Shown here: piece by piece, positions 1-64,000 of the stretch
Layout of the letters: every line of letters begins with the position of its first letter
Position numbering within the stretch: position 1 is the stretch's first letter
IMG/VR virus record: IMGVR_UViG_3300045284_000330
Location: 1-64,000 of that record
Length of the DNA stretch: 64,000 nucleotides
DNA from: a virus
Reading direction: 5' to 3' (one strand)
Notes under the pieces: model-generated
Databases searched by the model: none
Seen by the model: the letters and a program-made list of their open reading frames with translations, nothing else
What the model was told of the DNA's origin: nothing
Position numbers and translations under genes: made by a program

Positions 1-98
1 GGCGGCGGCGGCGGCGGTGGCGGCGGCGGCGGCGGTGGCGGCGGCGGCGGCGGTGGCGGCGGCGGCGGCGGTGGCGGCGGCGGTGGCGGCGGCGGCGG
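1..98. repeat. Proline-coding trinucleotide repeat at left edge
   Basis: On the plus strand this is mostly (CGG)5-TGG, an 18-bp unit, with one shortened unit. Read on the minus strand in the tape measure frame it encodes 32 consecutive prolines (CCG with regular CCA). It runs off the window, so its full length is unknown. The plus-strand poly-Ala/Val frame through it is a shadow. Confidence 0.85.
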
Positions 99-3000
99 CG
101 TTACAACCTTCGGCCCGGACGGCGGCGGTGGCGGCTTTAGCCCTCCCTCCTCTTCACCCTTCTTCGCCTCTCCCTCCTTCGCTTGCGGGATCACGATGTT
201 GCCAAGCGCCTCGATCAGCCGTTTGATCGCGGCAGCCAGCTCGTCCATCGCGGACGCAACCTCGCGGCTCGGACCAGGGACAGCACCCAGCCCATCAGCG
301 GCCTGCTTCCCGGCGTCACCCGCCTGCTTCATTCCGGTCGAGGCGGTCTCGCCAGATGATCCGACCTTGCCCAACGATGACTCAGCGGCGTTCGCAGGCG
401 TGACGAAGTTCTTCATCACGTCCGTGATGCTGCTGATCGCGCCAGCGTGCGGCTTCTCCGCATCGCTGGTCTTTGAGGTCGCGTCGGCTAGGTCCTTGAG
501 GGACTTGGTGGCGTCGTCCTCGACCTCGGAGCGCTTGCCTCGATCCTCCCGGCTCGGGAGCCGGAACTTGTCAATCGTGCCGGTTGTTGATGTGCTGAGA
601 TTTTTCTCGTTCTCCTCCAGCGCCTTCCTGATTTCCTCGTTCTCGGCGTCGGGATAACGCTTTCGCAAAAGCCTGACTATGCCCCGGCTGTTTCTCCCGA
701 GCGTAGACGTGATCTCGTCCTCTTTTGATGCCGCCTCCGGGTATTGTCCCCGCTGACGATCCGCATAGCCCTTCGCGGCACCGACGATCGTACTGAAGAT
801 GCCAAAGCCACTGGCGCCAGCCAGCACACCTCCGGCAGTCAATCCGCCTGCCGCTGCGGCTGCCCCAGGAATAGCCACGCCAATCTCTGGAAGCGCCCCA
901 GCCGCCGCACCGCCGGCCTCAGCAGCGCCTCCAACTGCAGCGGCCCCCTCACCAAGCCCAAGCCCGCCCTTTAACCCGCTAAGAAATTGACGCGGAGCCA
1001 ACAGCGCTCTCACCGCCTTGTATCCGAACTTGAGCGTTTTGAATGGATGCAACAGCGCTTGGAGCCCGAGGTAGCCCGCTGCTGCTGCCCCTGCGAGCCC
1101 GCCCGGAAAACCGCCGCCCGAGTCCGGCGGAGCCTCCGCGCCAGCAGGATGCTCAGGGTGCTCCTCAGCGGGGGTGGCCGGCTCCGTCTTGGGTGTCGGC
1201 GTGGTTTCCTCCTTACCGACACGCGACGGCGGGACGACGATGCCGCTCTTGTACAATTGCCGGGCATCGTCTTCGCTGAGTTTCTTGCCGCTCTGAAGCT
1301 TCGAGAACGCTGCATTGAATGGCGTCTGCTCAACTGGCTGCACAGCGGTGACCCCTGGCGCGAACCGCACGCCGGGGCCGCCCATCAATTCATGCTCGCG
1401 CAAAAGCCTCCGGTTTTCCTCGCTGAAAAAACCCGTCGGCTTTTGCGGCGGCACCGCCGGTCGCGGGCGCGGCAGGGGGACATCTCCAGCAGCCGCCGCA
1501 CCCGTTGGTGCCTCCTCAGCATGGGCTGTGCTGATCGGTGACAGGTCTTCGAGAAGGCTATGCTTGGCGCCCTCGGCCGGCGCCGCCGCGCCCGCTGGCG
1601 CGCCCTTCTTGCCAGAAAATTGCTCCTTTAACTTTTCCCACGTCCACTCAGCGGCGAAGCCCGCCAAAGCCGCCTTGCCAAGCTTTCCGCCCAGTGTCCT
1701 GAAACCAATCAGCATCCCCGCGCCGATTTCCAGCGTGGAAGCATCCTGATCAAACAGCTTGTTAAATGTGTCCTTGAAAGGCTTGACGAAACTAGAAGCG
1801 TCATCCTTCAGGGATTTTAACGCCTTCCCAATCGTCTCAAATGTTTTTTGCCATTTCTCTACGCCAGCATCCGCGTGGGTGTCGTCGCCGACGATGGCGC
1901 GCGACAAGCCGAGCATCGAATCGCCGAAGCCCTTGATGTAGGGCGTGATCTTTCCAGCAATGTCCCCGCCCCACGCGAGGATTTTCTGGTGGTTCTCCGA
2001 AACATACTCGGTGAATTTCTCCATGTTCTCCGCCCACGGCTGGGCGAACATGAGACCGAGCTTCGTCTTGGTGATATCAAGAACCGAGGAGAGCCGGTTG
2101 AACGCCTGATGGAAGGCGGTCGCCCTGTGCTCCTCGACATCACCCATGGTGAGGCCGAGGTGCTCCATTTTGTGCATGAATTCTTCGATGCCCTGACTAC
2201 CCTGCTTGAACACAGGGATCATGTCGGAGCCCATCGTGCGCCCCATGGCGCGCATCAATATCGAGGAGTTTTCCGCTGCGTTGCCGCTGTTCTTGACGAA
2301 ATCGGCGACGTTTTTGAAAACGTCCAGGACCTTCGGCCCCTCGCCCTGGATCGATAGTAAGCTGCCGTTGAAATTTTTTAGCGCCTCCTCGGCGCCCTCG
2401 GTATTTCCGATCAACCCTTTGAAAATATTGTCGGTGGTGAGATTGGCCTCTTTGCCTGCCTCGGCAAGCGTCTTCTGGCCTTTGAGGATATTGCCAACCG
2501 CCTTGGTGACGACCTCGTAAGAACTGAGCCTGTCATTTGTCCGCTTCTTCTCAGCCTCGTGCTCGGCCTGCTCCGCGTGCTCCAGCGCGGTGACGGCCTC
2601 CCTCCGCCTCAATAGCTGCTCTTGATGCGGATCAACCCGGCCGCCGAACGCCTTCTGGCGGGCCAATCGAGCGCGGTCGACCGACTCCTCGGCCCTATCA
2701 ACCCGGAGATTGTCGTCGATCACCTTGTCGGAAGCGTTGGAAACCTCCTCCTTTACTTTTTGCCATTCCTGCGTGATCGCCTGGCCCATGCGCCGGAAAC
2801 TGGTGCTGAGCCCTTCCCCGCTGCCGCCCAGCGCAGTAATCGCCCCCTCAAGCGCGGAGATATTCTCCACGCTCTCGCCGGTCTGGTCGGCCAGAATTTC
2901 CATCTGGTGGACAGTCTTGGCGCTCTCGTCCGCCCACTTGAACGTGAGCCCGCCGATCGCGGCGCCCGCCGCTGCCACGCCAGCAAGCGTCTCGGCAAGC

Positions 3001-3146
3001 TTGGCGAACGGCGATTCCGCCTTTTCCGCCGCCTCGGCTACTCTGGCAAAAGCTTCAGTGCCCGCGCTCGCGATCTCGCCGAACGCCTCGATGACCTGGT
3101 CTTGGCCGGAGAGGGCAATCGACTGAACTATGTCGTCCCCGGCCAT
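1..3146 (-). CDS. Tail tape measure protein (3' end outside window)
   Basis: The frame is open for more than 1,045 codons from ATG at 3146 and runs off the left edge. A GGAG ribosome site lies about 7 nt upstream. The N-terminus is alanine- and helix-rich (starts MAGDDIVQSI). A charged helical stretch follows, then hydrophobic Ala/Gly-rich segments near coordinates 800-1100 on the DNA (residues about 680-780) that could be membrane-active. The visible C-terminal part has a Pro/Lys linker and then a long polyproline run. Length, composition and position downstream of the tail tube and the frameshifted chaperone are typical of tape measure proteins, which set tail length and are threaded through the tube. 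No peptidase or lysozyme domain is visible in this part. Confidence 0.88.
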   Translation of the reverse strand, partial: MAGDDIVQSIALSGQDQVIEAFGEIASAGTEAFARVAEAAEKAESPFAKLAETLAGVAAAGAAIGGLTFKWADESAKTVHQMEILADQTGESVENISALEGAITALGGSGEGLSTSFRRMGQAITQEWQKVKEEVSNASDKVIDDNLRVDRAEESVDRARLARQKAFGGRVDPHQEQLLRRREAVTALEHAEQAEHEAEKKRTNDRLSSYEVVTKAVGNILKGQKTLAEAGKEANLTTDNIFKGLIGNTEGAEEALKNFNGSLLSIQGEGPKVLDVFKNVADFVKNSGNAAENSSILMRAMGRTMGSDMIPVFKQGSQGIEEFMHKMEHLGLTMGDVEEHRATAFHQAFNRLSSVLDITKTKLGLMFAQPWAENMEKFTEYVSENHQKILAWGGDIAGKITPYIKGFGDSMLGLSRAIVGDDTHADAGVEKWQKTFETIGKALKSLKDDASSFVKPFKDTFNKLFDQDASTLEIGAGMLIGFRTLGGKLGKAALAGFAAEWTWEKLKEQFSGKKGAPAGAAAPAEGAKHSLLEDLSPISTAHAEEAPTGAAAAGDVPLPRPRPAVPPQKPTGFFSEENRRLLREHELMGGPGVRFAPGVTAVQPVEQTPFNAAFSKLQSGKKLSEDDARQLYKSGIVVPPSRVGKEETTPTPKTEPATPAEEHPEHPAGAEAPPDSGGGFPGGLAGAAAAGYLGLQALLHPFKTLKFGYKAVRALLAPRQFLSGLKGGLGLGEGAAAVGGAAEAGGAAAGALPEIGVAIPGAAAAAGGLTAGGVLAGASGFGIFSTIVGAAKGYADRQRGQYPEAASKEDEITSTLGRNSRGIVRLLRKRYPDAENEEIRKALEENEKNLSTSTTGTIDKFRLPSREDRGKRSEVEDDATKSLKDLADATSKTSDAEKPHAGAISSITDVMKNFVTPANAAESSLGKVGSSGETASTGMKQAGDAGKQAADGLGAVPGPSREVASAMDELAAAIKRLIEALGNIVIPQAKEGEAKKGEEEGGLKPPPPPSGPKVVTPPPPPPPPPPPPPPPPPPPPPPPPPPPPPPPP

Positions 3147-3225
3147 GCTAAGCTCCAGCAAAGCTGCGAGCCGCTGAGACGGACAAACATCTCAACGGCT
3201 CTAACCACGGACAAGGGAGTGTCCT

Positions 3226-3507
3226 ATGGCTGGCAAACCCAGTATCACGCCTTGGTTGGTCGGGAAACGCTTCGGGCAGTGGACCGTCCTGAAATGGTTC
3301 CCGCTTTATTATCGCCCGAAAGGGAATGGGCAAAGCAAAGTCGCGGGTCTTCTGTGCAGATGCGACTGCGGCAAAGAAAAAATTGTAGATAGCTCCAGCT
3401 TGCGATCCGGACGAAGCCACAGTTGCGGCTGTCTCAGAAGAGAACTCATGAGCCGCTTTCCACGACATGACGGCGAGGGCATCAGACACCGATTCACCTC
3501 AAATTGA
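3226..3507 (+). CDS. Small CDCG/SCGC zinc-binding-type protein (moron)
   Basis: A 93-residue protein with GKRFGQWTVL near the N-terminus, then CRCDCG and SCGCL. This G-x-RFG-x-x-TV / C-x-C-x-C-G / C-G-C module is often found as an N-terminal piece of phage HNH/AP2-type homing endonucleases, but here it stands alone with no nuclease domain. The start has a GGGAG site 7 nt upstream. It lies on the opposite strand between two late tail genes and converges on one of them (14-bp overlap), which marks it as a moron. Four other loci in the window carry relatives (see 16393, 33737, 41393). Function unknown; DNA binding is only a guess. Confidence 0.7.
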   Translation: MAGKPSITPWLVGKRFGQWTVLKWFPLYYRPKGNGQSKVAGLLCRCDCGKEKIVDSSSLRSGRSHSCGCLRRELMSRFPRHDGEGIRHRFTSN

Positions 3508-4012
3508 TGTGGTAGAAACCTTTTAATTCATTTGCTACCTGCTTGATGATATCCCGCAGGTGCCACTTCTGCGGAATCGTCACCTGCGGCGTCAATATGT
3601 ACTCTGGCTCCTTGGTCTGCGTGTCGAACAGCGCGCGCCCCTTGCGAAACAGATTCCCGCGATCACGCGGCCATACCGTGTTGTTGGGATCAATAGGAAT
3701 CGCCAGCATCCCATTTTTGCCGGATATCGTGGCGCCAAACTCGAAAACCTTCCAATAGCTAACCGGCGGCCCGCCACTCATCGTTGAGACGATCTTGATC
3801 TCGTTGCCGCTTTCCTCGGTCTTCGAATTGAATGCCTGTGTCCACCGCGGGCCGAACCTGCCGCCGCCCGCAATGCTGGCGCGGCCGCGCTCCTCGATCG
3901 CCTTGGCGGCGTCTTTGCAGGCGTTCTCGCATGCCTCCTTAACAGCATTTCCAGCCGCCACCATGTTGCCCTTGAGCTTTCCGGCGTTGCCGTCGTATGT
4001 GAAACCGACCAT
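3494..4012 (-). CDS. Tail completion protein, HK97 gp10-like
   Basis: A 172-residue protein with an N-terminal helix (AVKEACENACKDAAKAIEER) and a later F-E-F-G-A-T segment ahead of a proline-rich beta part (MLAIPIDPNN). This resembles the gp10/minor tail family that joins tail tube to head in siphophages. It lies between the tail assembly chaperone and the tape measure gene, later than gp10-like genes usually fall, so the exact role is inferred. ATG at 4012 follows the chaperone extension stop at 4018 by a few bases. Confidence 0.6.
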   Translation of the reverse strand: MVGFTYDGNAGKLKGNMVAAGNAVKEACENACKDAAKAIEERGRASIAGGGRFGPRWTQAFNSKTEESGNEIKIVSTMSGGPPVSYWKVFEFGATISGKNGMLAIPIDPNNTVWPRDRGNLFRKGRALFDTQTKEPEYILTPQVTIPQKWHLRDIIKQVANELKGFYHINLR

Positions 4013-4017
4013 GGGCG

Positions 4018-4434
4018 TTAGTCCTCAAATGATAGCCGGATTTCGGCGTCCTTCGCCCAGCGCTCCAGTTGCTTCTCGTAGGAATGCTTATCACCGTGCT
4101 GTGCGATCCGGATCTGGCTGACGAAATCGATCCGCTCCTGCGATTTCCGCCTTTCTTGGATGAACAGGAGTGCGGACATCTGCCGCGGCGTCAGCTTCCA
4201 GACGGCTGGGTGGCGGGCGGCGCCGAGGGCTTCGGCCTGGGCGGCGAGGTCATAGCCTGGGCCTTTGAAGCGACTTGCACGACCACCTGTAACACCTGCT
4301 GGGCTCCCGATGACATCGAAGCTAACTCTTCGAGAAAAGGGCCGAGGCCATCAGGAAACGTGCACCTCCCAATGGCCTGCACGAGCTTTAGCTGAACGCC
4401 CATTCCCAAGCTGCGGCCGCGTGACTCGGCCACG
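4018..4434 (-). CDS. Tail assembly chaperone, -1 frameshift extension (gpGT-like)
   Basis: The -1 frame relative to the upstream chaperone is open from 4434 to TAA at 4018-4020. It encodes a coherent ending (AEALGAARHPAVWKLTPRQM, then a charged helical tail ending RLSFED) with no start codon or ribosome site of its own. The W-x-L-T-P-R-Q motif is typical of the T domain of such chaperones. A -1 slip before 4200 would give a fusion of about 220 residues. A possible slip point is TTCAAAG at 4263-4269, though it is not a canonical heptamer. In lambda-like phages the G and GT products are made in a fixed ratio and coat the tape measure protein. Confidence 0.7.
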
Positions 4435-4685
4435 TCATTGCCGAGCATCGAGTGCTCGCTGCCGTTGCGCTGGCTCGCCGCCAGCATCGCACCCAGCAAG
4501 GCCGGGTCCCATCCAGCGATGTTCCCGCCGCTGCTGGCCATCTGGTGAAACGCATTCGGGAAACGCTGCAGTATCCTTCCCACGTCTTCCGTGGAGATGC
4601 CGAAGACCGTCAACTCCTGGCCGTCCCCGACGGGCACCTTCTCGCTGCGCGGCAGAACGTCGAGCAGCGACAGCATGCTTCCCAT
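4191..4685 (-). CDS. Tail assembly chaperone, G-like
   Basis: A 164-residue mostly helical protein directly after the tail tube gene, with a low-complexity Pro/Ser end that becomes irrelevant when the ribosome shifts to the -1 frame. Position between tube and tape measure and the coding -1 frame identify it as the short product of the frameshifted chaperone pair. ATG at 4685; a second ATG lies three codons in. Confidence 0.72.
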   Translation of the reverse strand: MGSMLSLLDVLPRSEKVPVGDGQELTVFGISTEDVGRILQRFPNAFHQMASSGGNIAGWDPALLGAMLAASQRNGSEHSMLGNDVAESRGRSLGMGVQLKLVQAIGRCTFPDGLGPFLEELASMSSGAQQVLQVVVQVASKAQAMTSPPRPKPSAPPATQPSGS

Positions 4686-4715
4686 GGCACATCCTACGCA
4701 TCACCCGGCCGCCAC

Positions 4716-5276
4716 CTACGGCGACAGAATGTCCGTAGCCGTGGCGTGACCGAAGGCCTGAGTTACGTCGTCGTAGAGCACGTCGCATTCGAAATCCATC
4801 GCGCCCCACGTCCCGCTGCCAGCGGGCAGCAAGCTCATGGCCTTACTCGGCGTGAACAGGCAAACAGGGAACTCATACGTCCACTGTGGGCCGACCACGT
4901 TGGTGCTCACGAACTTGAATGCCGCGTAAATCAGCGGCTGCGACAAGATGCTGACCGAATGGGTGCCTGGCGGAGACTCCGCCTGAATACCCAATGCAGC
5001 GAACGCCAAGTTACGGGCCGTGAACTCTTCGAGCACCATGGTGAGCGTGGCCGCGAGTTCGGTCACCACGACCATGTCCTTTTTTCTCACGCCTATGCGT
5101 GACGAGAAGTGCTCCAGCCGGGTCGGCTTCACCTGGAACGTGAACTCGGTGATATTGCCCGCGTCGACATAAGCTGCGTCCGGGTTTGTGCTCGGGGGGA
5201 TCAGCTTGATGTAGCCGATGCCGCGGCCGACGACATAGTTACCGATATTTGGCGACTGTTCATGAGGCGCGACCAT
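4716..5276 (-). CDS. Major tail tube protein
   Basis: A 186-residue protein starting MVAPHEQSPNIGNYVVGRGI at 5276. It is beta-rich (YIKLIPPSTNPDAAYVDAGN, TEFTFQVKPTRLEHFSSRIG), as in the Ig-like tube fold of siphophage tail tube proteins. It sits between connector genes and the chaperone, the standard place. A longer frame upstream is possible but overlaps the previous gene and lacks a ribosome site. Confidence 0.7.
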   Translation of the reverse strand: MVAPHEQSPNIGNYVVGRGIGYIKLIPPSTNPDAAYVDAGNITEFTFQVKPTRLEHFSSRIGVRKKDMVVVTELAATLTMVLEEFTARNLAFAALGIQAESPPGTHSVSILSQPLIYAAFKFVSTNVVGPQWTYEFPVCLFTPSKAMSLLPAGSGTWGAMDFECDVLYDDVTQAFGHATATDILSP

Positions 5277-5290
5277 TGCCGGCTCCTTTC

Positions 5291-5848
5291 CTAGTAGCGC
5301 GAGGGAAACAGGGGGTAGCGAAAGACGTAGAACATCGAGAGGATCGCGCCGCCGCCCCCGATGGTTCTGCCGGGCTTGAGGTCCGTGGCGATGGAGGACA
5401 GCCAATGCATGCCGCCGGCCGTCACCAGATCGATGATCTCGTCATCGTTGGTGATGATGCTGTTGAGCATGGCCACCCAGTTGGAGATTTCCGTTCCTAC
5501 CGGCGCCGGCGCCATTTCGAGCGTGTCGTTCGCCACCGTGTCCCGGTTTTGCAACAGCACGACAATCTGCGGATCCATCTCCCAGATGGTCGGCGGCATC
5601 TTTGCCGACTTGTGAATCGACACGTCTTGAGTGCACTTCGCGTCGCCGTCGTAAAGCAGATAGGCCGGACGCGGGACGACAGGCGGATCGCCGGTCTCGG
5701 TAGGGCCGTGGTTGCGGTAAGCCGAGGCGATGCCATCGAGCCCTTGGCCTATTTCCAGAAGGCGGGCGAGAATGGCCTCGCGGCGATCGAGTGTCGGGTC
5801 GAAAATCGCCCGCGGGGCAATCCGCTCTATGGTCTGATGAACGCTCAT
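5291..5848 (-). CDS. Head-tail connector / tail terminator-like protein
   Basis: A 185-residue protein whose ATG overlaps the preceding stop (ATGA at 5845-5848). N-terminal helix (MSVHQTIERIAPRAIFDPTL), then a beta-rich body with CTQDVSIHKSAKMPP and a hydrophobic C-terminus. By order (capsid, connectors, this gene, tail tube) it is probably a tail terminator or neck protein. No family recognised with certainty. Confidence 0.5.
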   Translation of the reverse strand: MSVHQTIERIAPRAIFDPTLDRREAILARLLEIGQGLDGIASAYRNHGPTETGDPPVVPRPAYLLYDGDAKCTQDVSIHKSAKMPPTIWEMDPQIVVLLQNRDTVANDTLEMAPAPVGTEISNWVAMLNSIITNDDEIIDLVTAGGMHWLSSIATDLKPGRTIGGGGAILSMFYVFRYPLFPSRY

Positions 5849-6258
5849 TGCCTCACACTCAGGCGCCAATACAGTTGCCTGCTGGTGCCTCCGATCTTGG
5901 CTGGCGGCGCAATGATCTTGAGATACCGGCTCACGATCGGCTCACCGCCCGCGTCCATCGCCACGGAGCCGTCCTCATTGAAGATCAGCGCAACGAGGGC
6001 ATCCTTCTCGCTCGGACGCGGCGTCAGCTCTGCCCCGGTATCCGGGCTGATGGCCGAAACCACGGCCTTCATGTCGGCCGGGTTGCTGATGCCGCCGACC
6101 CGCTCCATCGTCGAATACTGCCCGAAGAGGACGAGGATCCAGCGATCGGGAATGCCCTGCTGGCGCAGCAGCGCAAGCTCGCCGTAGCGCGCGATCAGGT
6201 TGTCCCAGATGCTGCGGGACTTATTGACCGGGAATGGCGCGGGTTGCGGCTGCATCAC
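5845..6258 (-). CDS. Neck/connector protein
   Basis: A 137-residue protein, translationally coupled on both sides by ATGA overlaps. It has W-x-x-L-I-A-R-Y-G and a C-terminal beta segment (YLKIIAPPAKIGGTSRQLYW). The position between the DUF4054-type connector and the terminator-like gene suggests head closure. Family not recognised. Confidence 0.45.
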   Translation of the reverse strand: MMQPQPAPFPVNKSRSIWDNLIARYGELALLRQQGIPDRWILVLFGQYSTMERVGGISNPADMKAVVSAISPDTGAELTPRPSEKDALVALIFNEDGSVAMDAGGEPIVSRYLKIIAPPAKIGGTSRQLYWRLSVRQ

Positions 6259-6635
6259 ATCATCACCGCGCTGTTCACGACCAGGACGGCCGGGAAGTTC
6301 TTGCGCACCAGGCTCAGCCAGCGCTCGCCGTAGATCGTCATCGTAAAATCGATCGGCGAGTTCGGGTCTGGGACCGAATAGGTGACCGACAGGTCCGGCG
6401 TCCGCTCGCTCGACACAAGCTGGCCGGTGCCGGACTCCCCTCGCATGATGGCGACTTGCAGAAGATGGGCCGCATAATAATATAACCCTAAAACTTGATT
6501 GGCGTCATCGACCCAATCGCCGTTGCCGCAGGTGACCACGGCCTCCTCGATCGCAAACTCCACCGAGGCGTCATCGACCGAATCGAACGCCGGCTTGAAC
6601 TTGAATTTGAGATTCGCGGCGGTCGGTACCGTCAC
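6255..6635 (-). CDS. Head-tail adaptor, DUF4054-type
   Basis: A 126-residue protein. The pattern of helical A-N-Q-V-L-G-L-Y-Y-Y-A-A-H-L, a short loop containing GESGTG, then Y-x-x-P-D and a C-terminal T-x-Y-G-x-R-W-L-S-L matches DUF4054 proteins, adaptor-type head completion proteins that dock on the portal. The gene lies directly after the capsid block and starts with ATG at 6635, coupled to the upstream gene. Confidence 0.65.
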   Translation of the reverse strand: MTVPTAANLKFKFKPAFDSVDDASVEFAIEEAVVTCGNGDWVDDANQVLGLYYYAAHLLQVAIMRGESGTGQLVSSERTPDLSVTYSVPDPNSPIDFTMTIYGERWLSLVRKNFPAVLVVNSAVMM

Positions 6636-6991
6636 AGCCGGTTCCTCGTGTCCGTGACCGTCATGATTCCGCAGCTGAGCGTCGAGATATTCCCCGACGC
6701 GTCGACCAGCGTGGCCTCATGGTAGTAATTGCGAAGCAATTCGACGGTATCGCCGCGCTCGATCTGCACGCTGAACGAGGTTGCCGGCGAGCCCACGACC
6801 ACACCTCCATCGAGGGTCGATTTCTCGATCAGCGCGGCCGGCGAGCTGTCGAAATCGGGAATGCCGAATGCTTCCTGATAAGCCCGCCAGTAAATATCGC
6901 CGGCGAGCGGCGCGGCCGCTGGCGCCGTGAGCGGAACGACAGCGTCGTTGCCCGCAGGCACGGAAAAGTTCTGCGCGACCGGCGCGATCAT
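6632..6991 (-). CDS. Hypothetical virion protein
   Basis: A 119-residue protein beginning MIAPVAQNFSVPAGNDAVV; its ATG overlaps the previous stop (ATGA). Beta-rich, with FSVQIERGDTVELL near the middle. In related head gene clusters a small beta protein at this position is a connector or decoration protein. No family assigned. Confidence 0.5.
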   Translation of the reverse strand: MIAPVAQNFSVPAGNDAVVPLTAPAAAPLAGDIYWRAYQEAFGIPDFDSSPAALIEKSTLDGGVVVGSPATSFSVQIERGDTVELLRNYYHEATLVDASGNISTLSCGIMTVTDTRNRL

Positions 6992-7296
6992 GGCGTAGCC
7001 GACGGGGCTGCTGCCGCGGCGCCGCTGGCGGTCAGCGTCAGATCCCCTTTGCCGAGATACTCGGCAATGTCGGGACGCAGCGGGACAGCCGTTTTCGTTT
7101 CGCCCGGCCGGATCACCACCTGCTTGCCGAACCAATCGTGCACCACGCGCGGCGCCTTCGGGTTTTTGCTGGTGATGTCATAGGTCTGCGGCTTGACCTC
7201 CTTTGCCTTCTCCGCCATGGCGGAGAGCCTTTCCTCACGCTCGGTCGGCTCGAACATCGGCTCGGGGGGGAGCCTTCTCGTCGGTGTGATCGGCAT
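6988..7296 (-). CDS. Hypothetical small head protein
   Basis: A 102-residue protein starting MPITPTRRLPPEPMFEPTER. A GGAAGGGA ribosome site precedes ATG 7296, so the longer frame to 7485 is not used. The central part (VVHDWFGKQVVIRPGETK) recalls small beta proteins found after capsid genes. Function unknown. Confidence 0.55.
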   Translation of the reverse strand: MPITPTRRLPPEPMFEPTEREERLSAMAEKAKEVKPQTYDITSKNPKAPRVVHDWFGKQVVIRPGETKTAVPLRPDIAEYLGKGDLTLTASGAAAAAPSATP

Positions 7297-7333
7297 GCTT
7301 TTCCCTTCCTGCCTGGCTCTGCTTTCCCGCGCC

Positions 7334-8296
7334 TTATGGGCTGCCGACCCCGCTGATGCCGTCGACATAGCGGACCGCGCCGGTGCGCCGGATTTCGACC
7401 GACCCGACGCGGAAAATGCCGGGGACGTCGAATTGGAGCGCGGACCGCTGGAAGACCGGCAGGAACTGATGCGGCATCGGGACATGGAGCTTGAGAACGC
7501 GAGCGTCGCGGCGATAGACGATCATGCGCCCGCCGCCGTCGGCGCCGGCGGAATCGAGGCCGAGCACGCCGCGGATCGTCAGCGGCCTCCCGGTGTTGAA
7601 CGTGTAGAGGTTGTAACGCGACAAATAGTCGAGCGCGTTCCCATAGGTATTCGGGATTCGAATGTTGGCGAGCTTCTGCATCTCGCCGATCGGGAGCAGC
7701 ACGGTATCCGCCATCTCGACGGTCAAGCTGCCCTCATAGACGCCCGTGAGCGCGTCCTGCACGTCGCCGATGATCTCGTCCGCTGTTTTCACCGACCAGT
7801 GTGACGAGCCTGCGGCCCCGGTCTTTGCGGTGACCACCGCAACGTATGGATTATTGAAAAGCCCGGTGATGCCCTTCGCCGGCGAACCGCGATAGGCGTG
7901 ATTGTCCATGAACATCTCATAGGAGAAATGCGCCGCCTCGGCCTTTTCCCCGGTGAGATTGAGGCCAGGGATCATCATCGCCTGGCCAACCTCCTCGAGG
8001 GTCCAGTTGTACCCGATGCCCGCCATCTCAATGCCCTGCTCGAACTTGTTGCGGTTGATGTCCGCAAAGGGCATGTCGGTCGCGACGTTGCTCAGCCATT
8101 CAGCCTGGCCGACCTTGTCGAGCGAGTAATAGGTGATGGATTTCACCCATGGCCCCCCCGAACTGTCTATAGGTATCAGCTGCTGATAAATAATTTCCGG
8201 ATATTCGATCCGGTAAACTTCCTGCTCGATGTAACTGGTTTGGCTGACCAGGAAGGCCATCGTCTGTTGTGGATTGTCGTAAACATTAAGGCGCAT
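7334..8296 (-). CDS. Major capsid protein (DUF2184-type, HK97 fold)
   Basis: A 320-residue protein starting MRLNVYDNPQQTMAFLVSQT at 8296 with GGGGAGG 7-8 nt upstream. Features fit DUF2184 capsid proteins: Y-I-E-Q-E-V-Y near the N-terminus, W-x-x-S-I-T-Y-Y, a long central helix region, K-G-I-T-G-L-F-N-N-P, and a C-terminal beta domain. Each capsomer subunit adopts the HK97 fold in this family. The neighbours (cement protein and protease/scaffold upstream, connectors downstream) agree. Residues in the longer frame upstream of 8296 are not coding. Confidence 0.88.
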   Translation of the reverse strand: MRLNVYDNPQQTMAFLVSQTSYIEQEVYRIEYPEIIYQQLIPIDSSGGPWVKSITYYSLDKVGQAEWLSNVATDMPFADINRNKFEQGIEMAGIGYNWTLEEVGQAMMIPGLNLTGEKAEAAHFSYEMFMDNHAYRGSPAKGITGLFNNPYVAVVTAKTGAAGSSHWSVKTADEIIGDVQDALTGVYEGSLTVEMADTVLLPIGEMQKLANIRIPNTYGNALDYLSRYNLYTFNTGRPLTIRGVLGLDSAGADGGGRMIVYRRDARVLKLHVPMPHQFLPVFQRSALQFDVPGIFRVGSVEIRRTGAVRYVDGISGVGSP

Positions 8297-8309
8297 CTCG
8301 GCCTCCCCT

Positions 8310-8792
8310 TTACCTGTTGCCGGCGATGTTGCCGATGCGCACGACAGCAAGAACCGGCGCGTTTGCGCTTCCTGCCGCAGTGGTCTGCCACCGCGCGTCC
8401 TCGATGGTCGTGCCGGCCGCGCCGAGCTTTCCGGTGGTGGTGTCGTAGGTCACCGCCGCACCAACCGCGACGCTGCCGTAGCAATTCACCCAGAGGTCGC
8501 CGGTGCAGAGAACGCCGGCGTTGTCGTATTGCGGGTAAACATCCACGGGGAGCCCTTCCACACGGGCAAGCGTCTTGTCGGCACGCGTGACGCCGACAAA
8601 GGCGGTGCCGCCGACAATGCAGCCGGCATCGGACAGGGTGCCCTGGCTGACGGCGAGGCCAAAGCCGATGCCGCCCGCGGTTTCCACGGTCCGGGTATCG
8701 GCCGAAAAGTTGATCTCGCTGGCGAGATCGCCGTTCTGGCCGACCGGCTGATAGCGGTTGTAGGTCGATTGAACAGGAGCTGGTTGCAGCAT
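8310..8792 (-). CDS. Capsid cement/decoration protein
   Basis: A 160-residue protein rich in Gly, Ala, Val and Thr. FGLAVSQGTLSDAGCIVGG and YGSVAVGAAVTYDTTTGKLG are typical of the small beta-barrel structural cement proteins encoded just before DUF2184 capsid genes. It would bind the outside or the joints of the capsid lattice. Confidence 0.68.
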   Translation of the reverse strand: MLQPAPVQSTYNRYQPVGQNGDLASEINFSADTRTVETAGGIGFGLAVSQGTLSDAGCIVGGTAFVGVTRADKTLARVEGLPVDVYPQYDNAGVLCTGDLWVNCYGSVAVGAAVTYDTTTGKLGAAGTTIEDARWQTTAAGSANAPVLAVVRIGNIAGNR

Positions 8793-8820
8793 GTTGGTTT
8801 CCTCTCGGCGCTGCGGCGCC

Positions 8821-10464
8821 TTACGCGCCCGCGCCCGTCTGGGCGTGCGTCGGCTGTTTCCACGCGTTGCTCATTCTGGCGACGTAGTCGGCATAGGCCG
8901 CGTCTCTGAGCGCCCGGGGATCGCTCGCAGCGCCTCCCCCGCGGCCCAGCATCGACAGGCTGTCGGCCAGACGATCCGTGCCGGTGCGCGGCTTGAGATC
9001 CGCCGTCACCGCCTTGAAGGCGCCGATCATCTCCGCGTCGGTGAGCTGCTTGGTGGCGGCATCGCCCAGCTTGGCGCAGACGACCGCGCGCCTGATCTCG
9101 GCGGCCGAGGACTTCGCCGTCAGATCCATCTTGCCCTCCAGCGCCGCGTCGGCCTTGAGGAGCAGATCGATCTTCTCGTTCACCGCGTCGTCGACCTTGG
9201 CGACCGCATCCTCGAGCTGCTTCTTGAGCGCAGTGTTCTCGCCCTTCAGGGCGGCAAACGCGGCATCTTTCTCGCCGCGCTCTTTCTTCTCCCGCTCTTG
9301 CTCCGCCTCGACGTCCTCGTCCTTCTTCTTGGCGTCGGCGAGCTGCTTCGTCAGCGCTGCAAGATGATCGGTGACGTGCTTGGCCGCGAGTTCGGTGGCA
9401 AACTCGATCGTCTGCCCGTCAATGAGCGTCTTCACCAACATTTGGCCGTCTCCTTCATATCCTTCGTCCCCGAGGCGCAATCGCGATCCGCCTCTGGCAG
9501 CGGGGACGACAGCCAGGTGATTTCCGCGTATCGCTGTTTGGATTGCGTCGTAGGCCTCGCCGTCAGGCGTGGTGCCCTTTTCCCACTTCAGCTCGGTGGA
9601 ATAGCCGACCGAAAGCTCCCGCACCCCGTCGCGCTCGTAGGCGCGGATGGCCTTGCCATCCATGATCAACATCGGCACGCGCACGGTGTCGCCGTCGCGG
9701 GTGACCTCATCGCCAATGTGGCCGATGGCGTATTTTTCCCAGTTATTCGAATCGACCATGTCGGGCGGGTGATCGAACGTGATCGGCTTGTGCGCCATGC
9801 TCTGCATCGCCGCCTTCGAGAAAACCTCCTCGGGCGGCCGATAAACTCGCACCACCGCCATATCCGGGACGCCTAGCTCACTGCCCCCATACTCCTGGAT
9901 TCCGGTGCGGGCGATGCGCGCAGAGGCGACGAGATAGCCATCCGCGCTCTTGCGGATTTTGCCGCCATCGACGACAAGCCGGATGCTGTCCCGCATCCGG
10001 CGGCCGTCGGCCACGTCGTCGTCATCATCATCATCGTCATCGTCGTCGGGTGGCCGGCGCCGGTCTTCGAGACTGGCGGGAATTCCGACATAGCCCTCGC
10101 CGGAGCAGGTCGCGCAGACCTCGCCGTCATCGTCCACCCCATCGCCGCCGCAGTCGGGGCACGGGGCGGCATCCTCCATCGCTTCGGCCGGATCGCTGTC
10201 CCAGTTCTCGGGAAGCAGCTCAGTCGCGCCGAGCGCCTTCGCCCGCTTCTTGATCCAGGCCTTGGTCGCCGGCTTGTCCTCGGCGCGGCCGAACGCCTGA
10301 ATGGCCCGTTTCAAATCGGCGCGATTCTCGATCGGGTATGCCCCCGAACCGGGCATCGCCTTGCCCTGCTTCGCGAGCGTCTCGCGCCGGGCCGCGGTGA
10401 ATTCCTTGTCTCGGATTGGTCCCGGAGACTTCATCCGGGATGCTGGCGGCGAGCGCTTGCTCAT
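8821..10464 (-). CDS. Prohead protease-scaffold fusion (DUF2213) with zinc-knuckle N-terminus
   Basis: A 547-residue protein in at least four parts. Residues about 25-90 form a basic helical domain ending IKKRAKALG. At about 98-125 there are two C-x-x-C-x-G-x-G motifs (DnaJ-type zinc knuckle). At about 138-150 there is a run of aspartates. At about 160-340 lies the DUF2213 protease-like domain (MAHKPITFDHPPDMVDSNN, GVRELSVGYS). At about 345-450 comes a Lys/Glu coiled coil of scaffold type. DUF2213 proteins are thought to cleave the scaffold during head maturation. The zinc knuckle and Asp run are unusual additions. Confidence 0.75.
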   Translation of the reverse strand: MSKRSPPASRMKSPGPIRDKEFTAARRETLAKQGKAMPGSGAYPIENRADLKRAIQAFGRAEDKPATKAWIKKRAKALGATELLPENWDSDPAEAMEDAAPCPDCGGDGVDDDGEVCATCSGEGYVGIPASLEDRRRPPDDDDDDDDDDDVADGRRMRDSIRLVVDGGKIRKSADGYLVASARIARTGIQEYGGSELGVPDMAVVRVYRPPEEVFSKAAMQSMAHKPITFDHPPDMVDSNNWEKYAIGHIGDEVTRDGDTVRVPMLIMDGKAIRAYERDGVRELSVGYSTELKWEKGTTPDGEAYDAIQTAIRGNHLAVVPAARGGSRLRLGDEGYEGDGQMLVKTLIDGQTIEFATELAAKHVTDHLAALTKQLADAKKKDEDVEAEQEREKKERGEKDAAFAALKGENTALKKQLEDAVAKVDDAVNEKIDLLLKADAALEGKMDLTAKSSAAEIRRAVVCAKLGDAATKQLTDAEMIGAFKAVTADLKPRTGTDRLADSLSMLGRGGGAASDPRALRDAAYADYVARMSNAWKQPTHAQTGAGA

Positions 10465-10604
10465 ATCCGGCTTTCCGCAGGCCCATTCCTGGGCACCGCG
10501 CGGAGCAAAACTGCCGGCATCGCGGACAGAAGTGACGCAAAACGAAAATTATGTCAAATCGCGCAATCGGCGCTTAACAAGCACGGCTGGGGGAAAGAGG
10601 CGCG

Positions 10605-10748
10605 ATGCGCCGACGCAGCACCGCCGCGCCGGCAAGTCACAGGGAGAAAAACCACAAGAAGAGCAAGCATGCTAAGCCGCGCTTTCAAGATGTGTCAAGC
10701 GCGGGTAAAGTGCCGGCCAAGCAAGAGGCGATGCCGAAAGAGCCATGA
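10605..10748 (+). CDS. Small basic hypothetical protein
   Basis: A 47-residue, very basic protein (starts MRRRSTAAPA). GGGGGAAAGAGG lies just upstream of ATG, and the stop overlaps the next ATG (ATGA), so it appears coupled to the methyltransferase behind it. It is the first plus-strand gene after the divergent late promoter region. Function unknown. Confidence 0.5.
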   Translation: MRRRSTAAPASHREKNHKKSKHAKPRFQDVSSAGKVPAKQEAMPKEP

Positions 10749-11326
10749 GCCTTCCGCAGATCAAGGTCGAGGAGGCGCAAGACCTCCGCAAGCTTCGCCC
10801 CGACTGCATGATGTCGGCCCGGGAGCGCGCGATTCTCGTGACGCTTCTTCGGGAGATCAGCGCCAAAACGGTGATCGAGATCGGCGTCCATGAGGGCCGG
10901 TGCGCCGAAATCATACTGCTCAACGTCCCCACCATCGTCAGCTACGTCGGCATCGACGTCGAGCGCGGCTACGTGCCCAGCAAGCCGAGCCAGCGGATGG
11001 AAATTCCGGCAAAGCCGGGCGAATTCGCGGTCGATGATGTGCGCTTCACGCTGATAACGAGGCCCCGCGGGTCATTGGACCTGTCGCACTGCGACCTGCC
11101 GATGTGCGACGCGATGATTATCGATGGCGATCATGGGCGCGAGGCTGTCGTGCACGACACCAAACTCGCGGCGCAGCTGGTTTACCCGTGCGGAACCACA
11201 ATATGGCACGACTACCATCCCGATGGTGACCCGGTGCTGGACGTGAGCGCGATGCTGGAGCAATTCGCCATGGATATGCGGATCGAGCATATCCAGGACA
11301 CCTGGCTCGCAATCATGAGGGCATGA
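10745..11326 (+). CDS. Class I SAM-dependent methyltransferase
   Basis: A 193-residue protein with SAM-binding motif I (VIEIGVHEGRCAE), an acidic strand at YVGIDVERG, and a late MIIDGDHG motif. This fits Methyltransf_24-type enzymes. The target is not evident; these can act on sugars, small molecules or proteins. It is followed closely by a DNA methyltransferase. Confidence 0.7.
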   Translation: MSLPQIKVEEAQDLRKLRPDCMMSARERAILVTLLREISAKTVIEIGVHEGRCAEIILLNVPTIVSYVGIDVERGYVPSKPSQRMEIPAKPGEFAVDDVRFTLITRPRGSLDLSHCDLPMCDAMIIDGDHGREAVVHDTKLAAQLVYPCGTTIWHDYHPDGDPVLDVSAMLEQFAMDMRIEHIQDTWLAIMRA

Positions 11327-11336
11327 CGCCGCTGCG

Positions 11337-12446
11337 ATGGCTTCCATCCAAGTCCTGCACGGCGATTGCCTCGCGCTGCTGCCGACGCTCGCGGAAACCT
11401 CGATCGACGCTATCATCACCGATCCGCCATACGGAATTGGATTTATGGGCCGGAACTGGGATCACGGCGTTCCCGGCGTTCCCTTTTGGGCGGCGATGCT
11501 GCGTGTCCTCAAGCCCGGCGGCCACCTCGTCGCCTTCGGCGGCGCGCGCACCTATCACCGCTTGGCATGCGCGATCGAGGACGCCGGCTTCGAGATACGC
11601 GACCAGATCATGTGGCTGTACGGTAGCGGCTTTCCCAAAAGTCTCGACGTGGGAAAGGCGACGACGTTTCACGGCCCGACCTTATCCGGCACGCCTCTTG
11701 ATGACGGCAAATGGCAAGGCTTTGGCACAGCGCTAAAGCCCGCCCACGAGCCGATCGTCCTCGCACGAAAGCCGCTCATCGGCACGGTGGCGGCCAATGT
11801 GCTGGCGCATGGCGTCGGGGCACTTAATGTAGATGCTTGTCGCGTCGAAAGTGACGGAACGCACGGAAGCGCTGATAGTGTCGGGAAAGGTGCAGGGCGC
11901 AGCACCGCAAATGTTAATGGTAATGCTTATGGGAATGGTTTGGGTGGCATTGTGGCTGCCCCACACCCTGCAGGCCGCTGGCCCGCCAACGTCATCCACG
12001 ACGGCAGCGACGAGGTGATGGGGGCGTTTCCTGACTCGGCCCCATCGTCTGGACGGCCTCGCAACAACAAAGCAAGCATCGGCTATGGCGGCTCCGATGT
12101 TGATTTCCTAACGGTGGGATATGAAGATGCTGGAGGCTCTGCCGCCCGGTTCTTTTATTCGAGCAAGGCCGACAAGGACGATCGCCTTTCCTCCAGGCAT
12201 CCCACGGTGAAGCCAGTCGACCTGATGGCGTACCTCTGCCGCTTGGTGTGTCCTCCCGGCGGCCTAATTTTGGACCCCTTTGCCGGCAGCGGCTCGACCG
12301 GCATGGCCTGCATGCGGGAAGGCTTCGACGCCATCCTGATCGAGCGTGAGGCGGAATATGTCGCGGACATCAGGCGCAAGATCGCGCATGTGTCGGGAGA
12401 GGATACGCCGCTGTTCACGAGGACCGCCGCATGCCCGCCGCGCTGA
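11337..12446 (+). CDS. DNA adenine/cytosine-N4 methyltransferase (N6_N4_Mtase)
   Basis: A 369-residue protein. Motif IV (TDPPYGIGF) lies near the N-terminus; H-P-T-x-K-P and then motif I (LDPFAGSGSTG) lie near the C-terminus. This is the beta-class order shared with CcrM. A variable target-recognition region of about 180 residues lies between. The DPPY form fits N6-adenine methylation. The gene probably protects phage DNA from restriction or alters host methylation. No partner endonuclease is adjacent. The downstream gene is a GcrA-like remnant. Confidence 0.85.
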   Translation: MASIQVLHGDCLALLPTLAETSIDAIITDPPYGIGFMGRNWDHGVPGVPFWAAMLRVLKPGGHLVAFGGARTYHRLACAIEDAGFEIRDQIMWLYGSGFPKSLDVGKATTFHGPTLSGTPLDDGKWQGFGTALKPAHEPIVLARKPLIGTVAANVLAHGVGALNVDACRVESDGTHGSADSVGKGAGRSTANVNGNAYGNGLGGIVAAPHPAGRWPANVIHDGSDEVMGAFPDSAPSSGRPRNNKASIGYGGSDVDFLTVGYEDAGGSAARFFYSSKADKDDRLSSRHPTVKPVDLMAYLCRLVCPPGGLILDPFAGSGSTGMACMREGFDAILIEREAEYVADIRRKIAHVSGEDTPLFTRTAACPPR

Positions 12447-12689
12447 TCACCTGGAACGACGACCTGGTGGCCGATCTGCGCAGCAGATTCGCCGCCGAAG
12501 ATGCCGCGCGGCAGCAGGCCCTGCTGCCTCATCAACATCACCAACGAGACCTGCCGGTGGCCGCTGTGGGACGAAGCCCCCGATGCGCCGCGGCTGTTCT
12601 GCGGAGCGGCCGACGCCAAGCTTCATGAGGGCATGCCGTATTGCGCCGAGCATGCGAGGCTCGCGTTCGGGCATGCACCACACCGATAA
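12431..12689 (+). pseudogene. GcrA-like regulator, split by a frameshift
   Basis: The frame from ATG 12431 encodes a GcrA-type N-terminus (ITWNDDLVADLRSRFAAE). The frame open from 12501 to 12689 encodes a GcrA-type C-terminus: C-R-W-P-L-W near its start, then L-F-C-G-A and MPYCAEHARLAF. Neither frame alone has both parts, and together they are far shorter than GcrA (about 170 residues). It could be a decayed gene, a sequencing error, or a real short protein starting at 12501, though no good ribosome site is seen there. In alphaproteobacteria GcrA works with sigma70 at methylated GANTC promoters. Confidence 0.55.
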
Positions 12690-12776
12690 TGCCAATGCAT
12701 GCAATTCATTTCGACGCGATCCATTGCTAATCCAGGCCAAAAAATTGCTTTTCCGCGCCAGTCCACACACTCGGCG

Positions 12777-12816
12777 TTAAGCTCGGCTTGACGACGGGGC
12801 TGCGCCCGCCTAACAC
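12777..12816 (+). promoter_or_regulatory. Promoter with AAGC-N3-GCTT operator
   Basis: TTAAGC-TCG-GCTTGAC at 12777-12792 overlaps a -35 box TTGACG (12788-12793). A 17-bp spacer leads to TAACAC (12811-12816). It faces the secreted-protein genes starting at 12851. One of eight copies of this motif in the window. Confidence 0.6.
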
Positions 12817-12850
12817 CGCGGCATGGGGGGCTCAGCCAGGAAAGAGCCTC

Positions 12851-13159
12851 GTGAAAACTATCATTCTACTTTTGCTAGCCACCATCCCAGCATCCGCGGC
12901 CGGCGGCATCATTTATCCGCCGCCAAACCCAAAGGATCAGTCCTGCTTCGCCAAGTCCGTTCGCCAATTCCCATGGGCCTCCCAGAACGCGCAGCAGCGC
13001 AGGGCACAAGCTGATTGCGAAGCCGCGAGCGACGACATCAACACGCTGGATCACCTAATTCGCGATCTGCCTGCCGGGACATGCGCCAGCATCGGGCGCG
13101 CTGGTCAGGGATGGGCCCCCGGCGGCAACGGATACATCTCCGTCTGCAAGAAAGGATGA
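12851..13159 (+). CDS. Small secreted protein
   Basis: A 102-residue protein using GTG 12851 with AGGAAAG upstream. It begins with a clear signal peptide (VKTIILLLLATIPASAAGG), followed by a mature part with four cysteines that could form disulfides. First gene of a cassette of small exported or membrane proteins behind the operator-promoter at 12777. Likely a lysogenic conversion or exclusion gene; function unknown. Confidence 0.6.
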   Translation: MKTIILLLLATIPASAAGGIIYPPPNPKDQSCFAKSVRQFPWASQNAQQRRAQADCEAASDDINTLDHLIRDLPAGTCASIGRAGQGWAPGGNGYISVCKKG

Positions 13160-13163
13160 GCGT

Positions 13164-13400
13164 ATGAAAACCATCGCGATAGCGCTTGCACTCGCAAGTG
13201 CCGCAACACCAGCAACCGCCGCCTGCACATTCTGGCCAGGACAGGACAACAGAGCCTGGGAAAACTGCATGCAACTGGAACGCCAGAAAATAGAACTGCA
13301 GCGGTTGCAAAGCCAGCAATGGCTCCAGGAACAGCAGCTCAGACAGATCCAACAGCAAAGCGCCAGACCGCAAAATTGCGGCTCAAGGCGGTGCAGCTAA
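13164..13400 (+). CDS. Small secreted Gln-rich protein
   Basis: A 78-residue protein with a signal peptide (MKTIAIALALASAATPATAA), then a mature part rich in Gln with four cysteines and a helical Q/L stretch. It follows the previous gene by four bases. Function unknown. Confidence 0.6.
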   Translation: MKTIAIALALASAATPATAACTFWPGQDNRAWENCMQLERQKIELQRLQSQQWLQEQQLRQIQQQSARPQNCGSRRCS

Positions 13401-13426
13401 ATATCCCGGGAGCCCGGAACCCGTCC

Positions 13427-13690
13427 ATGGAAATCCTGCTATTCCTCATCCTGCTCTGCCTCCTCCCCCGCGCGGTGTGGAGCGGACTCGGATGGATCAT
13501 CATCTGCGTGCTGATCGCGTTTGTGGTCGCCGACCATGACACCAATAGCCAGAAGGGTGCGAAAAAAGAGGCCGAATTAAAGATCGCGCCGACGCAATGC
13601 TTCGAGCGGTTGCAAAACCCAACGCAAAAGCCGGAGAGATGCCCGCCAGCATGGCGCTACGACCCACAATCCGGCGCGTGGACACCGTGA
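13427..13690 (+). CDS. Small membrane protein
   Basis: An 87-residue protein starting MEILLFLILLCLLPRAVWSG at ATG 13427, with hydrophobic segments in its first 40 residues and a hydrophilic tail with two cysteines (Q-C-F-E, E-R-C-P). Its N-terminus is nearly copied by the next gene (LLFLILLCLLP), so the two look like tandem paralogues. Function unknown. Confidence 0.55.
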   Translation: MEILLFLILLCLLPRAVWSGLGWIIICVLIAFVVADHDTNSQKGAKKEAELKIAPTQCFERLQNPTQKPERCPPAWRYDPQSGAWTP

Positions 13691-13959
13691 CACTCATCAT
13701 CATCCTGCTTTTTCTCATCCTGCTGTGCCTGCTGCCGGGCGCAGCATGGAGAGTCATCTACGAAGTCTTGGGTGGACTCTTCTTCATCGGCTTGGTGACC
13801 TGGATATGGCCAGACTACACCGCCAATCCAGAGTTCATCGTCGGCACTCTGATCATAATAGGCTTCAATGCGGTGCGAGCGATCAAGACCCCCAAAACAG
13901 CAAAAGTCGCCGTCACCATCGTTGAGGATCGCGGTCGCATATCCGGGCAAAACAAATGA
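13687..13959 (+). CDS. Small membrane protein, paralogue of previous gene
   Basis: A 90-residue protein from GTG 13687, which overlaps the previous stop (GTGA). Two or three hydrophobic segments: IIILLFLILLCLLPGAAW, FFIGLVTWIW and FIVGTLIIIGFNAV. The first shares eleven residues with the preceding protein. Possible superinfection-exclusion or membrane-stress role; this is inference only. Confidence 0.55.
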   Translation: MTLIIILLFLILLCLLPGAAWRVIYEVLGGLFFIGLVTWIWPDYTANPEFIVGTLIIIGFNAVRAIKTPKTAKVAVTIVEDRGRISGQNK

Positions 13960-14330
13960 CCGATGCCATCCGAGTTGAAAACTCCACAGATGTCGACGTG
14001 ACCGAATGGAATATGGCCGACGAGCTGAACCTCGACGAGTGGCTCAGCAAAACCATCGGCAAGATGCTCGATGACAACCCCCCGATCCTGCAAATCCCCG
14101 TCGTCTCAGACAACGAGATTGCCGACCCGCTGACCATCCACATCTGCATCCCGCTGACCAACGACGTTTGGGATGGGCCGACATGGTCGATATCCCTGGC
14201 CGACGTCCTGAAGCCATACCTTGACGACGCCCGCGAGGACGGAAGCTACAGCAAAGGCCTGTCGCGCCTCGCCGACGCGCTCGATGGCCTGAGCAAAACC
14301 ATCCGGGAAACCCTGGCGGCCCCGCCATGA
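13956..14330 (+). CDS. Hypothetical acidic protein
   Basis: A 124-residue acidic protein whose ATG overlaps the previous stop (ATGA). N-terminal Asp/Glu-rich helix (ADELNLDEWLSKTIGKMLDD), beta centre, amphipathic C-terminus. It ends the 12.8-14.3 kb cassette. Function unknown. The 170 bases after it hold nothing convincing. Confidence 0.5.
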   Translation: MTDAIRVENSTDVDVTEWNMADELNLDEWLSKTIGKMLDDNPPILQIPVVSDNEIADPLTIHICIPLTNDVWDGPTWSISLADVLKPYLDDAREDGSYSKGLSRLADALDGLSKTIRETLAAPP

Positions 14331-14500
14331 CAACCGACCCCCGACGACCGCGCCAAGGCCGCAATGCGCCATTGCGTTAGGCGGCAGGTAGTGCGAAGGC
14401 ATGATCAATTCGCCGCGGCAGCACAGCCGGCAGCCGTTGCATGGCACACGGCGCAGTTCGATCAAAGAGCCATCCAATCTCGTCATTCCGTCCAACGCGC

Positions 14501-14944
14501 TCACAGCGCAGGCGCCGACCCATGGCCATCCCCGCGACATCCGCGCCCGCGCCGCCGCGGCCGCGCCGGCAAGCTCTCCGCCGCAACCGGTATCACCCGC
14601 CGCAAAAACAACACCGCCGGCCCGGCAATGTGCGGCAGCCCATCAGGATCATCGTCGGGATGAAGCAGCAGATGCGCCGCCCGATAAAACCGCGTCGCCT
14701 CCTCGTTCACCGGCAAACGCCGCAGAACCGCCGTCTCGCCGTAGAACAGGTCAACCGTGTCGCGTTCTCGCGCACGCTCCCATTCCCCCGCGGGCGCGAG
14801 CACCTGGACGTGGTGCATCGCCATGCCGGATAAATGCGGCTCGACAACCAGCCGCAACTCGGCCCTCGTCGGGAACTCCGGCAGATCAACTACATTGACG
14901 CTGGTTTCGCCCTCGACCGTCAGCACATTTAAAATCGTCTCCAT
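14501..14944 (-). CDS. DUF3846-like hypothetical protein
   Basis: A 147-residue protein starting METILNVLTVEGETSVNVVD. The pattern L-P-V-N-E-E-A-T-R-F-Y, then an acidic D-D-D-P-D and I-A-G-P-A-V-L-F resembles DUF3846, a family found on plasmids and phages. A basic Arg-rich C-terminal tail follows. It is transcribed away from the XRE gene at 15285. Confidence 0.45.
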   Translation of the reverse strand: METILNVLTVEGETSVNVVDLPEFPTRAELRLVVEPHLSGMAMHHVQVLAPAGEWERARERDTVDLFYGETAVLRRLPVNEEATRFYRAAHLLLHPDDDPDGLPHIAGPAVLFLRRVIPVAAESLPARPRRRGRGCRGDGHGSAPAL

Positions 14945-15168
14945 CCGCGTGCCCCCTCCGCGGGCGCGCGCCCCCGCACGCCGCATAGCGTCCCGTGGCC
15001 GGCAGGAGGTCGGCATCCACGCACGTCGTGGAGGCTTCTGCGAGCAAGGTCCACGGAAAAGTTACTTCACAACGTCAACCGTTGGCCGTGCAAGACCGTT
15101 CGATGACGCCTCGATCAATTTTTAACGCAGATTTAATAGCTTTGGTCGTATTCGTGTGTGCACAACGT

Positions 15169-15199
15169 CCGTCAACCCCCCCGCCTGAGGGGTTGACGG
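15169..15199. promoter_or_regulatory. Inverted repeat in divergent intergenic region
   Basis: Eleven-bp perfect arms CCGTCAACCCC (15169-15179) and GGGGTTGACGG (15189-15199) around a 9-nt centre. It lies in the 340-bp gap between the divergent genes at 14944 and 15285. No T-run follows, so an operator for the XRE protein is more likely than a terminator. I see nothing else definite in this gap. Confidence 0.5.
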
Positions 15200-15284
15200 C
15201 CGTTGCCGACTTCCTCGCCGCGCTCGACCCGGACTACACAAAAACGTTATGGAAAACGAGGCATTGCCTTGAGACACTTGGCAA

Positions 15285-15602
15285 ATGCCCCGCCGCCCAA
15301 ATACAATCCAGCAGCACAAGGTCGCCAAGCGCATTACCGCGCTGCGGCAAGCGCGCGGAATGACCAAAGCCGCCTTCGCCCGCAGCTGCGGGATCACACC
15401 GCAAGAGATCGGCAACTACGAGACCGGCGGCCGACTGCCATCAATACCCGCAGCACACAAAATCTGCCTCGCCCACGGCGTGAGCTTCGATTACATCTAT
15501 CGCGGAATCCTCAAAGATTTGCCGGACGACCTGCGCGAGCGCATCCCAGCCCTGCTGGCACGGCCAAAAGAACCGCCGCGGCCACGGCGGGAAAAGCGGT
15601 AG
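15285..15602 (+). CDS. XRE-family transcriptional regulator
   Basis: A 105-residue protein with an XRE helix-turn-helix at residues about 13-70 (RITALRQARGMTKAAFARSC, then QEIGNYETGGRLPS) and a basic Pro/Arg tail. It probably binds the inverted repeat 90 bp upstream. It is a second regulator beside the CI/Cro pair at 27 kb. Confidence 0.75.
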   Translation: MPRRPNTIQQHKVAKRITALRQARGMTKAAFARSCGITPQEIGNYETGGRLPSIPAAHKICLAHGVSFDYIYRGILKDLPDDLRERIPALLARPKEPPRPRREKR

Positions 15603-15665
15603 CCCCCGTCCTCAACCATCAAGCCATCCTTGACGCCACCGCACCCGCGGCGCAGGCTCTCCACC

Positions 15666-15914
15666 ATGACCCAAGTCCTGTTCGACAAACTCGCCTACAT
15701 GGACCGCCTCACCCGGGCCGGCATCAACGAAACCCAGGCCCGCGCCCACGCGGAAGCCATGGAAGAGGCGCTGCGAGAAAGCGTGGCGACCAAGTCTGAC
15801 GTCCGCGATCTCGAAAACAAGATCGAAATCGCCGTCCGCGATATGACAATCCGAACCGGAGCAATGCTCATCGTCCTGTTCGGAGCACTCGCATCAATCA
15901 AATTCTTCGGATGA
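15666..15914 (+). CDS. Coiled-coil protein with C-terminal membrane anchor (DUF1640/CCDC90-like)
   Basis: An 82-residue protein starting MTQVLFDKLAYMDRLTRAGI. Residues about 20-58 form an amphipathic helix with the V-A-T-K-S-D-V-R-D-L motif typical of the bacterial CCDC90/DUF1640 family; a hydrophobic helix ends the protein (TGAMLIVLFGALASIKFF). Similar small proteins recur through the window (16873, 17168, 19037, 19259, 38105-38548). Confidence 0.6.
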   Translation: MTQVLFDKLAYMDRLTRAGINETQARAHAEAMEEALRESVATKSDVRDLENKIEIAVRDMTIRTGAMLIVLFGALASIKFFG

Positions 15915-16103
15915 ACGCTGAAACCGATCCGGGTCACGCTCGATCAACTCCCGCATTTGACGATCCGCTTCAATGAAGAATTCCGTGATATCCAGAATCC
16001 CTCGGAGTAGCGCCACGCCCTTGACTTGGGCTAGTCGCACCTCGATCTCGCGGCGCAGCTCGACGCGCTCGATCACCTTGTCAGCCTGAATATCTGCACC
16101 CAT
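15894..16103 (-). CDS. Hypothetical helical protein
   Basis: A 69-residue charged, probably helical protein (ADKVIERVELRREIEVRLAQ). It converges on the previous gene with a 21-bp overlap. Possibly a short coiled coil. Function unknown. Confidence 0.4.
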   Translation of the reverse strand: MGADIQADKVIERVELRREIEVRLAQVKGVALLRGILDITEFFIEADRQMRELIERDPDRFQRSSEEFD

Positions 16104-16115
16104 CGCGCATGGCCC

Positions 16116-16388
16116 TCAGCGCCACCGGTCTCGCTCGGCAGCGTCTTCGTCTTCCTTCAAGCAAGCGTCGCACACGGCATTATCCGGCACCGGCTCCTCA
16201 AAGTGCGGCCACTCCCAAACGACATGACAGCAGAAAGCGCAGATCGGGAACGTCACCGAATGTGGTGGCGACAACCTTTTGTAGCTTCCATCTTTCCACC
16301 CAATCGGGGAGTCAAAATCATCAAACAGCGGACCACGCCAGCATTTGGCTTTCGTTTCATCATCGCGTTTTGGTGGCGTGTACTTCAT
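16116..16388 (-). CDS. Cys/His-containing hypothetical protein
   Basis: A 90-residue protein starting MKYTPPKRDDETKAKCWRGP. It has C-A-F-C-C-H-V-V-W-E-W and C-D-A-C pairs, a plausible zinc site. Operon with 16393 upstream. Function unknown. Confidence 0.5.
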   Translation of the reverse strand: MKYTPPKRDDETKAKCWRGPLFDDFDSPIGWKDGSYKRLSPPHSVTFPICAFCCHVVWEWPHFEEPVPDNAVCDACLKEDEDAAERDRWR

Positions 16389-16392
16389 CGCT

Positions 16393-16596
16393 TCATCTTC
16401 GGATGAGCGCATAACGCAGACGCTTCGAACATCCGCACGTCCGCACCAAACCACGCCGCAGCCCACACGTCGACGCGTACGTCTCCCCACCACACTCGCA
16501 ACGGCAGCGCCAAATGATGTGCTTGTGCGCGTCAGCGCCATCCCGCCCAACCACAGTCAAACAGCCAAACCGCTGGCCGCGTAAATCAGCACGAGG
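16393..16596 (-). CDS. Small CECG/CGC zinc-binding-type protein
   Basis: A 67-residue protein starting MPRADLRGQRFGCLTVVGRD; then W-R-C-R-C-E-C-G and R-T-C-G-C-S. Same module as the gene at 3226 and others, again standing alone. Start chosen because the family begins with this G-x-R-F-G segment. Confidence 0.6.
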   Translation of the reverse strand, partial: PRADLRGQRFGCLTVVGRDGADAHKHIIWRCRCECGGETYASTCGLRRGLVRTCGCSKRLRYALIRR

Positions 16597-16713
16597 CATC
16601 CAAATCACACACCCGAAATAGCCCAGCCCGCAGCCGCCCCTACGGCAGTGCCAGCTGCGGGCCGACTGAACCATCCCGCGCTGCCGGGCGAAAACGAGAT
16701 GGCCAAAACACCC

Positions 16714-16857
16714 CTACACGATTTGTGATGCCCAGGCTATTGCCTCCCACACGCACGACAAGCGGCAGCGGTCATGCTTGCCGTGCAGGCATGCCGTCGA
16801 AAGATAGTCGTGGGGATCGGCTCTCGTCAGACGCTCGATCTCGTCGGCGCCAATCAT
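16714..16857 (-). CDS. Small Cys/His protein
   Basis: A 47-residue protein with CLHGKHDRCRLSC, a compact putative metal site. A GGAGG site stands 4-8 nt upstream of ATG 16857. Function unknown. Confidence 0.5.
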   Translation of the reverse strand: MIGADEIERLTRADPHDYLSTACLHGKHDRCRLSCVWEAIAWASQIV

Positions 16858-16872
16858 AATGCTCCTCCGGGC

Positions 16873-17103
16873 CTACAGGTTGAACACCTTGACGAAGATG
16901 GCGCCGACCGCCGCACCCGCCGCAAAGACGGTGGCGGCCGCTGTGGCGCCAGCAAACACCGCCAGCCATGGCGCAATCCTGATCTCTTGCCTCAACCGGC
17001 CGGCTTGAGCCTGATTTTTATGAATGTCGGCCAACATCTGATCGATGCGCGTAACTTGTTCCCGCACATCGAGTGACGGCATTTCGTCAGAAAACGTTGT
17101 CAT
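16873..17103 (-). CDS. Small coiled-coil membrane protein
   Basis: A 76-residue protein. A helical N-terminal half (VREQVTRIDQMLADIHKNQA) is followed by an Ala-rich membrane segment (WLAVFAGATAAATVFAAGAA) and a short VKVF end. The C-terminus resembles the 32-residue protein at 38450. Divergent from the gene at 17168. Confidence 0.55.
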   Translation of the reverse strand: MTTFSDEMPSLDVREQVTRIDQMLADIHKNQAQAGRLRQEIRIAPWLAVFAGATAAATVFAAGAAVGAIFVKVFNL

Positions 17104-17120
17104 CCCACATCACTAGCCAA

Positions 17121-17160
17121 TAAAGCCAAGCTTGACAACCGCGGCAGGCGCGGCGTTATT
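17121..17160 (+). promoter_or_regulatory. Promoter with AAGC-N3-GCTT operator
   Basis: TAAAGC-CAA-GCTTGACA at 17121-17137 contains -35 TTGACA (17132-17137); 17 bp on is GTTATT (17155-17160). The ATG of the next gene is at 17168, so the transcript may be leaderless. The first 30 bases are nearly repeated at 18971. Confidence 0.62.
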
Positions 17161-17167
17161 GGCGCCC

Positions 17168-17395
17168 ATGGCCGACGTGACCCTCGAATTTCTCGCACGC
17201 CAATCCGAACGCATCCTGGATGAGCTTGCCGCCGCCCGCGCGGATCGCGCGCAAATCCTGAACGAAATGGCGACCATCCGCGAGGATATCGAAATCATGT
17301 CCGCCATGCTGCGGCGCATGGAAAGTTGGATGCGTCGCACAGACGACAGGGTGCGACGGCTCGAGGACAGAGTACCACCACGGCCACCACTATGA
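17168..17395 (+). CDS. Coiled-coil protein
   Basis: A 75-residue protein starting MADVTLEFLARQSERILDEL; nearly all heptad-like helix with a Pro-rich end. No membrane segment. Related in style to 38105 (both open with L-x-F-I/L-A-x-Q-x-E-R). Immediately preceded by an operator-promoter, so it is probably expressed or repressed with the lysogeny genes. Confidence 0.55.
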   Translation: MADVTLEFLARQSERILDELAAARADRAQILNEMATIREDIEIMSAMLRRMESWMRRTDDRVRRLEDRVPPRPPL

Positions 17396-17550
17396 GGACC
17401 AGCCTCGACCAGCCACCGCAACGCAACTTTATTGCGCATAGCCGAAATCGCACGTAGGAAGCCCGCCCATGCGTTTTGCCTCGGGGGGGCTGTTCAGGTA
17501 CCGGCCACGGCGTTTAGGCCATCAGGCGAGGCTCCAGGCGCGGGCCGACA

Positions 17551-17664
17551 CTATCCTGGGGATTGGGGACTGCTACGGCGGCGTTGGGCGGGCTGACACG
17601 CCGCACATCGGCGGCGCCACGGCGCCGGAATCGTCGCCATGACCGCGTTCACGTCTTCGGCCAT
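17551..17664 (-). CDS. Possible very small protein
   Basis: A 37-codon frame whose ATG overlaps the stop of the preceding gene (ATGA). It has one C-A-A-C pair and a basic tail. Coupling is the only support. The 150 bases beyond it show nothing clear. Confidence 0.3.
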   Translation of the reverse strand: MAEDVNAVMATIPAPWRRRCAACQPAQRRRSSPQSPG

Positions 17665-17864
17665 CACCTGAATCCTTCGATCCACCGGCGCACGCCAGCG
17701 CTGTCACCGCGGGCAGCCGTCATCATGCCGACCACCATCAGAGCCGAGTCATTGGGCGCATTCTCGACCTTGTTCAGATCGGAACCCATCGACGCGACTG
17801 CATTTACCAGATCGCCGCGATCGAGGTATTCGAGCGCCCGCTGCTTGCATTGCTCCAGCGTCAT
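17664..17864 (-). CDS. Hypothetical small protein
   Basis: A 66-residue protein starting MTLEQCKQRALEYLDRGDLV, helical, of a type seen in alphaproteobacterial phages and prophages. It follows the resolvase gene by about 30 bases. Function unknown. Confidence 0.5.
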   Translation of the reverse strand: MTLEQCKQRALEYLDRGDLVNAVASMGSDLNKVENAPNDSALMVVGMMTAARGDSAGVRRWIEGFR

Positions 17865-17895
17865 TGCTTGGTCTCCACTTCCGCCATTTGCTCGG

Positions 17896-18522
17896 CTAGA
17901 ATCTCGCACCAATTCGCGCACGGTCTTTCTGCAGGTCGGCGGCGCTCACCCGACCCCGCGGACGCGTCAGCCCGCCCAACACCCGCCAGATCGTGGCCTC
18001 GCCGCACTCGTAATCACGCGCCAGCATCGCCAGCGTCTCACCCGCCGCATAACGCTCGGCAATCCGCCGACGCTGACCGGCATCGAGGAGCGACTTGCGC
18101 CCGAACTGCTTGCCCTGCGCCTTCGCCCGCTTGATGCCCTCGTCGCAGCGCGCCCGAATGAGCTTGCGCTCGAACTCGGCCATGCCCCCCATGATCGTCA
18201 AAATCAGCTCGCCATGCGGCGTCGTGGTGTCCAGCCACGGATCCTCGAGCGCCTTGATGTGCGCACCAGCCGCCTTGATGGCGTCAAGCAGCGAAAGCAG
18301 GTCGCGGATCGAGCGCGCCAGCCGATCAAGCCGCACCGTCACCAGCGTGTCGCCCGGCTCCAGCGCCCGGATCGCCTTGTCGAGAGCATGCCGACCGTCT
18401 GTCGACTTGCCCGAGGCCTTCTCGCTGAAAACCTTGGTGCAGCCGGCGGCCGTGAGCCGCTCGACCTGGCCGTCATAGTCCTGGCCCGTGGATGAAACGC
18501 GAGCGTAGCCGATCGTGGTCAT
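17896..18522 (-). CDS. Serine recombinase (resolvase/invertase family)
   Basis: A 208-residue protein with the small serine recombinase layout. The catalytic serine is Ser10 in GYARVSSTGQD; V-R-L-D-R-L-A-R-S lies at about 63-71; MAEFERKLIRARCDEGI begins the long E helix; and a C-terminal Hin-type helix-turn-helix (AERYAAGETLAMLARDYECG) covers about 150-185. All expected catalytic residues appear present. Such enzymes resolve multimers or invert DNA. The adjacent 450 bp hold nested direct and inverted repeats that could be its site. The phage also has a tyrosine integrase, so this enzyme probably does not do prophage integration. Confidence 0.85.
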   Translation of the reverse strand: MTTIGYARVSSTGQDYDGQVERLTAAGCTKVFSEKASGKSTDGRHALDKAIRALEPGDTLVTVRLDRLARSIRDLLSLLDAIKAAGAHIKALEDPWLDTTTPHGELILTIMGGMAEFERKLIRARCDEGIKRAKAQGKQFGRKSLLDAGQRRRIAERYAAGETLAMLARDYECGEATIWRVLGGLTRPRGRVSAADLQKDRARIGARF

Positions 18523-18563
18523 GGTGTTTCTTCCCGCCTTTTACCATCTCCGGGGGCCGGGAA

Positions 18564-18885
18564 GGGATCGGGTGGGCGGTCCGTGGCTCCTGTTCCAACC
18601 GAGTGTTTGGCGTACTGTGCGGCTTGCGCCCGGTTCTGCCTCAGCGGCGTGTTGACAGTTTGCGATGGCCGCCCGCCCGATCCCTTCGTCTTGCCCTACA
18701 GGGCCTTCCCAACTCTGTTCTGAAACTCCGGGGACGGTTCGGTGAACGGGTGATCTGAGGGCTTTCGCCTAGGACATCCGTTGCAGCGTATCGCGTCTGC
18801 AACAATGGACCTCACACCCGCTCACCGAACCTTCTTACCGCTCGCCCGCCGCTACCGGGCATTCCCAGCTCTGTTCTGAAACTCT
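18564..18885. repeat. Nested repeats beside the resolvase gene
   Basis: The 450-bp gene-free stretch 18523-18973 holds an inverted pair AAGGGATCGGGTGGGCGG (from 18564) and its near-complement (to 18687), and an inverted pair GGTTCGGTGAACGGGTG (18736-18752) and its near-complement (18815-18831). A direct repeat TTCCCAACTCTGTTCTGAAA starts at 18706 and again, with one change, at 18862. A short dyad GTTGCAG (18780-18786) / CTGCAAC (18797-18803) lies in the middle. No coding frame is convincing. It is a candidate res or inversion site. Confidence 0.55.
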
Positions 18886-18973
18886 ATAATATGAAATATA
18901 AAACACAAGGCAAATCAAGGTCAAGCACTATTTTTCAGAAATTGTACATTTTGGGTGATTGCGCGAAGTCCAA

Positions 18974-18990
18974 TAAAGCCGTGCTTGACA
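18974..18990 (+). promoter_or_regulatory. Promoter with AAGC-N3-GCTT operator
   Basis: TAAAGC-CGT-GCTTGACA with -35 TTGACA at 18985-18990. The -10 is weak; TACGAC at 19014-19019 is a possible one. It faces the small gene at 19037. About 30 bp around the site repeat the site at 17121 with few changes. Confidence 0.5.
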
Positions 18991-19036
18991 ACCGCAGCAG
19001 GCCGCTCGCAGGGTACGACACCAGATGGAGCCCGCG

Positions 19037-19240
19037 ATGACAGAACGAGAAACCGTTGAAATCCTGCGACTAATCGAGGAAACGCGGAAGTTCACGGCCG
19101 AACAGCACAAGCTCATCGCCGAGGCCAGTAAGTTCCGCATGGAGCGATGGCTCAATCCGGTGATCGTCATATTCGGCGGCCTCGGCGCGTTCACCGCGAG
19201 CTGGGCTGCCGTCAGCGCACTCCTGCACATCGCGAAGTAG
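19037..19240 (+). CDS. Small coiled-coil membrane protein
   Basis: A 67-residue protein starting MTERETVEILRLIEETRKFT; a helical half, then one membrane helix (PVIVIFGGLGAFTASWAAVS). ATG 19037 has GGAG 6-7 nt upstream. Member of the small coiled-coil/membrane set; function unknown. Confidence 0.55.
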   Translation: MTERETVEILRLIEETRKFTAEQHKLIAEASKFRMERWLNPVIVIFGGLGAFTASWAAVSALLHIAK

Positions 19241-19258
19241 GCCTCGGGGAATGATGCA

Positions 19259-19405
19259 ATGGCCACGATGGCCGCGTATGAAACTCGTTTCGCCTCACTG
19301 GAGGTGAAGATGGAGCGCATCGACGGCAGGATCACGCTGATCCAGTGGATGCTGGCGCTATTAATCGGCGGTGTCGCCAGCCTTGTCGTCAAGGCGTTCG
19401 CCTAA
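19259..19405 (+). CDS. Small coiled-coil membrane protein
   Basis: A 48-residue protein. A short amphipathic helix (YETRFASLEVKMERIDGRIT) is followed by a membrane helix (MLALLIGGVASLVV). No strong ribosome site, but composition matches its neighbour. It overlaps the converging gene by about 45 bp. Confidence 0.45.
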   Translation: MATMAAYETRFASLEVKMERIDGRITLIQWMLALLIGGVASLVVKAFA

Positions 19406-19957
19406 CCGCGAGGGTTGCAGCGCCGCTGGCCCCACATCAGGCTCTGCCGCGGGCTCTGAGCGAGGGGCACCGCCGCGCGAATTAGCCGCGCTCCCGGCTA
19501 ATTCTTTTCCCAGCCCAACATCGGGCTCGGGCTCTGCCTCGGCAACAAGCTGCGCCTGCTGCGCCTCAAGCTCCAGCACCGGCTTGTCGGCGCCAAACAC
19601 GACCGCCGGCAGCCCGCGCTCCTCAAGCCTCTTGCCCAGCTCGTCGGCGTCGATCGTGACGTTCAGCTCGATCGCGCCGCGTGGCCCCTGCCCCGCCACC
19701 TGCACCGGCAGCAGCCGCATGTACATCGATGTCCAGAACGCATATTCGTTTTCCGGCCGTTCCTTGACCCACGCTAGCAGCCGCTTCACGCCGCCGAGCT
19801 TGGATGCGGTTGTTTCCAGCATTTCCTGGACTTCCCGCGTCACCCGGTTGCGCTGGCCTTTTTTGCGGCCGCCTCGCCTATCGCCGGTTTGGAACTTGGC
19901 GGGTGCCGCCTGGGCTCGCGGGTCTCCTGGTTTGAACCTGCTGGGATTTAGGCTCAT
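19361..19957 (-). CDS. DUF5681-like / possible small terminase-type protein
   Basis: A 198-residue protein. The N-terminus has KFQTGDRRGGRKKGQRNRVT, the G-R-x-K-G-x-x-N-x-x-T pattern of DUF5681 and small-terminase-like phage proteins, then a helical W-V-K-E-R-P-E-N-E-Y-A-F-W segment and L-L-P-V-Q-V. The C-terminal 80 residues are low-complexity Ala/Glu/Pro. It lies far from the large terminase gene, so the terminase role is uncertain. It is the last gene of the minus early block, behind the iteron array. Confidence 0.45.
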   Translation of the reverse strand: MSLNPSRFKPGDPRAQAAPAKFQTGDRRGGRKKGQRNRVTREVQEMLETTASKLGGVKRLLAWVKERPENEYAFWTSMYMRLLPVQVAGQGPRGAIELNVTIDADELGKRLEERGLPAVVFGADKPVLELEAQQAQLVAEAEPEPDVGLGKELAGSAANSRGGAPRSEPAAEPDVGPAALQPSRLGERLDDKAGDTAD

Positions 19958-20057
19958 GGGTGGTCAATCTCCGTCGCAATTTTACTAACTGGTGACTTCC
20001 GCGCAAAACCCCTCCGGGGTAGTTTGCGGGATCGCCCCCCCTTTCCCCGCGGGGGGT

Positions 20058-20158
20058 GCGAACTCCCGCGAACTATGTGGGGGTAGTAGGGGGAGTGTCA
20101 CCCACGGGAGTTCGCAGTAGTTCGCGGGCCGTTCGCGGGCAGTTCGCAGTGAGTTCGC
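20058..20158. repeat. Helically phased GTTCGC iteron-like array (candidate origin or operator)
   Basis: GTTCGC occurs at 20110, 20120, 20131, 20142 and 20153, spaced 10-11 bp (one helical turn). Its complement GCGAAC occurs at 20058 and 20068, also 10 bp apart. A homopurine/homopyrimidine G/C-rich stretch (about 20030-20060) lies beside it. The array fills most of the 209-bp gap between the helicase gene and 19957. The spacing suggests several copies of one protein bound on one DNA face, as at iteron origins; a promoter operator is the alternative. Confidence 0.6.
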
Positions 20159-20166
20159 CGGTTGCA

Positions 20167-21546
20167 TCATTTCTCCACCTCAACCAAAAACGATCTTTTG
20201 TGTGATTTTGAGCCTTCGGTGTGGACTTTGAGGTGGCCGCTGTTGAAGAGGCGCGTCATGGCGTCGTTGAGCGCCCGCTTTTTGATCCCGGCGTTTTTGG
20301 CTGCGTCCTCTTTTGCGAACAGGCTCGGCGCGTGTTTGTTGCTGCCGTTGTGACTGACGGTTCGCCCCTCGATCGTGAATCGGCGCAACAACGTCATGAA
20401 GACATCATCGGCCTTGGCTGCGGCGGCGACGGCGTCGATCGATCCGGCGACGGGCTCGGGCGCGAAGATTCCGTCGCTCCATCGCAGCACGACGGCGTTG
20501 CCCGCCGGGCCATAGTTATTTTTCACGAACTGGAGCTTGCGCAGTTCGGCGCCGGCCACCTCGTCGTCATCGTCTTCGTCTTTGCTGGTCACGGCTGCGA
20601 GATACATTCGGGCGCGTACGCTGTTGTGCCAGGCGGTCGAGCCGCTCAGTCCGCTTGCGCTCTTGAGCCCGGATAGCGATGGGTGTGACAGCAGGATCAG
20701 CGCGGCGCTGGTGGCCATTGCGAGTCCGCGCAGCAGCGTTATGAATTGCCGTGTTTGCGAGCGGTCGATTTCGTTTCCGGCGAAGACGTCGGCTGCGGTG
20801 TCGATGACGATCAACTTGGGGCGCAGGTTGAGCGCGTCGGTGCGCAGTTGCTCGAACATCGCTGTTGGCTTGACGATTCCGCTACGATCTGGTGCGGCGA
20901 GGATGGCGTCGGCGCCGGCGCGCGAGATCACCCACAGGCCGGCGTCGCGCAGCTCGGCGCGGGTCGTGTCGTAGTGCTCCGCGATCTTTTCCAGGCGTCG
21001 GCAGATTTCGGCGTCGTCCTCCTCGGCTGAGAAGTAGAGCGCCGGGCCGCACTCTGGCAGCATGGTGACCCAGTCTTTTCCGAGCACTGTTGCGGCGCAT
21101 AGCTGCAGGATCAGCAGCGATTTGCCGATCGCGCCATGTCCTGAGAACAGCGTCACGGCGGCGGCTGGGATGCGATCGAGCACCTCCCACGCCCGCACCG
21201 GGATGGGATCGATGGCGATGTTGACATATGTGAAGGGGGGCGGCGTCGGTGCCTTGGCCTCATGCGCCTGGCCGTTTCCATTACCTTTCGTCTCGCTTGC
21301 GCGGATGCCGTCGGCTATTGCCGCTTGCACTGCATCGGCGCTGATTTCATGAACATCGATTGCCAGATCGGAGAGATGATCGATGGCGGCGCTATCGCCG
21401 AAAGGCGCGATCTTTGCGACGCCGTTGCGCAGGGCCATCAGCTTGTTGAGTTCACCGTCCGCCTGGCTCATTGCGAGGTAGGCGGCGGTCATGGCCTTTG
21501 TCACGGCCAGCGGTCGGGTAACGTCCTCTCTGTCATCGTCCCGCAC
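20167..21546 (-). CDS. RepA-like AAA+ (AAA_25) helicase/ATPase
   Basis: A 459-residue protein. Walker A is FSGHGAIGKS; an ALYFSAEEDDAEICRRL segment follows; Walker B is LIVIDTAADVF; then ILLSHPSLSGLKSASGLSGS and a W-H-N-S-V-R-A-R-M-Y-L motif with a likely arginine finger. This is the AAA_25/RSF1010 RepA-type hexameric helicase family. The C-terminal 90 residues look like a winged helix, perhaps for origin binding. GTG 21546 has GAAAGG upstream. The iteron array lies directly behind the stop. Confidence 0.82.
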   Translation of the reverse strand: MRDDDREDVTRPLAVTKAMTAAYLAMSQADGELNKLMALRNGVAKIAPFGDSAAIDHLSDLAIDVHEISADAVQAAIADGIRASETKGNGNGQAHEAKAPTPPPFTYVNIAIDPIPVRAWEVLDRIPAAAVTLFSGHGAIGKSLLILQLCAATVLGKDWVTMLPECGPALYFSAEEDDAEICRRLEKIAEHYDTTRAELRDAGLWVISRAGADAILAAPDRSGIVKPTAMFEQLRTDALNLRPKLIVIDTAADVFAGNEIDRSQTRQFITLLRGLAMATSAALILLSHPSLSGLKSASGLSGSTAWHNSVRARMYLAAVTSKDEDDDDEVAGAELRKLQFVKNNYGPAGNAVVLRWSDGIFAPEPVAGSIDAVAAAAKADDVFMTLLRRFTIEGRTVSHNGSNKHAPSLFAKEDAAKNAGIKKRALNDAMTRLFNSGHLKVHTEGSKSHKRSFLVEVEK

Positions 21547-21571
21547 CGTCTGCGCCTTTCGGTCTTCGTCT

Positions 21572-21931
21572 TCAATTGCGCGCCCTGCGCTCGCCCGGTT
21601 CGCCGAGCACGGCGTCGAAAAGCTTGTCCTTTGCGACGGTCGCGAGGATGCGTCTGATCAATGGGCCGACGCCTCTATGGCCGCGCCGCTTGGCCTCTTG
21701 GATCAGCGCTTGCCGCGTCTGCAGGCTCACGCTGGCGCCGACGTGGCGCGTCATCCCGAGCTTGATCTGATACCGGTTGCACATGACCGAGACGCTGCTC
21801 GGCTTGGCGCCGATCGCCTTGGCGATCTCGCTGGCTGTCCTGCCGGCGGCCGCCATGCGGCGCATGATCGCCATGGCCTCGTGTGTGAACACGGTCGGGC
21901 CGCGCTGCCAGCCATCGATGCGTGGCGTCAT
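21572..21931 (-). CDS. Helix-turn-helix DNA-binding protein
   Basis: A 119-residue protein starting MTPRIDGWQRGPTVFTHEAM; a GcrA/Sigma70-r4-like HTH (RTASEIAKAIGAKPSSVSVM) at about 30-60; a basic helical C-terminus. ATG overlaps the HNH gene stop (ATGA). Probably an early-operon regulator. Confidence 0.6.
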   Translation of the reverse strand: MTPRIDGWQRGPTVFTHEAMAIMRRMAAAGRTASEIAKAIGAKPSSVSVMCNRYQIKLGMTRHVGASVSLQTRQALIQEAKRRGHRGVGPLIRRILATVAKDKLFDAVLGEPGERRARN

Positions 21932-22596
21932 GGTGCGCACCTCGCGAGTAGCGGCGCTCCGCCGAACTTCCCGATCTCGTCGCCCCACACCGTCTGGATA
22001 TCGGCCTGCGTCATGCCATGGTTCATCCTGTCCATCCACGCCGCTACTATTCGCAAGTCTTCAGCCGAGTAATTTCGCTTGATATTGTTGCACCGCCAAC
22101 AAATCAGTGCGACATTCGCCAACTCATACCCGGCGCCTGGAATACGTTGATCAAAACTCGGAGATGCGTCTTTCTTGACACCATTTTTAGGCCCGAGATC
22201 GAATCCGATTCCGCAACATTCGCAGTTCGGCTGACGTTGGAGCCATGCGATTATATATGTCTTGGTTCCCAGTTCCGGCGCGATCGGGAGCCCGCGAGAA
22301 CGCGCTCTTTCCCAAATTCCCTTCCGTAGATGTTCAGCGGTCACACGAAACGGAAACAATTCAGCGCGACGGCGTTCTCGTTGTTTGTGCGCTGCCCCGT
22401 TCTCGACGGCATAGATTGCACGTCTCTCGACGTTAATTCGCGTGCGATGCCTGTCTTTTGATGCCTTGCTAATTATGCGTCGGCATGGACGGCAGTAAGA
22501 CCCAATCTGGTCGCGACATTGTTTGTGCGGCGCGAACTCTTGAAGCGTCGCCGGTTTTTCAACTTTGCATTTCATACATTTTTTAAGCCACTGCAT
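21928..22596 (-). CDS. HNH endonuclease
   Basis: A 222-residue protein starting MQWLKKCMKCKVEKPATLQE. N-terminal C-x-x-C pairs form a zinc ribbon (C-M-K-C, C-R-P-C-R-R) with basic helices. The C-terminal HNH-type part has CECCGIGF, a F-D-Q-R-I-P-G-A-G-Y strand and ICWRCNNIKRNYS. This may be a homing-type or general phage nuclease. It overlaps the MT-A70 gene by 14 bp. Confidence 0.72.
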   Translation of the reverse strand: MQWLKKCMKCKVEKPATLQEFAPHKQCRDQIGSYCRPCRRIISKASKDRHRTRINVERRAIYAVENGAAHKQRERRRAELFPFRVTAEHLRKGIWERARSRGLPIAPELGTKTYIIAWLQRQPNCECCGIGFDLGPKNGVKKDASPSFDQRIPGAGYELANVALICWRCNNIKRNYSAEDLRIVAAWMDRMNHGMTQADIQTVWGDEIGKFGGAPLLARCAP

Positions 22597-23242
22597 GGAA
22601 TTTTCCTGTTTCCAATCCCCATGAAGTCCAGCCGGCGCGCATTGACCGCGCGAACAGCTCGACGTAGGGACCGGCGCAATACTCCATGACACGGCGGTAG
22701 GCTTCGTCCGGTTTCCGGGAATGCTCGCGCACCGGGGACAGGATGACCTCGCGCACCCTCTTTGATGCGCGCTTGCAATTTCCACGGCGGCCGAGGAGGC
22801 AGAATTCAGCGTTCTTCCTGGTGGTCAGTCCGAGCCCGAGATGAAGGTCGCCTTCCGCAGTCGGCAGTATGCGCAACTGATTGGGATTATGGCTGCGCTT
22901 GAGCTTGATCCAGGTGAATGCGACGGATGAATATTTGAATCCCCACGATTTCATCACATCGAATGCAAACGGAAGACACGGTCCCGTGACCCACAGGAAC
23001 AGATGGCAGCCGGCCGGGTCGGCCAGCCCCCTGACCGGGAGCGCGGCGATATCGTCGACGCCCATCACAGCGTAATGTTTCTCGGCGTCGCGGCGGGACG
23101 TCCAGTTGCTCATCTGCAGCGCGGTTCGCGCTCTGAAGTGCCAAGGCGGATCGACCATGATTGCGCGATACTTGCCGGCCGGCCACGGCTGATCTGCTAT
23201 TAGAATCTCGCGGCAGTCGCCGGTGATGACGCGCATGCTCAT
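22583..23242 (-). CDS. MT-A70 family adenine methyltransferase
   Basis: A 219-residue protein. Motif IV is V-D-P-P-W-H (residues about 30-35); FLWVTGPCLPFAFDVMKSWG and FTWIKLKRS follow; then G-L-G-L-T-T-R-K-N-A-E-F-C-L-L-G and PVREHSRKPDEAYRRVMEYC with F-A-R-S near the C-terminus. This is the DPPW-type MT-A70/YhdJ-like layout found in many phages, probably DNA N6-adenine methylation for restriction evasion. Starts overlap (ATGA) with the VRR-NUC gene. Confidence 0.82.
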   Translation of the reverse strand: MSMRVITGDCREILIADQPWPAGKYRAIMVDPPWHFRARTALQMSNWTSRRDAEKHYAVMGVDDIAALPVRGLADPAGCHLFLWVTGPCLPFAFDVMKSWGFKYSSVAFTWIKLKRSHNPNQLRILPTAEGDLHLGLGLTTRKNAEFCLLGRRGNCKRASKRVREVILSPVREHSRKPDEAYRRVMEYCAGPYVELFARSMRAGWTSWGLETGKFHAVA

Positions 23243-23652
23243 TGCGGCCTGACTTCCGTTTTCACCGCGCCCCAGCCTTTGAGAATGTCGACCGCGGCAT
23301 CAAACCGATCGGTCCATTGGAACGGCACGTTGTGTTCCCGGCACCATTCGCCGAAATCGTTCTGGACGTCGGACAGGGTCTCGCCCTTGCGCTTGAGCTC
23401 GAGGAAATGCGCCATGCCGGCCGGGCTCATCAGGATGAAATCTGACCATCCCCTCTGCACGCCCATCCGCTTCAGGCGTGCCGCAGTCGCCGGCGGCCGG
23501 TATTCGCCGAACGGCAGATGGGTCCAGCGCCAGCCGGGCACGCCCCACTTGGTCAGAATGTCGGCGACCATGCAGTGCAGGGCGATCTCTCGCGCCGGCG
23601 GCGCCTTGCGCACGCGCTTGGTGAACAGGTCGCGCTGCCCGAGGCGGATCAT
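23239..23652 (-). CDS. VRR-NUC domain nuclease
   Basis: A 137-residue protein starting MIRLGQRDLF. The core G-V-Q-R-G-W-S-D-F-I-L-M with a following H-F-L-E-L-K-R-K-G-E-T-L-S is the VRR-NUC PD-(D/E)xK motif: D of W-S-D and E-L-K. Family members cut branched or junction DNA. Coupled by ATGA overlaps on both sides. Confidence 0.75.
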   Translation of the reverse strand: MIRLGQRDLFTKRVRKAPPAREIALHCMVADILTKWGVPGWRWTHLPFGEYRPPATAARLKRMGVQRGWSDFILMSPAGMAHFLELKRKGETLSDVQNDFGEWCREHNVPFQWTDRFDAAVDILKGWGAVKTEVRPQ

Positions 23653-23996
23653 CCGGATCCCCCGATTGCCGGCAGCGTGCGATATTCGATCGGGATGCCG
23701 GCGGCCTTGGCCGCATCGATCGCGATCTGCATGCCTTCGCTGATACCGCGGTCGGTGTAGACGGCGATGGCGTCGGCGACCTCGATCCAGGCATGGCCGG
23801 CTTCGATGCCAACCTGGCGCTCGGCGGTGACCGCATCGCGCAGAATGTCGGGCTGTGTGAACAGCAGGTGCGACGCGATCGGCGCTTCGCCGCGCATGAC
23901 GCAATCGCGCACCGCCCGCCGCGCGTACGTGACGTTGGCGCGCTCGGCGAAATAGGTCGGGGCGCGGTACGGACTCTCGACGATGACGCGGCGCAT
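23649..23996 (-). CDS. DUF4406/DUF7768-like nucleoside-deoxyribosyltransferase-type protein
   Basis: A 115-residue protein starting MRRVIVESPYRAP. The layout fits small phage proteins related to nucleoside 2-deoxyribosyltransferases: N-terminal strand V-I-V-E-S-P-Y, a R-R-A-V-R-D-C-V-M-R-G-E-A-P-I-A-S-H segment, and a late Y-T-D-R-G-I-S-E-G-M. The first 13 residues are nearly identical to the start of the upstream gene, through a 37-bp DNA repeat. Confidence 0.6.
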   Translation of the reverse strand: MRRVIVESPYRAPTYFAERANVTYARRAVRDCVMRGEAPIASHLLFTQPDILRDAVTAERQVGIEAGHAWIEVADAIAVYTDRGISEGMQIAIDAAKAAGIPIEYRTLPAIGGSG

Positions 23997-24349
23997 CACC
24001 AGAATCCTCCAAGCATTTCGTCGTCGTGATCGGCCTGGCATTCGCGCTGCAGCTCGTCGGGCGGCTCTCGCTTTTGATGGGCGACGTGGGGACTCGAACC
24101 CTCGCGTCTACTTTGGCCAGTAGAATGGGGGCGCCCTTCCCCATCTCCGTCGCCCGGCTCCCGCATCGGGCATTCGCAGAGCCAGGCCATGCCGACCGAC
24201 CATTCGCGGTGCGAGCCTCCGATATCGAACGCCGCCATCCAGCCGCAGCGCAGGAAGGCGTCGACACGCTCATGGCGCACATAGCGGACCCAGCGGACGG
24301 GGGCGCGGCGCGGACTCTCGACGATGACGCGGCGCATGATCGCCTTCAT
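23996..24349 (-). CDS. Hypothetical protein with duplicated start region
   Basis: A 117-residue frame from ATG 24349, which overlaps the preceding stop (ATGA); a second ATG at 24337 begins the copied MRRVIVESPRRAP. Residues to about 70 (FLRCGWMAAF, HREWSVGMAWLCECPMREP) look like a known type of short alphaproteobacterial phage protein that normally ends near REP. The remaining 45 residues are low complexity and coincide with the tRNA-like sequence at 24080-24154, so the natural stop may have been lost. Confidence 0.5.
   Translation of the reverse strand: MKAIMRRVIVESPRRAPVRWVRYVRHERVDAFLRCGWMAAFDIGGSHREWSVGMAWLCECPMREPGDGDGEGRPHSTGQSRREGSSPHVAHQKREPPDELQRECQADHDDEMLGGFW
24080..24154 (-). other. 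tRNA-like sequence (degenerate cloverleaf)
   Basis: On the minus strand a 75-nt segment has a perfect 7-bp acceptor-type stem (GGCGACG / CGTCGCC, 8 bp with flanks). GGGTTCGAGTCCC lies at exactly the T-arm position, with a 5-bp anticodon-type stem TCTAC/GTAGA and a 4-bp D-type stem. It fails as a normal tRNA: 8-nt anticodon loop, only 3 good T-stem pairs, five bases before the D stem, no CCA. It lies inside an open frame. Either a decayed tRNA, a tRNA mimic, or chance. Confidence 0.35.
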
Positions 24350-24909
24350 CTCATCACAAACAAATCCGGATGGCGGACAGCGACAGGCGGCAAGTGGTGG
24401 CGGCGGGTATCGAGAAACCGAGTCGGATGGTCTGGATCTCGGTCAAACCGCAGGAGTTCCACCAGAGTTTTTTCGCTTACTTCATATTTCCCGTCCCATA
24501 ACATGCGCTCCGAATTATCAGGACGGTTGTTCGACATCTGCAACACATGCACGCCAAGCCACCGCACTGATCGCCGGCATCCTGGTCTTCGGCTGTCCTC
24601 AACCGATATTGGCCGGCGCCGTCCGTTTCTCATCGAGGCCTTCCGAATTATCTTGTCTATGACATCGAAAGTATCGCGCTGTGCGAAGGGCATCTCGGCG
24701 CTGAACGTCTTCACCTCGACGAGCTGCAGATGCTCGTATACCGACGCAATGGTGACTCGTTTGCTCTCTTTGCGCTCCGAAAACCGGTGCATCCAAAGAT
24801 CATTGTCTTGCACGCTGAAACAGATTTCATTCGAGTCCAGATCGGGATGGTTCCTGATCCAGGCGCAAAATGGCGACGCGTGCTCGCCATCGCGGCGCGG
24901 CGAGGTCAT
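24346..24909 (-). CDS. Hypothetical protein, possible PD-(D/E)xK fold
   Basis: A 187-residue protein starting MTSPRRDGEHASPFCAWIRN. It has F-C-A-W-I-R-N-H-P-D-L-D-S, V-Q-D-N-D-L-W-M-H and L-V-E-V-K-T-F, which may be the D...E-x-K of a nuclease fold. Similar proteins lie next to methyltransferases in related phages. Ending basic. Activity unproven. Confidence 0.5.
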   Translation of the reverse strand: MTSPRRDGEHASPFCAWIRNHPDLDSNEICFSVQDNDLWMHRFSERKESKRVTIASVYEHLQLVEVKTFSAEMPFAQRDTFDVIDKIIRKASMRNGRRRPISVEDSRRPGCRRSVRWLGVHVLQMSNNRPDNSERMLWDGKYEVSEKTLVELLRFDRDPDHPTRFLDTRRHHLPPVAVRHPDLFVMR

Positions 24910-24914
24910 TCCGC

Positions 24915-26198
24915 TCACTCCACTCGCCACACGATGATTTCTCGCGACAGCACGAGGCATTCCCTGTTGGCTTTCGCCCATTCGACCATTTGCGGGTTGC
25001 ACTGCTGGCTTTCGTAAGGGACCGAATAGCGCATTGCGACCGGCAGCTTGATCCTGCGAAGCATGTCGCCGACGTGATCGGTGAACTGCCGCTCTGGCGC
25101 ATTCCACTGCGTGGGCTGGATGATCAGCGCGATGTGCGCGCCATCCGAGAGTTTTTTGCCAAACCCGGAAATGATTCCTGCGAGCGTTTCATTGAACTGC
25201 TCGAGCGGCATGTTGGCGAGGTCGGTAGAGTCCTCGCTGTACTTGCCTTTTGCCTGCCACCAATACGGCGGGTCGAGGTAGACGAGCTTGACGTCTTTCC
25301 ATTGCGGCGGCTTCGGCAGGCCATCGGTGAGATCGTGCTGGCGGATTTCCTTCTCGCGCTCGACGATCGGCTTGCGATCGGAAACCCAATAGCGACGAAA
25401 GCGCTTTCGGCACAGATCGATAGTCGACCCGCCTCCGGCGAACGGGTCCACCACCACATCAAGCGGGTTGGTGTAGAGGTAAAGCAGGTTGTCGAGCCAG
25501 CGCACCTCGCTGTTGCCGAAATGCGTCGATCCCTTGGTTTTCTCCTGCTGTTTCCAAACGTTGTAGATGGGCGGCTCGAAGTCGGTGGCGTGCTCAGCAT
25601 TCGCAAGATTAGATTTGTTCAGATTTGGCAAATCTGCCATTTCCGAACAAAGTCCACTAACGACAGCCTTTGCAACGTTCTCATTCTCGGCGATCTCTTC
25701 CACTGTCCGGCACGCCAGCCACGCTTCGAAGATGCGCTTGTTTCGCGCCTCCTTGGCGTCCTTATCCATGCGTGACAGCCAATCGCGCACGGTGCGCTCG
25801 GAAACCGACAAGATGTGTGCGAGGTGCGCCTTCTTGCCTTCGCGCTCCTTCTCCGGCGTCATGCCGTAAATCTTGCGCGCCATGTTGCGCTTGTCGTCCT
25901 GCGATAACTGCAAGCCGTGCGCCGCATTGCGGTCGATCGCCAACTCCAGAAGCTCGGCGTCGCTCTCGGTTGGCGTGATCTTTGCCTTGATGGTCGCCGC
26001 TTCCATCTTTCGATGTGCGGTCCAGCGATGCCAACCGTCGATCAGCTCATTACGCTGATTGACCTCGATCGGCGGCAGCACGTCGAGGTCCTCGGCATAT
26101 TTCTGAACGGTGACGGCGCTGGTTTCAATGCGCGGATAGAGGTCCTCGCGGAAAACAATGTCGGCCACCGCAATTTCAACGACCGCAAGCATGTCCAT
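24915..26198 (-). CDS. ParB-domain / DNA methyltransferase fusion
   Basis: A 427-residue protein. The N-terminal ParB/Srx-like domain has R-N-E-L-I-D-G-W-H-R-W-T-A-H (about 48-61), followed by a KorB-type helix-turn-helix (HILSVSERTVRDWLSRM). The C-terminal domain has motif I (VDPFAGGGSTIDL) before motif IV (YLDPPYWW), the gamma-class order of N6-adenine methyltransferases. Phage ParB-methyltransferase fusions of this layout are known; the ParB part may guide DNA binding. Part of the early minus operon. Confidence 0.82.
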   Translation of the reverse strand: MDMLAVVEIAVADIVFREDLYPRIETSAVTVQKYAEDLDVLPPIEVNQRNELIDGWHRWTAHRKMEAATIKAKITPTESDAELLELAIDRNAAHGLQLSQDDKRNMARKIYGMTPEKEREGKKAHLAHILSVSERTVRDWLSRMDKDAKEARNKRIFEAWLACRTVEEIAENENVAKAVVSGLCSEMADLPNLNKSNLANAEHATDFEPPIYNVWKQQEKTKGSTHFGNSEVRWLDNLLYLYTNPLDVVVDPFAGGGSTIDLCRKRFRRYWVSDRKPIVEREKEIRQHDLTDGLPKPPQWKDVKLVYLDPPYWWQAKGKYSEDSTDLANMPLEQFNETLAGIISGFGKKLSDGAHIALIIQPTQWNAPERQFTDHVGDMLRRIKLPVAMRYSVPYESQQCNPQMVEWAKANRECLVLSREIIVWRVE

Positions 26199-26212
26199 AA
26201 TGGCGCACCCCC

Positions 26213-26392
26213 TTACCCGAGCCCCTGCAGTGGGCCACTCTGGACGCCCCCGCCGTCCGCGCGCCGGGTCCGCCCCATGGCGCGGTCCCCTTCCGGAAGT
26301 TTTTCGGGCAATTCAAAAGCGGTCGGTGATAGAAATTCCCGAAACGGCAACGTCAATGCATTCGCGTTGTTTGAGGTGGTTTTTTTCAGCAT
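26213..26392 (-). CDS. Small protein sharing the C-terminal module of the GapR-like gene
   Basis: A 59-residue protein from ATG 26392, with an N-terminal part of its own (MLKKTTSNNANALTLPFREF) and a C-terminus D-R-A-M-G-R-T-R-R-A-D-G-G-G-V-Q nearly identical to the end of 26626-27066. The shared DNA is about 75 bp. It overlaps the upstream zinc-ribbon gene by 7 bp. Confidence 0.55.
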   Translation of the reverse strand: MLKKTTSNNANALTLPFREFLSPTAFELPEKLPEGDRAMGRTRRADGGGVQSGPLQGLG

Positions 26393-26613
26393 GGATCACT
26401 CCTGCGAGGGTAGACGCCATAATTTATTTGAACCCAGAGAGACCAGATGCGATTGACTTTCCGCTTTGTTGTCGCGTCCATCTTGGGGCGCTCGCCTTCA
26501 TGACAATTGTGGCAATCAGCCCTGGAATAGCTTTGCATGCCGCCGCATGCAGAGCATTCCCAATGCCCAACCTCATCAAGAAGCTGTTGCATGGTCTTTC
26601 TTTGTGCGGGCAT
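26386..26613 (-). CDS. Small zinc-ribbon protein
   Basis: A 75-residue protein with C-S-A-C-G-G-M...C-H-N-C-H, a classic four-cysteine ribbon, followed by a basic helical end (MDATTKRKVNRIWSLWVQIN). Possible DNA- or protein-binding adaptor of the early operon. Confidence 0.55.
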   Translation of the reverse strand: MPAQRKTMQQLLDEVGHWECSACGGMQSYSRADCHNCHEGERPKMDATTKRKVNRIWSLWVQINYGVYPRRSDPC

Positions 26614-26625
26614 GGTTCGCCCCCA

Positions 26626-27066
26626 TCACCCGAGCCCTTGCAGTGGCCCGCCCTGGACGCCCCCGCCGTCCGCGCGCCGGGTCCGCCCCATGGCGCGGTC
26701 GCGCTCGAGCGCCACGATGCCGAGCGGTAGGTCGTCCAGCCCGGGGATGGCGTCGTCGAGCAGCTCGTAGTTGGCGCGATCGTCGTCTTCGAGCTCGCTT
26801 TCGAGCTGGGCCGCCTTGCGCAGGTGCTGGCGCGTCTTGACCTTGACCTTGAGCGCCTTTTTCCTGATCCCAGCCTCCGTGGCCTCGTCGAGCACCTGCC
26901 GGATCGCCTCGTGGATCGGCTTGCATCGCAGCATGTAGTCAGATTTTTCCTTGTCGAGATCGGCATTTAGGCTCTCGATCCGGTCCACGAAGCTGGTCGC
27001 GGCGTCGTGGTCGAGGCCGTTGGTCAGATTGACGTCGTGGTCCGGGCCGTTCGTGTGCTCTTGCAT
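26626..27066 (-). CDS. GapR-like (DUF2312-related) DNA-binding protein
   Basis: A 146-residue protein. Residues about 24-110 form a long charged coiled coil (ATSFVDRIESLNADLDKEKS, then an IHEAIRQVLDEATEAGIRKK helix and K-A-L-K-V-K-V-K-T-R) with the helix-turn-helix organisation of GapR. That alphaproteobacterial nucleoid protein wraps overtwisted DNA ahead of replication forks. Similarity is in pattern, not strong identity. It is the second gene of the early operon after cro. The C-terminal 20 residues are a duplicated module. Confidence 0.5.
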   Translation of the reverse strand: MQEHTNGPDHDVNLTNGLDHDAATSFVDRIESLNADLDKEKSDYMLRCKPIHEAIRQVLDEATEAGIRKKALKVKVKTRQHLRKAAQLESELEDDDRANYELLDDAIPGLDDLPLGIVALERDRAMGRTRRADGGGVQGGPLQGLG

Positions 27067-27147
27067 GGCGTACTCCCGTGGCGCGACGCCGGGGCGGCTG
27101 CCGCGCGATTTTGCCGCTGTTGCTTGCGCATTTCCTCCGCCCCGGGA

Positions 27148-27187
27148 TTAAGCCCGGCTTGACAAATCAGGCGGCGCGATATTAGGA
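27148..27187 (+). promoter_or_regulatory. AAGC-N3-GCTT site with plus-strand promoter, antisense to cro
   Basis: TTAAGC-CCG-GCTTGACA with -35 TTGACA at 27159-27164 and TTAGGA (27182-27187) or TATTAG (27180-27185) as -10. It sits at the 3' end of cro and points through it toward the repressor gene, like the lambda PRE arrangement. It may also act as an operator for the GapR-like gene start at 27066. Confidence 0.45.
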
Positions 27188-27430
27188 ACTCGACGGAACC
27201 GGCCGGCGCTTCGGTGTCGGCGGCGGGTAGAAATCCGGTCGGATGACGTAAGGCTTGATGCCCATGACTTTCGCAACGGCAAGCACACGGTCGCGCGGCA
27301 CTTGGCGCCATTGCCAAATCGCTTGTCGCGTGACGCCGCACACCGCCATGATCTCGTTGACGATGGCCGGCGTCGCGCGGATCAGGCGCACCGTCTCGTC
27401 GATGCCCGCTGCTTTGGTCTGGGCGTCCAC
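27182..27430 (-). CDS. Cro-like repressor (YdaS-type HTH)
   Basis: An 82-residue protein from GTG 27430 with GGAGGGG 7 nt upstream. HTH segment: V-N-E-I-M-A-V-C-G-V-T-R-Q-A-I-W-Q-W-R and V-P-R-D-R-V-L-A-V-A-K, typical of YdaS/Cro proteins. Divergent from the S24 repressor across a 157-bp switch region. First gene of the early minus operon. Confidence 0.78.
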   Translation of the reverse strand: MDAQTKAAGIDETVRLIRATPAIVNEIMAVCGVTRQAIWQWRQVPRDRVLAVAKVMGIKPYVIRPDFYPPPTPKRRPVPSSS

Positions 27431-27587
27431 GACTTACCCCTCCGATCGGGAAATTGGGAACTTGACAGTTAAGCGCCGCTTGCCGGCGTCCGTCAAGCGT
27501 CAAGCGTCTTGTTAACCGTGGAGTGAAGCCGTGCTTTACACGCAAGACGACATTCGCTTTAGAAATCAGGACGGGAGCCAATTGGGC
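27431..27587. promoter_or_regulatory. Lysogeny switch region with two operators
   Basis: Minus-strand cro promoter: -35 TTGACG (27496-27491), 17-bp spacer, -10 CTTAAC (27473-27468). Operator 27469-27483 (TTAAGC-GCC-GCTTGC) covers that -10. Plus-strand repressor promoter: -35 TTTACA (27535-27540), 17 bp, -10 TTTAGA (27558-27563); operator 27524-27538 (TGAAGC-CGT-GCTTTA) covers that -35. Extra CAAGC/GCTTG half-sites lie between (27491-27511). This is the layout expected for mutual repression with repressor autoregulation. Confidence 0.68.
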
Positions 27588-28319
27588 ATGCTTGAACCGA
27601 CGACGGCTGAGATGACGACGACGATCGGGCATCGTTTGCGCCTAGTGCGCGAGGCTCGCGGCCTGACCCCGGGGGATGTCGCGGCCGCCTGCGAGGTCTC
27701 GCGGCAGGCCGTATCCCAATGGGAAGCCGACAAATATTCGCCAAACATCGCCAACCTGGAGAAAGCCGCGGCGCGGCTCAGCGTTTCCCTCGAATGGCTG
27801 CGCACCGGGCGCGGGCCGCCGCCCAATCTGCGCCCCATCGTGCCAGTAGCCGGCCGGGCGACCGAAGAGCCCGCCGCGGCCACAGCGCCAAAGCCGATGC
27901 CGCCGCCAGTGCCCCCGTTCCCTGACATGGTCCCCGAGCAAGCTATGGGCATCGGCTCGGGGCCGTTATTGTTGGATGGCAGAGTCCATGATTGGTGGAA
28001 ACTTCCGGCCGGCTTCGTCCATGAGACGTTGCGCACATCGCCCCCGTATCTCGTCGTGCTGCGCGTGCTCAGCGACAGCATGGAGCCGGTAATAAAATTG
28101 CACGACCACGTCATCATCGACCGCGGCGACGTGATGCCGGTCGACGGCAAAATTTATGCCATCGACAATGGAACGAGCGTGATCCTGCGCCGCATCTTCC
28201 TCGCCGGCGACAAGGTGATCTTGCGTTCCGACCGCGATCCCGACAAGGACGTGATCGAGATCCCGCGCGACGACGTGCGCATCATTGGGCGTTGCGTGGT
28301 GGCGATCGTGGTGACCTGA
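27588..28319 (+). CDS. CI-like repressor, XRE HTH plus S24 peptidase domain
   Basis: A 243-residue protein. I prefer ATG 27588 because a promoter -10 lies at 27558-27563; the frame extends to GTG 27531. XRE helix-turn-helix at about 10-65 (LRLVREARGLTPGDV, then CEVSRQAVSQWEADKYSP), a Pro-rich linker at about 80-120, S24 domain at about 140-243. The nucleophile is Ser164 in V-L-S-D-S-M-E-P. The partner lysine seems to be Arg201 (V-I-L-R-R-I-F where V-K-R-L is usual), and no clear Ala-Gly cleavage site is seen. The protein may therefore bind operators but not self-cleave. Confidence 0.82.
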   Translation: MLEPTTAEMTTTIGHRLRLVREARGLTPGDVAAACEVSRQAVSQWEADKYSPNIANLEKAAARLSVSLEWLRTGRGPPPNLRPIVPVAGRATEEPAAATAPKPMPPPVPPFPDMVPEQAMGIGSGPLLLDGRVHDWWKLPAGFVHETLRTSPPYLVVLRVLSDSMEPVIKLHDHVIIDRGDVMPVDGKIYAIDNGTSVILRRIFLAGDKVILRSDRDPDKDVIEIPRDDVRIIGRCVVAIVVT

Positions 28320-28411
28320 AAAAAAATCTGACGCATTCTAACTCTCTGTCGGCAAAGGCGACATTCGGCGGCCACGTGCCGCCGTCTTGCTTTCCCCCGC
28401 GTGCGCGTAGC

Positions 28412-28440
28412 TTGACAGCCATCGTTAAGGTGTCCTTAAC
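28412..28440 (+). promoter_or_regulatory. Promoter with GTTAAGG-TGT-CCTTAAC palindrome
   Basis: -35 TTGACA (28412-28417), 17-bp spacer, -10 CTTAAC (28435-28440). A perfect 7-3-7 palindrome (28424-28440) fills the spacer and -10. It shares the GTTAAG half with the cro -10 operator. A second dyad GCTTG-CGT-CAAGC follows at 28442. It drives the recombination operon from 28477. Confidence 0.62.
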
Positions 28441-28476
28441 TGCTTGCGTCAAGCTCAAGCAGGGAGGACGAGAAGC

Positions 28477-28680
28477 ATGGGTGACGCCGAGCGCGACCGG
28501 GTGCGGCATGACGCAGTGCAATTAGCCACCGCCGCGCTGCACGACGCCCGACGGGCCGGCGCTTTCGACCTTGTAGCTTCATCCCTGCTGATCGCGATCT
28601 GCGCGTTGGTCCGTCGCGAGAGCGGCGACGACGCGCTCGCCGATCTGCTCACCCTCGCAATGCTGGGGGATTGCGCGTGA
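28477..28680 (+). CDS. Small hypothetical protein
   Basis: A 67-residue helical protein starting MGDAERDRVRHDAVQLATAA, with GGGAGG upstream. First gene of the plus-strand recombination operon. Overlaps the next start (GTGA). Function unknown. Confidence 0.55.
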   Translation: MGDAERDRVRHDAVQLATAALHDARRAGAFDLVASSLLIAICALVRRESGDDALADLLTLAMLGDCA

Positions 28681-29522
28681 CGCCACTCGCCTTCGAGTTG
28701 ATGCGCGATCTCACGACGCCGTGCGCCCTTCACGTGCGAGATTATCGGGATTGGTCTGGCCGTGAACCGCTGAACGATAAGGCCTGCCGAGCCGAACTAT
28801 GGAAGGCGGCGAACGAAAGTCAATTTTTTGAGCTATCCGCAATCGCGTCGCTTTGCGAAGAAAGCGGCGAAAAGATGCGTGCGTATTACGAGAATTCTCA
28901 CAGGTGGAATAGTCGGCTCGCATTCCTGCCTGCAGTCAAAACGTGGATCGAATTTGATTTTGGCGTAGATCGGCAAGCTTATTGCCTCGATAGCGGTGAT
29001 GATCCACTCGGAACTGCACATTTTGCGATAATCGCACGCAGACCACATCAGCCATGGACTTTCTGGCGACTCGGGGACATCGGAATGGTGAAATCCGAAG
29101 AAAAACCACATACTCTCACCTGCAACGCTGACAACGGAAAACGCAAGGGCGAAGCGTCCGAGCTGCAGTTCTTGGTCTACGCCGCGCTCGCCTTCATCAA
29201 TTCGCCTCGCATCATTGGTCGACGGCAGCACATGCCGCATGAGAGAGCCGAACGCGAACGGTTAAAATCGCGAGGGCTCGCAGGCAAGTTTCCATTGCGC
29301 GCGTGGACCGAGATCATCCTCAAGGTGATGCCGCCCGACGACAAGACTGGCGAACCCTCGCAAGAGGCGCACCTGACCGGCGAGCGCTGCCTACATTTCG
29401 TCCGCACGTTTTTGCGCGTGCGCCTCGGCCAGCTCGAGTATGTGAATTGCCATTGGCGCGGCGACCCAGCGCTCGGCATGAAGCGGTCGCGGTACATCCT
29501 GCGGCCAGAGGAGCGCGCATGA
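28677..29522 (+). CDS. Hypothetical phage protein
   Basis: A 281-residue protein from GTG 28677, coupled to its neighbours. It has LPAVKTWIEFDF in the first half and, near the end, C-L-H-F-V-R-T-F-L-R-V-R-L-G then N-C-H-W-R-G-D-P-A-L-G-M and R-Y-I-L. These patterns recur in a common alphaproteobacterial phage protein of unknown function found near recombination genes. Confidence 0.6.
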   Translation: MTPLAFELMRDLTTPCALHVRDYRDWSGREPLNDKACRAELWKAANESQFFELSAIASLCEESGEKMRAYYENSHRWNSRLAFLPAVKTWIEFDFGVDRQAYCLDSGDDPLGTAHFAIIARRPHQPWTFWRLGDIGMVKSEEKPHTLTCNADNGKRKGEASELQFLVYAALAFINSPRIIGRRQHMPHERAERERLKSRGLAGKFPLRAWTEIILKVMPPDDKTGEPSQEAHLTGERCLHFVRTFLRVRLGQLEYVNCHWRGDPALGMKRSRYILRPEERA

Positions 29523-30478
29523 TCGAAACGTTTGACATCACCGGGCGCCACGATCTGTGGTCCGAATTGCGCAAGGGCCAGGTGACGGCCAGCGCGGTCG
29601 CCGCGCTGCTCGACGCACACCCGTTTATGTCGCGTCTCGGCCTCCATCTTTTGAAGTCTGATTTGATCGCCGAGGACCCGGAGGAGACCGCGCCGATGAA
29701 ACGCGGGCGGTTACTCGAACCAGTTGCCGCGCAACTGCTAAGCGAGCTTCGGCCGAATTGGAAAATACAGTATCCGGTTGGGCTTTATTTCCGCGATACG
29801 GAGGCGAGGCTCGGGGCGACGCCGGATTGTTTTGCAACAGACGAAAACGGCAAGTTGGGTGTTGTCCAATTCAAATCGGTCGAGGAGACCTTTTTCAGGC
29901 GCCTCTGGCGCGACGAAGACCGCGCGATCTCGCCGCCGCTCTATCCGGTGATTCAGGCAATCACCGAGGCATATCTGACCAGCGCGAGCTGGGCCGCGGT
30001 CGCCGCGCTTGTGATTGGTTTCGGCGTCGAACTTCACATCGTCGAAATTCCCATTCACGCAGGCGTCATCGATCGGATCAAGGCCGAGGTGCGCGAATTT
30101 TGGGACCGCATCGAGCGGAAGGACCCACCGCCGGCGGACTACGCTCGGGACAGCAAACTGATTGCAAAACTATTCCCAGAAAGCGACGGGCACATTATCG
30201 ACCTGTCTTCCGATAATATGCTGCCGGAACTCGCCGTCCAGGATCGCGCTTTGGCTGACGAGATCAAGGAACGAAAAGAACGCCGCGAGGCCATCAAGAG
30301 CGAAATCCTGATGAAGCTCGGAACGGCCTCGGGCGCGACCTTTCAGGGCGGCCGCATCACGGCGAACACCGTTCACCGCAAAGCTTATACCGTCGCTGCA
30401 ACCGCATATCGAGATCTGCGAATAAAGCTCGAAGATCATGGAGGACCGCATCATGGAAGTGAAATGCATCGAGGTTAG
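29519..30478 (+). CDS. YqaJ-type viral recombinase exonuclease
   Basis: A 319-residue protein starting MIETFDITGRHDLWSELRKG. The YqaJ fold motifs are visible: G-Q-V-T-A-S-A-V-A-A-L-L-D, M-K-R-G-R-L-L-E-P-V-A, then G-A-T-P-D-C-F-A-T and V-V-Q-F-K-S-V (catalytic D and Q-x-K). It should digest double-stranded DNA ends to give single strands for the RecT protein encoded 0.5 kb downstream. A helical C-terminus (about 230-280) may contact RecT. Confidence 0.82.
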   Translation: MIETFDITGRHDLWSELRKGQVTASAVAALLDAHPFMSRLGLHLLKSDLIAEDPEETAPMKRGRLLEPVAAQLLSELRPNWKIQYPVGLYFRDTEARLGATPDCFATDENGKLGVVQFKSVEETFFRRLWRDEDRAISPPLYPVIQAITEAYLTSASWAAVAALVIGFGVELHIVEIPIHAGVIDRIKAEVREFWDRIERKDPPPADYARDSKLIAKLFPESDGHIIDLSSDNMLPELAVQDRALADEIKERKERREAIKSEILMKLGTASGATFQGGRITANTVHRKAYTVAATAYRDLRIKLEDHGGPHHGSEMHRG

Positions 30479-30791
30479 GGATCATAATACGTTTCTCCCC
30501 GTGATCTGCATCCGCCCGGTTCCGACGAATGCGGAGCAGCGCTATCTCCTGCGGCGCGATGGGTATCGCGGGGACGCGACGGAGCGCTGCATCATCATGA
30601 TCGACGCGCAGTGCCGCGGCGTTTCTTACGATCCCTATGACTGGCAAGGTGACAACAGAACCAAGCCGGTGGCGCATAATTTCATCGCAGAGCATTGGGA
30701 TGATTTGCGGGATGGCGATGTCGTGGATGTCGCGTTTATTCTCGGCGAAGCCGAAGAACGAAAGATCAGCGAGCGCGAGGAAGCAGTTTGA
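30453..30791 (+). CDS. Conserved phage hypothetical protein
   Basis: A 112-residue protein starting MEVKCIEVRDHNTFLPVICI. GGAGG lies 8 nt upstream, so the shorter start is preferred. The E-V-R-D-x-x-T-F-x-P-V start and Y-L-L-R-R-D-G-Y segment are shared with small proteins that accompany phage recombinases. It overlaps the exonuclease end by 26 bp. Confidence 0.6.
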   Translation: MEVKCIEVRDHNTFLPVICIRPVPTNAEQRYLLRRDGYRGDATERCIIMIDAQCRGVSYDPYDWQGDNRTKPVAHNFIAEHWDDLRDGDVVDVAFILGEAEERKISEREEAV

Positions 30792-30792
30792 G

Positions 30793-30945
30793 ACCTGGCA
30801 AGGCAGGACTTGGCGCGGCGAGGCGAGGCATGGCAAGGCGGGGCCGGGCAAGGCTTGGCGAGGCATGGGGCCGTATGGCCGGTTCAGTTTCAGTTGGGCG
30901 GGGCAAGGCACGGCGTGGCAGGGCAAGGTAGGGCACGGTTTTTAC
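30793..30945 (+). repeat. GGCNN pentanucleotide array upstream of RecT
   Basis: Two runs of GGC followed by two variable bases, in strict 5-nt phase: about 14 units from 30799 to 30868 and about 8-9 units from 30897 to 30942. The gap between them (about 25 bp) reads differently. The strand is G-rich and C-poor overall. Period 5 rules out a normal coding repeat. Non-coding; it lies between the small gene and recT. Confidence 0.8.
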
Positions 30946-30967
30946 CGTGAAAACGGAGCAAACAGCT

Positions 30968-31960
30968 ATGAACGAGATGCCAAATCAGGTCGCCGTCTTT
31001 CGACACGAATTGCAAAACATGGAACCGCAGTTCGCCGCGGCACTGCCGCCGCATATCACCGTTGCGCGTTTTGCGCGCGTTTTACAAACCGCCGTCCAGA
31101 ACAATCCAGACCTGCTCTACAAATGTGACCGTCGGTCGCTCTGGAACTCCGCGATGAAGTGCGCCCAGGATGGGTTGGTCGCCGACAATCGTGAGGCCGC
31201 CATCGTTGTTTATGGTGACCAAGCTCAATATCTCCCGATGATTGCTGGACTCCGCAAGAAGGCGCGCAACTCTGGCGAGATCGCGACGTGGGATGCGCAG
31301 GTCGTTCACGCCAAGGACGCATTCGAATTCGAGCTTGGCGACGAACCGTTTATCCGGCACCGGCCTTGCCTCGACGAAGACCCGGGGCCGGTGAGGGCGG
31401 CATATTCGGTCGCGGTGCTCAAGTCCGGCGAAAAATCTCGTGAGGTCATGTCGGTGACCGCCATCGAAAAGGTGCGCGCGCGCTCACGCGCTAAGAAGGG
31501 CGGGCCGTGGTTTACCGACTATGAAGAGATGTGTCGGAAGACCGTGGCTCGCCGGCATTCCAAAGTCCTACCAACTTCGGTAGATATCGACACTCTCCTG
31601 CAGCGCGATGACGACCTCTATGATCTTAAGACCGGTGCCGGCGATGGCGGCATCGCGCCAGGCGAAAAGCCGCGGACGCTCGCCGGCCGCCTCGACGCCT
31701 TGGCGGGGCCAGTCCGAGAAACCGTCCTGGCATCTCGGGAACACCGCCAGGACGGCGACGAAGGGGCGGGCGCGGGGGACGCAGACGGGGCGCCCGCCCC
31801 CGCACAGAATTCCGCTGTGGACCTTCAGCCGCCTGCATCGGCGCAGGCCGCAGGCTCGGCGAGCCCGGCGAAGACGCCCGCGGCCGACACCACCGAGGCG
31901 CGCGCATACCGGCCGGGAACCGGTGGCGCGCGCCTGTCTGATCTCGATGTGGGGGAATGA
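30968..31960 (+). CDS. RecT-family single-strand annealing protein
   Basis: A 330-residue protein; ATG 30968 has ACGGAG upstream, better than GTG 30947. Typical RecT order: P-P-H-I-T-V-A-R-F-A-R-V, L-W-N-S-A-M-K-C-A-Q-D-G-L-V-A-D, Q-Y-L-P-M-I-A-G-L-R-K-K-A, then W-F-T-D-Y-E-E-M-C-R-K-T-V-A-R-R. The C-terminal 100 residues are Ala/Pro-rich and disordered. Works with the YqaJ exonuclease in strand annealing or genome circularisation. Confidence 0.88.
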   Translation: MNEMPNQVAVFRHELQNMEPQFAAALPPHITVARFARVLQTAVQNNPDLLYKCDRRSLWNSAMKCAQDGLVADNREAAIVVYGDQAQYLPMIAGLRKKARNSGEIATWDAQVVHAKDAFEFELGDEPFIRHRPCLDEDPGPVRAAYSVAVLKSGEKSREVMSVTAIEKVRARSRAKKGGPWFTDYEEMCRKTVARRHSKVLPTSVDIDTLLQRDDDLYDLKTGAGDGGIAPGEKPRTLAGRLDALAGPVRETVLASREHRQDGDEGAGAGDADGAPAPAQNSAVDLQPPASAQAAGSASPAKTPAADTTEARAYRPGTGGARLSDLDVGE

Positions 31961-31963
31961 CAC

Positions 31964-32959
31964 TTGGCCCGTCGCATTATCACTCGTGAGAAAGCTCGTC
32001 GCATTATCACTCGTGAGGAAGCCATCCAGGCGGGGGCTAAATACTACTTCACTGGCAAGCCATGCAAGCGCGGGCACTTAAAACGCTATGCCAGCACTAC
32101 AAGATGCGTAGAATGCACTCTTGCTGGCTGCCGGCTGTATGAGAAGATGAACGCAGATAAGGTTAGAACATGGGGTAGATTATACCGGCAAAAGAACCTG
32201 GCCAAATTGGCAGCGTACCACCGGCGCTGGTACCAAAAAAATCGCGAGACACTTAGTGTTCGAGGTAAATTATATCGGCAAAAAAACGCGGATAAGATTA
32301 AAACACGCGACCGGCTGTATCGAGAACAGAATCGCGATAGTTTGAAAGCCTACCGGAAGAAGAATGCTGATAGGCGAAAAGCGCGCTACCGTGAATGGTG
32401 GCTAAAGAATTTGGATAAGAATAAGGCGCGCCGCAGATTGTACGTCCAAAAGAATGCGGAAAAGATTAGAGAACGCCGGCGGCTCCAGAGGCAAAAGAGT
32501 GCGGACCAGCGCAGGGCATACAGGCAATTGTATTATGAAAAGAACCGCGTAAAGATTATTGCTGCCAATCGTCTGTATTTTAAAGAAAATGCGGAAAAGA
32601 TTAGAGAACGCCGGCGAGTGCACAGACAAAAGAACGCGGATAAAATCAAGGCGGCTCGGTCGGCGTACCGCAGAAAGAATCATGACATCCTCGTCGCATA
32701 CAATCGGCGATATCATCTGGTGAATAATATTGCCGTTACCGCGCTGAGACAATTAGGAATTGAAATGTCGGCAGTGGGGCGCGGCCATCGCGGCAGCTTT
32801 GCCGCGGCCGCGCTGAAGCAGTTGGGAATTAAACTCAGGGAGGACGACAATGTTAGGCGAACGAAGCCCGCTGCAGCTATTGACCAATTTGATCGAAGAG
32901 GAGCCCACCGCGGATCAGGATACGATTTACCACAAGTGGCGAGCAAAGATCGCCGATGA
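31964..32959 (+). CDS. Repetitive basic helical protein with PCKRGH zinc-ribbon start
   Basis: A 331-residue protein from TTG 31964 with GGGGGA upstream. The first residues carry a 9-residue duplication (A-R-R-I-I-T-R-E-K/E), coded by a 21-bp repeat. Then G-K-P-C-K-R-G-H-L-K-R-Y-A-S-T-T-R-C-V-E-C, the ribbon seen before HNH nuclease domains. About 12 tandem 15-residue units follow, best copy RLYRQKNADKIKTRD, very basic and probably one long helix. No HNH motif is found. The last 35 codons overlap the next gene in another frame, so the natural end may be earlier. Function unknown; nucleic acid binding is likely. Confidence 0.6.
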   Translation: MARRIITREKARRIITREEAIQAGAKYYFTGKPCKRGHLKRYASTTRCVECTLAGCRLYEKMNADKVRTWGRLYRQKNLAKLAAYHRRWYQKNRETLSVRGKLYRQKNADKIKTRDRLYREQNRDSLKAYRKKNADRRKARYREWWLKNLDKNKARRRLYVQKNAEKIRERRRLQRQKSADQRRAYRQLYYEKNRVKIIAANRLYFKENAEKIRERRRVHRQKNADKIKAARSAYRRKNHDILVAYNRRYHLVNNIAVTALRQLGIEMSAVGRGHRGSFAAAALKQLGIKLREDDNVRRTKPAAAIDQFDRRGAHRGSGYDLPQVASKDRR

Positions 32960-33032
32960 TCCTAAACTCGAAGAAGCCGCATTAATACACCTGTTTGATT
33001 CGTGTTGGTCGGCTGAGCCACAGCCACTCTAA
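32850..33032 (+). CDS. Small hypothetical protein (paralogue of next gene)
   Basis: A 60-residue protein starting MLGERSPLQLLTNLIEEEPT with GGGAGG upstream. It matches the first 60 residues of the following gene closely (Q-L-L-x-N-L-I-E, P-T-A-D, H-K-W-R-A). Tandem duplication. Overlaps the repetitive protein by 110 bp. Confidence 0.55.
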   Translation: MLGERSPLQLLTNLIEEEPTADQDTIYHKWRAKIADDPKLEEAALIHLFDSCWSAEPQPL

Positions 33033-33048
33033 AGGGAGGAAAGACACA

Positions 33049-33534
33049 ATGTTACACACGTCATCACGCAAGGGCGCATCAGCCACTCGCCGGTTCGGCA
33101 AGCGAAGCCTGCTGCAACTGTTGATCAACCTGATCGAAGGCGATCCGACCGCCGACAAGGAAAGAATGTTCCACAAGTGGCGGGCGGAGATCATCGACGA
33201 CCCTGAAGATGTGGATGCTGCACTGCTCCACTGTTTCACGAATTTATGGGAAACACTTCAAAAAGACAGGCAAGCGCCGCAGCGGCGAAAACCAATCGTG
33301 AGAAGCCGCGAGGAGCGGCAGGCTCAAGTGAATGCGCTTAAGGAAAGGATCGTGCAGAAGGTTCTAACGCTCAATTTCGTCATGCCTAACGGCAAGCGGC
33401 TCGCCGACTGCACTGGCACAGAGGTCAGCAGATACGGAATTATCTTCGCCGCGATCGCCAGGAAGGCTGGCAAGCAATTGGTCGGGGCGGTGTTTAAGAC
33501 AGACAGACAATTGCTGACGGCTGGAGAGCCATGA
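33049..33534 (+). CDS. Hypothetical protein
   Basis: A 161-residue protein starting MLHTSSRKGASATRRFGKRS with GGGAGG upstream. N-terminal half is the module shared with the previous gene. The C-terminal half (ALKERIVQKVLTLNFVMPNG, then L-A-D-C-T-G-T-E-V) recalls a small phage helical domain seen in other recombination operons. Function unknown. Confidence 0.55.
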   Translation: MLHTSSRKGASATRRFGKRSLLQLLINLIEGDPTADKERMFHKWRAEIIDDPEDVDAALLHCFTNLWETLQKDRQAPQRRKPIVRSREERQAQVNALKERIVQKVLTLNFVMPNGKRLADCTGTEVSRYGIIFAAIARKAGKQLVGAVFKTDRQLLTAGEP

Positions 33535-33737
33535 CCGACATCGCGCGCGCCAGGATCGAGCTGATGAGAATTGCGCGGTCATTGACCTTCGTCGATCCCT
33601 GCACGGCGCGGCGGATCGAACTCGTCGTCGAAAACTATTTGGGTGGCGAACATGAAAGCAATGACGCCGTGCAACGTCAGAAGGTCTTGGATGACCCATT
33701 GCGCGGGTTTTCTGGGGTGGAAACGGGGGCAGATTGA
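33531..33737 (+). CDS. Small hypothetical protein
   Basis: A 68-residue protein, coupled at both ends by overlapping start/stop. Helical N-terminus (ARARIELMRIARSLTFVDPC). Function unknown. Confidence 0.45.
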   Translation: MTDIARARIELMRIARSLTFVDPCTARRIELVVENYLGGEHESNDAVQRQKVLDDPLRGFSGVETGAD

Positions 33738-33967
33738 TGGGCAAGCCGCACGTGGCAATCCCGTTCGGTGCTCGCTTCGGGCGGCTGCACGCGCAGGCGC
33801 GGACCTTCGGCGATAAAAGGGGCGCGCGATACACGTTTCGATGCGAGTGCGGGAACACGATCGTCGCCCACGCAGTCGACGTGCGCCGCGGCCAGCGAAA
33901 GACGTGCGGCTGTTTCTTGCGCTATCGGACCAAGCCGCCGGTGCCGCTACCGGACAAGACACCATGA
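33737..33967 (+). CDS. Small CECG/CGC zinc-binding-type protein
   Basis: A 76-residue protein: G-A-R-F-G-R-L-H, F-R-C-E-C-G-N-T and R-K-T-C-G-C-F. Third stand-alone copy of the module at 3226 and 16393. ATG 33737 overlaps the previous stop. Confidence 0.6.
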   Translation: MGKPHVAIPFGARFGRLHAQARTFGDKRGARYTFRCECGNTIVAHAVDVRRGQRKTCGCFLRYRTKPPVPLPDKTP

Positions 33968-34281
33968 GCAGCGACACCGCCACCATTCCTGTGCCGTGCA
34001 ACGGCTGCCGCGCGATGAAGCGATCAGGCATCGTCGGCCAAGTCACCCGATCACGGCGCAGACAGCCAAATGGCTCAAGCCGAAGGAGGCCACGTCATGA
34101 GCATTTCGACCACGGCGCTCGGCTTCAAATACCAGGCCGAGGGCATCAAATTGACGACGGTCAAAACGTTCTTCGAGTTCATCGGGTTGCTGGTCACCGG
34201 GGTCGCCATGGTCGCCACGCTTGCGGTTCTGCAGATTGCGACGCTCAAGAGAATGCATCGCCGCCGAGGAAAGGGCCATGA
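33964..34281 (+). CDS. Possible small Cys protein
   Basis: A frame from ATG 33964 (overlapping the previous stop) begins MSSDTATIPVPCNGCRAMKR, with a plausible C-x-x-C. The rest is Arg/His-rich and overlaps the better-supported gene at 34097, so only the first 30 residues look real. It may be a truncated or frameshifted gene. Confidence 0.25.
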   Translation: MSSDTATIPVPCNGCRAMKRSGIVGQVTRSRRRQPNGSSRRRPRHEHFDHGARLQIPGRGHQIDDGQNVLRVHRVAGHRGRHGRHACGSADCDAQENASPPRKGP

Positions 34282-34297
34282 AAACCGCCGTCATTGA
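34097..34297 (+). CDS. Small membrane protein
   Basis: A 66-residue protein starting MSISTTALGFKYQAEGIKLT, with GGAGG upstream and one membrane helix (FEFIGLLVTGVAMVATLAVL). Basic end. Function unknown. Confidence 0.55.
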   Translation: MSISTTALGFKYQAEGIKLTTVKTFFEFIGLLVTGVAMVATLAVLQIATLKRMHRRRGKGHENRRH

Positions 34298-34478
34298 TTA
34301 CACGAACTGGCGCGGCGAGCGCCGCAATCGGCGCATCCGGCCGACGGGGCTGGCGTTCACGTCGAACGAATATCACGCACAGCCGTGCTGGATGCTGCTC
34401 GCGCGTGATCTCGACAGCAACGAGGACCGGACATTCCCGCTTCAGAGTATTCACCGATGGGAGGACCGTGATGGATGA
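34278..34478 (+). CDS. WYL-like small phage protein
   Basis: A 66-residue protein starting MKTAVIDYTNWRGERRNRRI; then E-Y-H-A-Q-P-C-W-M-L-L-A-R-D-L-D. The pattern Y-x-N-W-R-G-E ... P-x-x-W-x-L-x-A-x-D is common to small phage proteins related to the WYL ligand-binding domain. No HTH here, so not a regulator alone. Confidence 0.55.
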   Translation: MKTAVIDYTNWRGERRNRRIRPTGLAFTSNEYHAQPCWMLLARDLDSNEDRTFPLQSIHRWEDRDG

Positions 34479-34674
34479 AACCATGCAGGTGCCGCCAGAA
34501 ATTCCGCACGCTCACAGCATCAGGATCGCCCGGTGCACCGACCCGGGTTGCGCTGCCGCGCATGTCCTCTTGCTCGATGAGGCCGGCGAGATATTTGCCC
34601 AGATCGTCATTGATGCCGAGCGATTGATTGAGCGCTTGCATGAGCTGGATGAGGGGGCGCCCCATGCACACTAA
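34471..34674 (+). CDS. Small hypothetical protein
   Basis: A 67-residue protein starting MDETMQVPPEIPHAHSIRIA, overlapping its neighbours. It has C-T-D-P-G-C and a His/Glu-rich helix. Function unknown. Confidence 0.45.
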   Translation: MDETMQVPPEIPHAHSIRIARCTDPGCAAAHVLLLDEAGEIFAQIVIDAERLIERLHELDEGAPHAH

Positions 34675-34945
34675 ATTATTCCTGGCCCAAGAGCTTCGCG
34701 CCGCCGGCCTTCACGAGATGGCCGAGCTAGCCGCCAACGGGTTTTATCATGATTTCGAAAGTCCCCTCGCGCTGCCCGAGGTGCAGCTCGACCGTGACCT
34801 GTTCGCCGCCGGCACTCCCGAGGCGATGGCGTTGCGCAAGCGGCACCATAACGGCGAATTCGATGCCTCGGTCGAGGAGAGCGAGGCGTGGGCGGCCAGC
34901 GCCGACGGGCGCGAGGCCATCAACAAGTTGATCCGCGGAGAGTAA
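34664..34945 (+). CDS. Hypothetical protein
   Basis: A 93-residue protein starting MHTKLFLAQELRAAGLHEMA. Helical, acidic C-terminus. Coupled to the previous gene. Function unknown. Confidence 0.5.
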   Translation: MHTKLFLAQELRAAGLHEMAELAANGFYHDFESPLALPEVQLDRDLFAAGTPEAMALRKRHHNGEFDASVEESEAWAASADGREAINKLIRGE

Positions 34946-34951
34946 ATCCCC

Positions 34952-35650
34952 ATGAACACCCACGCATTGCGTCAGAGCCTGCCGCCGCTGCCGGAGCGGA
35001 TGAAACATCTGCCGCTCAACCATCAAGGATTCCCAGTTCCTTGGTTTGTGGCGTGGTTAAAAGACGGCAAACCTTGCGATCCTGGCCGGGGCGAGCCGGA
35101 TTTCCGTGTGATCGATACGCCCAAGCTCGGCATCGCCGTGCGACAGAAACGCTGCTGGGTTTGCGGCGGCTTTCTCGGCCGCCATCTCGCATTCGTGATC
35201 GGTCCGATGTGTGCGATCAACCGGGTGATTTCCGAACCGCCGTCGCACCTCGAATGCGCGATCTTTTCCGCGACGGCGTGTCCATTTATGTCGCAGCCGC
35301 GGATGCGGAGGGACGAGAAGGATTTGCCGGACGGCAAAGCGGCCGCCGGCTTCGGCATCAAGCGCAATCCGGGTGTCGCCTGTGTGTGGGTGACGCGGAG
35401 CTTCACCACGTTCCAGCCGCATGCTGGTGCGCCCGGCGTGCTGTTCGATCTGGGCGAACCGGAAGAGGTTCTTTGGTTCGCACACGGCCGGGCGGCAACC
35501 CGCGAGGAGGTGGTGGCGTCGATTGACAGCGGCTATCCGGCACTGCTCGAGATTGCGGCGCAGGAGGGGTCCGAGGCTGTTCGCGCACTCGATCAGGATC
35601 GCAAGCGCGCCATGCCGCTGCTGCCGAAGGAGGGGGCGCATGACGGCTGA
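34952..35650 (+). CDS. Conserved phage hypothetical protein with CWVCGG motif
   Basis: A 232-residue protein. G-F-P-V-P-W-F-V-A-W near the N-terminus, R-C-W-V-C-G-G-F-L-G-R-H, then F-V-I-G-P-M-C-A-I-N-R-V-I-S-E-P-P-S-H and C-P-F-M near the centre. The pattern is recognisable from many alphaproteobacterial phages and suggests a metal site, but no function is known to me. Confidence 0.6.
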   Translation: MNTHALRQSLPPLPERMKHLPLNHQGFPVPWFVAWLKDGKPCDPGRGEPDFRVIDTPKLGIAVRQKRCWVCGGFLGRHLAFVIGPMCAINRVISEPPSHLECAIFSATACPFMSQPRMRRDEKDLPDGKAAAGFGIKRNPGVACVWVTRSFTTFQPHAGAPGVLFDLGEPEEVLWFAHGRAATREEVVASIDSGYPALLEIAAQEGSEAVRALDQDRKRAMPLLPKEGAHDG

Positions 35651-35990
35651 TGTAGACGACGAGCGCATCCGACTGTTTTTCTCCAGGACATTGCGGGGAG
35701 TCATCCGGCAGATCGCCAAGGTGTTTGAAGTTTCGGAACGCGAGCTGCTGGGGGAATCGCGACGCATGGCCATCGCCAAGAAGCGCCAGGCCGCCATGGC
35801 AATTTGCTGCAGGATCAGCGGCAAAGGCTTGCTGCACATTGGCCGGGCTTTCGGCCGTGATCATTCCACCATCCACCATGGCAGGGAGATGATGGCCGCC
35901 CACATTGCGGCTGTGGCTGCCGAGCTTCCACCCGATGCAACGGCGGCCGATTGGGCGATGGCGATGAAGCGGAGGATCAAGCCGCTATGA
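35640..35990 (+). CDS. DnaA domain IV-like DNA-binding protein
   Basis: A 116-residue protein with A-K-K-R-Q-A-A-M-A-I, then I-G-R-A-F-G-R-D-H-S-T-I-H-H-G, the DnaA domain IV signature (F-G-x-R-D-H-S-T-V). It lacks the AAA+ part. It may bind DnaA boxes or regulate host or phage replication initiation. The 180 bases after it contain only a promoter. Confidence 0.72.
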   Translation: MTADVDDERIRLFFSRTLRGVIRQIAKVFEVSERELLGESRRMAIAKKRQAAMAICCRISGKGLLHIGRAFGRDHSTIHHGREMMAAHIAAVAAELPPDATAADWAMAMKRRIKPL

Positions 35991-36127
35991 CGCGAATTGC
36001 CGGCCAATGATACGAGGGCCAGGGTCGGAGGTCCGGGACAGGAAGGCGGGATGCGGGGCCGGCGAAGGGTGTGGTTTGACCGTCACAATGCCGCCGATCC
36101 ACCCAAACCGTGAGACGGAATGACTCG

Positions 36128-36167
36128 TAAAGCTGGGCTTTATGATCCGCCTGCGAGAGGCTAAACT
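36128..36167 (+). promoter_or_regulatory. Integrase/excisionase promoter with AAGC-N3-GCTT operator
   Basis: TAAAGC-TGG-GCTTTAT at 36128-36143; -35 TTTATG (36139-36144), 17-bp spacer, -10 TAAACT (36162-36167). It lies right at the start of the excisionase-like gene (ATG 36170), so the first ATG may be too close; ATG 36212 is an alternative. Confidence 0.58.
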
Positions 36168-36169
36168 AA

Positions 36170-36514
36170 ATGATTGAGCGCAAGCGGGAACGCGGCACCA
36201 TCAGCGACGCCATGGGCATTCTCGGGATCGACAAGGCCCGGACCATCGAGGCCATGGCGGCCCGCGGGATCATTCCCAGCGCGGCCAAGATCGGCCGGCG
36301 GTGGACGTTCAATCTCGCCGCGCTTCGAACATTTGTGAAGGATCAGGAGCGCGAGGCATGGCAAAGAAGCGAAAGGCACCCAAGGGCTGTTATTGGGTCG
36401 GGGATGTCCTCTACGGGCGCACGCGGATCAAGGGCAAGCTGGAACGGATCGCACTCGGAACAGATAATCCGGCGGTGGCGGTCGGGCGCCGGAAAGCATG
36501 GCACGAAAGTCTGA
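36170..36514 (+). CDS. Excisionase-like MerR-type HTH protein
   Basis: A frame of 114 residues. Residues 10-60 (T-I-S-D-A-M-G-I-L-G-I-D-K, I-P-S-A-A-K-I-G-R-R-W-T-F) are an HTH_17/excisionase-type winged helix. The C-terminal 50 codons overlap the integrase gene and have poor composition, so the active domain is the first half. Its place directly before int supports a role as recombination directionality factor. Confidence 0.6.
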   Translation: MIERKRERGTISDAMGILGIDKARTIEAMAARGIIPSAAKIGRRWTFNLAALRTFVKDQEREAWQRSERHPRAVIGSGMSSTGARGSRASWNGSHSEQIIRRWRSGAGKHGTKV

Positions 36515-37425
36515 TCGCCGGCCGGGTATGGGGCGACGATGAAAAGACGTTCCCCCAGGTCGTCGAAGTGTGGGAAGCGTCCTACATCGCCGGCGACCGC
36601 TCGGCCGGCCCAAACACCGTCAAGCGCTACAAAGTGAGCCTCGGGCAGATCATGCCCATCATCGGCGACCGGCCGGTCAAGGCGGTCGACGCCAAGCTGA
36701 TCCGCGAGGTCGTCGACGCCCGCCGCGCCGGCGGGGCGACCAACGCGACGCTGAAGCGCGACCTCGTCGCTCTGTCGAGCGTCATGAACTGCGCCGTCGC
36801 CCGCGAGTGGATCGACGCCAATCCGGTGCTGCCCCGGATGAAGGCGATCGTCGAGAAGCGCGAGCCGATCAATCTGCCGCGGCCAGCCGATGTCGAGCGG
36901 GTGATCGAGCGGGTGCCCGGTATGCTCAAGCAGCTCGTGCGGGCCGCAATCGTCACCGGCTGCCGTCTCAATGAGCTGGTGACGGCCAAGCGCGCCGACA
37001 TCGATCACGAGCGGGCGACCCTGACCGTGCTGGGCAAGCGCAACAAGCGGCGCACGATCGAGCTGGCGCCGATGGGCGGGTATGAGTTGATCCGGTCGCT
37101 GCCGGTCTTCGCCGGGTCGCCCTATGTTTTCTGGCACCACGACGGCAAACCTTATCGAAACCTGTCGGCCCGGTTTGCTTGGCTCGTGAAGGAAACCGGC
37201 GAGCTGGCGGCTGCCGAGGGGGTCGACTTTGCCCCGTTCTGTTTCCACGATCTGCGGCACCTGCACGCGACCCACTACCTGCATCAGGGGATCGACAATC
37301 TGTGGGTGCTCTCGAAGCGCCTCGGGCATACCTCGACCAAGGTGACCGAGCGCTATTTGCACGAGCTGAGCGAGGTCGAGGCAGCCGCGCAAATCCGCAA
37401 GGTCCAGCGGAGGAAGGCCGGATGA
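36358..37425 (+). CDS. Tyrosine integrase
   Basis: A 355-residue protein from ATG 36358. The N-terminal arm-binding domain (M-A-K-K-R-K-A-P-K-G-C-Y-W-V) is followed by a SAM-like core-binding domain. The catalytic residues can all be seen: Arg203 (T-G-C-R-L-N-E), His297 and Arg300 (H-D-L-R-H), His324 (L-G-H-T-S) and the tyrosine nucleophile Tyr333 (E-R-Y-L-H). attP lies 300 bp downstream. Confidence 0.9.
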   Translation: MAKKRKAPKGCYWVGDVLYGRTRIKGKLERIALGTDNPAVAVGRRKAWHESLIAGRVWGDDEKTFPQVVEVWEASYIAGDRSAGPNTVKRYKVSLGQIMPIIGDRPVKAVDAKLIREVVDARRAGGATNATLKRDLVALSSVMNCAVAREWIDANPVLPRMKAIVEKREPINLPRPADVERVIERVPGMLKQLVRAAIVTGCRLNELVTAKRADIDHERATLTVLGKRNKRRTIELAPMGGYELIRSLPVFAGSPYVFWHHDGKPYRNLSARFAWLVKETGELAAAEGVDFAPFCFHDLRHLHATHYLHQGIDNLWVLSKRLGHTSTKVTERYLHELSEVEAAAQIRKVQRRKAG

Positions 37426-37727
37426 CTTCGGATCTCATGACGCCGCGCGAGGCCGCGGCGCAGCTTCGCGTCTCGATCAAGACGTTGAGGCTTCTGGTTG
37501 CTGATGGCGACTTGGCCTATGTCAACGTGGGGCGAGGACGGATCAAGGGGCGCATGATGTTCACCGCGGCGGCTCTCGCCGAGTTCGTCGCCCGCCGCAC
37601 GCAGCGGAGCCCCCCCGTTTTTGTGACGCCGCCGCGTTCCAAGCACCCAGACATATCCCCGGAGGTCAGCGATTTTCTGAGACGACGGGAGGCGCGCAAC
37701 AAAAAAAAGGCGCCGCCGGTATCATAA
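37422..37727 (+). CDS. Second excisionase-type HTH protein
   Basis: A 101-residue protein with an HTH_17 domain at 6-50 (TPREAAAQLRVSIKTLRLLV, then Y-V-N-V-G-R-G-R-I). ATG overlaps the int stop (ATGA). It lies between int and attP; its stop falls within the first arm-type repeat. Two directionality-factor-like genes flank int. Confidence 0.62.
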   Translation: MTSDLMTPREAAAQLRVSIKTLRLLVADGDLAYVNVGRGRIKGRMMFTAAALAEFVARRTQRSPPVFVTPPRSKHPDISPEVSDFLRRREARNKKKAPPVS

Positions 37728-37985
37728 ATAGTATCATAGGCCCTTCCCGGTATCACAGGGCGACCGGCAAGAAGTCCGCGATTTGTAGGGGTTTTCGGAG
37801 GATCGGCCGCCTTGGCGGTTTCGGTTTAGCAAACCGCCGCCTTCAGCCACTCGGCCACGTCTCCACGCGGTGAAAAGTCTTATAAAATCATGGCTTAGTG
37901 GTCAAGTCCGTTGTTCTCCCCCGGGCGCAAAAAACGCATGAAACGCGAACAAAACGGTCTGCCGGTATCATAAAAAGTATCATAG
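37715..37985. other. attP: tRNA-Ser half core with flanking arm-type repeats
   Basis: Core: the minus strand from 37864 to 37822 matches the first 43 bases of an alphaproteobacterial tRNA-Ser(GCT), starting GGAGACGTGGCCGAGTGGCT and ending just past the anticodon loop; then the match stops. Arm sites: GCCGGTATCATAAATAGTAT plus CATAG at 37715-37739 and 37961-37985 (one change); a partial copy CCGGTATCACA at 37747. This is the expected integrase layout of core plus arms on both sides. Recombination would occur within the tRNA half. Confidence 0.78.
37879..37905 (-). promoter_or_regulatory. Likely replacement promoter for host tRNA-Ser
   Basis: Minus strand: TTGACC (37905-37900), 15-bp spacer, TATAAG (37884-37879), then 14 bp to the first tRNA base at 37864. 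Because attP carries the 5' half of the tRNA, integration places phage DNA upstream of the rebuilt tRNA. The phage therefore has to supply the promoter. Confidence 0.58.
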
Positions 37986-38104
37986 CGGACCGGCGCGCTG
38001 GCACAGGCCGTTCGCGAGACGTTCCACTCGCCCCCTCGGGCGCCTCGATCAGGCTCACCATGCCCAGACTGGTAAAGCTCGTCTTGATCCGCCATATTCG
38101 GCTC

Positions 38105-38338
38105 ATGGCCGAGCCTGACCTGACCTTCATCGCCAAGCAGCTCGAACGCGTGCTCGCCGAACTGGCCGGCATGCGCGACGAGATGCTCGTCCTGGGTGCG
38201 AGGATGGGATACGTCGAGCGATCGTTTGAACGCGTCGAAGCAGCCATGACGGTGCTGACGCTGGAAGTGCGAGCCAATCGCAATCAGCTTGCTCGCATGG
38301 ACGATCGGCTTCGCAATCTCGAAGACGCCGCACCATGA
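38105..38338 (+). CDS. Coiled-coil protein
   Basis: A 77-residue protein starting MAEPDLTFIAKQLERVLAEL. Heptad-like throughout (M-R-D-E-M-L-V-L, V-R-A-N-R-N-Q-L-A-R-M-D). Similar to 17168. First of a plus-strand set of four small genes just past attP, so it would lie near a prophage end. Confidence 0.6.
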   Translation: MAEPDLTFIAKQLERVLAELAGMRDEMLVLGARMGYVERSFERVEAAMTVLTLEVRANRNQLARMDDRLRNLEDAAP

Positions 38339-38457
38339 CCGACAAGGAAAATCGTTTGGCGGCGATTGAATCCCGACTGACCTTGCTCACCTGGATGACC
38401 GGCACGAACACCGCCGGCATTCTGCTTCTGCTTGGCCTCGCCTTGCGCCATGGCTGA
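38335..38457 (+). CDS. Small membrane protein
   Basis: A 40-residue protein whose ATG overlaps the previous stop (ATGA). Short helix (MTDKENRLAAIESRLTLLTW) then a hydrophobic end (AGILLLLGLAL). Same gene pattern as other small coiled-coil/membrane proteins here. Confidence 0.5.
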   Translation: MTDKENRLAAIESRLTLLTWMTGTNTAGILLLLGLALRHG

Positions 38458-38548
38458 CCCGCCGCCATGGGTGCCGATCTTGATCGGCATGGTGATCGGC
38501 GCGGCGCTGTTCGCGGCGGGCGCGGCGTTCGTCAAGATTTTCGGATGA
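38450..38548 (+). CDS. Very small membrane protein
   Basis: A 32-residue protein, MADPPPWVPILIGMVIG then an Ala-rich helix and F-V-K-I-F-G. Its C-terminus mirrors that of 16873. It overlaps the previous gene by 8 bp. Real but of unknown function. Confidence 0.45.
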   Translation: MADPPPWVPILIGMVIGAALFAAGAAFVKIFG

Positions 38549-38561
38549 GGCGGCCACGGCC

Positions 38562-38960
38562 ATGACCGACGAAAGTTTCCACGCCGTCCTGAGGCTTGAA
38601 ACCGACGCCAACGTGCTCGGCGCCATCAAGGCGATCCGCGAACGTGGAACACGCGATGTCAATCTATTGGCGCTCTGCGACACTGCGGAACGCCAGATCA
38701 TGGAAGGCGCAAGCCAGATGACCGAGCACACCGACGACGGCCCCGATAATCTCATCCTGCGCCGTTTGCGCGAGATCGATCGCAAGCAGGATGTGCTGCT
38801 CGATCGGCTGGATAATCTCACCACCAGGGTGTCCGCCCTGGAGGGCGTCATAGGACTGTTGGTCACGCAGATGGCGACGTTGAATGCCCGGGTCGACAAT
38901 TTCGATCGCCGATTGGAGCGGATTGAACGACGGTTGAACTTGGTGGAGGCGCCAGCATGA
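38562..38960 (+). CDS. Coiled-coil protein
   Basis: A 132-residue protein; residues about 60-132 form a long amphipathic helix (LRRLREIDRKQDVLLDRLDN, TLNARVDNFDRRLERIERRL), the N-terminal half is globular. GGCCACGGCC precedes ATG. Function unknown. Confidence 0.6.
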   Translation: MTDESFHAVLRLETDANVLGAIKAIRERGTRDVNLLALCDTAERQIMEGASQMTEHTDDGPDNLILRRLREIDRKQDVLLDRLDNLTTRVSALEGVIGLLVTQMATLNARVDNFDRRLERIERRLNLVEAPA

Positions 38961-38972
38961 GCCAGGGCGCGG

Positions 38973-39149
38973 TCAGTCCTTCGTCGCCCGGAAGAGCAAT
39001 TGAACCGCACTCAGCAACAGCACGATGATCGGAATTCCGCAGCGGGCCTCGACCCCCAACACCTGCAGGATCACCGCCATCGCCAGCGCAAAGCTGGCAT
39101 AGGCCACGCCAAGCCGCGTCAGCCGTCCCATCTTTTGCGCTCGCGCCAT
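38973..39149 (-). CDS. Small membrane protein
   Basis: A 58-residue protein starting MARAQKMGRL, with two membrane helices (YASFALAMAVILQVLGV, IPIIVLLLSAVQLLF). Last gene of a minus-strand run of small coupled genes (40.2 to 39.0 kb). Confidence 0.5.
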   Translation of the reverse strand: MARAQKMGRLTRLGVAYASFALAMAVILQVLGVEARCGIPIIVLLLSAVQLLFRATKD

Positions 39150-39247
39150 CGCAGCACCCATTCGAGCAGCAGCACCGCGGGATCGTAGCGCGGCGGGATC
39201 GCCAGCATGGCCGCGGCGAGGATCATGAGCACCCAGGCGAGGGTCAT
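39122..39247 (-). CDS. Small hydrophobic protein
   Basis: A 41-residue protein (starts MTLAWVLMILAAAMLAIPPR) whose ATG overlaps the previous stop (TGATG). One hydrophobic helix, basic end (WREKR-like). Function unknown. Confidence 0.45.
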
Positions 39248-39408
39248 CAAAACCTCCGTGGGGCGTCTTCGCTCTTTAGAAAAACCTCGACGTGAAGATT
39301 GGCGAAGTTCCGACTATCGACCCGGACGCTCTCGATTTCCCGCCCGGACTCTTCTTCGAAGTCCAGCAGCAGGGTGCGAATAGCGTGTTCCAGTTCGTCG
39401 ACGGTCAC
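39247..39408 (-). CDS. Small hypothetical protein
   Basis: A 53-residue protein from GTG 39408, overlapping the previous stop (GTGA): VTVDELEHAIRTLLLDFEEE, then a beta-type end with V-R-V-D-S-R. Small beta-alpha phage protein; function unknown. Confidence 0.5.
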   Translation of the reverse strand: MTVDELEHAIRTLLLDFEEESGREIESVRVDSRNFANLHVEVFLKSEDAPRRF

Positions 39409-39683
39409 TGCTTGGTCTCCCCCTCGGCCTCCCGGCGCACCCGCGCGAGGATCATCGCCTCGTTGACGGGGATCAGCGCCCGCACGCAGCGCAGCCACCG
39501 GGCGATCACCTGATCGCGCACCTCGTCGACCTGGGGGTGCGGTCCTTGGTGGCCGGCGAGGAACATCGCGAACAGATCGGCGAGCACCGCGGACTGAACG
39601 TCGGGGCCGTGGCCGTGCAGCATCGGCGCGATCTCGTTGACGAGCTGCTGCACGAGCTTGACGGCTTTGTTGGAGGCGCTCAT
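39405..39683 (-). CDS. Hypothetical protein
   Basis: A 92-residue helical protein starting MSASNKAVKLVQQLVNEIAP; coupled at both ends. A family of short helical phage proteins of unknown function looks similar. Confidence 0.5.
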   Translation of the reverse strand: MSASNKAVKLVQQLVNEIAPMLHGHGPDVQSAVLADLFAMFLAGHQGPHPQVDEVRDQVIARWLRCVRALIPVNEAMILARVRREAEGETKQ

Positions 39684-39883
39684 AGCTTTGCCTCGATCGC
39701 TGCCATGATCATGGCTTCCAGCTCGACCCGCGCAGCTTTTGCTTCGGCCCACGCGATTTCGCATGCCCTCAACTTGGCCGGCGCCCACTCCTCGGCCATT
39801 TCCGCCATGGTGTCTTTACGGACAGCTTTGCGCAGCGCGTCGTCAAACTTGTTCAATGCCAGCATAATCTCTGCGGCGCTCAT
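39680..39883 (-). CDS. Small helical protein
   Basis: A 67-residue protein, all helical (MSAAEIMLALNKFDDALRKA, A-K-A-A-R-V-E-L-E-A-M). Coupled to the next gene (ATGA). Function unknown. Confidence 0.5.
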   Translation of the reverse strand: MSAAEIMLALNKFDDALRKAVRKDTMAEMAEEWAPAKLRACEIAWAEAKAARVELEAMIMAAIEAKL

Positions 39884-39895
39884 GGCCGGCCCTCG

Positions 39896-40153
39896 TCAAT
39901 CCTTCAGCCGCGGATCGATGTTCACATCGGTTTCCGGCCCGATAAACTTCGCGACTTCGCGCCCCATTTCGCGCTCATCGGTGCCAGCGAAGATGACGAA
40001 TTCGATGTCCCCGCCTAGGTGCATGGTCTCGCCGTTGAACTTGATCAGCGCGCCGGCCTTCAGCCGCTTTAGGTTTGCGTGCGACAACCCGAAGAAGACC
40101 AGCGTGACAGGGCGGCCGTCGTCCCGGCGCCCTTTGGCCATCATTTTCAACAT
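39896..40153 (-). CDS. Hypothetical protein
   Basis: An 85-residue protein with beta segments (RPVTLVFFGLSHANLKRL, E-F-V-I-F-A-G-T-D-E-R-E-M). First of the minus run. A short frame upstream (from 40244) starts plausibly but is not supported further. Confidence 0.5.
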   Translation of the reverse strand: MLKMMAKGRRDDGRPVTLVFFGLSHANLKRLKAGALIKFNGETMHLGGDIEFVIFAGTDEREMGREVAKFIGPETDVNIDPRLKD

Positions 40154-40272
40154 CGTTGCGCTCTCCCATCAAAAGTCCAGGTCGTAACCCCGGCTCAACA
40201 GGTGCGTTTACGTCGGCCGGGACGATGTAGAGCGTGCCTTTCATGGCGAGAACTTTACAACACGCGCGCCTG

Positions 40273-40312
40273 TTAAGCTACGCTTGATTTCGCCACCGGA
40301 TCGGTTTAGAGC
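40273..40312 (+). promoter_or_regulatory. Promoter with AAGC-N3-GCTT operator
   Basis: TTAAGC-TAC-GCTTGAT at 40273-40288; -35 TTGATT (40284-40289); -10 TTTAGA (40305-40310, 15 bp) or TAGAGC (40307-40312, 17 bp). It faces the plus operon beginning at 40412 and is divergent from the minus run ending at 38973. Confidence 0.52.
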
Positions 40313-40411
40313 GGGAAAAGCCCCAAACCCACCGGGGCGGCGAGCAAGTTGTCCTCAAGTTGTGTTGACGATAGTGCCCCTTGCGCGTCCGCCGGCCTTT
40401 CAGGGAGCAAC

Positions 40412-40636
40412 ATGACACGCATTCAGCCGCGGCTTGGCTTTGATTGGGGTCGCGTGACCTGGGGGAGGCCTGACTCCCCACGGTCCGCGCTCTGTTCCTA
40501 TTGCCATGCGGCGATCGGCATCGACGATGTGCCGTTAATTATGTGGACGCCGGACGGCAGCGCCGCGCAATTCTGCGATCGATGTCAAGTCGATTGGTGG
40601 GGCGGGATCTCCAAGGACGAGGATGACATCGAATGA
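40412..40636 (+). CDS. Four-cysteine zinc-type protein
   Basis: A 74-residue protein starting MTRIQPRLGFDWGRVTWGRP; C-S-Y-C-H-A-A and C-D-R-C-Q-V make a ribbon. First gene of the 40.4-43.1 kb plus operon. Function unknown. Confidence 0.5.
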   Translation: MTRIQPRLGFDWGRVTWGRPDSPRSALCSYCHAAIGIDDVPLIMWTPDGSAAQFCDRCQVDWWGGISKDEDDIE

Positions 40637-40881
40637 AGCGCGGTGACCCTGTGCGGGTATTCGTCGACGACTGTCCCTTCGACGGCACAATCGAGTTGGC
40701 GTCGAGCAACCGGCGCTCGATCGCCGTTGAGCTTTCCGGCTGGCCGTTCGGTCCTGGCATGGCGCTCTACGCCGAGACCGAAGCCGAGGTCGCAGCCGGG
40801 CTCTACCATGATGTTTTGACTGGGCGCGCTTGCAGGATCGAACATGACGCGGACGGAAGTGCTCGCAAAAATCTCAACTGA
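40633..40881 (+). CDS. Small beta-type protein
   Basis: An 82-residue protein (MKRGDPVRVFVDDCPFDGTI), probably a small barrel; ATG overlaps the previous stop. Function unknown. Confidence 0.45.
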   Translation: MKRGDPVRVFVDDCPFDGTIELASSNRRSIAVELSGWPFGPGMALYAETEAEVAAGLYHDVLTGRACRIEHDADGSARKNLN

Positions 40882-41116
40882 TCTCGCATGGCGCGGTCCG
40901 AACGGATCGTCGGCCCGCTATGTCGTGCTGGAACGCGACGCCGCCGAGGCATTGCTCGACCCGATCGACGAGCGCGCGCTGCTGTCTGAAATCTTTCGGC
41001 TCGTGGGGTTGCTCAACGACGCCATGCCCGAGTGCGAGCGGGCGCCGCCGCCTCAATCCACCGGAGAGGAAAATGCCAGTAGTTCTGCGCCTATGGGCGC
41101 CGCCGGGCGAGGATAG
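40844..41116 (+). CDS. Hypothetical protein
   Basis: A 90-residue protein (MTRTEVLAKISTDLAWRGPN), overlapping the previous gene by 38 bp. First 65 residues are plausible (Y-V-V-L-E-R-D-A-A-E-A-L-L), the tail overlaps the next gene. Function unknown. Confidence 0.4.
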   Translation: MTRTEVLAKISTDLAWRGPNGSSARYVVLERDAAEALLDPIDERALLSEIFRLVGLLNDAMPECERAPPPQSTGEENASSSAPMGAAGRG

Positions 41117-41396
41117 CGCCAGCGCCGAATTCGGCCACATGGAAAAGACGGTCGCCGGCATTGCCGCCGGCCGCAAGCCCGTGCTGCTCGAATATGTCCA
41201 GAGCTGCGATGTCGATGCCTACCGCGGCCATGGGGACGCGAAGTTCACCAGCGACGTGGCAAAGGCCAAGCGCTTCCCAGATGTCGAGGCGGCGGCATAC
41301 TGGAAACGGCAGAGCCGCGACCGCCCCTTCCGCCCCGACGGCCAGCCGAACCGGCCGCTGACCGCATACAACGTGACATTTGAGGATGTGCCATGA
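41073..41396 (+). CDS. Hypothetical protein
   Basis: A 107-residue protein starting MPVVLRLWAPPGEDSASAEF, with GGAGAGG upstream. Beta-rich with an aromatic segment (A-A-A-Y-W-K-R-Q). Ends at the next ATG (ATGA). Function unknown. Confidence 0.48.
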   Translation: MPVVLRLWAPPGEDSASAEFGHMEKTVAGIAAGRKPVLLEYVQSCDVDAYRGHGDAKFTSDVAKAKRFPDVEAAAYWKRQSRDRPFRPDGQPNRPLTAYNVTFEDVP

Positions 41397-41809
41397 GCAA
41401 GCCGGTGCACAATCGTAGTGATTTGACCGGACAGATTTTCGGCAAGCTCAAAGTGCTGCGCTTTGCTGGCCCCGCGCGGCAGCGGTACGCGGCATGGGAA
41501 TGTGAATGTCGATGCGGCACGATCGTCACGCGAAGTTCACAGGTGCTACGAACCGGGATTACGAGATCATGCGGCTGCCTCGGCGACGAGAACCGCTACA
41601 CCGGCAAAACCGCCGATCTTACCGGGCAAGTTTTTGGCCCTCTGCGCGTCGTGCGTTTCGCTTATCCCAAGCGACCGTCGTGGGAGTGCGAATGCTCTTG
41701 CGGGACCACCGGCGTCATTGTCGCTGCTGAAAATCTGCGGGCCGGCCATACACGTTCATGCGGGTGCCTGCGGCAAGGCGGCATTCCGTCACGGCGGGTG
41801 CTCAGATGA
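41393..41809 (+). CDS. Tandem CECRCG/CGC zinc-binding-type protein
   Basis: A 138-residue protein with two copies of the module: G-Q-I-F-G-K-L-K-V-L, C-E-C-R-C-G, S-C-G-C-L and G-Q-V-F-G-P-L-R-V-V, C-E-C-S-C-G, S-C-G-C-L. This duplication within one gene joins three single-module relatives elsewhere in the window. No nuclease domain. Confidence 0.65.
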   Translation: MSKPVHNRSDLTGQIFGKLKVLRFAGPARQRYAAWECECRCGTIVTRSSQVLRTGITRSCGCLGDENRYTGKTADLTGQVFGPLRVVRFAYPKRPSWECECSCGTTGVIVAAENLRAGHTRSCGCLRQGGIPSRRVLR

Positions 41810-42342
41810 GAGAATGTGGCGACTGTACCCTATGCTGCAAGCTTTTGCCGATGAAGGAATTCGACAAGCCGGCGGGCGTGCGTTGCCAGCATCAACGCCA
41901 TGGCATCGGCTGCAACATTTATCCGCGGCGGCCGAGGGCGTGCAAACTCTGGACCTGCCGCTGGCTCAATGGCGATAACACCGGTCTGAGGCCGGATCGC
42001 GCGCATTATGTGGTCGATATTGTTCCCGACTATGTCACCCTGGTGCCGCACGACGGCAGCGAGCCGACCAAGGTGCCGGTGCTGCAGGTCTGGGTCGATC
42101 CGAAATTCCCCGATGCGCACCGCGACAAGAAGCTGCGCGCCTATATCGAAGGCATGGCGATGCCGGCGCTGATCCGGCTCAACGCGCGCGAAGGTTTCGT
42201 GATCGCGCCGCCAAACGTGAACACCGACGGTGTCTGGTACGAAGGCGTTGGCGTTGGGGTTTCGCTGGGACGGGAGCATACGCTCGAGGAGAGGCTCGCC
42301 GCGATAGGCCCGATGAATATCACCTTGGAGCTGGGCAAATGA
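41806..42342 (+). CDS. YkgJ-family zinc/iron-chelating-domain protein
   Basis: A 178-residue protein starting MRECGDCTLCCKLLPMKEFD. C-x-x-C-x-x-C-C at the N-terminus, then G-I-G-C-N-I-Y-P-R-R-P-R-A-C-K-L-W-T-C. This is the YkgJ/UPF0153-type cluster. The C-terminal 100 residues are a separate beta-rich part. A second YkgJ-type gene is at 51381. Confidence 0.68.
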   Translation: MRECGDCTLCCKLLPMKEFDKPAGVRCQHQRHGIGCNIYPRRPRACKLWTCRWLNGDNTGLRPDRAHYVVDIVPDYVTLVPHDGSEPTKVPVLQVWVDPKFPDAHRDKKLRAYIEGMAMPALIRLNAREGFVIAPPNVNTDGVWYEGVGVGVSLGREHTLEERLAAIGPMNITLELGK

Positions 42343-42782
42343 GGGCGCTTTTGATGACGAACGCGGTGCGCGCCGAGATCGCGCGGGCGATCGCGGAAGC
42401 GCGCAAGACGCCGCTGCCTGCCGACCTCTTGATGGAGATCGCCAAGGGCACGCCGCAGGAAAAGGCGACGCTCGTGCTCGCCGACCGCAAGCCCGACTTT
42501 GTTCGCCCGGAATCGCAGCACGTCTTGATCGGTGTTGGCTATCGCGCGTCGATCAGTTTTGAGGAACAGCCGGCGGGGCTCGTTCGCCATCTCTCGATCT
42601 CGGTCGATGGGAAACCTGGCGCCCTCCCGAATGTGCCTGCCATCATGGCGCTCGCAGCCGAGTTCGGGCTGCCGGGCGGTCTCGAAGATTGGAAAGTCTG
42701 GATCGAGGAGTACGAGCCGGGGCAGTTTGCCGTCAACATCGTGGCGCTCGATCCCGGTCAGCCGGCGAGGACGATGCAATGA
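42339..42782 (+). CDS. Hypothetical protein
   Basis: A 147-residue protein, coupled to its neighbours. N-terminal helix (AVRAEIARAIAEARKTPLPA), then beta segments (IGVGYRASISFEEQPAG). Function unknown. Confidence 0.48.
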   Translation: MRALLMTNAVRAEIARAIAEARKTPLPADLLMEIAKGTPQEKATLVLADRKPDFVRPESQHVLIGVGYRASISFEEQPAGLVRHLSISVDGKPGALPNVPAIMALAAEFGLPGGLEDWKVWIEEYEPGQFAVNIVALDPGQPARTMQ

Positions 42783-43087
42783 GCGGTTATTACATACTGG
42801 GCGCCGACAATCAGATTATCGCGGTCGATGCGATGACATACATGCTCAATCGAACCGTCGGCTATACGCAGATCACCAGCGAGATCCTGGTCTCGACCGT
42901 GTTCCTCGGCCTAGATCATCATTTTTCCGGCCGAGGGCCAGCGATTCTATTCGAGACGGTGGTGTTCGGCGGCCCGCGCGACGGCGACATGTGGCGGTAT
43001 TCATCACGGGACGACGCGAAAGCGGGGCACGCCGCAGCGGTGCGGAATGTGCGCGCGGCGATCGGGCAGAAAGTCGGTGAAACATGA
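42779..43087 (+). CDS. Hypothetical protein
   Basis: A 102-residue protein starting MSGYYILGADNQIIAVDAMT. The V-F-L-G-L-D-H-H-F segment and F-E-T-V-V-F-G-G segment are shared with small proteins of many Bradyrhizobium-type phages. Last plus gene of the early region; converges on the late methyltransferase. Confidence 0.5.
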   Translation: MSGYYILGADNQIIAVDAMTYMLNRTVGYTQITSEILVSTVFLGLDHHFSGRGPAILFETVVFGGPRDGDMWRYSSRDDAKAGHAAAVRNVRAAIGQKVGET

Positions 43088-43108
43088 GCGACGATCATCC
43101 CGGCTATT

Positions 43109-43729
43109 TCACGTAGCCGACGAGGAGCCCGCGCGCATAAGAAGCGCGAGCTGGCGGCCGAATGGTTCCCTTCGATCAATTATCTCGAACCGCTTCGCGA
43201 TCTCCGCCTCGAATTCCTCACGCGGATAGCCGGGATGGCCGAGGAAAGGCTCGTAAAAATCCGTTGCGATAGCGAAGCGCGCTCCCGGACTCCCGTAGGC
43301 CAGCATGTTGTTCAACACGTCGCGCCAACCAACCAAATGATCCAACGCATTCCAGCAAATCACGGTATCGGCACGCAGGTTTGGAATGAACTCCTCCGCC
43401 GGCTGCGCATAGGCTGTGACGCCCGACCACCACTCCGGCGGAACGAGCCGCTGGTATTCGTCCGCGAGCGGGTCGATGACGGCGCAAGGCGCGAACGGGG
43501 GGCGCGGGCCGCAGCCGATGTCGAGCACGGCTCCCTGCGGATCAATGAACTCCTTGACTTCGTTCCATTGTGATGTGAACCCGGGGTCATCGAGATGCCC
43601 AAGGGGCAAGTGCTCGCGCCACCAGTTGAGTTCGAAGGGCTGATGAAGGTCGCGCCAAGCGTGCCAGGTCCGGAGGTTTTCGCCGTTCTTTCGCTCTTCT
43701 GCCAGCCTGGCGATAGCGCCGATGTCCAT
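43109..43729 (-). CDS. SAM-dependent methyltransferase (late gene)
   Basis: A 206-residue protein starting MDIGAIARLAEERKNGENLR. Motif I: A-V-L-D-I-G-C-G-P-R-P-P-F; then C-W-N-A-L-D-H-L-V-G-W (post-motif region). Small-molecule or sugar methyltransferase type. Directly after the MuF gene, so in the late operon, and plausibly linked in function with the big methyltransferase/glycosyltransferase protein at 55592. Confidence 0.68.
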   Translation of the reverse strand: MDIGAIARLAEERKNGENLRTWHAWRDLHQPFELNWWREHLPLGHLDDPGFTSQWNEVKEFIDPQGAVLDIGCGPRPPFAPCAVIDPLADEYQRLVPPEWWSGVTAYAQPAEEFIPNLRADTVICWNALDHLVGWRDVLNNMLAYGSPGARFAIATDFYEPFLGHPGYPREEFEAEIAKRFEIIDRREPFGRQLALLMRAGSSSAT

Positions 43730-43730
43730 C

Positions 43731-45194
43731 TCATACTCCACGGCAGGCGAAAGCGTCCTTCGCATACTTTCCGGCAGGCGAGAACGAACAGCGGCAGTTC
43801 GAGTGCGCGGGGATCAGGCCCTCGGCCTCGTCGAGGGTGTACGGCCCGTCAGCCGCGATGTCCAAGCATTCATCACAAACGTCATCGTCCTCCTGCGTGA
43901 CGACCTCGATCAGGTTGCCGCCCAGCGTGCTTTCGAGCCGCTTCTCTGCCGCCTCGACCCGCGCGATTGTCTCCTGGGACGGCGTCTCCTTCCGGCTGAC
44001 TTGCGCTGTGGGGCCTGGCTGCATCCGCTCCGCCGGCCGCGTCATCGCTGCATACTGGCGGTAGAGATCCTCGCGCTTGTACTGCTGCGCGGCCCGCAGC
44101 GCCTCGCCCTCGGCCTGCCGTCGCGCCACATATTCAGCGGTGCCACGCTTTAGCCCCTGGGCAAACTCAGACTCGGCCCGGACCAATCGTTCGCTCTCTT
44201 GCTGCAGTTCGTGCTCGATCTGGCGATACGCCTTCTCGCGGCCCTGCCGCTTGGACAGCGTGGCGAACCGCTCCCGCCAGCCCTTCTGTGCCTGGGAGAT
44301 CAGCGCTTGCAACGGCACCCGGACAGCCGATGCGCCCGCAACTTCCTCGGCCTCACCTTCCATCGCGCCGACTATTCCCAGACTGCGCCACGACGCCAGT
44401 TCCTCGGGTGTCGCCTGCCTGGTGCCGCTGCGCCATTGCCTGATCCGCCGCGCCTCTGGATAGCCAACCAGGGATTCGATCTCGTTCTGGGTCATATCGC
44501 CGATCGGTATCGCATCGGCCAGCCGACGCCGCCGCACGCGCTCCGGAATGGTCCCAACTTGCGTCACGCCGGCGCTGCGGAATGCGCTCAGCGTCGACGT
44601 CGCGTGCGTCCTGGCGATCACATACTCGGCCATCGCCCGGGTGCGATGACGCATCGCCCGGATCACGCCGGCCAGGGCGTTCGCCATTTTGGTCGGCGAG
44701 TGGCTCGCCATCATCGCCTGCGTGGCCAGCCGAACGAGTTGCTGCTGTGCCGCGGCCACGATGCCGCGCAATTCGCTTGTCGCGAGGCTCTCCATGGCGG
44801 CGATCCGCGCCGGGTCGACCCGGCCGCCGGGGACGAGCCCATCGGCGCGTTGCTGGGCTCGCTGGGCGGCCTTTCGAACGTGGGGTCTCAGCCATACCCC
44901 ACCGGCGAAAACCTTCTGGGCGAGCTCGCCTTCCAGCCATGCGGCAAACCCCTCCCCTTTGTCGGCATGCGGGAGCCGCCCGATGCCACGCAGGCCAACG
45001 AGGTCGTGCTCGATCAGTGCTTGTCGGAGAGTGCGGCCGAATGTCTGCCAGCGTCGATCGCCCTCGGCCTTCATCCGTATACGGAGGCCGGACGTGCCCG
45101 TGGGATCACGGCGCCCGGCCTGTGCATCCGCGACCGCCGACCGGGGACTGGGGGGGGGTGGTCGGTGACCGCAAAGGGAATGTTCCGCATACAT
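43731..45194 (-). CDS. MuF-like head morphogenesis protein with large insert
   Basis: A 487-residue frame. Start uncertain; ATG 45194 is kept because D-P-T-G-T-S-G-L-R before Met41 belongs to the family. The N-terminal helical part and A-R-T-H-A-T-S-T-L-S match the MuF/SPP1 gp7 domain, as does the end (D-D-V-C-D-E-C-L-D-I, I-P-A-H-S-N-C-R-C-S-F). In between lie about 200 extra residues rich in Arg, Glu and Gln, probably coiled coil (R-E-K-A-Y-R-Q-I-E-H-E-L-Q-Q). Minor head protein next to the portal. Confidence 0.72.
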   Translation of the reverse strand: MYAEHSLCGHRPPPPSPRSAVADAQAGRRDPTGTSGLRIRMKAEGDRRWQTFGRTLRQALIEHDLVGLRGIGRLPHADKGEGFAAWLEGELAQKVFAGGVWLRPHVRKAAQRAQQRADGLVPGGRVDPARIAAMESLATSELRGIVAAAQQQLVRLATQAMMASHSPTKMANALAGVIRAMRHRTRAMAEYVIARTHATSTLSAFRSAGVTQVGTIPERVRRRRLADAIPIGDMTQNEIESLVGYPEARRIRQWRSGTRQATPEELASWRSLGIVGAMEGEAEEVAGASAVRVPLQALISQAQKGWRERFATLSKRQGREKAYRQIEHELQQESERLVRAESEFAQGLKRGTAEYVARRQAEGEALRAAQQYKREDLYRQYAAMTRPAERMQPGPTAQVSRKETPSQETIARVEAAEKRLESTLGGNLIEVVTQEDDDVCDECLDIAADGPYTLDEAEGLIPAHSNCRCSFSPAGKYAKDAFACRGV

Positions 45195-45237
45195 TGGGGT
45201 GCCTCGGGCCAGCCGTCAACCGCGGTCGCGCTCGGCG

Positions 45238-45459
45238 TCAGGTCCGCGGGGTGCCATCAGGAAGCCTGGTGAGGGCGACATTGACCCACATGGCGTTGGC
45301 ACGGTGCGCCCGCAGGATGAATGTTTTGTCCGGGCCTTCCGGCAGGAGCCGGTCGAGCGCGTCTGCGTATACCTTAGCCGCCGTCCGCAGTTCGGCCATC
45401 GTGGCGATTTGTGCATCCGTAGGTTTCAGATATTCAAACGTCGATTCGTGCAGGCTCAT
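45238..45459 (-). CDS. Acb2/Tad1-type hairpin protein (anti-CBASS candidate)
   Basis: A 73-residue protein, AGGAGG upstream. It has a helical hairpin: A-T-M-A-E-L-R-T-A-A-K-V-Y-A-D-A-L-D-R-L-L, then I-L-R-A-H-R-A-N-A-M-W-V-N-V-A-L-T-R-L and a short D-G-T-P-R-T end. This is the pattern of Acb2/Tad1-hairpin proteins, which bind and hide cyclic nucleotide signals of CBASS (and, for Tad1, Thoeris) defence. It lies between MuF and portal in the late operon. Confidence 0.62.
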   Translation of the reverse strand: MSLHESTFEYLKPTDAQIATMAELRTAAKVYADALDRLLPEGPDKTFILRAHRANAMWVNVALTRLPDGTPRT

Positions 45460-45471
45460 GCTGGCCTCCTG

Positions 45472-45768
45472 TCAACCGCGGTCGCGCTCGGCGATCGCCC
45501 ACGCATTCAAAATCGCTGCCATCTCGTGGGCGGTCTGCGGCGGCTTGTAGCCCTCATGGCTGACAATCTCGGTCGCCAGCTTCATCGCGTCGTGGAACGT
45601 CAATGCCGTCATGGCTCTGGCGACGCCCTGCAGCGGCGCATCAGCCCGCCGCGACGTGTAGCCTGGATAACCGACGGCACCCACCTGGCCCAGGCCGCGC
45701 GGTGGCCCATTGATGGGCGTGCTGGCGGGAACTGGAATGTCGAAATCAGAATCAGAATCATAGCTCAT
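45472..45768 (-). CDS. Hypothetical protein
   Basis: A 98-residue protein; ATG 45768 with GGAG upstream. N-terminus acidic (MSYDSDSDFDIPVPA), C-terminal helix (DAMKLATEIVSHEGYKPPQT). Between portal and Acb2-like genes. Function unknown. Confidence 0.5.
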   Translation of the reverse strand: MSYDSDSDFDIPVPASTPINGPPRGLGQVGAVGYPGYTSRRADAPLQGVARAMTALTFHDAMKLATEIVSHEGYKPPQTAHEMAAILNAWAIAERDRG

Positions 45769-45784
45769 CACGGGCTCCATTCGG

Positions 45785-47338
45785 TTAACCGGTGGCCCCC
45801 ATTTCCTCGGGATTAGGACTGGGCGGCTCTTGCTTGTCATCCGGCGCCGGCGCCCCGCCGAATCCAATTGGCGCCGCTGGCATCTCCGGCTCCTCGGGCT
45901 CGGCGCCGTATTCGGCGATTGCAGTATCCAGACCAGGATAGGTGGCGTCTTCGACCAGCTGATTGACGACGCCCTCACGGAACGCGTCCTCGTTGATGAG
46001 GCCGATCGTCGAATAAATCTGCGTGGCCTGCGCCTTCTGGTACGCGATCGCCGCCTTCTCCGCCTCGCCCATCTGCCAAAGCGCATTCCATTCATAATGG
46101 ATGTCGGGGTCTGGCCGCCCGAACGCAGACCGCATCATCACCTGATCGAGCATCCCGAGTTTGGGCGCGACCTCGTTCTTCTGCATGTCGACGCAGGCGT
46201 CGTAGTAATTCCGCAGATCGTCCGGACCGCCCGCGGTGCTCCCGCCCTGCATCCCTCGCCCTTGGGCCTGGCCGAACAGGCGGCTCACCGGCATGTCCGC
46301 CGCGGCGGCGACGATGGTTGTGAATTCGTGCAGGATCATCGGCAGGCCACTGTAGTTCGTCTGTACCCGTTGCCATTCCTCCTCCTTGTCGAGGAGCAGC
46401 GCGCTGATGACGCTCTTGGTCTGCGCCGACAAGGTGAACCGCTCCAGCAGCTTGTTTTTGTAGCCGGGCGAGGTCAGGTTAAGCGCCATCTCCGGGATTT
46501 TAACGACGTCCAACTTGCCGTCATTCACGATTGCCGCAATCGACTGCAGGCTGCTCGTGAATCCCATCATCGTATCGACGACGGTCTGCAGAACGCTGTC
46601 GCCCCAGCCGCCTCCCATTGGGGCCAGCCGCCAATCTGGCAGTTCATTGCCTGCGTATTCGAGCACGCGGCTCGGATGAATCTGCGTCATGCCGATGCCG
46701 ATGGTCGGGATCGTCTGCAGCTGCTGCCCCTGCTGTCGTCCAAACGGGATAACGTTGCGGAACCCTCCCGCCTTCGGTGCCGCCGGCGGCGCAGGCGCAG
46801 GCGCCGTGGCGCCTGCCTCGCCCTCGAAGCCGAACATCGGCGTCGCCACCGTGTAATAGGCAGGCCGCGTGTAATAAGGGTCCATCACGTTGTAGATCCG
46901 CGGGCCCGCGTTCAGCTCATAGCGATTGAGCACCACAACGTATTTGAGGCAGCCCCGCCCGCACTTCTCCAGATTGAGCGGCTGACTCGGGTCATTGCCG
47001 TCATCCACGCCGACGATCAGCGCGGCTCCGCCATAAAGCCGCGCCCGGGTGATCCACTGCTTCACCTTGCGCTGCAGGTCCATCGTCTTTTCGATGGTCT
47101 CCAGCGCCTCGATCTGACTTTGCGACGCTTGCCACGCACGCCACTCGCGCGTCACATCCTCGGCCGGAGCATCGCAAATTTTTCGCGCCAGCCAGTCTCC
47201 GCGATACATATTCTCAAGCTGATTGCGATCGAGCAGAGTGAAGTCGTATTGAACGCTCCGGCTCGGATCGAGCCCAGGCGTGCCGAGGCCCGTCACGAAA
47301 TTTTTCAGCGTGTCGCGGACAGTTGTGTAGTAGCTCAT
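45785..47338 (-). CDS. Portal protein (DUF1073 / Phage_portal_3)
   Basis: A 517-residue protein: L-L-D-R-N-Q-L-E-N-M-Y-R-G-D-W-L-A-R-K, D-A-P-A-E-D-V-T-R-E-W, R-L-Y-G-G-A-A-L-I-V-G-V-D-D, I-H-P-S-R-V-L-E-Y, then V-S-R-L-F-G-Q-A-Q-G-R-G-M-Q-G. All are typical of DUF1073 portals. Some database entries name this family after Acb1, because certain members adjoin or fuse with it; that is not evidence for anti-CBASS activity here. Upstream of MuF as usual. Confidence 0.88.
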   Translation of the reverse strand: MSYYTTVRDTLKNFVTGLGTPGLDPSRSVQYDFTLLDRNQLENMYRGDWLARKICDAPAEDVTREWRAWQASQSQIEALETIEKTMDLQRKVKQWITRARLYGGAALIVGVDDGNDPSQPLNLEKCGRGCLKYVVVLNRYELNAGPRIYNVMDPYYTRPAYYTVATPMFGFEGEAGATAPAPAPPAAPKAGGFRNVIPFGRQQGQQLQTIPTIGIGMTQIHPSRVLEYAGNELPDWRLAPMGGGWGDSVLQTVVDTMMGFTSSLQSIAAIVNDGKLDVVKIPEMALNLTSPGYKNKLLERFTLSAQTKSVISALLLDKEEEWQRVQTNYSGLPMILHEFTTIVAAAADMPVSRLFGQAQGRGMQGGSTAGGPDDLRNYYDACVDMQKNEVAPKLGMLDQVMMRSAFGRPDPDIHYEWNALWQMGEAEKAAIAYQKAQATQIYSTIGLINEDAFREGVVNQLVEDATYPGLDTAIAEYGAEPEEPEMPAAPIGFGGAPAPDDKQEPPSPNPEEMGATG

Positions 47339-47616
47339 TGCTTCGTTCCCGCCGGCGCCATGGCGAGCCGGGCGCTCTCGATCTCCCGGGAATCCCGCTC
47401 CTCATCCAAAACGTCACGGCCCTGATGCAACGCGCACGCGTCGTCGCTTACCCCGACGATCGGCCGCACGAATTGGAAAGTGACCTTTCCCCCCGACATT
47501 GACACCTGCGTCGGTGTCGGCGGAGCGCCCCCGCACACTCGTCTGGTCAAATCCTGCGGCACGATCCGCGCGAAGCGGCACGTTCCGCAGCGCTTGATGT
47601 TCATGACCCCGACCAT
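47335..47616 (-). CDS. Cys-rich hypothetical protein
   Basis: A 93-residue protein starting MVGVMNIKRCGTCRFARIVP; its ATG overlaps the lysin stop (TGATG). C-G-T-C-R, V-C-G-G and a late D-A-C could bind metal. Between endolysin and portal; function unknown. Confidence 0.5.
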   Translation of the reverse strand: MVGVMNIKRCGTCRFARIVPQDLTRRVCGGAPPTPTQVSMSGGKVTFQFVRPIVGVSDDACALHQGRDVLDEERDSREIESARLAMAPAGTKQ

Positions 47617-49199
47617 CACGCCACCAAGCCCGTGTCCAGATACTTCTGGACCGCCGCGAACATCTCGTCGGCTTCCATTTTCAATTCCACTTCCTTCCGG
47701 ATTACGGGGCCATAATGGTTCGCGAGATTGCGAAGCGTCAGGCCGTGCGTCTCCACCGCAAAAGCCGGGCATTCCTTGCACAGCTTCTGAAACGCATAGC
47801 CCTGGCCGCTGCCGTAGCAGCCCCATTCGTCATCCGTGCAGGAAACCCCATCGTCGAAGACGCTGAGATAGCAGGTCGCCACGTTCCGCGGGTTTGAATA
47901 CTCCGCCATGAGATTGCTAAACGCTGGCTCGCTTGCGCTGTGGGCGTTCCATGACGTTTGAAACAGGCCCGCCTCCGCGGTGTCGCTCGACACATTGTCG
48001 GCCGACAGGTCCCGGCCCTCGCAGTGCCTTCCGCTCGACTCCCGCATCCCGCTGCCGAGCATCAAAGCATATAGGTGGCGCAAGGTAAGGGCCCCCGCGG
48101 CCTCGTTGCTCATTCCCAGCGCATCAAACTGGCTGCGGTAGATATTGAGCGCGTCCTTGTCCGATCCGGTCCGCGCCTTCGCCATTTCGACCGCCGCCTG
48201 GTGCCCAAGCTGAAGCTTGCGATAGGTCTGGGCAAACGCCAGCGCCATGCCTTGGGTGAACCCAGGCGGGGCAACCCCGCGGTCCTTCCAGGGATACTCC
48301 GCGATTTCGCTCTCATCGGCGATTACGCAAATCGCTTCGATGTCCCGTTCGTCCAGCGCGTGCGGCGGAGGCGGCAACGGCGGCTTGCCGTCGTACAAAG
48401 CCGCCCACGTCTGCTCGCCGCAAATGCCGTCGGCCGCAAGCCCGCGCGTTGCCTGGTACTGCGTAACGGCATCCTCGGTCCCGTTGCCGAAATCACCGTC
48501 TTCGTCGAGGTCCGGGTGCAGTTCGGTAAGGTTGAGCAGATGCTGCATATCATCCACGTCGTGGCCCTTGTCGCCGAGGGCGAGCACAGGGCGCTGGTCC
48601 AACGGCACCTCCAGCGGGTCCTCGACCCATGGCCGTTCGGGCGGCTTCTCGCCCGGCGCGTCCGGCACCGTCACGCCGCTGAGGGACTCCGCGATCGCTT
48701 TACAGATAGCGTCGAAGTGGGCGTTGTACTTGTTGCTGTCGTCTGTGCTGTCGCAGAAGCAGACCTCCAGGAGCACCGCTGGTTTGGCCGTATTGTTCAG
48801 GAAAAACAGGTTGTCGGTGTGCTTCTTGCCGCGGTCCTTGAAGCCGCCGGCCTTGGCTATCGCCGCCGAGATCGTCGCGGCATAGTCGGCCATACCGCTG
48901 CTCGTGTACCAGACTTCCGTGCCGTAGGCCCCCTCGGTGGCGTTGAAGTGAACCGAGACGTCCCGATCCCTGGTCTGCTCGTTGTGCCAGTTCACGATGG
49001 TGTTGAGGTTGGTGTTCTGGTCGTGGGAGGTGTTGTCGTGAAACGTCGCCGTCTTGATGCCGGCGCTTTTCAAGTGTTCCGCGACGCGGTCGACGACCCG
49101 TCGTGCTTCGTCGACCTCGTCCAGCTCCGGCGGCACTGGATTGCCGCACGCGCCCCGAATGTACTTTCCATGGCCAGAACTGATCGCGAAGCTTGGCAT
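47616..49199 (-). CDS. Multidomain endolysin (Amidase_3 + PG-binding + muramidase-like)
   Basis: A 527-residue protein. About 1-175: N-acetylmuramoyl-L-alanine amidase (Amidase_3): S-S-G-H-G-K-Y near the N-terminus, D-V-S-V-H-F-N-A-T and A-V-L-L-E-V-C-F-C-D carry the zinc His and Glu. About 205-275: PG_binding_1 (L-A-L-G-D-K-G-H-D-V-D-D-M-Q, then F-G-N-G-T-E-D-A-V). About 285-527: a large C-terminal domain with M-R-E-S-S-G-R and A-G-L-F-Q-T-S-W-N-A-H, suggesting a second, glycosidase-type activity. Two lytic domains in one enzyme is unusual but known. No signal peptide, so export by holin. Confidence 0.75.
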   Translation of the reverse strand: MPSFAISSGHGKYIRGACGNPVPPELDEVDEARRVVDRVAEHLKSAGIKTATFHDNTSHDQNTNLNTIVNWHNEQTRDRDVSVHFNATEGAYGTEVWYTSSGMADYAATISAAIAKAGGFKDRGKKHTDNLFFLNNTAKPAVLLEVCFCDSTDDSNKYNAHFDAICKAIAESLSGVTVPDAPGEKPPERPWVEDPLEVPLDQRPVLALGDKGHDVDDMQHLLNLTELHPDLDEDGDFGNGTEDAVTQYQATRGLAADGICGEQTWAALYDGKPPLPPPPHALDERDIEAICVIADESEIAEYPWKDRGVAPPGFTQGMALAFAQTYRKLQLGHQAAVEMAKARTGSDKDALNIYRSQFDALGMSNEAAGALTLRHLYALMLGSGMRESSGRHCEGRDLSADNVSSDTAEAGLFQTSWNAHSASEPAFSNLMAEYSNPRNVATCYLSVFDDGVSCTDDEWGCYGSGQGYAFQKLCKECPAFAVETHGLTLRNLANHYGPVIRKEVELKMEADEMFAAVQKYLDTGLVA

Positions 49200-49304
49200 A
49201 GCTTTGTCATCCGATTATCTGTGAATGCGGGCATCGCGACCTCCTTTCCAGGTTGCCTTGTCAAGCGGCGGTCAGGCGTTGCTGCGTCTGGCCGCCACGC
49301 ATTT

Positions 49305-49553
49305 TTAGCCGAAGCGCAGAGCGCCAAACTCCGCGCGGCCGAAGAAATGGACCATCGGCGCGCCGACCAAGAGCGAGACCACGCAGATAATGAACACCAC
49401 CAGCACAATCAGCAGATAGATGCGCTGGATGTTCCATGGAATCGGCCACTCGAAAATATTGGCCACCCAGACGATGATTGCGCCAATCAGAACCAGAACC
49501 GCGGCAACAAGCACGCAATTGAGCACCCCGATCAGGATTCCGGTGACGGACAT
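49305..49553 (-). CDS. Holin-like membrane protein
   Basis: An 82-residue protein with a strong AAAGGAGGTG site. Two membrane helices (LNCVLVAAVLVLIGAIIVWV, I-Y-L-L-I-V-L-V-V-F-I-I-C-V-V-S-L-L-V) and a short polar end. Size, topology and place directly before the endolysin suggest a holin. Confidence 0.6.
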   Translation of the reverse strand: MSVTGILIGVLNCVLVAAVLVLIGAIIVWVANIFEWPIPWNIQRIYLLIVLVVFIICVVSLLVGAPMVHFFGRAEFGALRFG

Positions 49554-49565
49554 GGTGCACCTCCT

Positions 49566-49700
49566 TTAATTGCGCTGCTCGGGCGGCACCACGACCGTGG
49601 GCGGCACGCTCGGATGCTCGGGCACCACCTGCGGCTGAGGTTGCGGCGGCGGTGGTTTTGGCACCTGCGGCGGTGGAGGTTTCGGCTTATCCGCATTCAT
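49566..49700 (-). CDS. Small Pro-rich protein
   Basis: A 44-residue protein starting MNADKPKPPPPQVPKPPPPQ; proline about 40 percent. Between the Acb2-like and holin-like genes. Perhaps a periplasm-spanning linker; function unknown. Confidence 0.45.
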   Translation of the reverse strand: MNADKPKPPPPQVPKPPPPQPQPQVVPEHPSVPPTVVVPPEQRN

Positions 49701-49713
49701 GGCTTTGTTCCTG

Positions 49714-49911
49714 TTAAGCGGTTGCGGCTTTAACTGCCCACATGGCGGCGTCTTCGTAGTGTGTTTGTGCGAGCGAGGCTAAACGGGCGTCTTTCGATTT
49801 CAGTGTCTCGCATAAATCGATGAGTTCCGCCGACTTCTGCTTGATCTGGTCGACGACGCTATCGGCGCTCGGATTGAATTTCGTTCGCACGCGATCCTCA
49901 CCAACACTCAT
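49714..49911 (-). CDS. Second Acb2/Tad1-type hairpin protein (anti-CBASS candidate)
   Basis: A 65-residue protein, GGAG upstream. After R-T-K-F-N-P-S-A-D-S come two helices: V-V-D-Q-I-K-Q-K-S-A-E-L-I-D-L-C-E-T-L and A-R-L-A-S-L-A-Q-T-H-Y-E-D-A-A-M-W-A-V-K-A. The E-x-A-x-M-W-A-V-K-A end is the hallmark of the DUF7681 (Acb2/Tad1 hairpin) family. Different from the first copy at 45238, so not a simple duplication. Close to lysis genes. Confidence 0.65.
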   Translation of the reverse strand: MSVGEDRVRTKFNPSADSVVDQIKQKSAELIDLCETLKSKDARLASLAQTHYEDAAMWAVKAATA

Positions 49912-49929
49912 GTTGCTCTCCTTGGCGTC

Positions 49930-50007
49930 CTATGCCGCCCCTATGGCACGACGCATTTCGACAGCAGCCTCGGTGACGTGCTTCTGGTGTTTCGGCTTGC
50001 CAGTCAT
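49930..50007 (-). CDS. Possible very small protein
   Basis: A 25-residue basic frame starting MTGKPKHQKHVTEAAVEMRR, overlapping the previous stop. Weak evidence, but this type recurs near DUF7681 genes in other phages. Confidence 0.3.
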   Translation of the reverse strand: MTGKPKHQKHVTEAAVEMRRAIGAA

Positions 50008-50171
50008 TGCTTTTTCTCCTCTGCTGCCACCAGCGCCGCGCGAAGCAGCAATTCCACGCTCTCCGTCAGCCAACGCTGCGTCGCGGTGAATTGATCGTGC
50101 TTCATTTCCTCGATCTCATGCTTGCGCCTCAACAGCGCAATGATCTGCCGTTCGAGCACAGCTGGCCTCAC
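50004..50171 (-). CDS. Small helical protein
   Basis: A 55-residue protein from GTG 50171, which overlaps the previous stop (GTGA). Coiled-coil type (ERQIIALLRRKHEIEEMKHD). Function unknown. Confidence 0.48.
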   Translation of the reverse strand: MRPAVLERQIIALLRRKHEIEEMKHDQFTATQRWLTESVELLLRAALVAAEEKKQ

Positions 50172-50542
50172 GGTTCGGCATCAAGTAGCAACGGCCGCAG
50201 CGGCGGCAGCGGCACCAACTCAGACGCCGCATCCTGAAGCTTCATGCTGTCATTGCTGTTCTCAGATCGAGAATTGCCTGGAGGCCGCGAAAACGGACGA
50301 GGCGTCGCCGGCGGCCCCTGAATTCCAGTGCATGCGCCGAGCATTTCCCGCAAATGCGTTTGTCCAGCGTGCAGCATAACGACCTCTTCTTTCCGCTGCG
50401 CGGCGACAACTGATAATATCCAGTAAAAAAAGAACAGCAGCGCGATATTCATCAGAATAACACTGAGCGCGAGCGGACTCTCGCGCATGACGCTGAAGTA
50501 ACCAGCAACCGCCTTTCCGGCCTCTTCTGTAACGCCATTCAT
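50168..50542 (-). CDS. Single-pass membrane protein, possible holin/spanin part
   Basis: A 124-residue protein with one membrane helix (ALSVILMNIALLFFFYWILS) near residues 25-45, then a Pro-rich tail. Its ATG overlaps the previous stop. Close to the lysis genes; a lysis role is inferred from position only. Confidence 0.5.
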   Translation of the reverse strand: MNGVTEEAGKAVAGYFSVMRESPLALSVILMNIALLFFFYWILSVVAAQRKEEVVMLHAGQTHLREMLGACTGIQGPPATPRPFSRPPGNSRSENSNDSMKLQDAASELVPLPPLRPLLLDAEP

Positions 50543-50718
50543 GGCTGCGGCGTCAATCTCTGTTCCAGAAGCTTTATGAGCGCTTCCGTATCCTTGCAGT
50601 CTTGCGCCGCCTGCGCAATATCAGCCTGCGCATTTGCATTGGCTTGCCACCCGATATAGCCAAGCGCGAGAGTGTTGGTCACAAGCAGCGCCAACATGAT
50701 CCAGTTCGATCTGGTCAT
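50539..50718 (-). CDS. Small membrane-anchored protein
   Basis: A 59-residue protein: one N-terminal membrane helix (W-I-M-L-A-L-L-V-T-N-T-L-A-L-G-Y-I) and an exported helical part with one Cys (Q-A-D-I-A-Q-A-A-Q-D-C). Spanin-like size and topology, followed by another membrane protein. The 120 bases upstream hold a possible small membrane frame without a clear start. Confidence 0.48.
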   Translation of the reverse strand: MTRSNWIMLALLVTNTLALGYIGWQANANAQADIAQAAQDCKDTEALIKLLEQRLTPQP

Positions 50719-50839
50719 CTATTCACCAAGCGTGATCCCTTCGATCACGTGCCACATCCACTGCGGTGATCACGACCCAAATGATCACCGCGACAAGCCG
50801 CTGCGCGGCAGGGGTGGCACAATTGCCTCTCCAGCTTTA

Positions 50840-51376
50840 TTACGTCGCCGGTGGCGTCGTTCCAGGCGCTCCAGGCAACGGCTTGCCGCCCGCCGGGAAG
50901 TAACCCCAACCATATGCCGGGTGATAGCCCCAGCCACCATCAGGCGGCGGCGGCTTGCCTCCATCTGGCGTCGTGCCTTCGGTCGGCGGCGGCGGCAGGA
51001 CAATGGGATGCGACGGGATTGGTGCCTGCCCTTCGGGCGGATTCGGCCAAATCTGAACCGGAGGACCGCCAGGAGTTACCGGCGGCAGGACAATCGGATG
51101 CTCAGGATGCGGCTGCGGTTTCACGCCCGGTCCCATCCCGCCACCCCAGTAACCGGGCGGCGAGGAGCCGGGAGGCCCGCCCGGATTGTAGATCGGGTGC
51201 GATGGGTAGGGCGGGTAGTAAATCGGGTGCTCTGGATGCGCACCAGCCGGCGGCTGTGGCATCGGAAATCCGATGTCGACATAAGGCGGACGAGGACCGC
51301 CCGGCATCGGACCGCCGCCGACGCCTACGTCACTAAAAAACAAAATTCCTTGAAACGTAACCGGTATTGCTGCCAT
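50840..51376 (-). CDS. Pro/Gly-rich virion-type protein
   Basis: A 178-residue protein, about half Pro and Gly. Short repeated pieces occur: H-P-E-H-P-I and S-H-P-I, each followed by Y/V-x-P-P. The N-terminus (MAAIPVTFQGILFFSDVGVG) is folded-looking. Proline-rich spacers of this type are found in phage fibre and neck proteins. Behind the YkgJ and collagen genes. Confidence 0.5.
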   Translation of the reverse strand: MAAIPVTFQGILFFSDVGVGGGPMPGGPRPPYVDIGFPMPQPPAGAHPEHPIYYPPYPSHPIYNPGGPPGSSPPGYWGGGMGPGVKPQPHPEHPIVLPPVTPGGPPVQIWPNPPEGQAPIPSHPIVLPPPPTEGTTPDGGKPPPPDGGWGYHPAYGWGYFPAGGKPLPGAPGTTPPAT

Positions 51377-51380
51377 GTAT

Positions 51381-51809
51381 TTATCCTCCTGATGCTTTCA
51401 GCATTTCACGACCCTTGTCGAAAAGGGCCTTCGGTAGTTTTCCACTCTTTACTGCCTCGCGGCGCCCCGCGCGGTCCGACTTGCGAAACAATTCACGGCA
51501 ATCGAACCGCTGGCATACATGTGGGGCGCGCCCGTGAATACTGCATCCGTTGGCTGTAAGATAGATACAATCGCCGTTGGGCCGCCGTTTTAGCGCGCGG
51601 CCAAGGCGCGTACCGTCGCGCTTCGTAATCCACGCCCAGTCATATTGCTCGTACTCCTCCTGCGCCAAGGGAACAATCAGAGTTCGGCAGCACAGCGTGC
51701 ACAAGCCGCACGGCACGTCGGATCGCCTGTCGTCCTTATCGACGAGATGTGTCGGCCGTAAATCAGGCAGACGCGCGACGCTCGGAATGTCCTGCTTCAT
51801 TTCTGCCAT
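51381..51809 (-). CDS. YkgJ-family zinc/iron-chelating-domain protein
   Basis: A 142-residue protein: C-G-L-C-T-L-C-C-R, then G-C-S-I-H-G-R-A-P-H-V-C-Q-R-F-D-C. Same cysteine pattern as 41806 but shorter. ATG overlaps the fibre gene stop. Such genes sometimes neighbour collagen-like fibres in phages and might modify them; this is inference. Confidence 0.65.
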   Translation of the reverse strand: MAEMKQDIPSVARLPDLRPTHLVDKDDRRSDVPCGLCTLCCRTLIVPLAQEEYEQYDWAWITKRDGTRLGRALKRRPNGDCIYLTANGCSIHGRAPHVCQRFDCRELFRKSDRAGRREAVKSGKLPKALFDKGREMLKASGG

Positions 51810-54022
51810 TATCTAACTCGTCGAGCACTGATATAGCCGGTCGCGGTGCACGTGCTGTTGAATGTGCCCTGCGCTGCGAGGTAGACGGTCGCCGGCGCAC
51901 TCACATTGACGCGCGTCGGACCAGTTTGCATCGTTTGCGTGACGCCATTGCCAAAGGTCAAACGATACTGAGTCATATTTCCATTGCCAGCACAAATCTG
52001 CGCAGCAGTCGGCAACGCCGCGGAAGTATTCGAAACTGCCGCCGCAAGCGCGGTTGGTCCCTGCGCCGGGCTGAAGATAACAACACCAGCCACCACCCAA
52101 TCGCCCGGAGTCAACGCCAGCGTCGCGACGTTCGCCGTGACGTTCGTGGTGAGATTGACGGGCGTCGTCTGGCTGGTGGCGAGCTGCTCACCCAGATTAC
52201 CCGCCACAGCATTGTCGGCCGCAACCGTGCCCTTGATCGCCTGCCGCGAAGTGTCGCTCGGATGGACGTGATCGCCTCGGGCCCAGGCTGTGGCGGTGCC
52301 GGCGGCGGCCGTCCCGTCCATGGCGGGGGCAGCACTGGACGCAGGAGGAAGCACCGCATTGACTTGCGCCGCCGTCTGGTAGCCGGCCGGGTTGCTAGCC
52401 GCGTAACGTGAGGTATCGGTCGGGTGAACGTGGTCGGACCTTGCCCATGTTGCCGCCACGCCACCCGCACCGACGCCGTCCATTTGCGGCACGGCGTTCG
52501 ATCCTGCCGGCGTGCTCGGCACGTAAATCTTGTTGTCGCTGCCCAGGGTGGCGGTGTTCCCTGCGTCAGCCGAGACCGCTGTCGGACCTGGAGTACCTTG
52601 AGGGCCTTGCGGGCCCTGTGACCCTGGTGGTCCCTGCAGACCGGTCGCCCCGTTCGCTCCGGTGTTGCCTGCCGGACCCTGGATTCCTGGGGTACCCTGG
52701 GGCCCCTGCAAGCCTTGTGGACCCACATCACCTTGAAGGCCTTGTGGCCCTTGGATTCCTGGGGTGCCGGCTGGGCCTTGGGGACCGTCGTTGCCTTGAT
52801 GGCCTTGGGGACCTGGAGGTCCTACGGGACCGGCTGGGCCTTGCTGCCCCTGGGACACTATCCCCAGGATGATGTTCATCCCGTTGGTGAGGGTACCGGC
52901 ACCCGCCTTCCAGGCGATCGGGACCTGGACGTACTCTGGTGAAGCGGGTGGCGCAAATGCCGAATTCGTGACGGTGTAGGAGTAGTAGACGGCCGCGCTG
53001 TCAGCGTTCTGCAGGAGGATTTCGTTGCCTGACTGGATCAGCCCCAGGATGACGCTGATGTCGGTGCCCGCACCGTCCAGGTTGCTGATGTAGAGGTTGG
53101 CTGCGCTCGCGGGGGTCGCATTATCTAGTTCAACCGTGCCAGCCGCAACTGGCGGGACCGTGGTGCTGGTCGAGAAAGCGTAGTTGAAGATGCTGCTGGT
53201 ATTGCCTTGAGGACCTTGTTGACCTTGCGGTCCGGCAGCTCCTTGGGGGCCGGGTGCGCCGTCCGCACCGGCCGGACCTTGGGGCCCCACATCACCTTGG
53301 AGACCTTGTGGCCCCTGAATACCCTGTGGTCCGGCTGGGCCTTGCTGGCCGTCGTTGCCGGCTGGTCCTTGGGGACCGGCCGGTCCGGCCAAGCCGGGTG
53401 ATCCGGCCTGACCGCCTGGACCGGGATCGCCTTGCGGACCTTGGGAACCTTCGGCTCCCGCTGGCCCCTGCGGGCCCTGTGTGCCCTGCGGACCTAAGTC
53501 CCCTTGCGGGCCAACCGCGCCTTGCGGGCCAGGATCGCCTTTTTGGCCTGCAGGTCCGGCCGCTCCCGGAACACCTGATGCACCGTCAACTCCGGCATTT
53601 CCTTGGGGACCGGCAGGCCCGGGAACGCCTTGCGGACCTGCAGGGCCGGCCGGACCTTGAGGACCCGGTGGGCCTTGGATTCCTCCGCCACCACTATCGG
53701 CAATTGGCTGCCAGCTTGCATTCTTTCGTCCATACATCGCTCCATCTTGCGGGGCCTCGGTAACCACTTCGTCCACCGGCACGATAGGCGTCCACGCCCC
53801 ATCAAGACGCGCGTGCGTGTCGCCATCTGATGGAGCGTCGGGAATGCCAGGAGTGCCTGGCGGACCTTGGGGACCAGCTGGCCCGGGCGGGCCCGGCGGA
53901 CCTTGTATGCCTGCACTGCCGCTGCCGATTCGCGCCCACACCTTGTCGAATTCGGAGTCGATCTGCTTCAGGGCCAGGCCGGGATCGAGGACGGTTGCAG
54001 GTTGGAATATGGTGGTGGTCAT
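51809..54022 (-). CDS. Collagen-like tail fibre protein
   Basis: A 737-residue protein. N-terminal about 35 residues ([13 protein letters not shown]) are a coiled anchor. Two long Gly-X-Y blocks (about 38-275 and 395-475) contain many G-P-Q-G-P-A/G-I-Q-G-P triplets. A beta domain lies between (about 280-390). A C-terminal repeated D-H-V-H-P-T/S-D-T-S-R piece and an adhesin-type end follow. Collagen triple helices are well known in phage fibres. On the other strand the repeats give shadow frames. Confidence 0.85.
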
Positions 54023-54024
54023 AA

Positions 54025-55554
54025 TCAGGACACCCAGCTCATGTCAGACGGGTATCGATATCTGCTCGCGATCTTGTTGAACGCGCCGGAACTCGCATCA
54101 ATCTGGTCCTTGTATTTTCCGACCGGGAAATGTTCGGCCTCTTCGAGATAATTTTTCACCCATACACCCACGACCAGCCGCACATTGCCGCCCTGCCACT
54201 GCGCAGCGAACGGCTCGGCGCGCATCTCCTTTGCGCCGCGCACCCGATCGGCCTCGACGCGGAAGCCGGCGAGATTTCTGACCGTGGATTCCGCGCTCTC
54301 TTTGCCCCCGCTACCCGGCTCCTGCTCAACCCAGACCTTGGTCAGGAAATACTTTCTGCGATCCATCTCGGCGGTCTGCTTGATGATCCGCTCGCGGTCT
54401 AGCGCCGACCATTGCCCGCGCCTCACGTCAGCCACGACAAACGTGTCGTCGCGCATCCGCAGCATCAGGACGCCGGCGGTGTAAGCTCCGCCGCCGGCGG
54501 TGCCGCTCTTGTCCCAGTAGCGCACCGCGGCGACGACGCTCGCAGATGGCGGCGCCTCCGATATGATCGAGGCCATGTGGATCGGGAACATGTCGCCGCC
54601 GACGACAATGGGCGCCTGCTGGTAGACGCTCTGCCAGCCGGCCAATGTCATCATGGCGCGCTGCTGCTCGAGAAATTCCGCCGACTTGAGTTCCGGGAAA
54701 AGCGGTTCGCCCACCTTGCGCACAAACGGCCCGATCGGGCGCCCCACCTCATCAATGGCCGTATGTGTCTCCTCCTCTTCGGCCAGCGCCGCATAGCGGC
54801 ATACGCGCACATCCTTATGGCGCTCGATCAGCCGGCCCGCAGGATCGTCTAGATGCCATCGAGTCATCACGAGCAGCAGCGCGGCGCCGTCGGAGAAACG
54901 CGTCATGAAATCGTCGGTCATCCAATTCCATGTCTTGTCGCGGGTGAGCTTCGAGCTCGCCTCGGCACGGCCTTTGATGGGATCATCAATGACGCCCAAG
55001 TCCAGTCCCTCGCCTGTCACCGCACCTGCGATCGTGGTGTTGCGAAAAGACCCGCGCTCCAGGCCCGTTCCGTGAAACTCGATCATTTCGCTATTGGAGC
55101 GACGAACAGACGGGTTGACCGCCTGGTGCCCGAATATCTTGGCGTGCTTGGGATCGGCGAGAATGCGCTGCAGTCGAAGGTTCGCGCGAATGCCGAGCCG
55201 CTCGCTGAAAGACGCGAAGATGATTTTCAGTTGTGGGTCCGGCCCGCTCAAGCCGATGATCCACGAGAGGAAGTCTACGACTTGGGTGCTTTTCCCCAAT
55301 TGTGGAGGCGACTGCAGCAGGAGTTTTGGCCGGCGCCCGGCGCTATAGTCCAGCCAAAAGCGGTGCAATTCGAGCGCAACCTCGCGCTGCCACCATCCCA
55401 TGATCATGCGCGGATTGAGATAGCGGCGATACGCCCAGAAGGATTCGCGCGACTCGCGCTGGGCCTGCTGCTCCATGAGCCACAGGTCCTCCTCGGTGTA
55501 GGGGCGCGACGCTGGGACGTTGATGTTCACGAACATCACCACATCGGCGCGCAT
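54025..55554 (-). CDS. Terminase large subunit
   Basis: A 509-residue protein. ATPase: [10 protein letters not shown] (Walker A), L-D-L-G-V-I-D-D-P (Walker B), [12 protein letters not shown] (coupling motif). Nuclease: [20 protein letters not shown], and a late D-Q-I-D-A. Met7 at 55536 is an alternative start. This terminase is separated from the portal by fibre and lysis genes, an unusual order. Confidence 0.9.
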
Positions 55555-55591
55555 TTCGCGCGCGACGCCCGGCGATGGCGACTATACGCAA

Positions 55592-58500
55592 TCACGCGCT
55601 GCGTAGGAAGGCTTCATCCGGCTTACCGAAAATCTCCGCCGTCCAGCCCGACATGCTGCGAAAATGCGGGGCAATCTCGTTCTTGTATCTGATCCAACTC
55701 GGGCGGAATGCAATCGCCGATTGCCACTTTTGCCCGCGGATATAGTGCGCGCCGTCCACGGTCATCGGCACCCCGACACCGATCACCTTCTGATGCCCCT
55801 CCCGCCGCGCCACCTGAACGGCAAACAGCCCCGAGCTGCCGCCCCAGTCCAGCCCGGTATCGTGGGTGATCTCTGGGGCTTTGCGGTGCGCCCAGACCTG
55901 TTCCGGCTCCGGCAGCCCAGCCTTGCGCCGGCCGTTCAGCCAGGCGATGGGCCCCACAAGCTTGTCGGGATGCAGCGTGACCGCGACGCATTCATCAGGG
56001 AAAGTCTTGATCTGGTCGTTTATGGCAAACACGCGGAAGGGCAGATCGCCGATCAACTTCCTGGCCGCCTCCCAATCCTGCCTCCAGCACATGGCGCCGC
56101 CGAGCACGACCGCCACCGTCGCCGTGGGTGCATGGGGTGGTGGCGCACTCGGCAAACTCGGCAAACTGGACAAATCACCGGCTTTGCGCGCCTCGAACGT
56201 GCATGACTCGATCTGGTTGAAGTGATCCCCAATGACCCGGCCGTGCCCCTCGACGCCACGGAGCGCCGGGTCCTCCGATAGCCCAGACTCGCATGCCAGT
56301 ACATCGTCGAAGCCCGCGAAGTAGAGCGTGTCGCGCAGGAGCTGCGCGTTCCATGCGCATTCATGGCCATGAGCGTAGATGATCGCACTCATGGCGCCAC
56401 GCTTGTTGGGCCCGAGCTTCTGCCACTTGGTCGTAAAGCGGTGGTAGTCAGCGTCATCACATGCGGCGATCTGCTCCAGACTCGGCACAGTCACCCGAAG
56501 AACCCCGCCCGGCGCCAGGACCCTGTGGGCCTCCTGGAAGAAGCCGATCGCCGCTTTGTAAGGAACGTGCTCCACGCAATGCTCGATATTGACGTGACTC
56601 ACGCTGCCGTCCGGCCACGGCAACTTTTTGGTGATATCCACGTCAGCGTCGCGGTTCTCCCAACCAGCGAGCTTGTTGGTACCGCAGCCAAGATTTAGTT
56701 TGATGAGTATCGAGGCGCGCTCTTGCACCAGCTCATTGGGCTTCATGCGTTCCACGGCAAGCGCGGCCTCGACGAATTTTCTATACACACCTTGCTGCGC
56801 ACTGTCATGTTGGTGCGTCACCCAGTCTAGATCGAGATCGAGAATGTTGTCCTTGGTAATCTGGTTTTTGTCGGCCCGCTGCGCCTTCCACTGCATGATC
56901 TTCAGCCGGCATCCGTCCTTGGCCAGGATCTGCTGCCGAATGTAGCGCTCCGGTGTCGGCGCGACCTTCCGGTTCGGCCAATCATAGCGTTGAACGAAAT
57001 CGCTGCGCCGAAGGTAATCCGTCGAAAAGAACATGAGCCCGGTCTCAACCCAGAGCTTTTCATGCTCCTTGTGTTTCATCCCCTTCACATCGGTGGTTGC
57101 GCAATCGGCCTTCTCCTGCTGCATCCACCTGATGATGTCCCCCACGCAGAGCCGGAACAAGCTGTCGCCCTCTATATGCGCGACGTGCTCGTAACCCAGC
57201 TCGCAGGCGATCTCTAATCCCTTGCAAAAGGCCCGGCCCCAGCCGTCACGCCCCTCCGTCACGCCCTTGCGGCTGAGGTGGCCGATGTTGTCCGGAAAAT
57301 TGAAGACCATCCGGCGGTGTCGCTTGCCGTCATAAGGCGTCCAGTCCTCGAACTTCTTGATTGGCGACTGGCTGTCGACGGCGAGGAAATCGCAATCTCG
57401 TTCATTTAACGAGAAATGCAGCCGCTTCCACAGGTCCGTGAGATTGTCACGATCCGGGCTGTCCACATAGAACGTTCCGAACAACAGGGTGCTGCGCCTG
57501 GCCGCGAACGCCGTCACCGCTGCCAGCGCCTTCGGCACATCGATCGCCTTGTCGCAGCGGTGCTTGTTGCTGTGACAGTCGCATGGATTGAGAACGTCGA
57601 TCGGGAGCGTGGGGGCGAGGTGCGCGCCGACCCGCTGGGTCGTCCGATAGCTCTCGCGGCCGCCGTACACCACGATCAGCGGCGTCCCCACGGCCTGCGC
57701 CAGGACCGGCGCAAAGCCAGCGTTGCAGTAGACGAGGTCAGCTTCGGAAAACAGCGCCGCCATTTCCTCGAATGCCAGCTCCCCGTTGTGTAGCTTCAGG
57801 TCGGCCTCCTGCTCGGGCCCCTCGATCCACTCCTCGCCACGGCGCAGATCGGCGATGCTCACGACGTAGAACGAGTCCCGGATCGACCGAAAGATGGCGT
57901 CATAGGCCGCGGGGTCTGGATTGCGTGACCGGCCATCCCATTCCCGGCGCACCACGATCGGCCGGTGCACCATGAGCCGCTTGCCGCCCATATCGATCCG
58001 GCTCAGTCGATCGCGGGTCGATTGTCGCCATTCCGGCTTGATCGGCAGGCTGAAGTCAGGCCGCTCCGGCATTTGCAGACCGACGCATCCGAACATCGCC
58101 TCGAGGATCGAGCCGTGCTGATCGACAAGCGTCTTTGGATAGCCGATGCGTGCGACCCTCGCCGACGGCGGCGCCGCCGTAAACTTGGCCTGTTCGAATA
58201 GCCCCCGCTCCCGCTCAATGGTCTTTGCCTGCGCATGCAGCGAGGTGGGCCGCATCACCAGCTTGAGACCTTTGGCGACGAGGTCGTGATAAATCTGAAA
58301 GTGGCAGGTATGGAGCCAGACATCATAATCGCGCATCAGCACCCGCATCACCGCCCGCTGATGCAGATTGTCGCCGATACCGAAATGCCCGGTCACCGAG
58401 ATGCATGGCCTTGCCTGCTCTGGCGTCACTTTTGGAGGGAGCGGCTGCGGATGGGCGTGACGCTCGAACGTCGCTTCCTTCACCACGAGGTCGTTGCGCG

Positions 58501-58633
58501 CCAACAGCCGATCGACCGTGCCCTGATCGAGGTCGGCATATTTCATCGCGCCGGGAGCGAGATTGATCTCCCGATTGCGCGAGTCATAAAAAATGCGCGC
58601 CGCGCCAGCCGTGTTTTGCACAGCATAGATCAT
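55592..58633 (-). CDS. Multidomain glycosyltransferase / methyltransferase protein
   Basis: A 1013-residue protein with four parts. About 75-390: GT-B-type glycosyltransferase like the heptosyltransferase (GT9) family (G-H-F-G-I-G-D-N-L-H, then D-L-V-Y-C-N-A-G-F-A-P-V-L-A-Q-A-V-G). About 395-640: a second, GT-A-like domain with H-I-E-G-D-S-L-F and F-S-T-D-Y. About 650-830: methyltransferase (LNLGCGTNKLAGWENRDADV, V-L-A-P-G-G-V-L-R-V-T-V). About 855-1013: a Rossmann-like domain (V-V-L-G-G-A-M-C-W, S-S-G-L-F-A-V-Q-V). Together they look like a glycan-building enzyme, for the virion fibre or host surface. Domain edges are estimates. Confidence 0.72.
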   Translation of the reverse strand: MIYAVQNTAGAARIFYDSRNREINLAPGAMKYADLDQGTVDRLLARNDLVVKEATFERHAHPQPLPPKVTPEQARPCISVTGHFGIGDNLHQRAVMRVLMRDYDVWLHTCHFQIYHDLVAKGLKLVMRPTSLHAQAKTIERERGLFEQAKFTAAPPSARVARIGYPKTLVDQHGSILEAMFGCVGLQMPERPDFSLPIKPEWRQSTRDRLSRIDMGGKRLMVHRPIVVRREWDGRSRNPDPAAYDAIFRSIRDSFYVVSIADLRRGEEWIEGPEQEADLKLHNGELAFEEMAALFSEADLVYCNAGFAPVLAQAVGTPLIVVYGGRESYRTTQRVGAHLAPTLPIDVLNPCDCHSNKHRCDKAIDVPKALAAVTAFAARRSTLLFGTFYVDSPDRDNLTDLWKRLHFSLNERDCDFLAVDSQSPIKKFEDWTPYDGKRHRRMVFNFPDNIGHLSRKGVTEGRDGWGRAFCKGLEIACELGYEHVAHIEGDSLFRLCVGDIIRWMQQEKADCATTDVKGMKHKEHEKLWVETGLMFFSTDYLRRSDFVQRYDWPNRKVAPTPERYIRQQILAKDGCRLKIMQWKAQRADKNQITKDNILDLDLDWVTHQHDSAQQGVYRKFVEAALAVERMKPNELVQERASILIKLNLGCGTNKLAGWENRDADVDITKKLPWPDGSVSHVNIEHCVEHVPYKAAIGFFQEAHRVLAPGGVLRVTVPSLEQIAACDDADYHRFTTKWQKLGPNKRGAMSAIIYAHGHECAWNAQLLRDTLYFAGFDDVLACESGLSEDPALRGVEGHGRVIGDHFNQIESCTFEARKAGDLSSLPSLPSAPPPHAPTATVAVVLGGAMCWRQDWEAARKLIGDLPFRVFAINDQIKTFPDECVAVTLHPDKLVGPIAWLNGRRKAGLPEPEQVWAHRKAPEITHDTGLDWGGSSGLFAVQVARREGHQKVIGVGVPMTVDGAHYIRGQKWQSAIAFRPSWIRYKNEIAPHFRSMSGWTAEIFGKPDEAFLRSA

Positions 58634-58878
58634 CGCCGCCGCAACTTCTGCATCGCCTCAGCAAACTCCGACGCCGTCAGCGGCTCACGCCCAAGCGCAG
58701 CGCCGACAGCCTGCGCGCACCTCGCCAGAGCGTCATCGAGGGCGGAATCGGGCCCGCCCACTTCCGCGTAAATAGCCATGATCCGGTCCATGTCCACATT
58801 GGTGTGGCCGACATAAGACTTGCACTCGGCGATCTTCTCCTCCCTGGTCATGCACCTGATGTTCTCTTCGATGCGCAT
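58630..58878 (-). CDS. Small helical protein
   Basis: An 82-residue helical protein starting MRIEENIRCMTREEKIAECK. Its stop overlaps the ATG of the glycosyltransferase gene (ATGA). Possibly a partner of it. Function unknown. Confidence 0.5.
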   Translation of the reverse strand: MRIEENIRCMTREEKIAECKSYVGHTNVDMDRIMAIYAEVGGPDSALDDALARCAQAVGAALGREPLTASEFAEAMQKLRRR

Positions 58879-58881
58879 AAT

Positions 58882-60726
58882 TCATTTCCCTATTTTCGGG
58901 TCCGGCAGGAATTTCTCGATCTTGGCCACAGGTATGAATTGGCCCTTCGGATTGATCACCTGCTCGCCAGACACGATCTTGTAGCCAGACGTTCCAGTGT
59001 TCTTGCCCTTTTTCCAATTACTGGTCCCGTGCAACAGAATATCCGGCTTGCCTAATATCTTTGCGGCAACCGATGGCGACACCGGCTGCAACGGCTTGGT
59101 CTTATCAGGATTGCCTTTGTCATCCTTGGGATAATCGATAAACAAGCGGCGCATCTTCACGTCATTGGTGTCCAGCGTCTTGTTGGCCCATATCTGTAAT
59201 TCGGCCATCTCGACGCCGGTATTGTGCTTGGTGAGTATATTCCCTGTCGGGATGCCGATCCGCTTCTCTTTGACCGGGATGACAAACCCAGTGCAACTGT
59301 ATTTCGGCACGTCGAGGTCTTTGGCTGGATCGGGATTGGTGGGACGCGGCGGGTCGATCGACCCCTTGCCGTCTGCAGGTTGCCCCGCTATGACAGCCCA
59401 TTCGACGCCAGTGTATACGAGCCAGTTGAAATCACCTTCCGTGATGTACCGGTTTCCTGGCGCCAGCCCGGCAGCGGAGTTGAAGCGGGGCAACCCGTCC
59501 CTCGGGTTGCCCCAGAAGCCACGAATCCAAACGTTTTGCGGAACAATTTCGTTTGGCTCCAGCCCAAGTTGTTTGCGGCTGTAGGTGGCGTCGGGACCGA
59601 AAGGAAAAAGACCATTCATCCCCATTCCATCCAACTGAGGAGATATGATCCCATTGGGAACCACAGGGGCGTGCTGAAGCGAACTATCCGTGTAGTTCTT
59701 GTCGTCAAATGCCAGCCACGCCTTGCAGGCGGTCTTTGTGTCTGGTGGGACGAGGTCGCCTCCTCCTGGCGGCAGCGGCGTCTCTGGAAGCACCGAGGTC
59801 ACCCCGCCGCTGATGTCGAAGGAAAACAGCAGATGGTGCCAGGTCGCGTCGTCGATCCGCGGCGGAAGCGGGAATTCGTTGCCTGCCCGCTCTCCCCCGA
59901 TGACGAAAAACTCCGGCCCTGCCGCCATCACCTCGTTAGAAATGTCCTTGTAGTAGAACAGGAAGCCGTCCCAGTATCCTGGGATCTTTTCCACCGAAAG
60001 ACCTGGGGTGTGGAAGATGGTCTGCGTCGCCGTGATGGGGGTGAGGTTGTCTAGCTGGTAAGCGTATCCCTTGTAGTCTGCCCTGGTCTTGGTCTGTAGA
60101 CAAATCGTCAGGTAGCCGTCCTGGGCGATCCCGATGAACGACTGGGGGACCATCTTAGGTTTGTTCTGTGCTGCCCCCAGCTTCATGTTGGCCACCTTGA
60201 GTTTCCCGTCGATACCCACTGGTTTACCCCCCAGCACCTTCCAGTATGGTTTATAGGGTGGGGGCCAATCGGTAACCCGGTAGATGACGTTGAGCCCTGA
60301 GATAAATAGGACTGCCTCGATCACGTCGGGTCGTTGCAGTTCCCACGGGCAGTAGTCGTAGCTCTGGTCGTCGTCTCCGAAGGTCAAGATCATGCGCATC
60401 TGGCTGACCGCTAATGGCGGTGGCAGTGGCATAATCACTGGCGCGGGTCCATAGAAGGGGCTACCGCCTAAGAAGAGACCGCCTCCCAAGACGGAGCCTA
60501 CCGGGATGCCGTAGGCGCTCCAGTAGAAGATCGACGGTGGGTCAAGTGTCTTGACCAGCTCCGTCGTGTCTGGCGGCAGCATTGAGGTCCCGCCGGCCTC
60601 CCATGGTCCCGACGGCCACTTGTCGCCATCCGGCGCCTTTCCCTTTGATAGGTCTCTGAACCAGACCGATATTATGCCCGAACTCATATCAGGCATGGGA
60701 GCGGCTTCCATTTCAAGATAGCTCAT
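58882..60726 (-). CDS. Virion protein with lectin-like (LamG/ConA) segment
   Basis: A 614-residue protein. The centre (D-D-A-T-W-H-H-L-L-F-S-F-D-I, then K-A-W-L-A-F-D-D-K-N-Y) has the signature of concanavalin/LamG-like beta sandwiches. The rest is Pro/Gly/Asp-rich. Structural type, probably a tail-tip or fibre component binding carbohydrates. Coupled upstream (ATGA). Confidence 0.55.
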   Translation of the reverse strand: MSYLEMEAAPMPDMSSGIISVWFRDLSKGKAPDGDKWPSGPWEAGGTSMLPPDTTELVKTLDPPSIFYWSAYGIPVGSVLGGGLFLGGSPFYGPAPVIMPLPPPLAVSQMRMILTFGDDDQSYDYCPWELQRPDVIEAVLFISGLNVIYRVTDWPPPYKPYWKVLGGKPVGIDGKLKVANMKLGAAQNKPKMVPQSFIGIAQDGYLTICLQTKTRADYKGYAYQLDNLTPITATQTIFHTPGLSVEKIPGYWDGFLFYYKDISNEVMAAGPEFFVIGGERAGNEFPLPPRIDDATWHHLLFSFDISGGVTSVLPETPLPPGGGDLVPPDTKTACKAWLAFDDKNYTDSSLQHAPVVPNGIISPQLDGMGMNGLFPFGPDATYSRKQLGLEPNEIVPQNVWIRGFWGNPRDGLPRFNSAAGLAPGNRYITEGDFNWLVYTGVEWAVIAGQPADGKGSIDPPRPTNPDPAKDLDVPKYSCTGFVIPVKEKRIGIPTGNILTKHNTGVEMAELQIWANKTLDTNDVKMRRLFIDYPKDDKGNPDKTKPLQPVSPSVAAKILGKPDILLHGTSNWKKGKNTGTSGYKIVSGEQVINPKGQFIPVAKIEKFLPDPKIGK

Positions 60727-61937
60727 GCGTCCTCGCGCTTCTGCTCCATGATCCTGAGCACCATCTTCTTAGGTGGCTTGAACGGCGGCGAGTCTTGGTT
60801 CTGCGGCGCAAAGATCACGGCCAGACCGCCCCAGCTGAGGTTGACAATCGATTGCAACGGATCGGTCCTGACCACCGATGACACGCCATCGACATCAACC
60901 GCCTGCGGATCGCCATCGTCGAAATACTGCTCGTATATGTTTTGGTTTTCAGCCAGCGACATTGCAACTTTCTGGCCCTGAACACCGCCTCTCTGCTCCT
61001 CCGTCTGAAAGCGATGGAAATATCTAATCGTAAGCTCGTAATCAATGTATTGAGAGGTATCCTTCTCGCCTTGCTGCAATTGTTGAAGGTAATCCTCGTA
61101 AGGAACGATCATCGGATGCGTGCCGTCGTCGTCCGACATCTTAAATCCAGCGAGATCGTTATTGTAGACCTTGACCACCCGAACCTTTCGGTCCGCTGGG
61201 TTCTGATCGTCGTCGCCTTCGCCGCCAGGCTGATCATTGTGGAACGTGAAGATGACCTCCTGACCCTGCCTGCCGGAGTAAAGATCGGACTGCGAAATCT
61301 GTGTCCCCGTCCTATCGATCACCCAGAGCTGGTTATCATCCCCGTCCTCGACATCGCTTATGGAGATGTCTGGATTCTTTACCTCAAGCTGATGCGTCGT
61401 CCTCGCCGCGTTCGCGTTCTCGTACTGAATGTCGGCATTGCTGTCATCTATGTTATCGTCTGGGTTGGCAGGATCGTCATTCCAATGAACGACAAAATCG
61501 ATCTGCTGCGCGTTGGAACCATAGCTGTCGCCCCAGAAAGTCACCGGCAGATCCTCCACCCGAAGCATGTCGAACCAGGTGTCGGTAAGTATGGTATTCT
61601 GGTCTCCCGCGCCTTTCTTCCGAGCGTCACCGCCGCCCTCCAAAGCAAAGACTCGCTTGACATGGGCACTCCGGCCTGAAGCAGGAAAGCCGTCGCCATT
61701 CCCACCGCCATTGGCGGCAACGTTCTCGTTCTTGGCCTGCGTGCAATAGCTCGTGACGGTCTCGTCGAAATGGGCTTGGCCGGTTATGATCGGCGGCAGC
61801 TGTCCAGCCCCCGATGAGCCAAATCCCGGTGTGATCGAGATCGGAAGATTGCTCGTCAGCGGCTGATTGGCCCGCTCCCCAGGCGCAGTGTCGGGAAGTT
61901 GATACGCGCGGACGAGGTCTGATGGTCCCTGCGCCAT
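60723..61937 (-). CDS. Hypothetical acidic virion protein
   Basis: A 404-residue protein starting MAQGPSDLVRAYQLPDTAPG. Strongly acidic, Asp/Asn-rich stretches (NDDPANPDDNIDDSNADIQY) suggest calcium-binding or flexible loops between beta strands. In the host-interaction block; function unknown. Confidence 0.55.
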   Translation of the reverse strand: MAQGPSDLVRAYQLPDTAPGERANQPLTSNLPISITPGFGSSGAGQLPPIITGQAHFDETVTSYCTQAKNENVAANGGGNGDGFPASGRSAHVKRVFALEGGGDARKKGAGDQNTILTDTWFDMLRVEDLPVTFWGDSYGSNAQQIDFVVHWNDDPANPDDNIDDSNADIQYENANAARTTHQLEVKNPDISISDVEDGDDNQLWVIDRTGTQISQSDLYSGRQGQEVIFTFHNDQPGGEGDDDQNPADRKVRVVKVYNNDLAGFKMSDDDGTHPMIVPYEDYLQQLQQGEKDTSQYIDYELTIRYFHRFQTEEQRGGVQGQKVAMSLAENQNIYEQYFDDGDPQAVDVDGVSSVVRTDPLQSIVNLSWGGLAVIFAPQNQDSPPFKPPKKMVLRIMEQKREDA

Positions 61938-61938
61938 A

Positions 61939-62649
61939 TCAGATTCCCGCCGCCAGAATGATGCCATGAGGCGGCAGATGCGTGCCTGACTGGACCGCAA
62001 GCATTGCCCCCGCGCCGTCCATCTGGGCTGCCCCGGCGAGGAGCGCGGAGCCTACGCCATGGAAAGCCACGGCCGCCTGACCATCCATCGCCGCAGAACC
62101 GACGTAGAAGCCGCCCGTCACGCTGCCAGCGAACGCGGCCGCGGCCGCGCCGTCCATGCGCGCCTTGCTGCCGCCCACGGCGCCATGAAAGTCGGGCGAG
62201 GTGAGGCCGTCCATCTCGGCCGAGCCGACGGAGGCGAGATCGCCCGTGAACGCCGCATCGCCCACGCCGTCCATCTGGGCATGACCCGAGATGACAACCC
62301 TGGCGCCGAACGCCGCCGACGCCACGCCATCCATCTGCGCCGCGCCAAACTCGGCCTCGATCGCGGTGAATTGGACCGATGCAGCGCCATCCATCTGGGC
62401 GGGTGCGGCTGTCCGAAGCGTCGCGCCCGCGAATGCGCCACTGGCGACGCCGTCCATCTGGGCCGCGCCAAGCCGTCCGGCGCGGGCGGCGAAGCTGGCG
62501 CTGGCGGCGCCGTCCATCTGGGCCGCGCCCGCATTTATGGTCACCACACCGATCTCAACGATCGGGACGCCGGGGGCGAGGGTGGTCTTGCCGGCACCGG
62601 CATCGGTGATGAATGCGACGCTCGGCAGCCCAGTCAGATAGACGGTCAC
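61939..62649 (-). CDS. Protein with nine tandem AQMDG repeats
   Basis: A 236-residue protein from GTG 62649, which overlaps the previous stop (GTGA). After a short N-terminal domain come nine 20-22-residue units, consensus A-A-Q-M-D-G-x-A-S-x-x-F-x-A (Gln varied to Glu, Arg, Ala). Probably a beta-solenoid or extended rod. No known family recognised. Confidence 0.6.
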   Translation of the reverse strand: MTVYLTGLPSVAFITDAGAGKTTLAPGVPIVEIGVVTINAGAAQMDGAASASFAARAGRLGAAQMDGVASGAFAGATLRTAAPAQMDGAASVQFTAIEAEFGAAQMDGVASAAFGARVVISGHAQMDGVGDAAFTGDLASVGSAEMDGLTSPDFHGAVGGSKARMDGAAAAAFAGSVTGGFYVGSAAMDGQAAVAFHGVGSALLAGAAQMDGAGAMLAVQSGTHLPPHGIILAAGI

Positions 62650-64000
62650 GTAAGCACCACCGTCGGATCGATGTAGTAGGTGGCCGACGGCTTGCCGACG
62701 CGCACCCGCGCCTCAAGGATGCCCGGCAAGCCTGGCTGCGGAGAGGAGAGCGTCGCAACCAGCTTGAACGGTGACCAGCCCGCGCCAGAGCCGCCGCCGT
62801 TCCACGTCGAGCTGTCCGACGCCACCGCAGCATTCGCTGCAAGCGTGCTGCTCTTGGTCGTGCTGACGATCGTGCCAACGGGGAACGACGCGTTGCCGAG
62901 GTATTCGACCTCCAGCCAAATGTCGTCATTATTGGGCAGCGCACCGGCATTGACGGTCCCGCAAACCGTCACTGTGACGTTGGCGCCTATCGTTGAATTC
63001 CAGATCGCATAAGGTTCTGCCTGAAACGGCCGCAGCCATTGCGCGTTGCCGGTGCTGACGATCTTGCGGGATTGCGCCTGCCCGCTCGGATCGCTAGCGC
63101 CGCCAACGCGCGTGATCGATGTCTCGGTCGTCTCGGTGCCCTCGTACTGATAGCGCGCCGACTTGTACGCCGTGCCGCTGCTGTCGGAGCGAACGTATTG
63201 AACTGTCATGCCAGAAAGGGTGGGAATAGCGAACGTGGCCGATGCGTTGAGCTTGCAGTCCTTAACAAGAAAACTACCCAGTGCAGTGCTAGCACTAAAG
63301 ATATTGCCGGTCAGCTGACTCAGATCAACCGCCTCCAACACGACAGACGTAAAAGAGTTGCTGCCTGGAACTATGAAGTTATTAGGAACTGACGAACCTG
63401 ACGCCAGCACTTGGCCGGTGTTTTGCCAAGTTAATTGGCCCAATTGCACGCTTATGATTTGCCCAGTGTTTGCGAACTTGACCGTCGTGTTGTTGAACGT
63501 TACGGCGCCAGCGCCAGCACCACTGGATAGAACTATCTGTGCGCTCGCGCTGGTGGCCATCACAAGAGAACAGTTGTCCAAGTAGACCGTGCATAACTGC
63601 GCAGAAAAATTGAGACCTGCGGCTGCAGATTGCCCGACCCCTGCCACAAACGACACGCCATAGAAATAAAAACCGCCTGACACTGTTGGCGTAAAATTAA
63701 GGTTGACAGCACCCGTGGTCGAGATCGACGCCCCGGTCGTCAGATCACTGGCTGCTGGCGGGTAGCTGCCGCTGTGATTGTGGCAAAGCATCCTACTGAC
63801 GGTCGAAGGCGAGCCGGTCGGCTGGATATTGATGGTCGTCGCCTGTGACTCGGCGTGGTTGTCGCCGACATAGATCGTATTGCCAGGCGCGAACCAGTTC
63901 GTCGCGCAGGCATTCGCCAGCCGCGCGTGGGGCGCGCCGCCGCCGCTGAAATTGCCCACCACGCCGAGGCAGGTCCACGTCACCGTACTGTCGGTCTGTG
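62646..64000 (-). CDS. Tail fibre-like protein (5' end outside window)
   Basis: The frame is open to the right edge. GTG at 63983 is not the real start because the codons upstream (T-D-S-T then V-T-W-T-C-L-G) belong to the fibre motif T-D-x-T-V-T-W-T-C. Beta-rich, Ser/Thr/Asn-rich over 445 visible residues, with G-G-F-Y-F-Y-G-V-S-F-V-A-G and long Thr/Ser runs suggesting a parallel beta-helix. The C-terminus carries a small beta domain (E-A-R-V-R-V-G-K-P). Host adhesin or tail fibre. Confidence 0.6.
   Translation of the reverse strand, partial: QTDSTVTWTCLGVVGNFSGGGAPHARLANACATNWFAPGNTIYVGDNHAESQATTINIQPTGSPSTVSRMLCHNHSGSYPPAASDLTTGASISTTGAVNLNFTPTVSGGFYFYGVSFVAGVGQSAAAGLNFSAQLCTVYLDNCSLVMATSASAQIVLSSGAGAGAVTFNNTTVKFANTGQIISVQLGQLTWQNTGQVLASGSSVPNNFIVPGSNSFTSVVLEAVDLSQLTGNIFSASTALGSFLVKDCKLNASATFAIPTLSGMTVQYVRSDSSGTAYKSARYQYEGTETTETSITRVGGASDPSGQAQSRKIVSTGNAQWLRPFQAEPYAIWNSTIGANVTVTVCGTVNAGALPNNDDIWLEVEYLGNASFPVGTIVSTTKSSTLAANAAVASDSSTWNGGGSGAGWSPFKLVATLSSPQPGLPGILEARVRVGKPSATYYIDPTVVLT

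Follow-up and report, generated by a model that had tools for sequence, protein, structure and literature searches.

What does a strictly phased array of GGCNN pentamers do between the exonuclease and recT genes of a virus? The array lies at 30793–30945 of the window (the whole stretch of 64,000 nucleotides that was analyzed, part of a 74-kb viral record). A sequence-only reading had described it as two runs of GGC in a strict 5-nt register, and the count confirmed this: 21 of its 22 GGC triplets fall into a single mod-5 register, whereas 5,000 dinucleotide shuffles averaged 4.3 (sd 1.06) and never exceeded 9. All top plus-strand values of in-register GGC in the 64-kb window fall inside the array, while no site on the minus strand, over the whole 64 kb, exceeds five per 75 nt. 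The 30-nt spacer between the two runs preserves the phase.

The same reading had taken the array to be noncoding and more than a simple expanded repeat, and it was right on both counts. A coding sequence is ruled out by the 5-nt period and by the position between two gene ends, where the small ORF stops at 30791 and recT starts with the ATG at 30968; frames in GGCNN arrays stay open only because a stop codon requires NN = TA. A simple repeat is ruled out by the NN bases, which differ between units while the GGC framework is fixed. The unit is better written GGY-NN, since GGT is accepted in run 2. The NN series are AA AG TT GC GA GA AT AA GG CG AA TT GA AT in run 1 and GG AA AC GT AG AA AG AC TT in run 2. 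Folding of the whole predicted RNA is no better than that of shuffled sequences (z -0.13), and only local hairpins were revealed. A search of Rfam gave no match in the region of the window, and over 14 array loci it gave one tRNA and no hammerhead. The features of the locus are collected in Table 1.

Table 1. Features of the array region and its neighboring genes in the window; vrRNA assignments are putative and hairpins are predicted.
Feature	Position	Strand	Remarks
YqaJ/RecE-like exonuclease	29519..30478	+	Pfam YqaJ, phrog_434
Small ORF just before the array	30453..30791	+	No family match; homologue precedes the first vrRNAs of G041
Putative vrRNA 1, repeat tract	30797..30866	+	14 pentamers, 13 GGCNN; unit 3 = GACTT
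Putative vrRNA 1, 3' tail GGGGCCGTATGGCC	30867..30880	+	GGCC-GTAT-GGCC hairpin (RNA folding); identical 14 nt ends vrRNAs elsewhere
Putative vrRNA 2, repeat tract	30897..30941	+	9 GGY-NN units (7 GGC, 2 GGT); without the clade tail
Hairpin CACGGT-TTTT-ACCGTG	30934..30949	+	Overlaps the end of run 2, where the tail usually stands (RNA folding)
RecT single-strand annealing protein	30968..31960	+	Pfam RecT, phrog_148; no functional link to the array

Among the neighboring genes, the small ORF gave a single weak, stop-ridden match in 240 genomes of the Reyranella class. The ORF that follows recT (31964–32959) opens with a 27-nt tandem duplication (31970–32022) and encodes many repeats like RLYRQKNADKIK; its PHROG matches are weak and cover parts only.

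To see what accompanies such arrays, other viruses are informative. An exact scan for eight GGCNN units revealed arrays in at least 120 stretches of viral contigs. As a rule, they comprise roughly 8–19 units, often with several arrays per locus, and most begin a few nucleotides past a stop codon, and their GGC lies on the same strand as the coding sequence that precedes them. Among the matches listed, the phrog_4652 profile found exactly one member at each of 88 array loci, on the array strand in 86 of them and mostly within 0.8 kb of the array. The same pair was also found in the Mycobacterium cheoctoviruses Quico, Donkeykong and Brocalys. The PHROGs annotation of phrog_4652 is "unknown function"; a PDB search with the family profile gave entry 36pp ("SUSP1 Vipr protein"; E 3.5e-41), and Csm5 came up only weakly, below significance. 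The AlphaFold model of the family member from G041, a relative described below, has a pLDDT of 90.9, and its best PDB matches are type VII and type III Cas7/Csm subunits. We conclude that phrog_4652 is Vipr.

VIPR (Viral Interference Programmable Repeat) is a very recently described phage system, a RAMP-based, RNA-guided relative of CRISPR that was proposed to precede it (PMC13142463). Its protein, Vipr, is an ancestral RAMP; its RNA, the vrRNA, consists of 9–16 GGY/NN repeats and an invariant 3' tail, and the NN pairs recognize double-stranded DNA, skipping 1 nt between pairs (PMC13142463). VIPR acts by repressing transcription, for the most part in rival phages and prophages; its defining features include a ~100-nt vrRNA that co-purifies with Vipr and a vap accessory gene, and some satellites encode their own vrRNAs (PMC13142463).

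Several observations were made at the other loci. In Donkeykong (L131, NC_051648.1) the annotated "hypothetical protein" gp48 (record 36870–37256) overlaps a GGCNN vrRNA array, and it is likely that such arrays are widely annotated as spurious proteins, since they are open in most frames. In the Mycobacterium cheoctoviruses the VIPR loci adjoin the anti-repressor. At L017, L032, L039, L060, L071, L077 and others, arrays are linked by a 4-nt unit (GGCAGGC, register -1), with block periods of 44, 54, 59, 64 and 69 nt, and probably correspond to the staggered vrRNA arrays that PMC13142463 describes. A second family of unknown function, phrog_15946 (motif HPLHxxFxWDDxxAA), stands beside vipr and arrays at 28 loci and is a candidate accessory gene.

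Judged from its sequence, the array of the window is almost certainly a VIPR vrRNA. Run 1 has 14 units (13 of them GGY) and run 2 has nine, all GGY. Directly 3' of run 1 stands GGGGCCGTATGGCC, which is predicted to form a hairpin and agrees at 14/14 positions with tails beside vipr genes; run 2 lacks this tail and appears to be a truncated or recombined vrRNA. The same tail ends vrRNAs in L085, in L137–L143 and in Reyranella L145. When preceded by GGY/NN, it was met in no more than eight stretches, from seven other viral contigs, and Reyranella massiliensis 521 is the only bacterial genome in which it belongs to an array; the other genome match, from a Phycisphaerales MAG, has no array around it. 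Vipr is encoded in L085 and in five of the six other viral records that bear the tail. A tree of 87 Viprs places the five full-length proteins linked to the tail in a fully supported 10-member clade, in which they do not strictly form a single subclade; therefore, the tail indicates which Vipr clade could use the guide of the window. Tail sequence differs by Vipr clade, and this could allow orphan guides to be paired with Viprs. The last NN before GGGGCCGTATGGCC is nearly always AA, GA or AT in the tail-sharing clade and is probably not guide. In arrays L123, L116 and L122, which belong to the sister Vipr clade, the tails open with GGAAC, GGATC or GGACC after the last unit.

The closest view of a locus with vipr comes from G041 (44 kb, read as the reverse complement). 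Its gene order is an exonuclease VIII-like gene, a homologue of the small ORF, two tailed vrRNAs, two ORFs, seven more vrRNAs, vipr and a phrog_1366 gene, with vipr about 1.5 kb from the arrays. Positions 30451–30928 of the window match it by blastn at 69.9% (E 9e-56), and the small ORFs share 69% of amino acids and 71% of nucleotides (29% diverged). In a tail-anchored comparison of the first arrays, the framework is identical at 33/33 positions and the NN bases at 7/22, a pattern expected of a guide RNA with its fixed scaffold and changing information. In the light of the published system, the free bases of the array are best read as guide information (PMC13142463).

Compared with VIPR vrRNAs, especially those ending in GGGGCCGTATGGCC (L085, L137, G041), the locus shares (i) the GGY/NN pentamers, 9–16 in number; (ii) the fixed 3' hairpin tail; and (iii) an intergenic site among early genes, on the coding strand, with the same upstream gene pair in G041. 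It differs in that the record has no vipr, only one vrRNA is complete, the second is tail-less and the guide bases are other ones. A more distant parallel may be drawn with the class 1 crRNAs of CRISPR and their Cas7/Csm backbone, where an RNA scaffold is likewise coated by RAMP subunits at fixed spacing; there, spacers are contiguous, steps are 6 nt and CRISPR repeats are present, whereas VIPR uses a discontinuous NN code in 5-nt units, and no cas genes were noticed at this locus. The array itself is not a CRISPR array, having 5-nt units with two variable bases instead of identical direct repeats and unique spacers. TRAP-binding leader RNAs, which consist of (G/U)AG-NN repeats, resemble it in combining a trinucleotide with two free bases in a 5-nt register. 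However, the trinucleotide is different, and the free bases serve as spacers in TRAP-binding RNAs but as guide in the array. No link of the array to TRAP was found; TRAP-like binding was an early idea, dropped once phrog_4652 matched PDB 36pp.

In the 74-kb record, no Vipr was found by the phrog_4652 profile, a 59-row profile, the clade protein or hmmsearch --max. We also sought phrog_15946, common beside vipr in relatives, and did not find it in the record. With repeats and tail present and vipr missing from the same element, the locus was therefore filed as a variant, an orphan vrRNA. We consider it very probable that the array is an orphan VIPR guide locus, whose RNA would most likely work in trans, together with an L085/L137/G041-clade Vipr. 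Guides without Vipr are not discussed in the main text of PMC13142463, where the terms "orphan", "in trans" and "decoy" are absent. Arrays of this kind were seen elsewhere as well: solitary arrays of 10–14 units stand in the longer contigs L016 (105 kb), L082, L098 and L112, which have no detectable Vipr.

How such a guide might work can be outlined as follows. One complete vrRNA (14 units and the GGGGCCGTATGGCC hairpin), followed by a tail-less vrRNA of nine units, would form the guide locus, most likely transcribed with the early exonuclease-recT operon on the same strand. Vipr, a Cas7-like RAMP, would assemble on the vrRNA, each subunit taking up one 5-nt unit, with its GGY held and its NN displayed. 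These displayed pairs would then bind a DNA target of the pattern NNxNNx... and block its transcription, the target probably lying in a competing phage or prophage. A compatible Vipr of the L085/L137/G041 clade would most likely be supplied by a co-resident prophage or other element, or by an infecting phage. Vipr loading, the skip rule and repression are carried over to this locus from the published system; use in trans and the target we infer in this analysis only. The chance that the vrRNA is still used in trans with the Vipr of another element seems to us about even.

By the skip rule, run 1 would read the pattern AAxAGxTTxGCxGAxGAxATxAAxGGxCGxAAxTT(xGAxAT). Exact nine-unit target patterns had no match in the IMG/VR viral contigs, and eight-unit seeds gave 13 matches each, in unrelated genes and at about chance level by estimate. 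No target was found in 385 genomes of the Reyranella class with up to 3 mismatches of 28. A comparison of 295 arrays with 1.2 Mb of phage DNA gave no skip-rule signal, the sample being too small. The targets of such guides may be local, and an empty search neither supports nor refutes function.

The main rival to use in trans is a silent remnant. According to it, recombination put recT in place of the vipr portion of the module, and what is left is decaying and at most incidentally transcribed. We regard this as a possible course of events, though not the one we favor. In the window, recT occupies the position of the G041 vipr module, and run 2 stops abruptly and tail-less just before recT, as at a recombination junction; such a junction would explain both facts. 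The missing vipr, the G lost from unit 3 of run 1 and the lack of a found target are also in keeping with decay. However, run 1 is otherwise intact (13/14 units, tail 14/14) next to an ORF that is 29% diverged in nucleotides from G041, and a second tail-bearing array without Vipr is present in the Reyranella massiliensis genome. Nor is the framework more eroded where Vipr was not detected: its intactness is 97.8% in 18 such viral records and 97.0% in 88 with Vipr, the 18 being records of at least 18 kb with varied arrays, some of which may be fragments or hold more divergent Viprs.

Both the window and Reyranella thus carry solitary, tail-complete vrRNAs without vipr, and these would also suit an RNA decoy, that is, an orphan vrRNA that occupies the Vipr of a rival and keeps the rival's own guides unloaded. 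There is a parallel in some anti-CRISPR RNAs, in which solitary CRISPR repeats act as decoys. By analogy such a role is conceivable, but we think it unlikely here, as a decoy does not need 12–14 diverse NN pairs.

It is less likely still that the record is incomplete and that vipr of an ordinary VIPR locus lies off the contig. The record is linear and its tape-measure ORF is open at the left end, so that some sequence may be missing. On the other hand, vipr is close to the arrays in relatives, and in the window the corresponding segment is unbroken and carries recT. Genes for tape measure, head protein, protease, portal, terminase, tail, endolysin/lysis, integrase, repressor and helicase/primase-type proteins are all present. 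Thus, the record nearly amounts to a full temperate phage, although its completeness is not proven, since an ORF is cut at the left end. It should be added that positions 1–100 of the window contain a (GGC)n repeat in the tape-measure ORF that runs off this end, and that tail genes stand at the other end of the record as well (L154 end); it may be that a circularly permuted phage genome was broken at the (GGC)n repeat to give this contig.

Finally, the sequence-only reading had considered either an RNA structure or a Chi-like element, a primase start or a loading site for RecT or the exonuclease; action as RNA is most likely, while a DNA element of this kind, suggested only by the position between the exonuclease and recT genes, is hardly credible, because L128 and L129 have homologous recT genes (and L128 the homologous small ORF too) without the array, and arrays elsewhere follow vipr, not recT. 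The comparison with relatives is one that the sequence-only reading had itself proposed as a refuting test, and it went against the DNA element. L128 is the closest recT relative found (RecT 75–77% and small ORF 88% identical in amino acids), and there the small ORF runs straight into recT.

To return to the orphan guide, the VIPR reading accounts for the puzzling GGCNN arrays that genome annotation takes for spurious proteins. We tentatively suggest that orphan vrRNAs may be recurrent, with phages and prophages carrying tail-complete guides without Vipr that would either direct a Vipr encoded by a co-resident or infecting rival against a third party or jam it. A phage that is nearly complete, keeps guide and tail intact and has no vipr raises, together with the Reyranella case, the question of whether elements can share or hijack each other's Vipr.

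Follow-up and report, generated by a model that had tools for sequence, protein, structure and literature searches.

The window, by which we mean the whole 64,000-nt stretch of DNA that was analyzed, very probably carries the complete attP of a temperate tailed phage, whose integrase would recombine with the anticodon stem-loop region of a host tRNA-Ser(GCT) gene and whose own promoter would then transcribe the rebuilt tRNA. The evidence, drawn from sequence comparison, comprises the attP core, its arm repeats, a linked integrase gene and a conserved promoter motif, together with a split attP and rebuilt tRNA in a related lysogen and the corresponding empty site. The features of the region, in window positions, are listed below.

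36170-36514, plus strand: second small HTH_17 protein (PF12728, E 1.3e-07; phrog_66, E 3.8e-04)
36358-37425, plus strand: tyrosine integrase, likely start 36358, open frame from 36301 (PF00589, E 7.8e-17; phrog_1 integrase, E 3.9e-53)
37422-37727, plus strand: small HTH_17 protein, excisionase/regulator-like (PF12728, E 5.6e-09; phrog_66, E 4.8e-05)
37715-37739, unstranded: putative integrase-side arm site, starting 125 nt after core nt 1 and overlapping the end of the HTH gene
37747-37758, unstranded: partial third arm-like copy, CGGTATCACAGG
37822-37864, minus strand: attP core, nt 1-43 (5' half) of tRNA-Ser(GCT), an exact match to host genes
37827-37833, minus strand: anticodon loop TTTGCTA in the inverted repeat CGGTTT-GCT-AAACCG
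37877-37882, minus strand: predicted -10 element TAAGAC with a 17-bp spacer; TA conserved in 14/14 phage-side sequences, 16-17 bp from TTGACN
37900-37905, minus strand: candidate -35 element TTGACC; TTGAC at -41 to -38 in 14/14 phage-side sequences
37961-37985, unstranded: putative promoter-side arm site found by repeat search, two 8-mers with a 12-bp period, starting 121 nt before the core

attP core, arm sites and recombination genes

The core at 37822-37864 reads GGAGACGTGGCCGAGTGGCTGAAGGCGGCGGTTTGCTAAACCG on the minus strand and spans the tRNA from its first base to the anticodon stem-loop, where the match to tRNA-Ser(GCT) ends. The first-pass annotation had described it as a 43-bp copy of the 5' half of tRNA-Ser(GCT), and comparison with host genes bore this out, with 43 of 43 nt identical. 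ARAGORN called no tRNA genes in the 64,000-nt window or in the 10 kb that completes the record; therefore, only the 5' half of tRNA-Ser(GCT) is present, without its 3' half.

Related phages help to place the crossover. At tRNA position 43, the cores of three of them (L049, L059, and L078) carry A instead of the G of the sampled hosts, and identity between the L130 core and hosts stops at position 40 (in related attPs the match ends at nt 40-43). Strand exchange must therefore occur upstream of position 43. The anticodon loop would fit this, and other anticodon-loop integrases suggest by analogy that the loop at 37827-37833 is likely the strand-exchange (overlap) region.

The two 25-bp arms, 37715-37739 and 37961-37985, differ at one base in 25, and both belong to a 38-nt repeat family identified by repeat search. 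Internally, either arm is a direct pair of 8-mers with a 12-bp period. Across 10 attPs of this design, the arm pair begins at about -98 to -121 and its partner at +101 to +140 from core nt 1, most commonly at +125 to +127. The repeat unit varies among phages, being TATGATAC in the studied phage, TGTGTCCG in L072, and TGGGATAC in L059, and units are alike on both sides within one phage. This pattern is as expected of integrase arm sites that track their own integrase, and the integrase presumably binds them. The single mismatch, the 12-bp period and the shared geometry in relatives thus agree with the original proposal of integrase arm sites starting at 37715 and 37961, and the partial copy that had been pointed out at 37747 is present in the sequence.

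Homologues of the integrase adjoin related half-tRNA attPs. The HTH_17 gene at 37422-37727 overlaps the int stop codon, and its small product may act as an excisionase; the second HTH_17 gene (36170-36514) lies upstream of int and overlaps it. Two further genes were observed elsewhere in the window. An open frame at 17896-18522, starting MTTIGYARVSS, looks like a serine recombinase (resolvase or invertase) additional to the tyrosine integrase, and the protein encoded at 24915-26198 matches both ParB-like partition proteins and DNA methyltransferases in PHROGs, apparently as a fusion.

Related attachment sites

A scan of 2.9 million viral contigs with a relaxed core, in which neither the integrase nor the promoter was used, yielded 45 loci. 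Among these were nine other distinct records with the 5' half only and TTGAC (L010, L049, L059, L062, L072, L073, L077, L078, and L088), L055 and L090 being left out as duplicates. All nine encode an integrase 43-55% identical to that of the studied phage, and the half-tRNA records L050 and L053, which have no TTGAC promoter, also have no such integrase. An integrase-alignment scan added L130, L159, and L162, which have the same design; L159 and L162 encode a distant integrase (31-32% identity), and the 5' half that they carry belongs to a different tRNA-Ser(GCT) sequence. This gave a total of 12 further phage-side sites of the same design, with integrase identities of 31-55%. By blastn, the phage database returned complete tRNA-Ser genes only and none of the related attPs; integrase scans with a single protein as query returned distant relatives only, and a class-wide integrase search yielded zero new lysogens.

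Several loci were set aside. A Bradyrhizobium relative (L005/L094) was not used as support, as it adjoins a 3' tRNA remnant of another type. The half-tRNA contigs L050 and L053/L086 have no TTGAC promoter (and L050 and L053 no such integrase) and were assigned to other elements. L051, in which the tRNA is complete and has a similar promoter, was not placed in any class.

Other arrangements were also observed. Compared with the studied phage, L049 and L078 have their core and promoter in the opposite orientation relative to int, so that after integration int would lie on the promoter side of the rebuilt tRNA. L066 (26-66 and 10490-10530) is a different, small integrated element: one of its ends carries an orphan 5' half, and the other carries a matching half that runs into the beginning of a tRNA 3' half; its upstream DNA resembles that of L054 and contains no TTGAC, and it may represent a second family using the same trick. 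Near position 5115 of L157, a distant integrase relative adjoins an apparent 5' half of tRNA-Arg(CCT), and the integrase family may therefore use other tRNA 5' halves too.

Host gene and integrated state

The core matched nt 1-43 of tRNA-Ser(GCT) with zero mismatches in Bradyrhizobium sp. Tv2a-2 as well as in five further genomes from the same order, and matches with at most two mismatches were found in 54 of 397 genomes. The host, judged from these matches, is probably a member of the Hyphomicrobiales. A search of host genomes for a matching tRNA-Ser(GCT) 5' half had been suggested as a check, and it returned 43/43 identity in several Hyphomicrobiales genomes. Joining the phage 5' half to the Bradyrhizobium 3' half in silico produced a valid tRNA-Ser(GCT), whereas the opposite product produced none. 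The acceptor-stem bases of the phage halves (GGAGACG, GGAGAGG, or GGAGCTG) must pair with the host 3' half, which may limit the hosts that can be lysogenized.

We propose that the integrase would bridge the arm and core sites, with strand exchange around the anticodon loop. As it is the 5' half that phage and host have in common, the crossover would leave the host promoter on an orphan 5' half at the prophage end that carries int, and the host 3' half would join the phage 5' half at the other end. The host tRNA would stay complete because the phage supplies the 5' half, and its transcription would be kept because the phage supplies a promoter: TTGACC, 17 bp, and TAAGAC, just upstream of the half, would drive the rebuilt tRNA in the lysogen. 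Excision would restore both the tRNA and the promoter arrangement.

No lysogen of the studied phage itself was found in the genomes searched, and the integrated example is a relative, the prophage of genome G411. This prophage is related to phage L077 (integrase 60% identical), and its integrase is 40% identical to that of the studied phage. Contig C34 of G411 runs from host DNA through an orphan 5' half and an arm into int. On contig C94, phage DNA that includes an arm and TTGACG-17-TAGGGA precedes a complete tRNA-Ser(GCT), and host DNA lies beyond it. The attP of L077 aligns to these contigs in two parts, its core and int side to C34 and its arm, promoter, and core to C94. A terminase-like gene lies near the C94 junction and int near the C34 junction, and the prophage is presumably continuous across the two contigs.

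The empty site is seen in G450, where the same upstream host region, 77% identical across 1.7 kb, leads without interruption into an intact tRNA-Ser(GCT). The promoter region native to this gene, CTTGTC ... GGGCATATC, does not belong to the TTGAC type and matches the DNA left with the orphan half in G411. In G411, therefore, the rebuilt tRNA has parted from the host promoter and is preceded by phage DNA, as had been anticipated in the first-pass annotation, which held that integration would cut the host tRNA from its promoter. G639 provided a second int-side junction, with host-type upstream DNA, an orphan half, an arm, and int. Prophages of this type had also been sought as a check on the target gene, and the related ones sit in tRNA-Ser(GCT). 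One further candidate lysogen, G600 (L114, C11:45627), was counted as a host: it has a phage-like tRNA-Ser(GCT) promoter (TTGACG, 17 bp, TAAGGC), with no arm sites seen in the 350 bases upstream, and this promoter may be either native or left over from an earlier prophage.

Predicted promoter upstream of the half tRNA

Between the outer arm and the half tRNA, read on the tRNA strand, TTGACC (37905-37900) is followed by TATAAGAC (37884-37877). TATAAG lies at 37884-37879 on the minus strand, 14 nt before tRNA nt 1 and 15 bp from TTGACC. A stringent sigma-70 scan, which required a final T and a 16-18 bp spacer, made no call at the TTGACC promoter. Taken by itself, the studied sequence would be weak evidence for a promoter; comparison with relatives makes the sequence-based case strong. 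Each of the 14 phage-side sequences, 13 from phages and one from a lysogen junction, has a TTGAC that begins 38-41 bases ahead of the tRNA, whereas shuffled upstream sequences contained it in the -41 to -38 range at a rate of approximately 0.5% per sequence. Mean identity of the 15-base spacers among the 14 sequences is only 41%. The second conserved element is TA(A/G/C)G, and the spacer to its TA is 17 bp in 13 of 14 sequences and 16 bp in one.

These comparisons modify the earlier description of a TTGACC-15-TATAAG promoter in one respect: both hexamers are located as described and TTGAC recurs in 14/14, but the -10 element probably lies two bases further downstream, as TAAGAC with a 17-bp spacer. 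A TTGAC promoter of the same layout was also found at 11 of the 32 host tRNA-Ser(GCT) genes sampled. The motif is therefore not phage-specific, and the phages carry a normal alphaproteobacterial tRNA-type promoter. We regard TTGACC-17-TAAGAC as the predicted tRNA promoter of the attP, which would transcribe the rebuilt tRNA.

Two other readings of the motif were weighed. The promoter might serve the phage itself, producing in the circular phage an antisense RNA over the excisionase-like gene and int, with the tRNA half being a recombination site only; before integration, it indeed points through the half tRNA toward both genes and is antisense to them. We consider this very unlikely, as L049 and L078 keep the distance from the promoter to tRNA nt 1 even though their core and promoter are flipped relative to int, and the spacing to the tRNA start stays within 38-41 nt in 14/14 sequences. 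Antisense and tRNA roles could, however, coexist. Alternatively, TTGAC might be a passive remnant of host DNA captured in an imprecise excision and under no selection in the phage. The architecture is the same as that of some hosts' tRNA-Ser promoters, and the spacers, at 41% identity, show some shared ancestry. Nevertheless, TTGAC is invariant and TA is in register in 13 of 14 sequences (one base off in the last) despite diverged spacers and flanks, which implies selection, and a lysogen such as G411 would then own a tRNA gene without a promoter, making a remnant highly improbable. A phage-borne promoter for the rebuilt tRNA thus remains our preferred reading.

Intact attP in a phage genome

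The virus record is 74,156 bases long. One flank of the site encodes the major head protein and head protease, and the other encodes the portal, endolysin, tail fibre, and terminase. Both record ends (window 1-100 and the end at 74156) lie within one GGC-rich array that has an 18-nt period, which suggests that a circular or circularly permuted genome was opened at a repeat coding for a glycine-rich stretch. The attP is taken as intact because arms flank both sides of the core, the integrase and excisionase-like genes adjoin it, and structural genes lie on both sides. The claim that the molecule is not integrated here accordingly stands: structural genes flank the site in the studied phage, and in the lysogen of its relative the attP halves are on different contigs. 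That the half tRNA might instead mark a host-phage junction of a prophage, with the host's own tRNA promoter upstream, gains something from the look-alike host tRNA-Ser promoters (11/32 with TTGAC at the same place) but is scarcely credible and in essence refuted by the matching arm sites on both sides of the core, the phage structural genes on both sides, and the record ends sharing one GGC-rich repeat, as for a circular molecule.

Comparison with known integration systems

In 13 phages and one lysogen, the rebuilt tRNA would be taken off, or has been taken off, its original promoter, with a conserved promoter, arm layout, and integrase group. It is possible, although doubtful, that a widespread alphaproteobacterial phage group puts tRNA-Ser(GCT) under a dedicated phage promoter in every lysogen, altering its amount or regulation, and that some host TTGAC promoters are leftovers of past integration. 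If true, such a promoter takeover would amount to a lysogenic conversion of translation. The system offers a clear experimental setting for phage takeover of host tRNA transcription and for changes in tRNA supply in lysogens.

In ordinary lambda-type phages, attP copies the 3' half of the tRNA, and the host tRNA stays on its own promoter. The studied phage shares with them arm sites flanking the core, a tyrosine integrase, and an excisionase-like gene, but differs in that it would take the host tRNA off its own promoter. ICEKp1 represents the reverse traffic, in which the host tRNA promoter drives int.

Mycobacteriophages such as Fionnbharth show tRNA-dependent lysogeny, with a core of ~10 bp, a host tRNA that is not rebuilt, and a whole phage tRNA gene (PMC10865867). 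Common to both would be an essential tRNA kept alive after integration with the involvement of a phage-supplied promoter (PMC10865867); in contrast to these phages, the studied phage would rebuild the host tRNA and carries no tRNA gene, as the record contains zero tRNAs and the 43-nt core rebuilds the tRNA in silico.

According to a review, the rebuilt bacterial tRNA retains its original promoter with very few exceptions (PMC8371274). Archaeal pTN3-like elements use the tRNA 5' half as attB, and the rebuilt tRNA is expressed from the integrase promoter (PMC8371274). The studied phage shares with them the tRNA 5' half as attB and, as predicted, an element promoter for the rebuilt tRNA. The pTN3-like elements differ in being archaeal and in having an integrase gene that is split by integration, whereas the studied attP lies outside int (int ends at 37425, the core is at 37822-37864) and has its own predicted promoter. 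A description of a bacterial phage group with a conserved, separate attP promoter for the rebuilt tRNA was not found in the open-access literature searched.

Integration through the 5' half is known but rare: in the Islander set, 159 of 3,919 islands leave a 5' tDNA fragment and 3,760 leave a 3' fragment (PMC4383910). The studied attP belongs with the 5'-fragment class in its core (identical at 43/43 nt, reaching tRNA nt 1, 3' part absent), its linked tyrosine integrase gene (PF00589 and phrog_1), its arm-type repeats on both sides of the core as putative integrase sites, and, in the relative G411, an integrated form with a rebuilt tRNA and a displaced 5' fragment, G450 being the empty site. 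It thus shares with these islands the tyrosine integrase, the tRNA target, the displaced 5' fragment, and the element-derived 5' half that rebuilds the tRNA. The main text on Islander does not mention promoters (PMC4383910), and what sets the studied phage group apart from the Islander islands is its conserved promoter cassette.

Follow-up and report, generated by a model that had tools for sequence, protein, structure and literature searches.

A soil phage genome carries two divergent small proteins of the Acb2/Tad1 hairpin family (Pfam PF24729), here designated A and B, of which, judged from their sequences, B is most likely an ordinary Acb2 relative and A a member of a sister branch whose pocket is remodelled. 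We favour, at a probability of roughly 0.6, the reading that both are Acb2-type cyclic-nucleotide sponges whose pockets differ, and propose that the signals trapped would differ with them. Family, predicted fold and conserved residues support this two-sponge reading, and from them we infer an anti-CBASS effect, a hexameric assembly, ligand binding and a difference in ligand range between A and B. Sponges of this family are already known, as are phages encoding several anti-signalling proteins that differ in fold; new here is an ordinary Acb2 relative together with a member of its sister branch in one phage. In the mostly open-access literature on Acb2 and CBASS sponges, no description of two divergent PF24729 members in one phage was found.

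Two small genes in a soil phage genome

Proteins A and B are encoded in a 74,156-base virus record, of which bases 1-64000 form the window (64,000 bases); the stretch 64001-74156 was searched with PF24729, PF11195 and phrog_1454 only. The record also encodes an integrase, RecT, a replicative helicase/primase-type protein, a portal, a terminase and an endolysin, and therefore most likely represents a temperate tailed phage. A and B lie in a compact minus-strand run with the gene order terminase, tail fibre, CxxCxxCC protein, B, 82-aa hydrophobic ORF, endolysin, portal, short ORF, A and minor head protein. The features referred to below are:

36301-37425, plus strand: integrase gene
43731..45194, minus strand: gene for a minor head protein, immediately downstream of A (phrog_115, E 9e-8)
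45238..45459, minus strand: gene A, 73 aa, predicted Acb2-type hairpin of the phrog_1454 branch (PF24729, 23.7 bits; phrog_1454, E 4.6e-7; AlphaFold2; 80 related contigs)
45785..47338, minus strand: portal protein gene, upstream of A (phrog_146, E 8.6e-105)
47616..49199, minus strand: endolysin gene with an amidase_3 and a peptidoglycan-binding domain, downstream of B (PF01520, E 5.7e-24; phrog_435)
49305..49553, minus strand: 82-aa hydrophobic ORF between B and the endolysin gene (no family match above the Pfam cut-off)
49714..49911, minus strand: gene B, 65 aa, predicted Acb2-type hairpin of the phrog_717 branch, that of T4 Vs.4 and PaP2 gp26 (PF24729, 52.2 bits; phrog_717, E 1.2e-5; AlphaFold2; 80 related contigs)
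54025..55554, minus strand: gene for the large terminase subunit, located at the upstream end of the A/B gene run (phrog_38, E 1.4e-66)

The initial annotation had placed proteins of 73 aa at 45238 and 65 aa at 49714, and ORFs were confirmed at both coordinates; its late-gene setting also holds in this phage, where B lies upstream of the endolysin gene and A between the portal and minor head genes. Between the ORF at 45472 and the start of gene A lie 12 bases, and a further 43 bases separate the end of A from the minor head ORF. The 82-aa ORF next to B is, from its sequence, a possible holin. Scanning for promoters and terminators gave no more signals than were found in shuffled sequences.

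Both ORFs begin with ATG, 5-6 nt ahead of which stands a Shine-Dalgarno-like sequence (AGGAGG for A and AAGGAG for B). Differences from relatives were mostly at the third codon position (15/7/39 at positions 1/2/3 for A compared with contig L005, and 4/2/31 for B compared with L085). A separate contig (L004), which shares 99.2% DNA identity with the window across 7.8 kb and represents the same phage, carries both genes, and the window is therefore no assembly chimera. The sub-threshold Pfam score of A (see below) could suggest that the pair is a product of chance or artefact, that is, of spurious ORFs or a chimeric contig, but this was rejected, and we give it almost no weight, in view of the third-position bias, the relatives found in 159 contigs and the second contig of the same phage with both genes; the ribosome-binding sites argue in the same direction.

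Family, predicted fold and putative ligand-site residues

T4 Vs.4 and PaP2 gp26 are named as, or grouped with, proven Acb2 proteins in the excerpted texts of PMC10419184, PMC11722364 and PMC12657230. By hmmscan against Pfam-A, PF24729 (Acb2_Tad1_hairpin; curated cut-off, 27 bits) was the sole family found for A and for B at E<=10, and the 74,156-base record as a whole contained no PF24729 match at E<=10 other than A and B. B scored above the cut-off (52.2 bits, E 7e-14) and A under it (23.7 bits, E 6e-5), so that the family assignment made in the initial annotation stands clearly for B and, for A, at the level of the family only. IMG/VR yielded 93 relatives of A and 91 of B; the 80 kept of each together represent 159 contigs besides the window, and 158 of these had a PF24729 match at E<=0.01. 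B-type genes exceeded the cut-off in each of the 79 contigs that were searched as B-type, and A-type genes did so in 48 of 80 (rows read by eye), two more records passing through their B gene only. At E<=0.01, PF24729 was matched by 47/49 aligned members of the A family and 55/55 of the B family, and by none of 14 control genomes. This sequence evidence supports the membership of A in PF24729 when it is judged as a family, an assignment further backed by the predicted architecture and residue conservation described below.

Other searches added little. PADLOC returned no result for A or B; NCBIfam had no match for A, B or Vs.4 and just a weak unrelated one for PaP2 gp26; and phmmer searches of the PDB with A and B, as well as a PDB search with the A profile, found nothing relevant. 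The best PDB match of the B profile was Vs.4, at an E value (0.012) that is not significant alone. A profile search of genome contigs with the A family found 2 loci only, and the record contained no match to Tad2 (PF11195) at E<=1. In the record of contig L008, a second weak PF24729 match (G004, 13.4 bits) in a coil-plus-hydrophobic ORF was dropped as spurious.

By sequence, A and B are two separate branches within one Pfam family. They had been described as not close copies of each other, which is borne out by the lack of a BLASTP match (E 7.4), by a profile-profile probability of 1.2% (hhalign) and by their different PHROG families; the BLASTP and hhalign results also rule out a recent duplication of one gene. 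No contig ORF was matched by both the A-family and the B-family HMM. B falls into phrog_717 (E 1.2e-5), the PHROG of Vs.4 (2.3e-32) and PaP2 gp26 (9.8e-33), which counts for the sponge reading, and its end region weakly matches phrog_1454 (E 0.06). A matches phrog_1454 (E 4.6e-7) and phrog_31113 (E 3.6e-6), the PHROGs of Myrna gp211, and the lack of a functional name for phrog_1454 in PHROGs, together with the sub-cut-off Pfam score of A, counts against the sponge reading. The closest named-phage relatives of A are phrog_1454-type proteins such as Myrna gp211, found in Mycobacterium, Gordonia, Paenibacillus and Lactococcus phages (tblastn identity 33-35%, E 2e-3) and annotated in their records as hypothetical protein or phosphomannomutase. 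Myrna gp211 itself scores 47 bits against PF24729 and differs from A in a long extension at its C-terminus (165 aa).

AlphaFold2 modelling with family alignments predicted three helices in each protein, at residues 5-8, 15-38 and 43-64 of A (mean pLDDT 95.1) and 3-8, 19-37 and 42-64 of B (mean pLDDT 86.0). The models thus contain the two-helix hairpin that had been proposed for both, and the A-M-W motif claimed with it was found at residues 56-58 of A and of B. The predicted layout, a short N-terminal helix followed by an antiparallel helical hairpin, is that of the Acb2 protomer as outlined in the excerpted texts of PMC12043709 and PMC10419184. Structure comparison did not discriminate between these and other helical hairpins, which counts against the sponge reading: Foldseek found no match under E 1 for either model; VIA-align paired the A model with Vs.4 chain 7uq2_D (Z 6.3, rmsd 3.9, 65 aligned) in a tie with unrelated helical chains; and for B no Acb2 chain was among the matches listed, Tad1 reaching Z 4.7. 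Tad1 shares with A and B the C-terminal hairpin domain named in PF24729 but carries, according to the excerpted PMC12043709, an N-terminal beta-sheet domain before it, whereas the modelled A (73 aa) and B (65 aa) have only a short helix ahead of the hairpin and no N-terminal beta domain. Tad1 proper was therefore rejected for both, and the Thoeris (Tad1-like) activity raised in the initial annotation is for the same reason not favoured.

Because a MAFFT alignment of A, B, Vs.4 and PaP2 was unstable in its middle, residue equivalences were taken from the Pfam start and end columns and from ungapped spacing; residues were counted in the distinct sequences with the needed anchors (66 of 68 for A and 64 of 64 for B). 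One Pfam column holds T4 Y8, PaP2 Y11 and A Y10, and B F12 immediately precedes the first aligned residue of B. In PaP2-type proteins we take Y11 and K26 to be ligand residues. At the Y8 position of Vs.4, Y was kept in 64/66 A and F in 63/64 B sequences. On the next helix, A has R in 64/66, 15 residues on and thus at the spacing of Vs.4 and PaP2, and B has K in 62/64, 12 residues on. The position of Vs.4 T68, equated by ungapped spacing from the Trp, is T in 62/64 B and R in 65/66 A, and three residues past the Trp there is K in 64/64 B and V or I in 65/66 A; PaP2 has no Trp in the Trp column. A Y8A mutant of Vs.4 is binding-deficient in the excerpted text of PMC12657230, a figure legend of which gives lower affinity for T68M. 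Both families thus appear, from sequence conservation, to keep the ligand-site signature with different, strictly kept chemistry.

Compared with Acb2 of the T4 Vs.4 and PaP2 gp26/PaMx types, A and B share PF24729, a small all-helical build with an N-terminal helix and an antiparallel hairpin, and an aromatic and a basic residue at the ligand-site positions. They lack detectable pairwise similarity to PaP2 Acb2, and only B is in the same PHROG. B further differs in having F for Y, a loop three residues shorter and a hairpin without insertion, and A in having R for T at the T68 position of Vs.4.

These residues bear on a reading in which B alone is a sponge and A, of the same ancestry, performs another task, for instance binding to a protein of the head or replication module. 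In line with it, A carries Arg in place of the Thr of Vs.4 and B, at a position where Thr to Met lowers the affinity of Vs.4, lacks the basic residue that B keeps at Trp+3 and belongs to a PHROG without a named function. We nevertheless regard it as improbable, since A retains the aromatic and basic residues exactly 15 residues apart, as in Vs.4 and PaP2, and since A and B substitute for each other in the same genomic interval of other phages.

Distribution and mobility of the two branches

A-type and B-type genes are each widespread in phages. When a 24-kb stretch of the window (40001-64000) was compared with the related contigs, most matching A contigs shared DNA at A only and most B contigs at B only; the neighbouring genes of the window were missing from nearly all of them, and the backbones were unrelated. 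The A and B genes are mobile, and similarity confined to islands of gene size in otherwise unrelated backbones counts for the sponge reading.

In a group of other phages, the interval that runs from exonuclease/Sak4 annealing protein genes to a DNA polymerase gene contains A or B around an SSB gene, with functions assigned by PHROGs on cluster representatives. Where markers were present on both the upstream and the downstream side, this replication-module interval held A only in 15 contigs and B only in 9, some of which are near copies of each other, and in contigs L020 and L028 the order was A, SSB, B. Equivalent roles can be argued from this filling of the same interval. The location also fits replication accessories and as such counts against the sponge reading: both families could be accessory proteins that work with Sak4, SSB or polymerase in phage replication or recombination, with a likeness to Acb2 in ancestry or fold only. 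We hold this to be very unlikely, because A and B of the present phage are not near replication genes but sit with the portal, minor head and endolysin genes, because neighbours vary widely among contigs, and because B shares its PHROG with proven Acb2s.

Thus, A and B lie with late genes here, and relatives of both are often found in early replication modules. CBASS escape has been linked to the major capsid gene in the excerpted text of PMC10419184, from which it might be useful for sponges to be produced alongside head proteins.

By family HMMs, A and B occurred together in 5 of the 159 contigs (L004, which is the window phage, and L020, L028, L029 and L120); PF24729 itself found the pair in 4/159, the A-like gene of L120 being matched by phrog_1454 and not by PF24729. 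These counts are lower bounds because the contigs are fragments, but among 74 longer records searched whole with PF24729 none had the pair. From context and sequence, we judge the pair to be uncommon but recurrent, having arisen about four separate times, and its occurrence in L020, L028, L029 and L120 besides the window phage counts for the sponge reading.

Two A-type genes were found in contig L060. In L113, a relative of the window phage, B occupies the same position and is the single PF24729 match of the record, with none between portal and minor head, so that A seems either to have been gained separately by the window lineage or to have been lost in L113. Such cases would suit two sponges of the same ligand range, the second adding capacity or having come by recombination without a new role, since both families are able to fill the same interval in related phages, one contig has two A-type genes, and A, being absent from L113, is dispensable. 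As the pocket positions differ between the two families and are strictly conserved inside each, we consider this unlikely, though not negligibly so.

Implications of two proposed sponges in one phage

Under the two-sponge reading, A and B would each fold into a short N-terminal helix and two antiparallel helices and presumably assemble into hexamers, which would trap cyclic oligonucleotide alarm signals made by host CBASS-like enzymes; with the signal trapped, the host effectors would stay off. The phage would most likely keep both proteins because their pockets, and hence the signals trapped, differ, and a coverage of different signals by A and B, as suggested in the initial annotation, is plausible, with indirect backing from pocket positions that differ between the families. 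Stacking of counter-signalling proteins in one genome is described in the excerpted texts of PMC11722364 and PMC12043709 for T4 (Acb1 and Acb2) and SPO1 (Tad2 and Acb4); those pairs have unrelated folds, whereas A and B are two divergent members of one hairpin family.

A further-reaching proposal is tentative and, in our view, probably goes too far: the A branch might be a sponge class for a ligand not taken by the known Acb2 branch, with A and B genes as interchangeable cartridges at one early-module slot, and phages holding both might cover two alarm signals. If so, a matching second signal is predicted among the hosts of such phages.

If both proteins are sponges with different pockets, phages would broaden the range of alarm signals that they soak up by combining or exchanging members of one tiny protein family. 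The A branch is an unnamed pool, widespread in phages, and simple binding assays could identify its ligands. The pair also bears on Panoptes-type, sponge-detecting systems, which two sponges with different ligands may trigger differently.

Relatives of the A branch in named phages

Proteins related to the branch of A (phrog_1454), the 73-residue Acb2-type hairpin protein of the window, are annotated as phosphomannomutase in Paenibacillus phages such as Vegas and Xenia, a label that is probably a naming error. In Gordonia phage ScarletRaider, an A-branch-related hairpin match at 12876-13082 overlaps gene 23 and the portal gene 22, and a portal-adjoining gene of the A-branch type is therefore present in another phage group too.

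Surroundings of the B-type genes and contigs with more than one sponge-like gene

The gene of B (phrog_717 branch), the second, 65-residue hairpin protein, is separated from the tail fibre gene by the first feature below, which is matched at the same place in L113, a relative of the window phage; the second lies downstream of the B-type gene in contig L155.

window 51381-51809, - strand: protein with a CxxCxxCC putative metal-chelating domain (PF03692)
L155 10540-12849, + strand: 769-aa ORF

Judged by eye from its translation, the L155 ORF reads like a large terminase with an intein inside.

Two A-type sponge-like genes, at 631 and 3010, were found in contig L060 with a spacing of ~2.2 kb, and an ORF at 1037, a weak match, sits between them. 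An SSB-like gene flanked by A-type and B-type genes was observed in the replication module of L020 (3275-4250) and L028 (163-1310), the B-type proteins of which are divergent, with 40-42% identity to B of the window.

Methyltransferase-type, integration and recombination genes of the window

The following further genes were identified in the window:

11337-12446, + strand: DNA methyltransferase gene (phrog_67)
24915-26198, - strand: single ORF combining a ParB-like domain with a C-terminal portion that resembles a DNA methyltransferase
30947-31960, + strand: RecT-type annealing protein
36301-37425, + strand: integrase
55592-58633, - strand: 1013-aa protein with phrog_6804 (function unknown) and a methyltransferase-like stretch, adjoining the terminase

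Since both an integrase and a RecT-type annealing protein are present, the window phage looks temperate.
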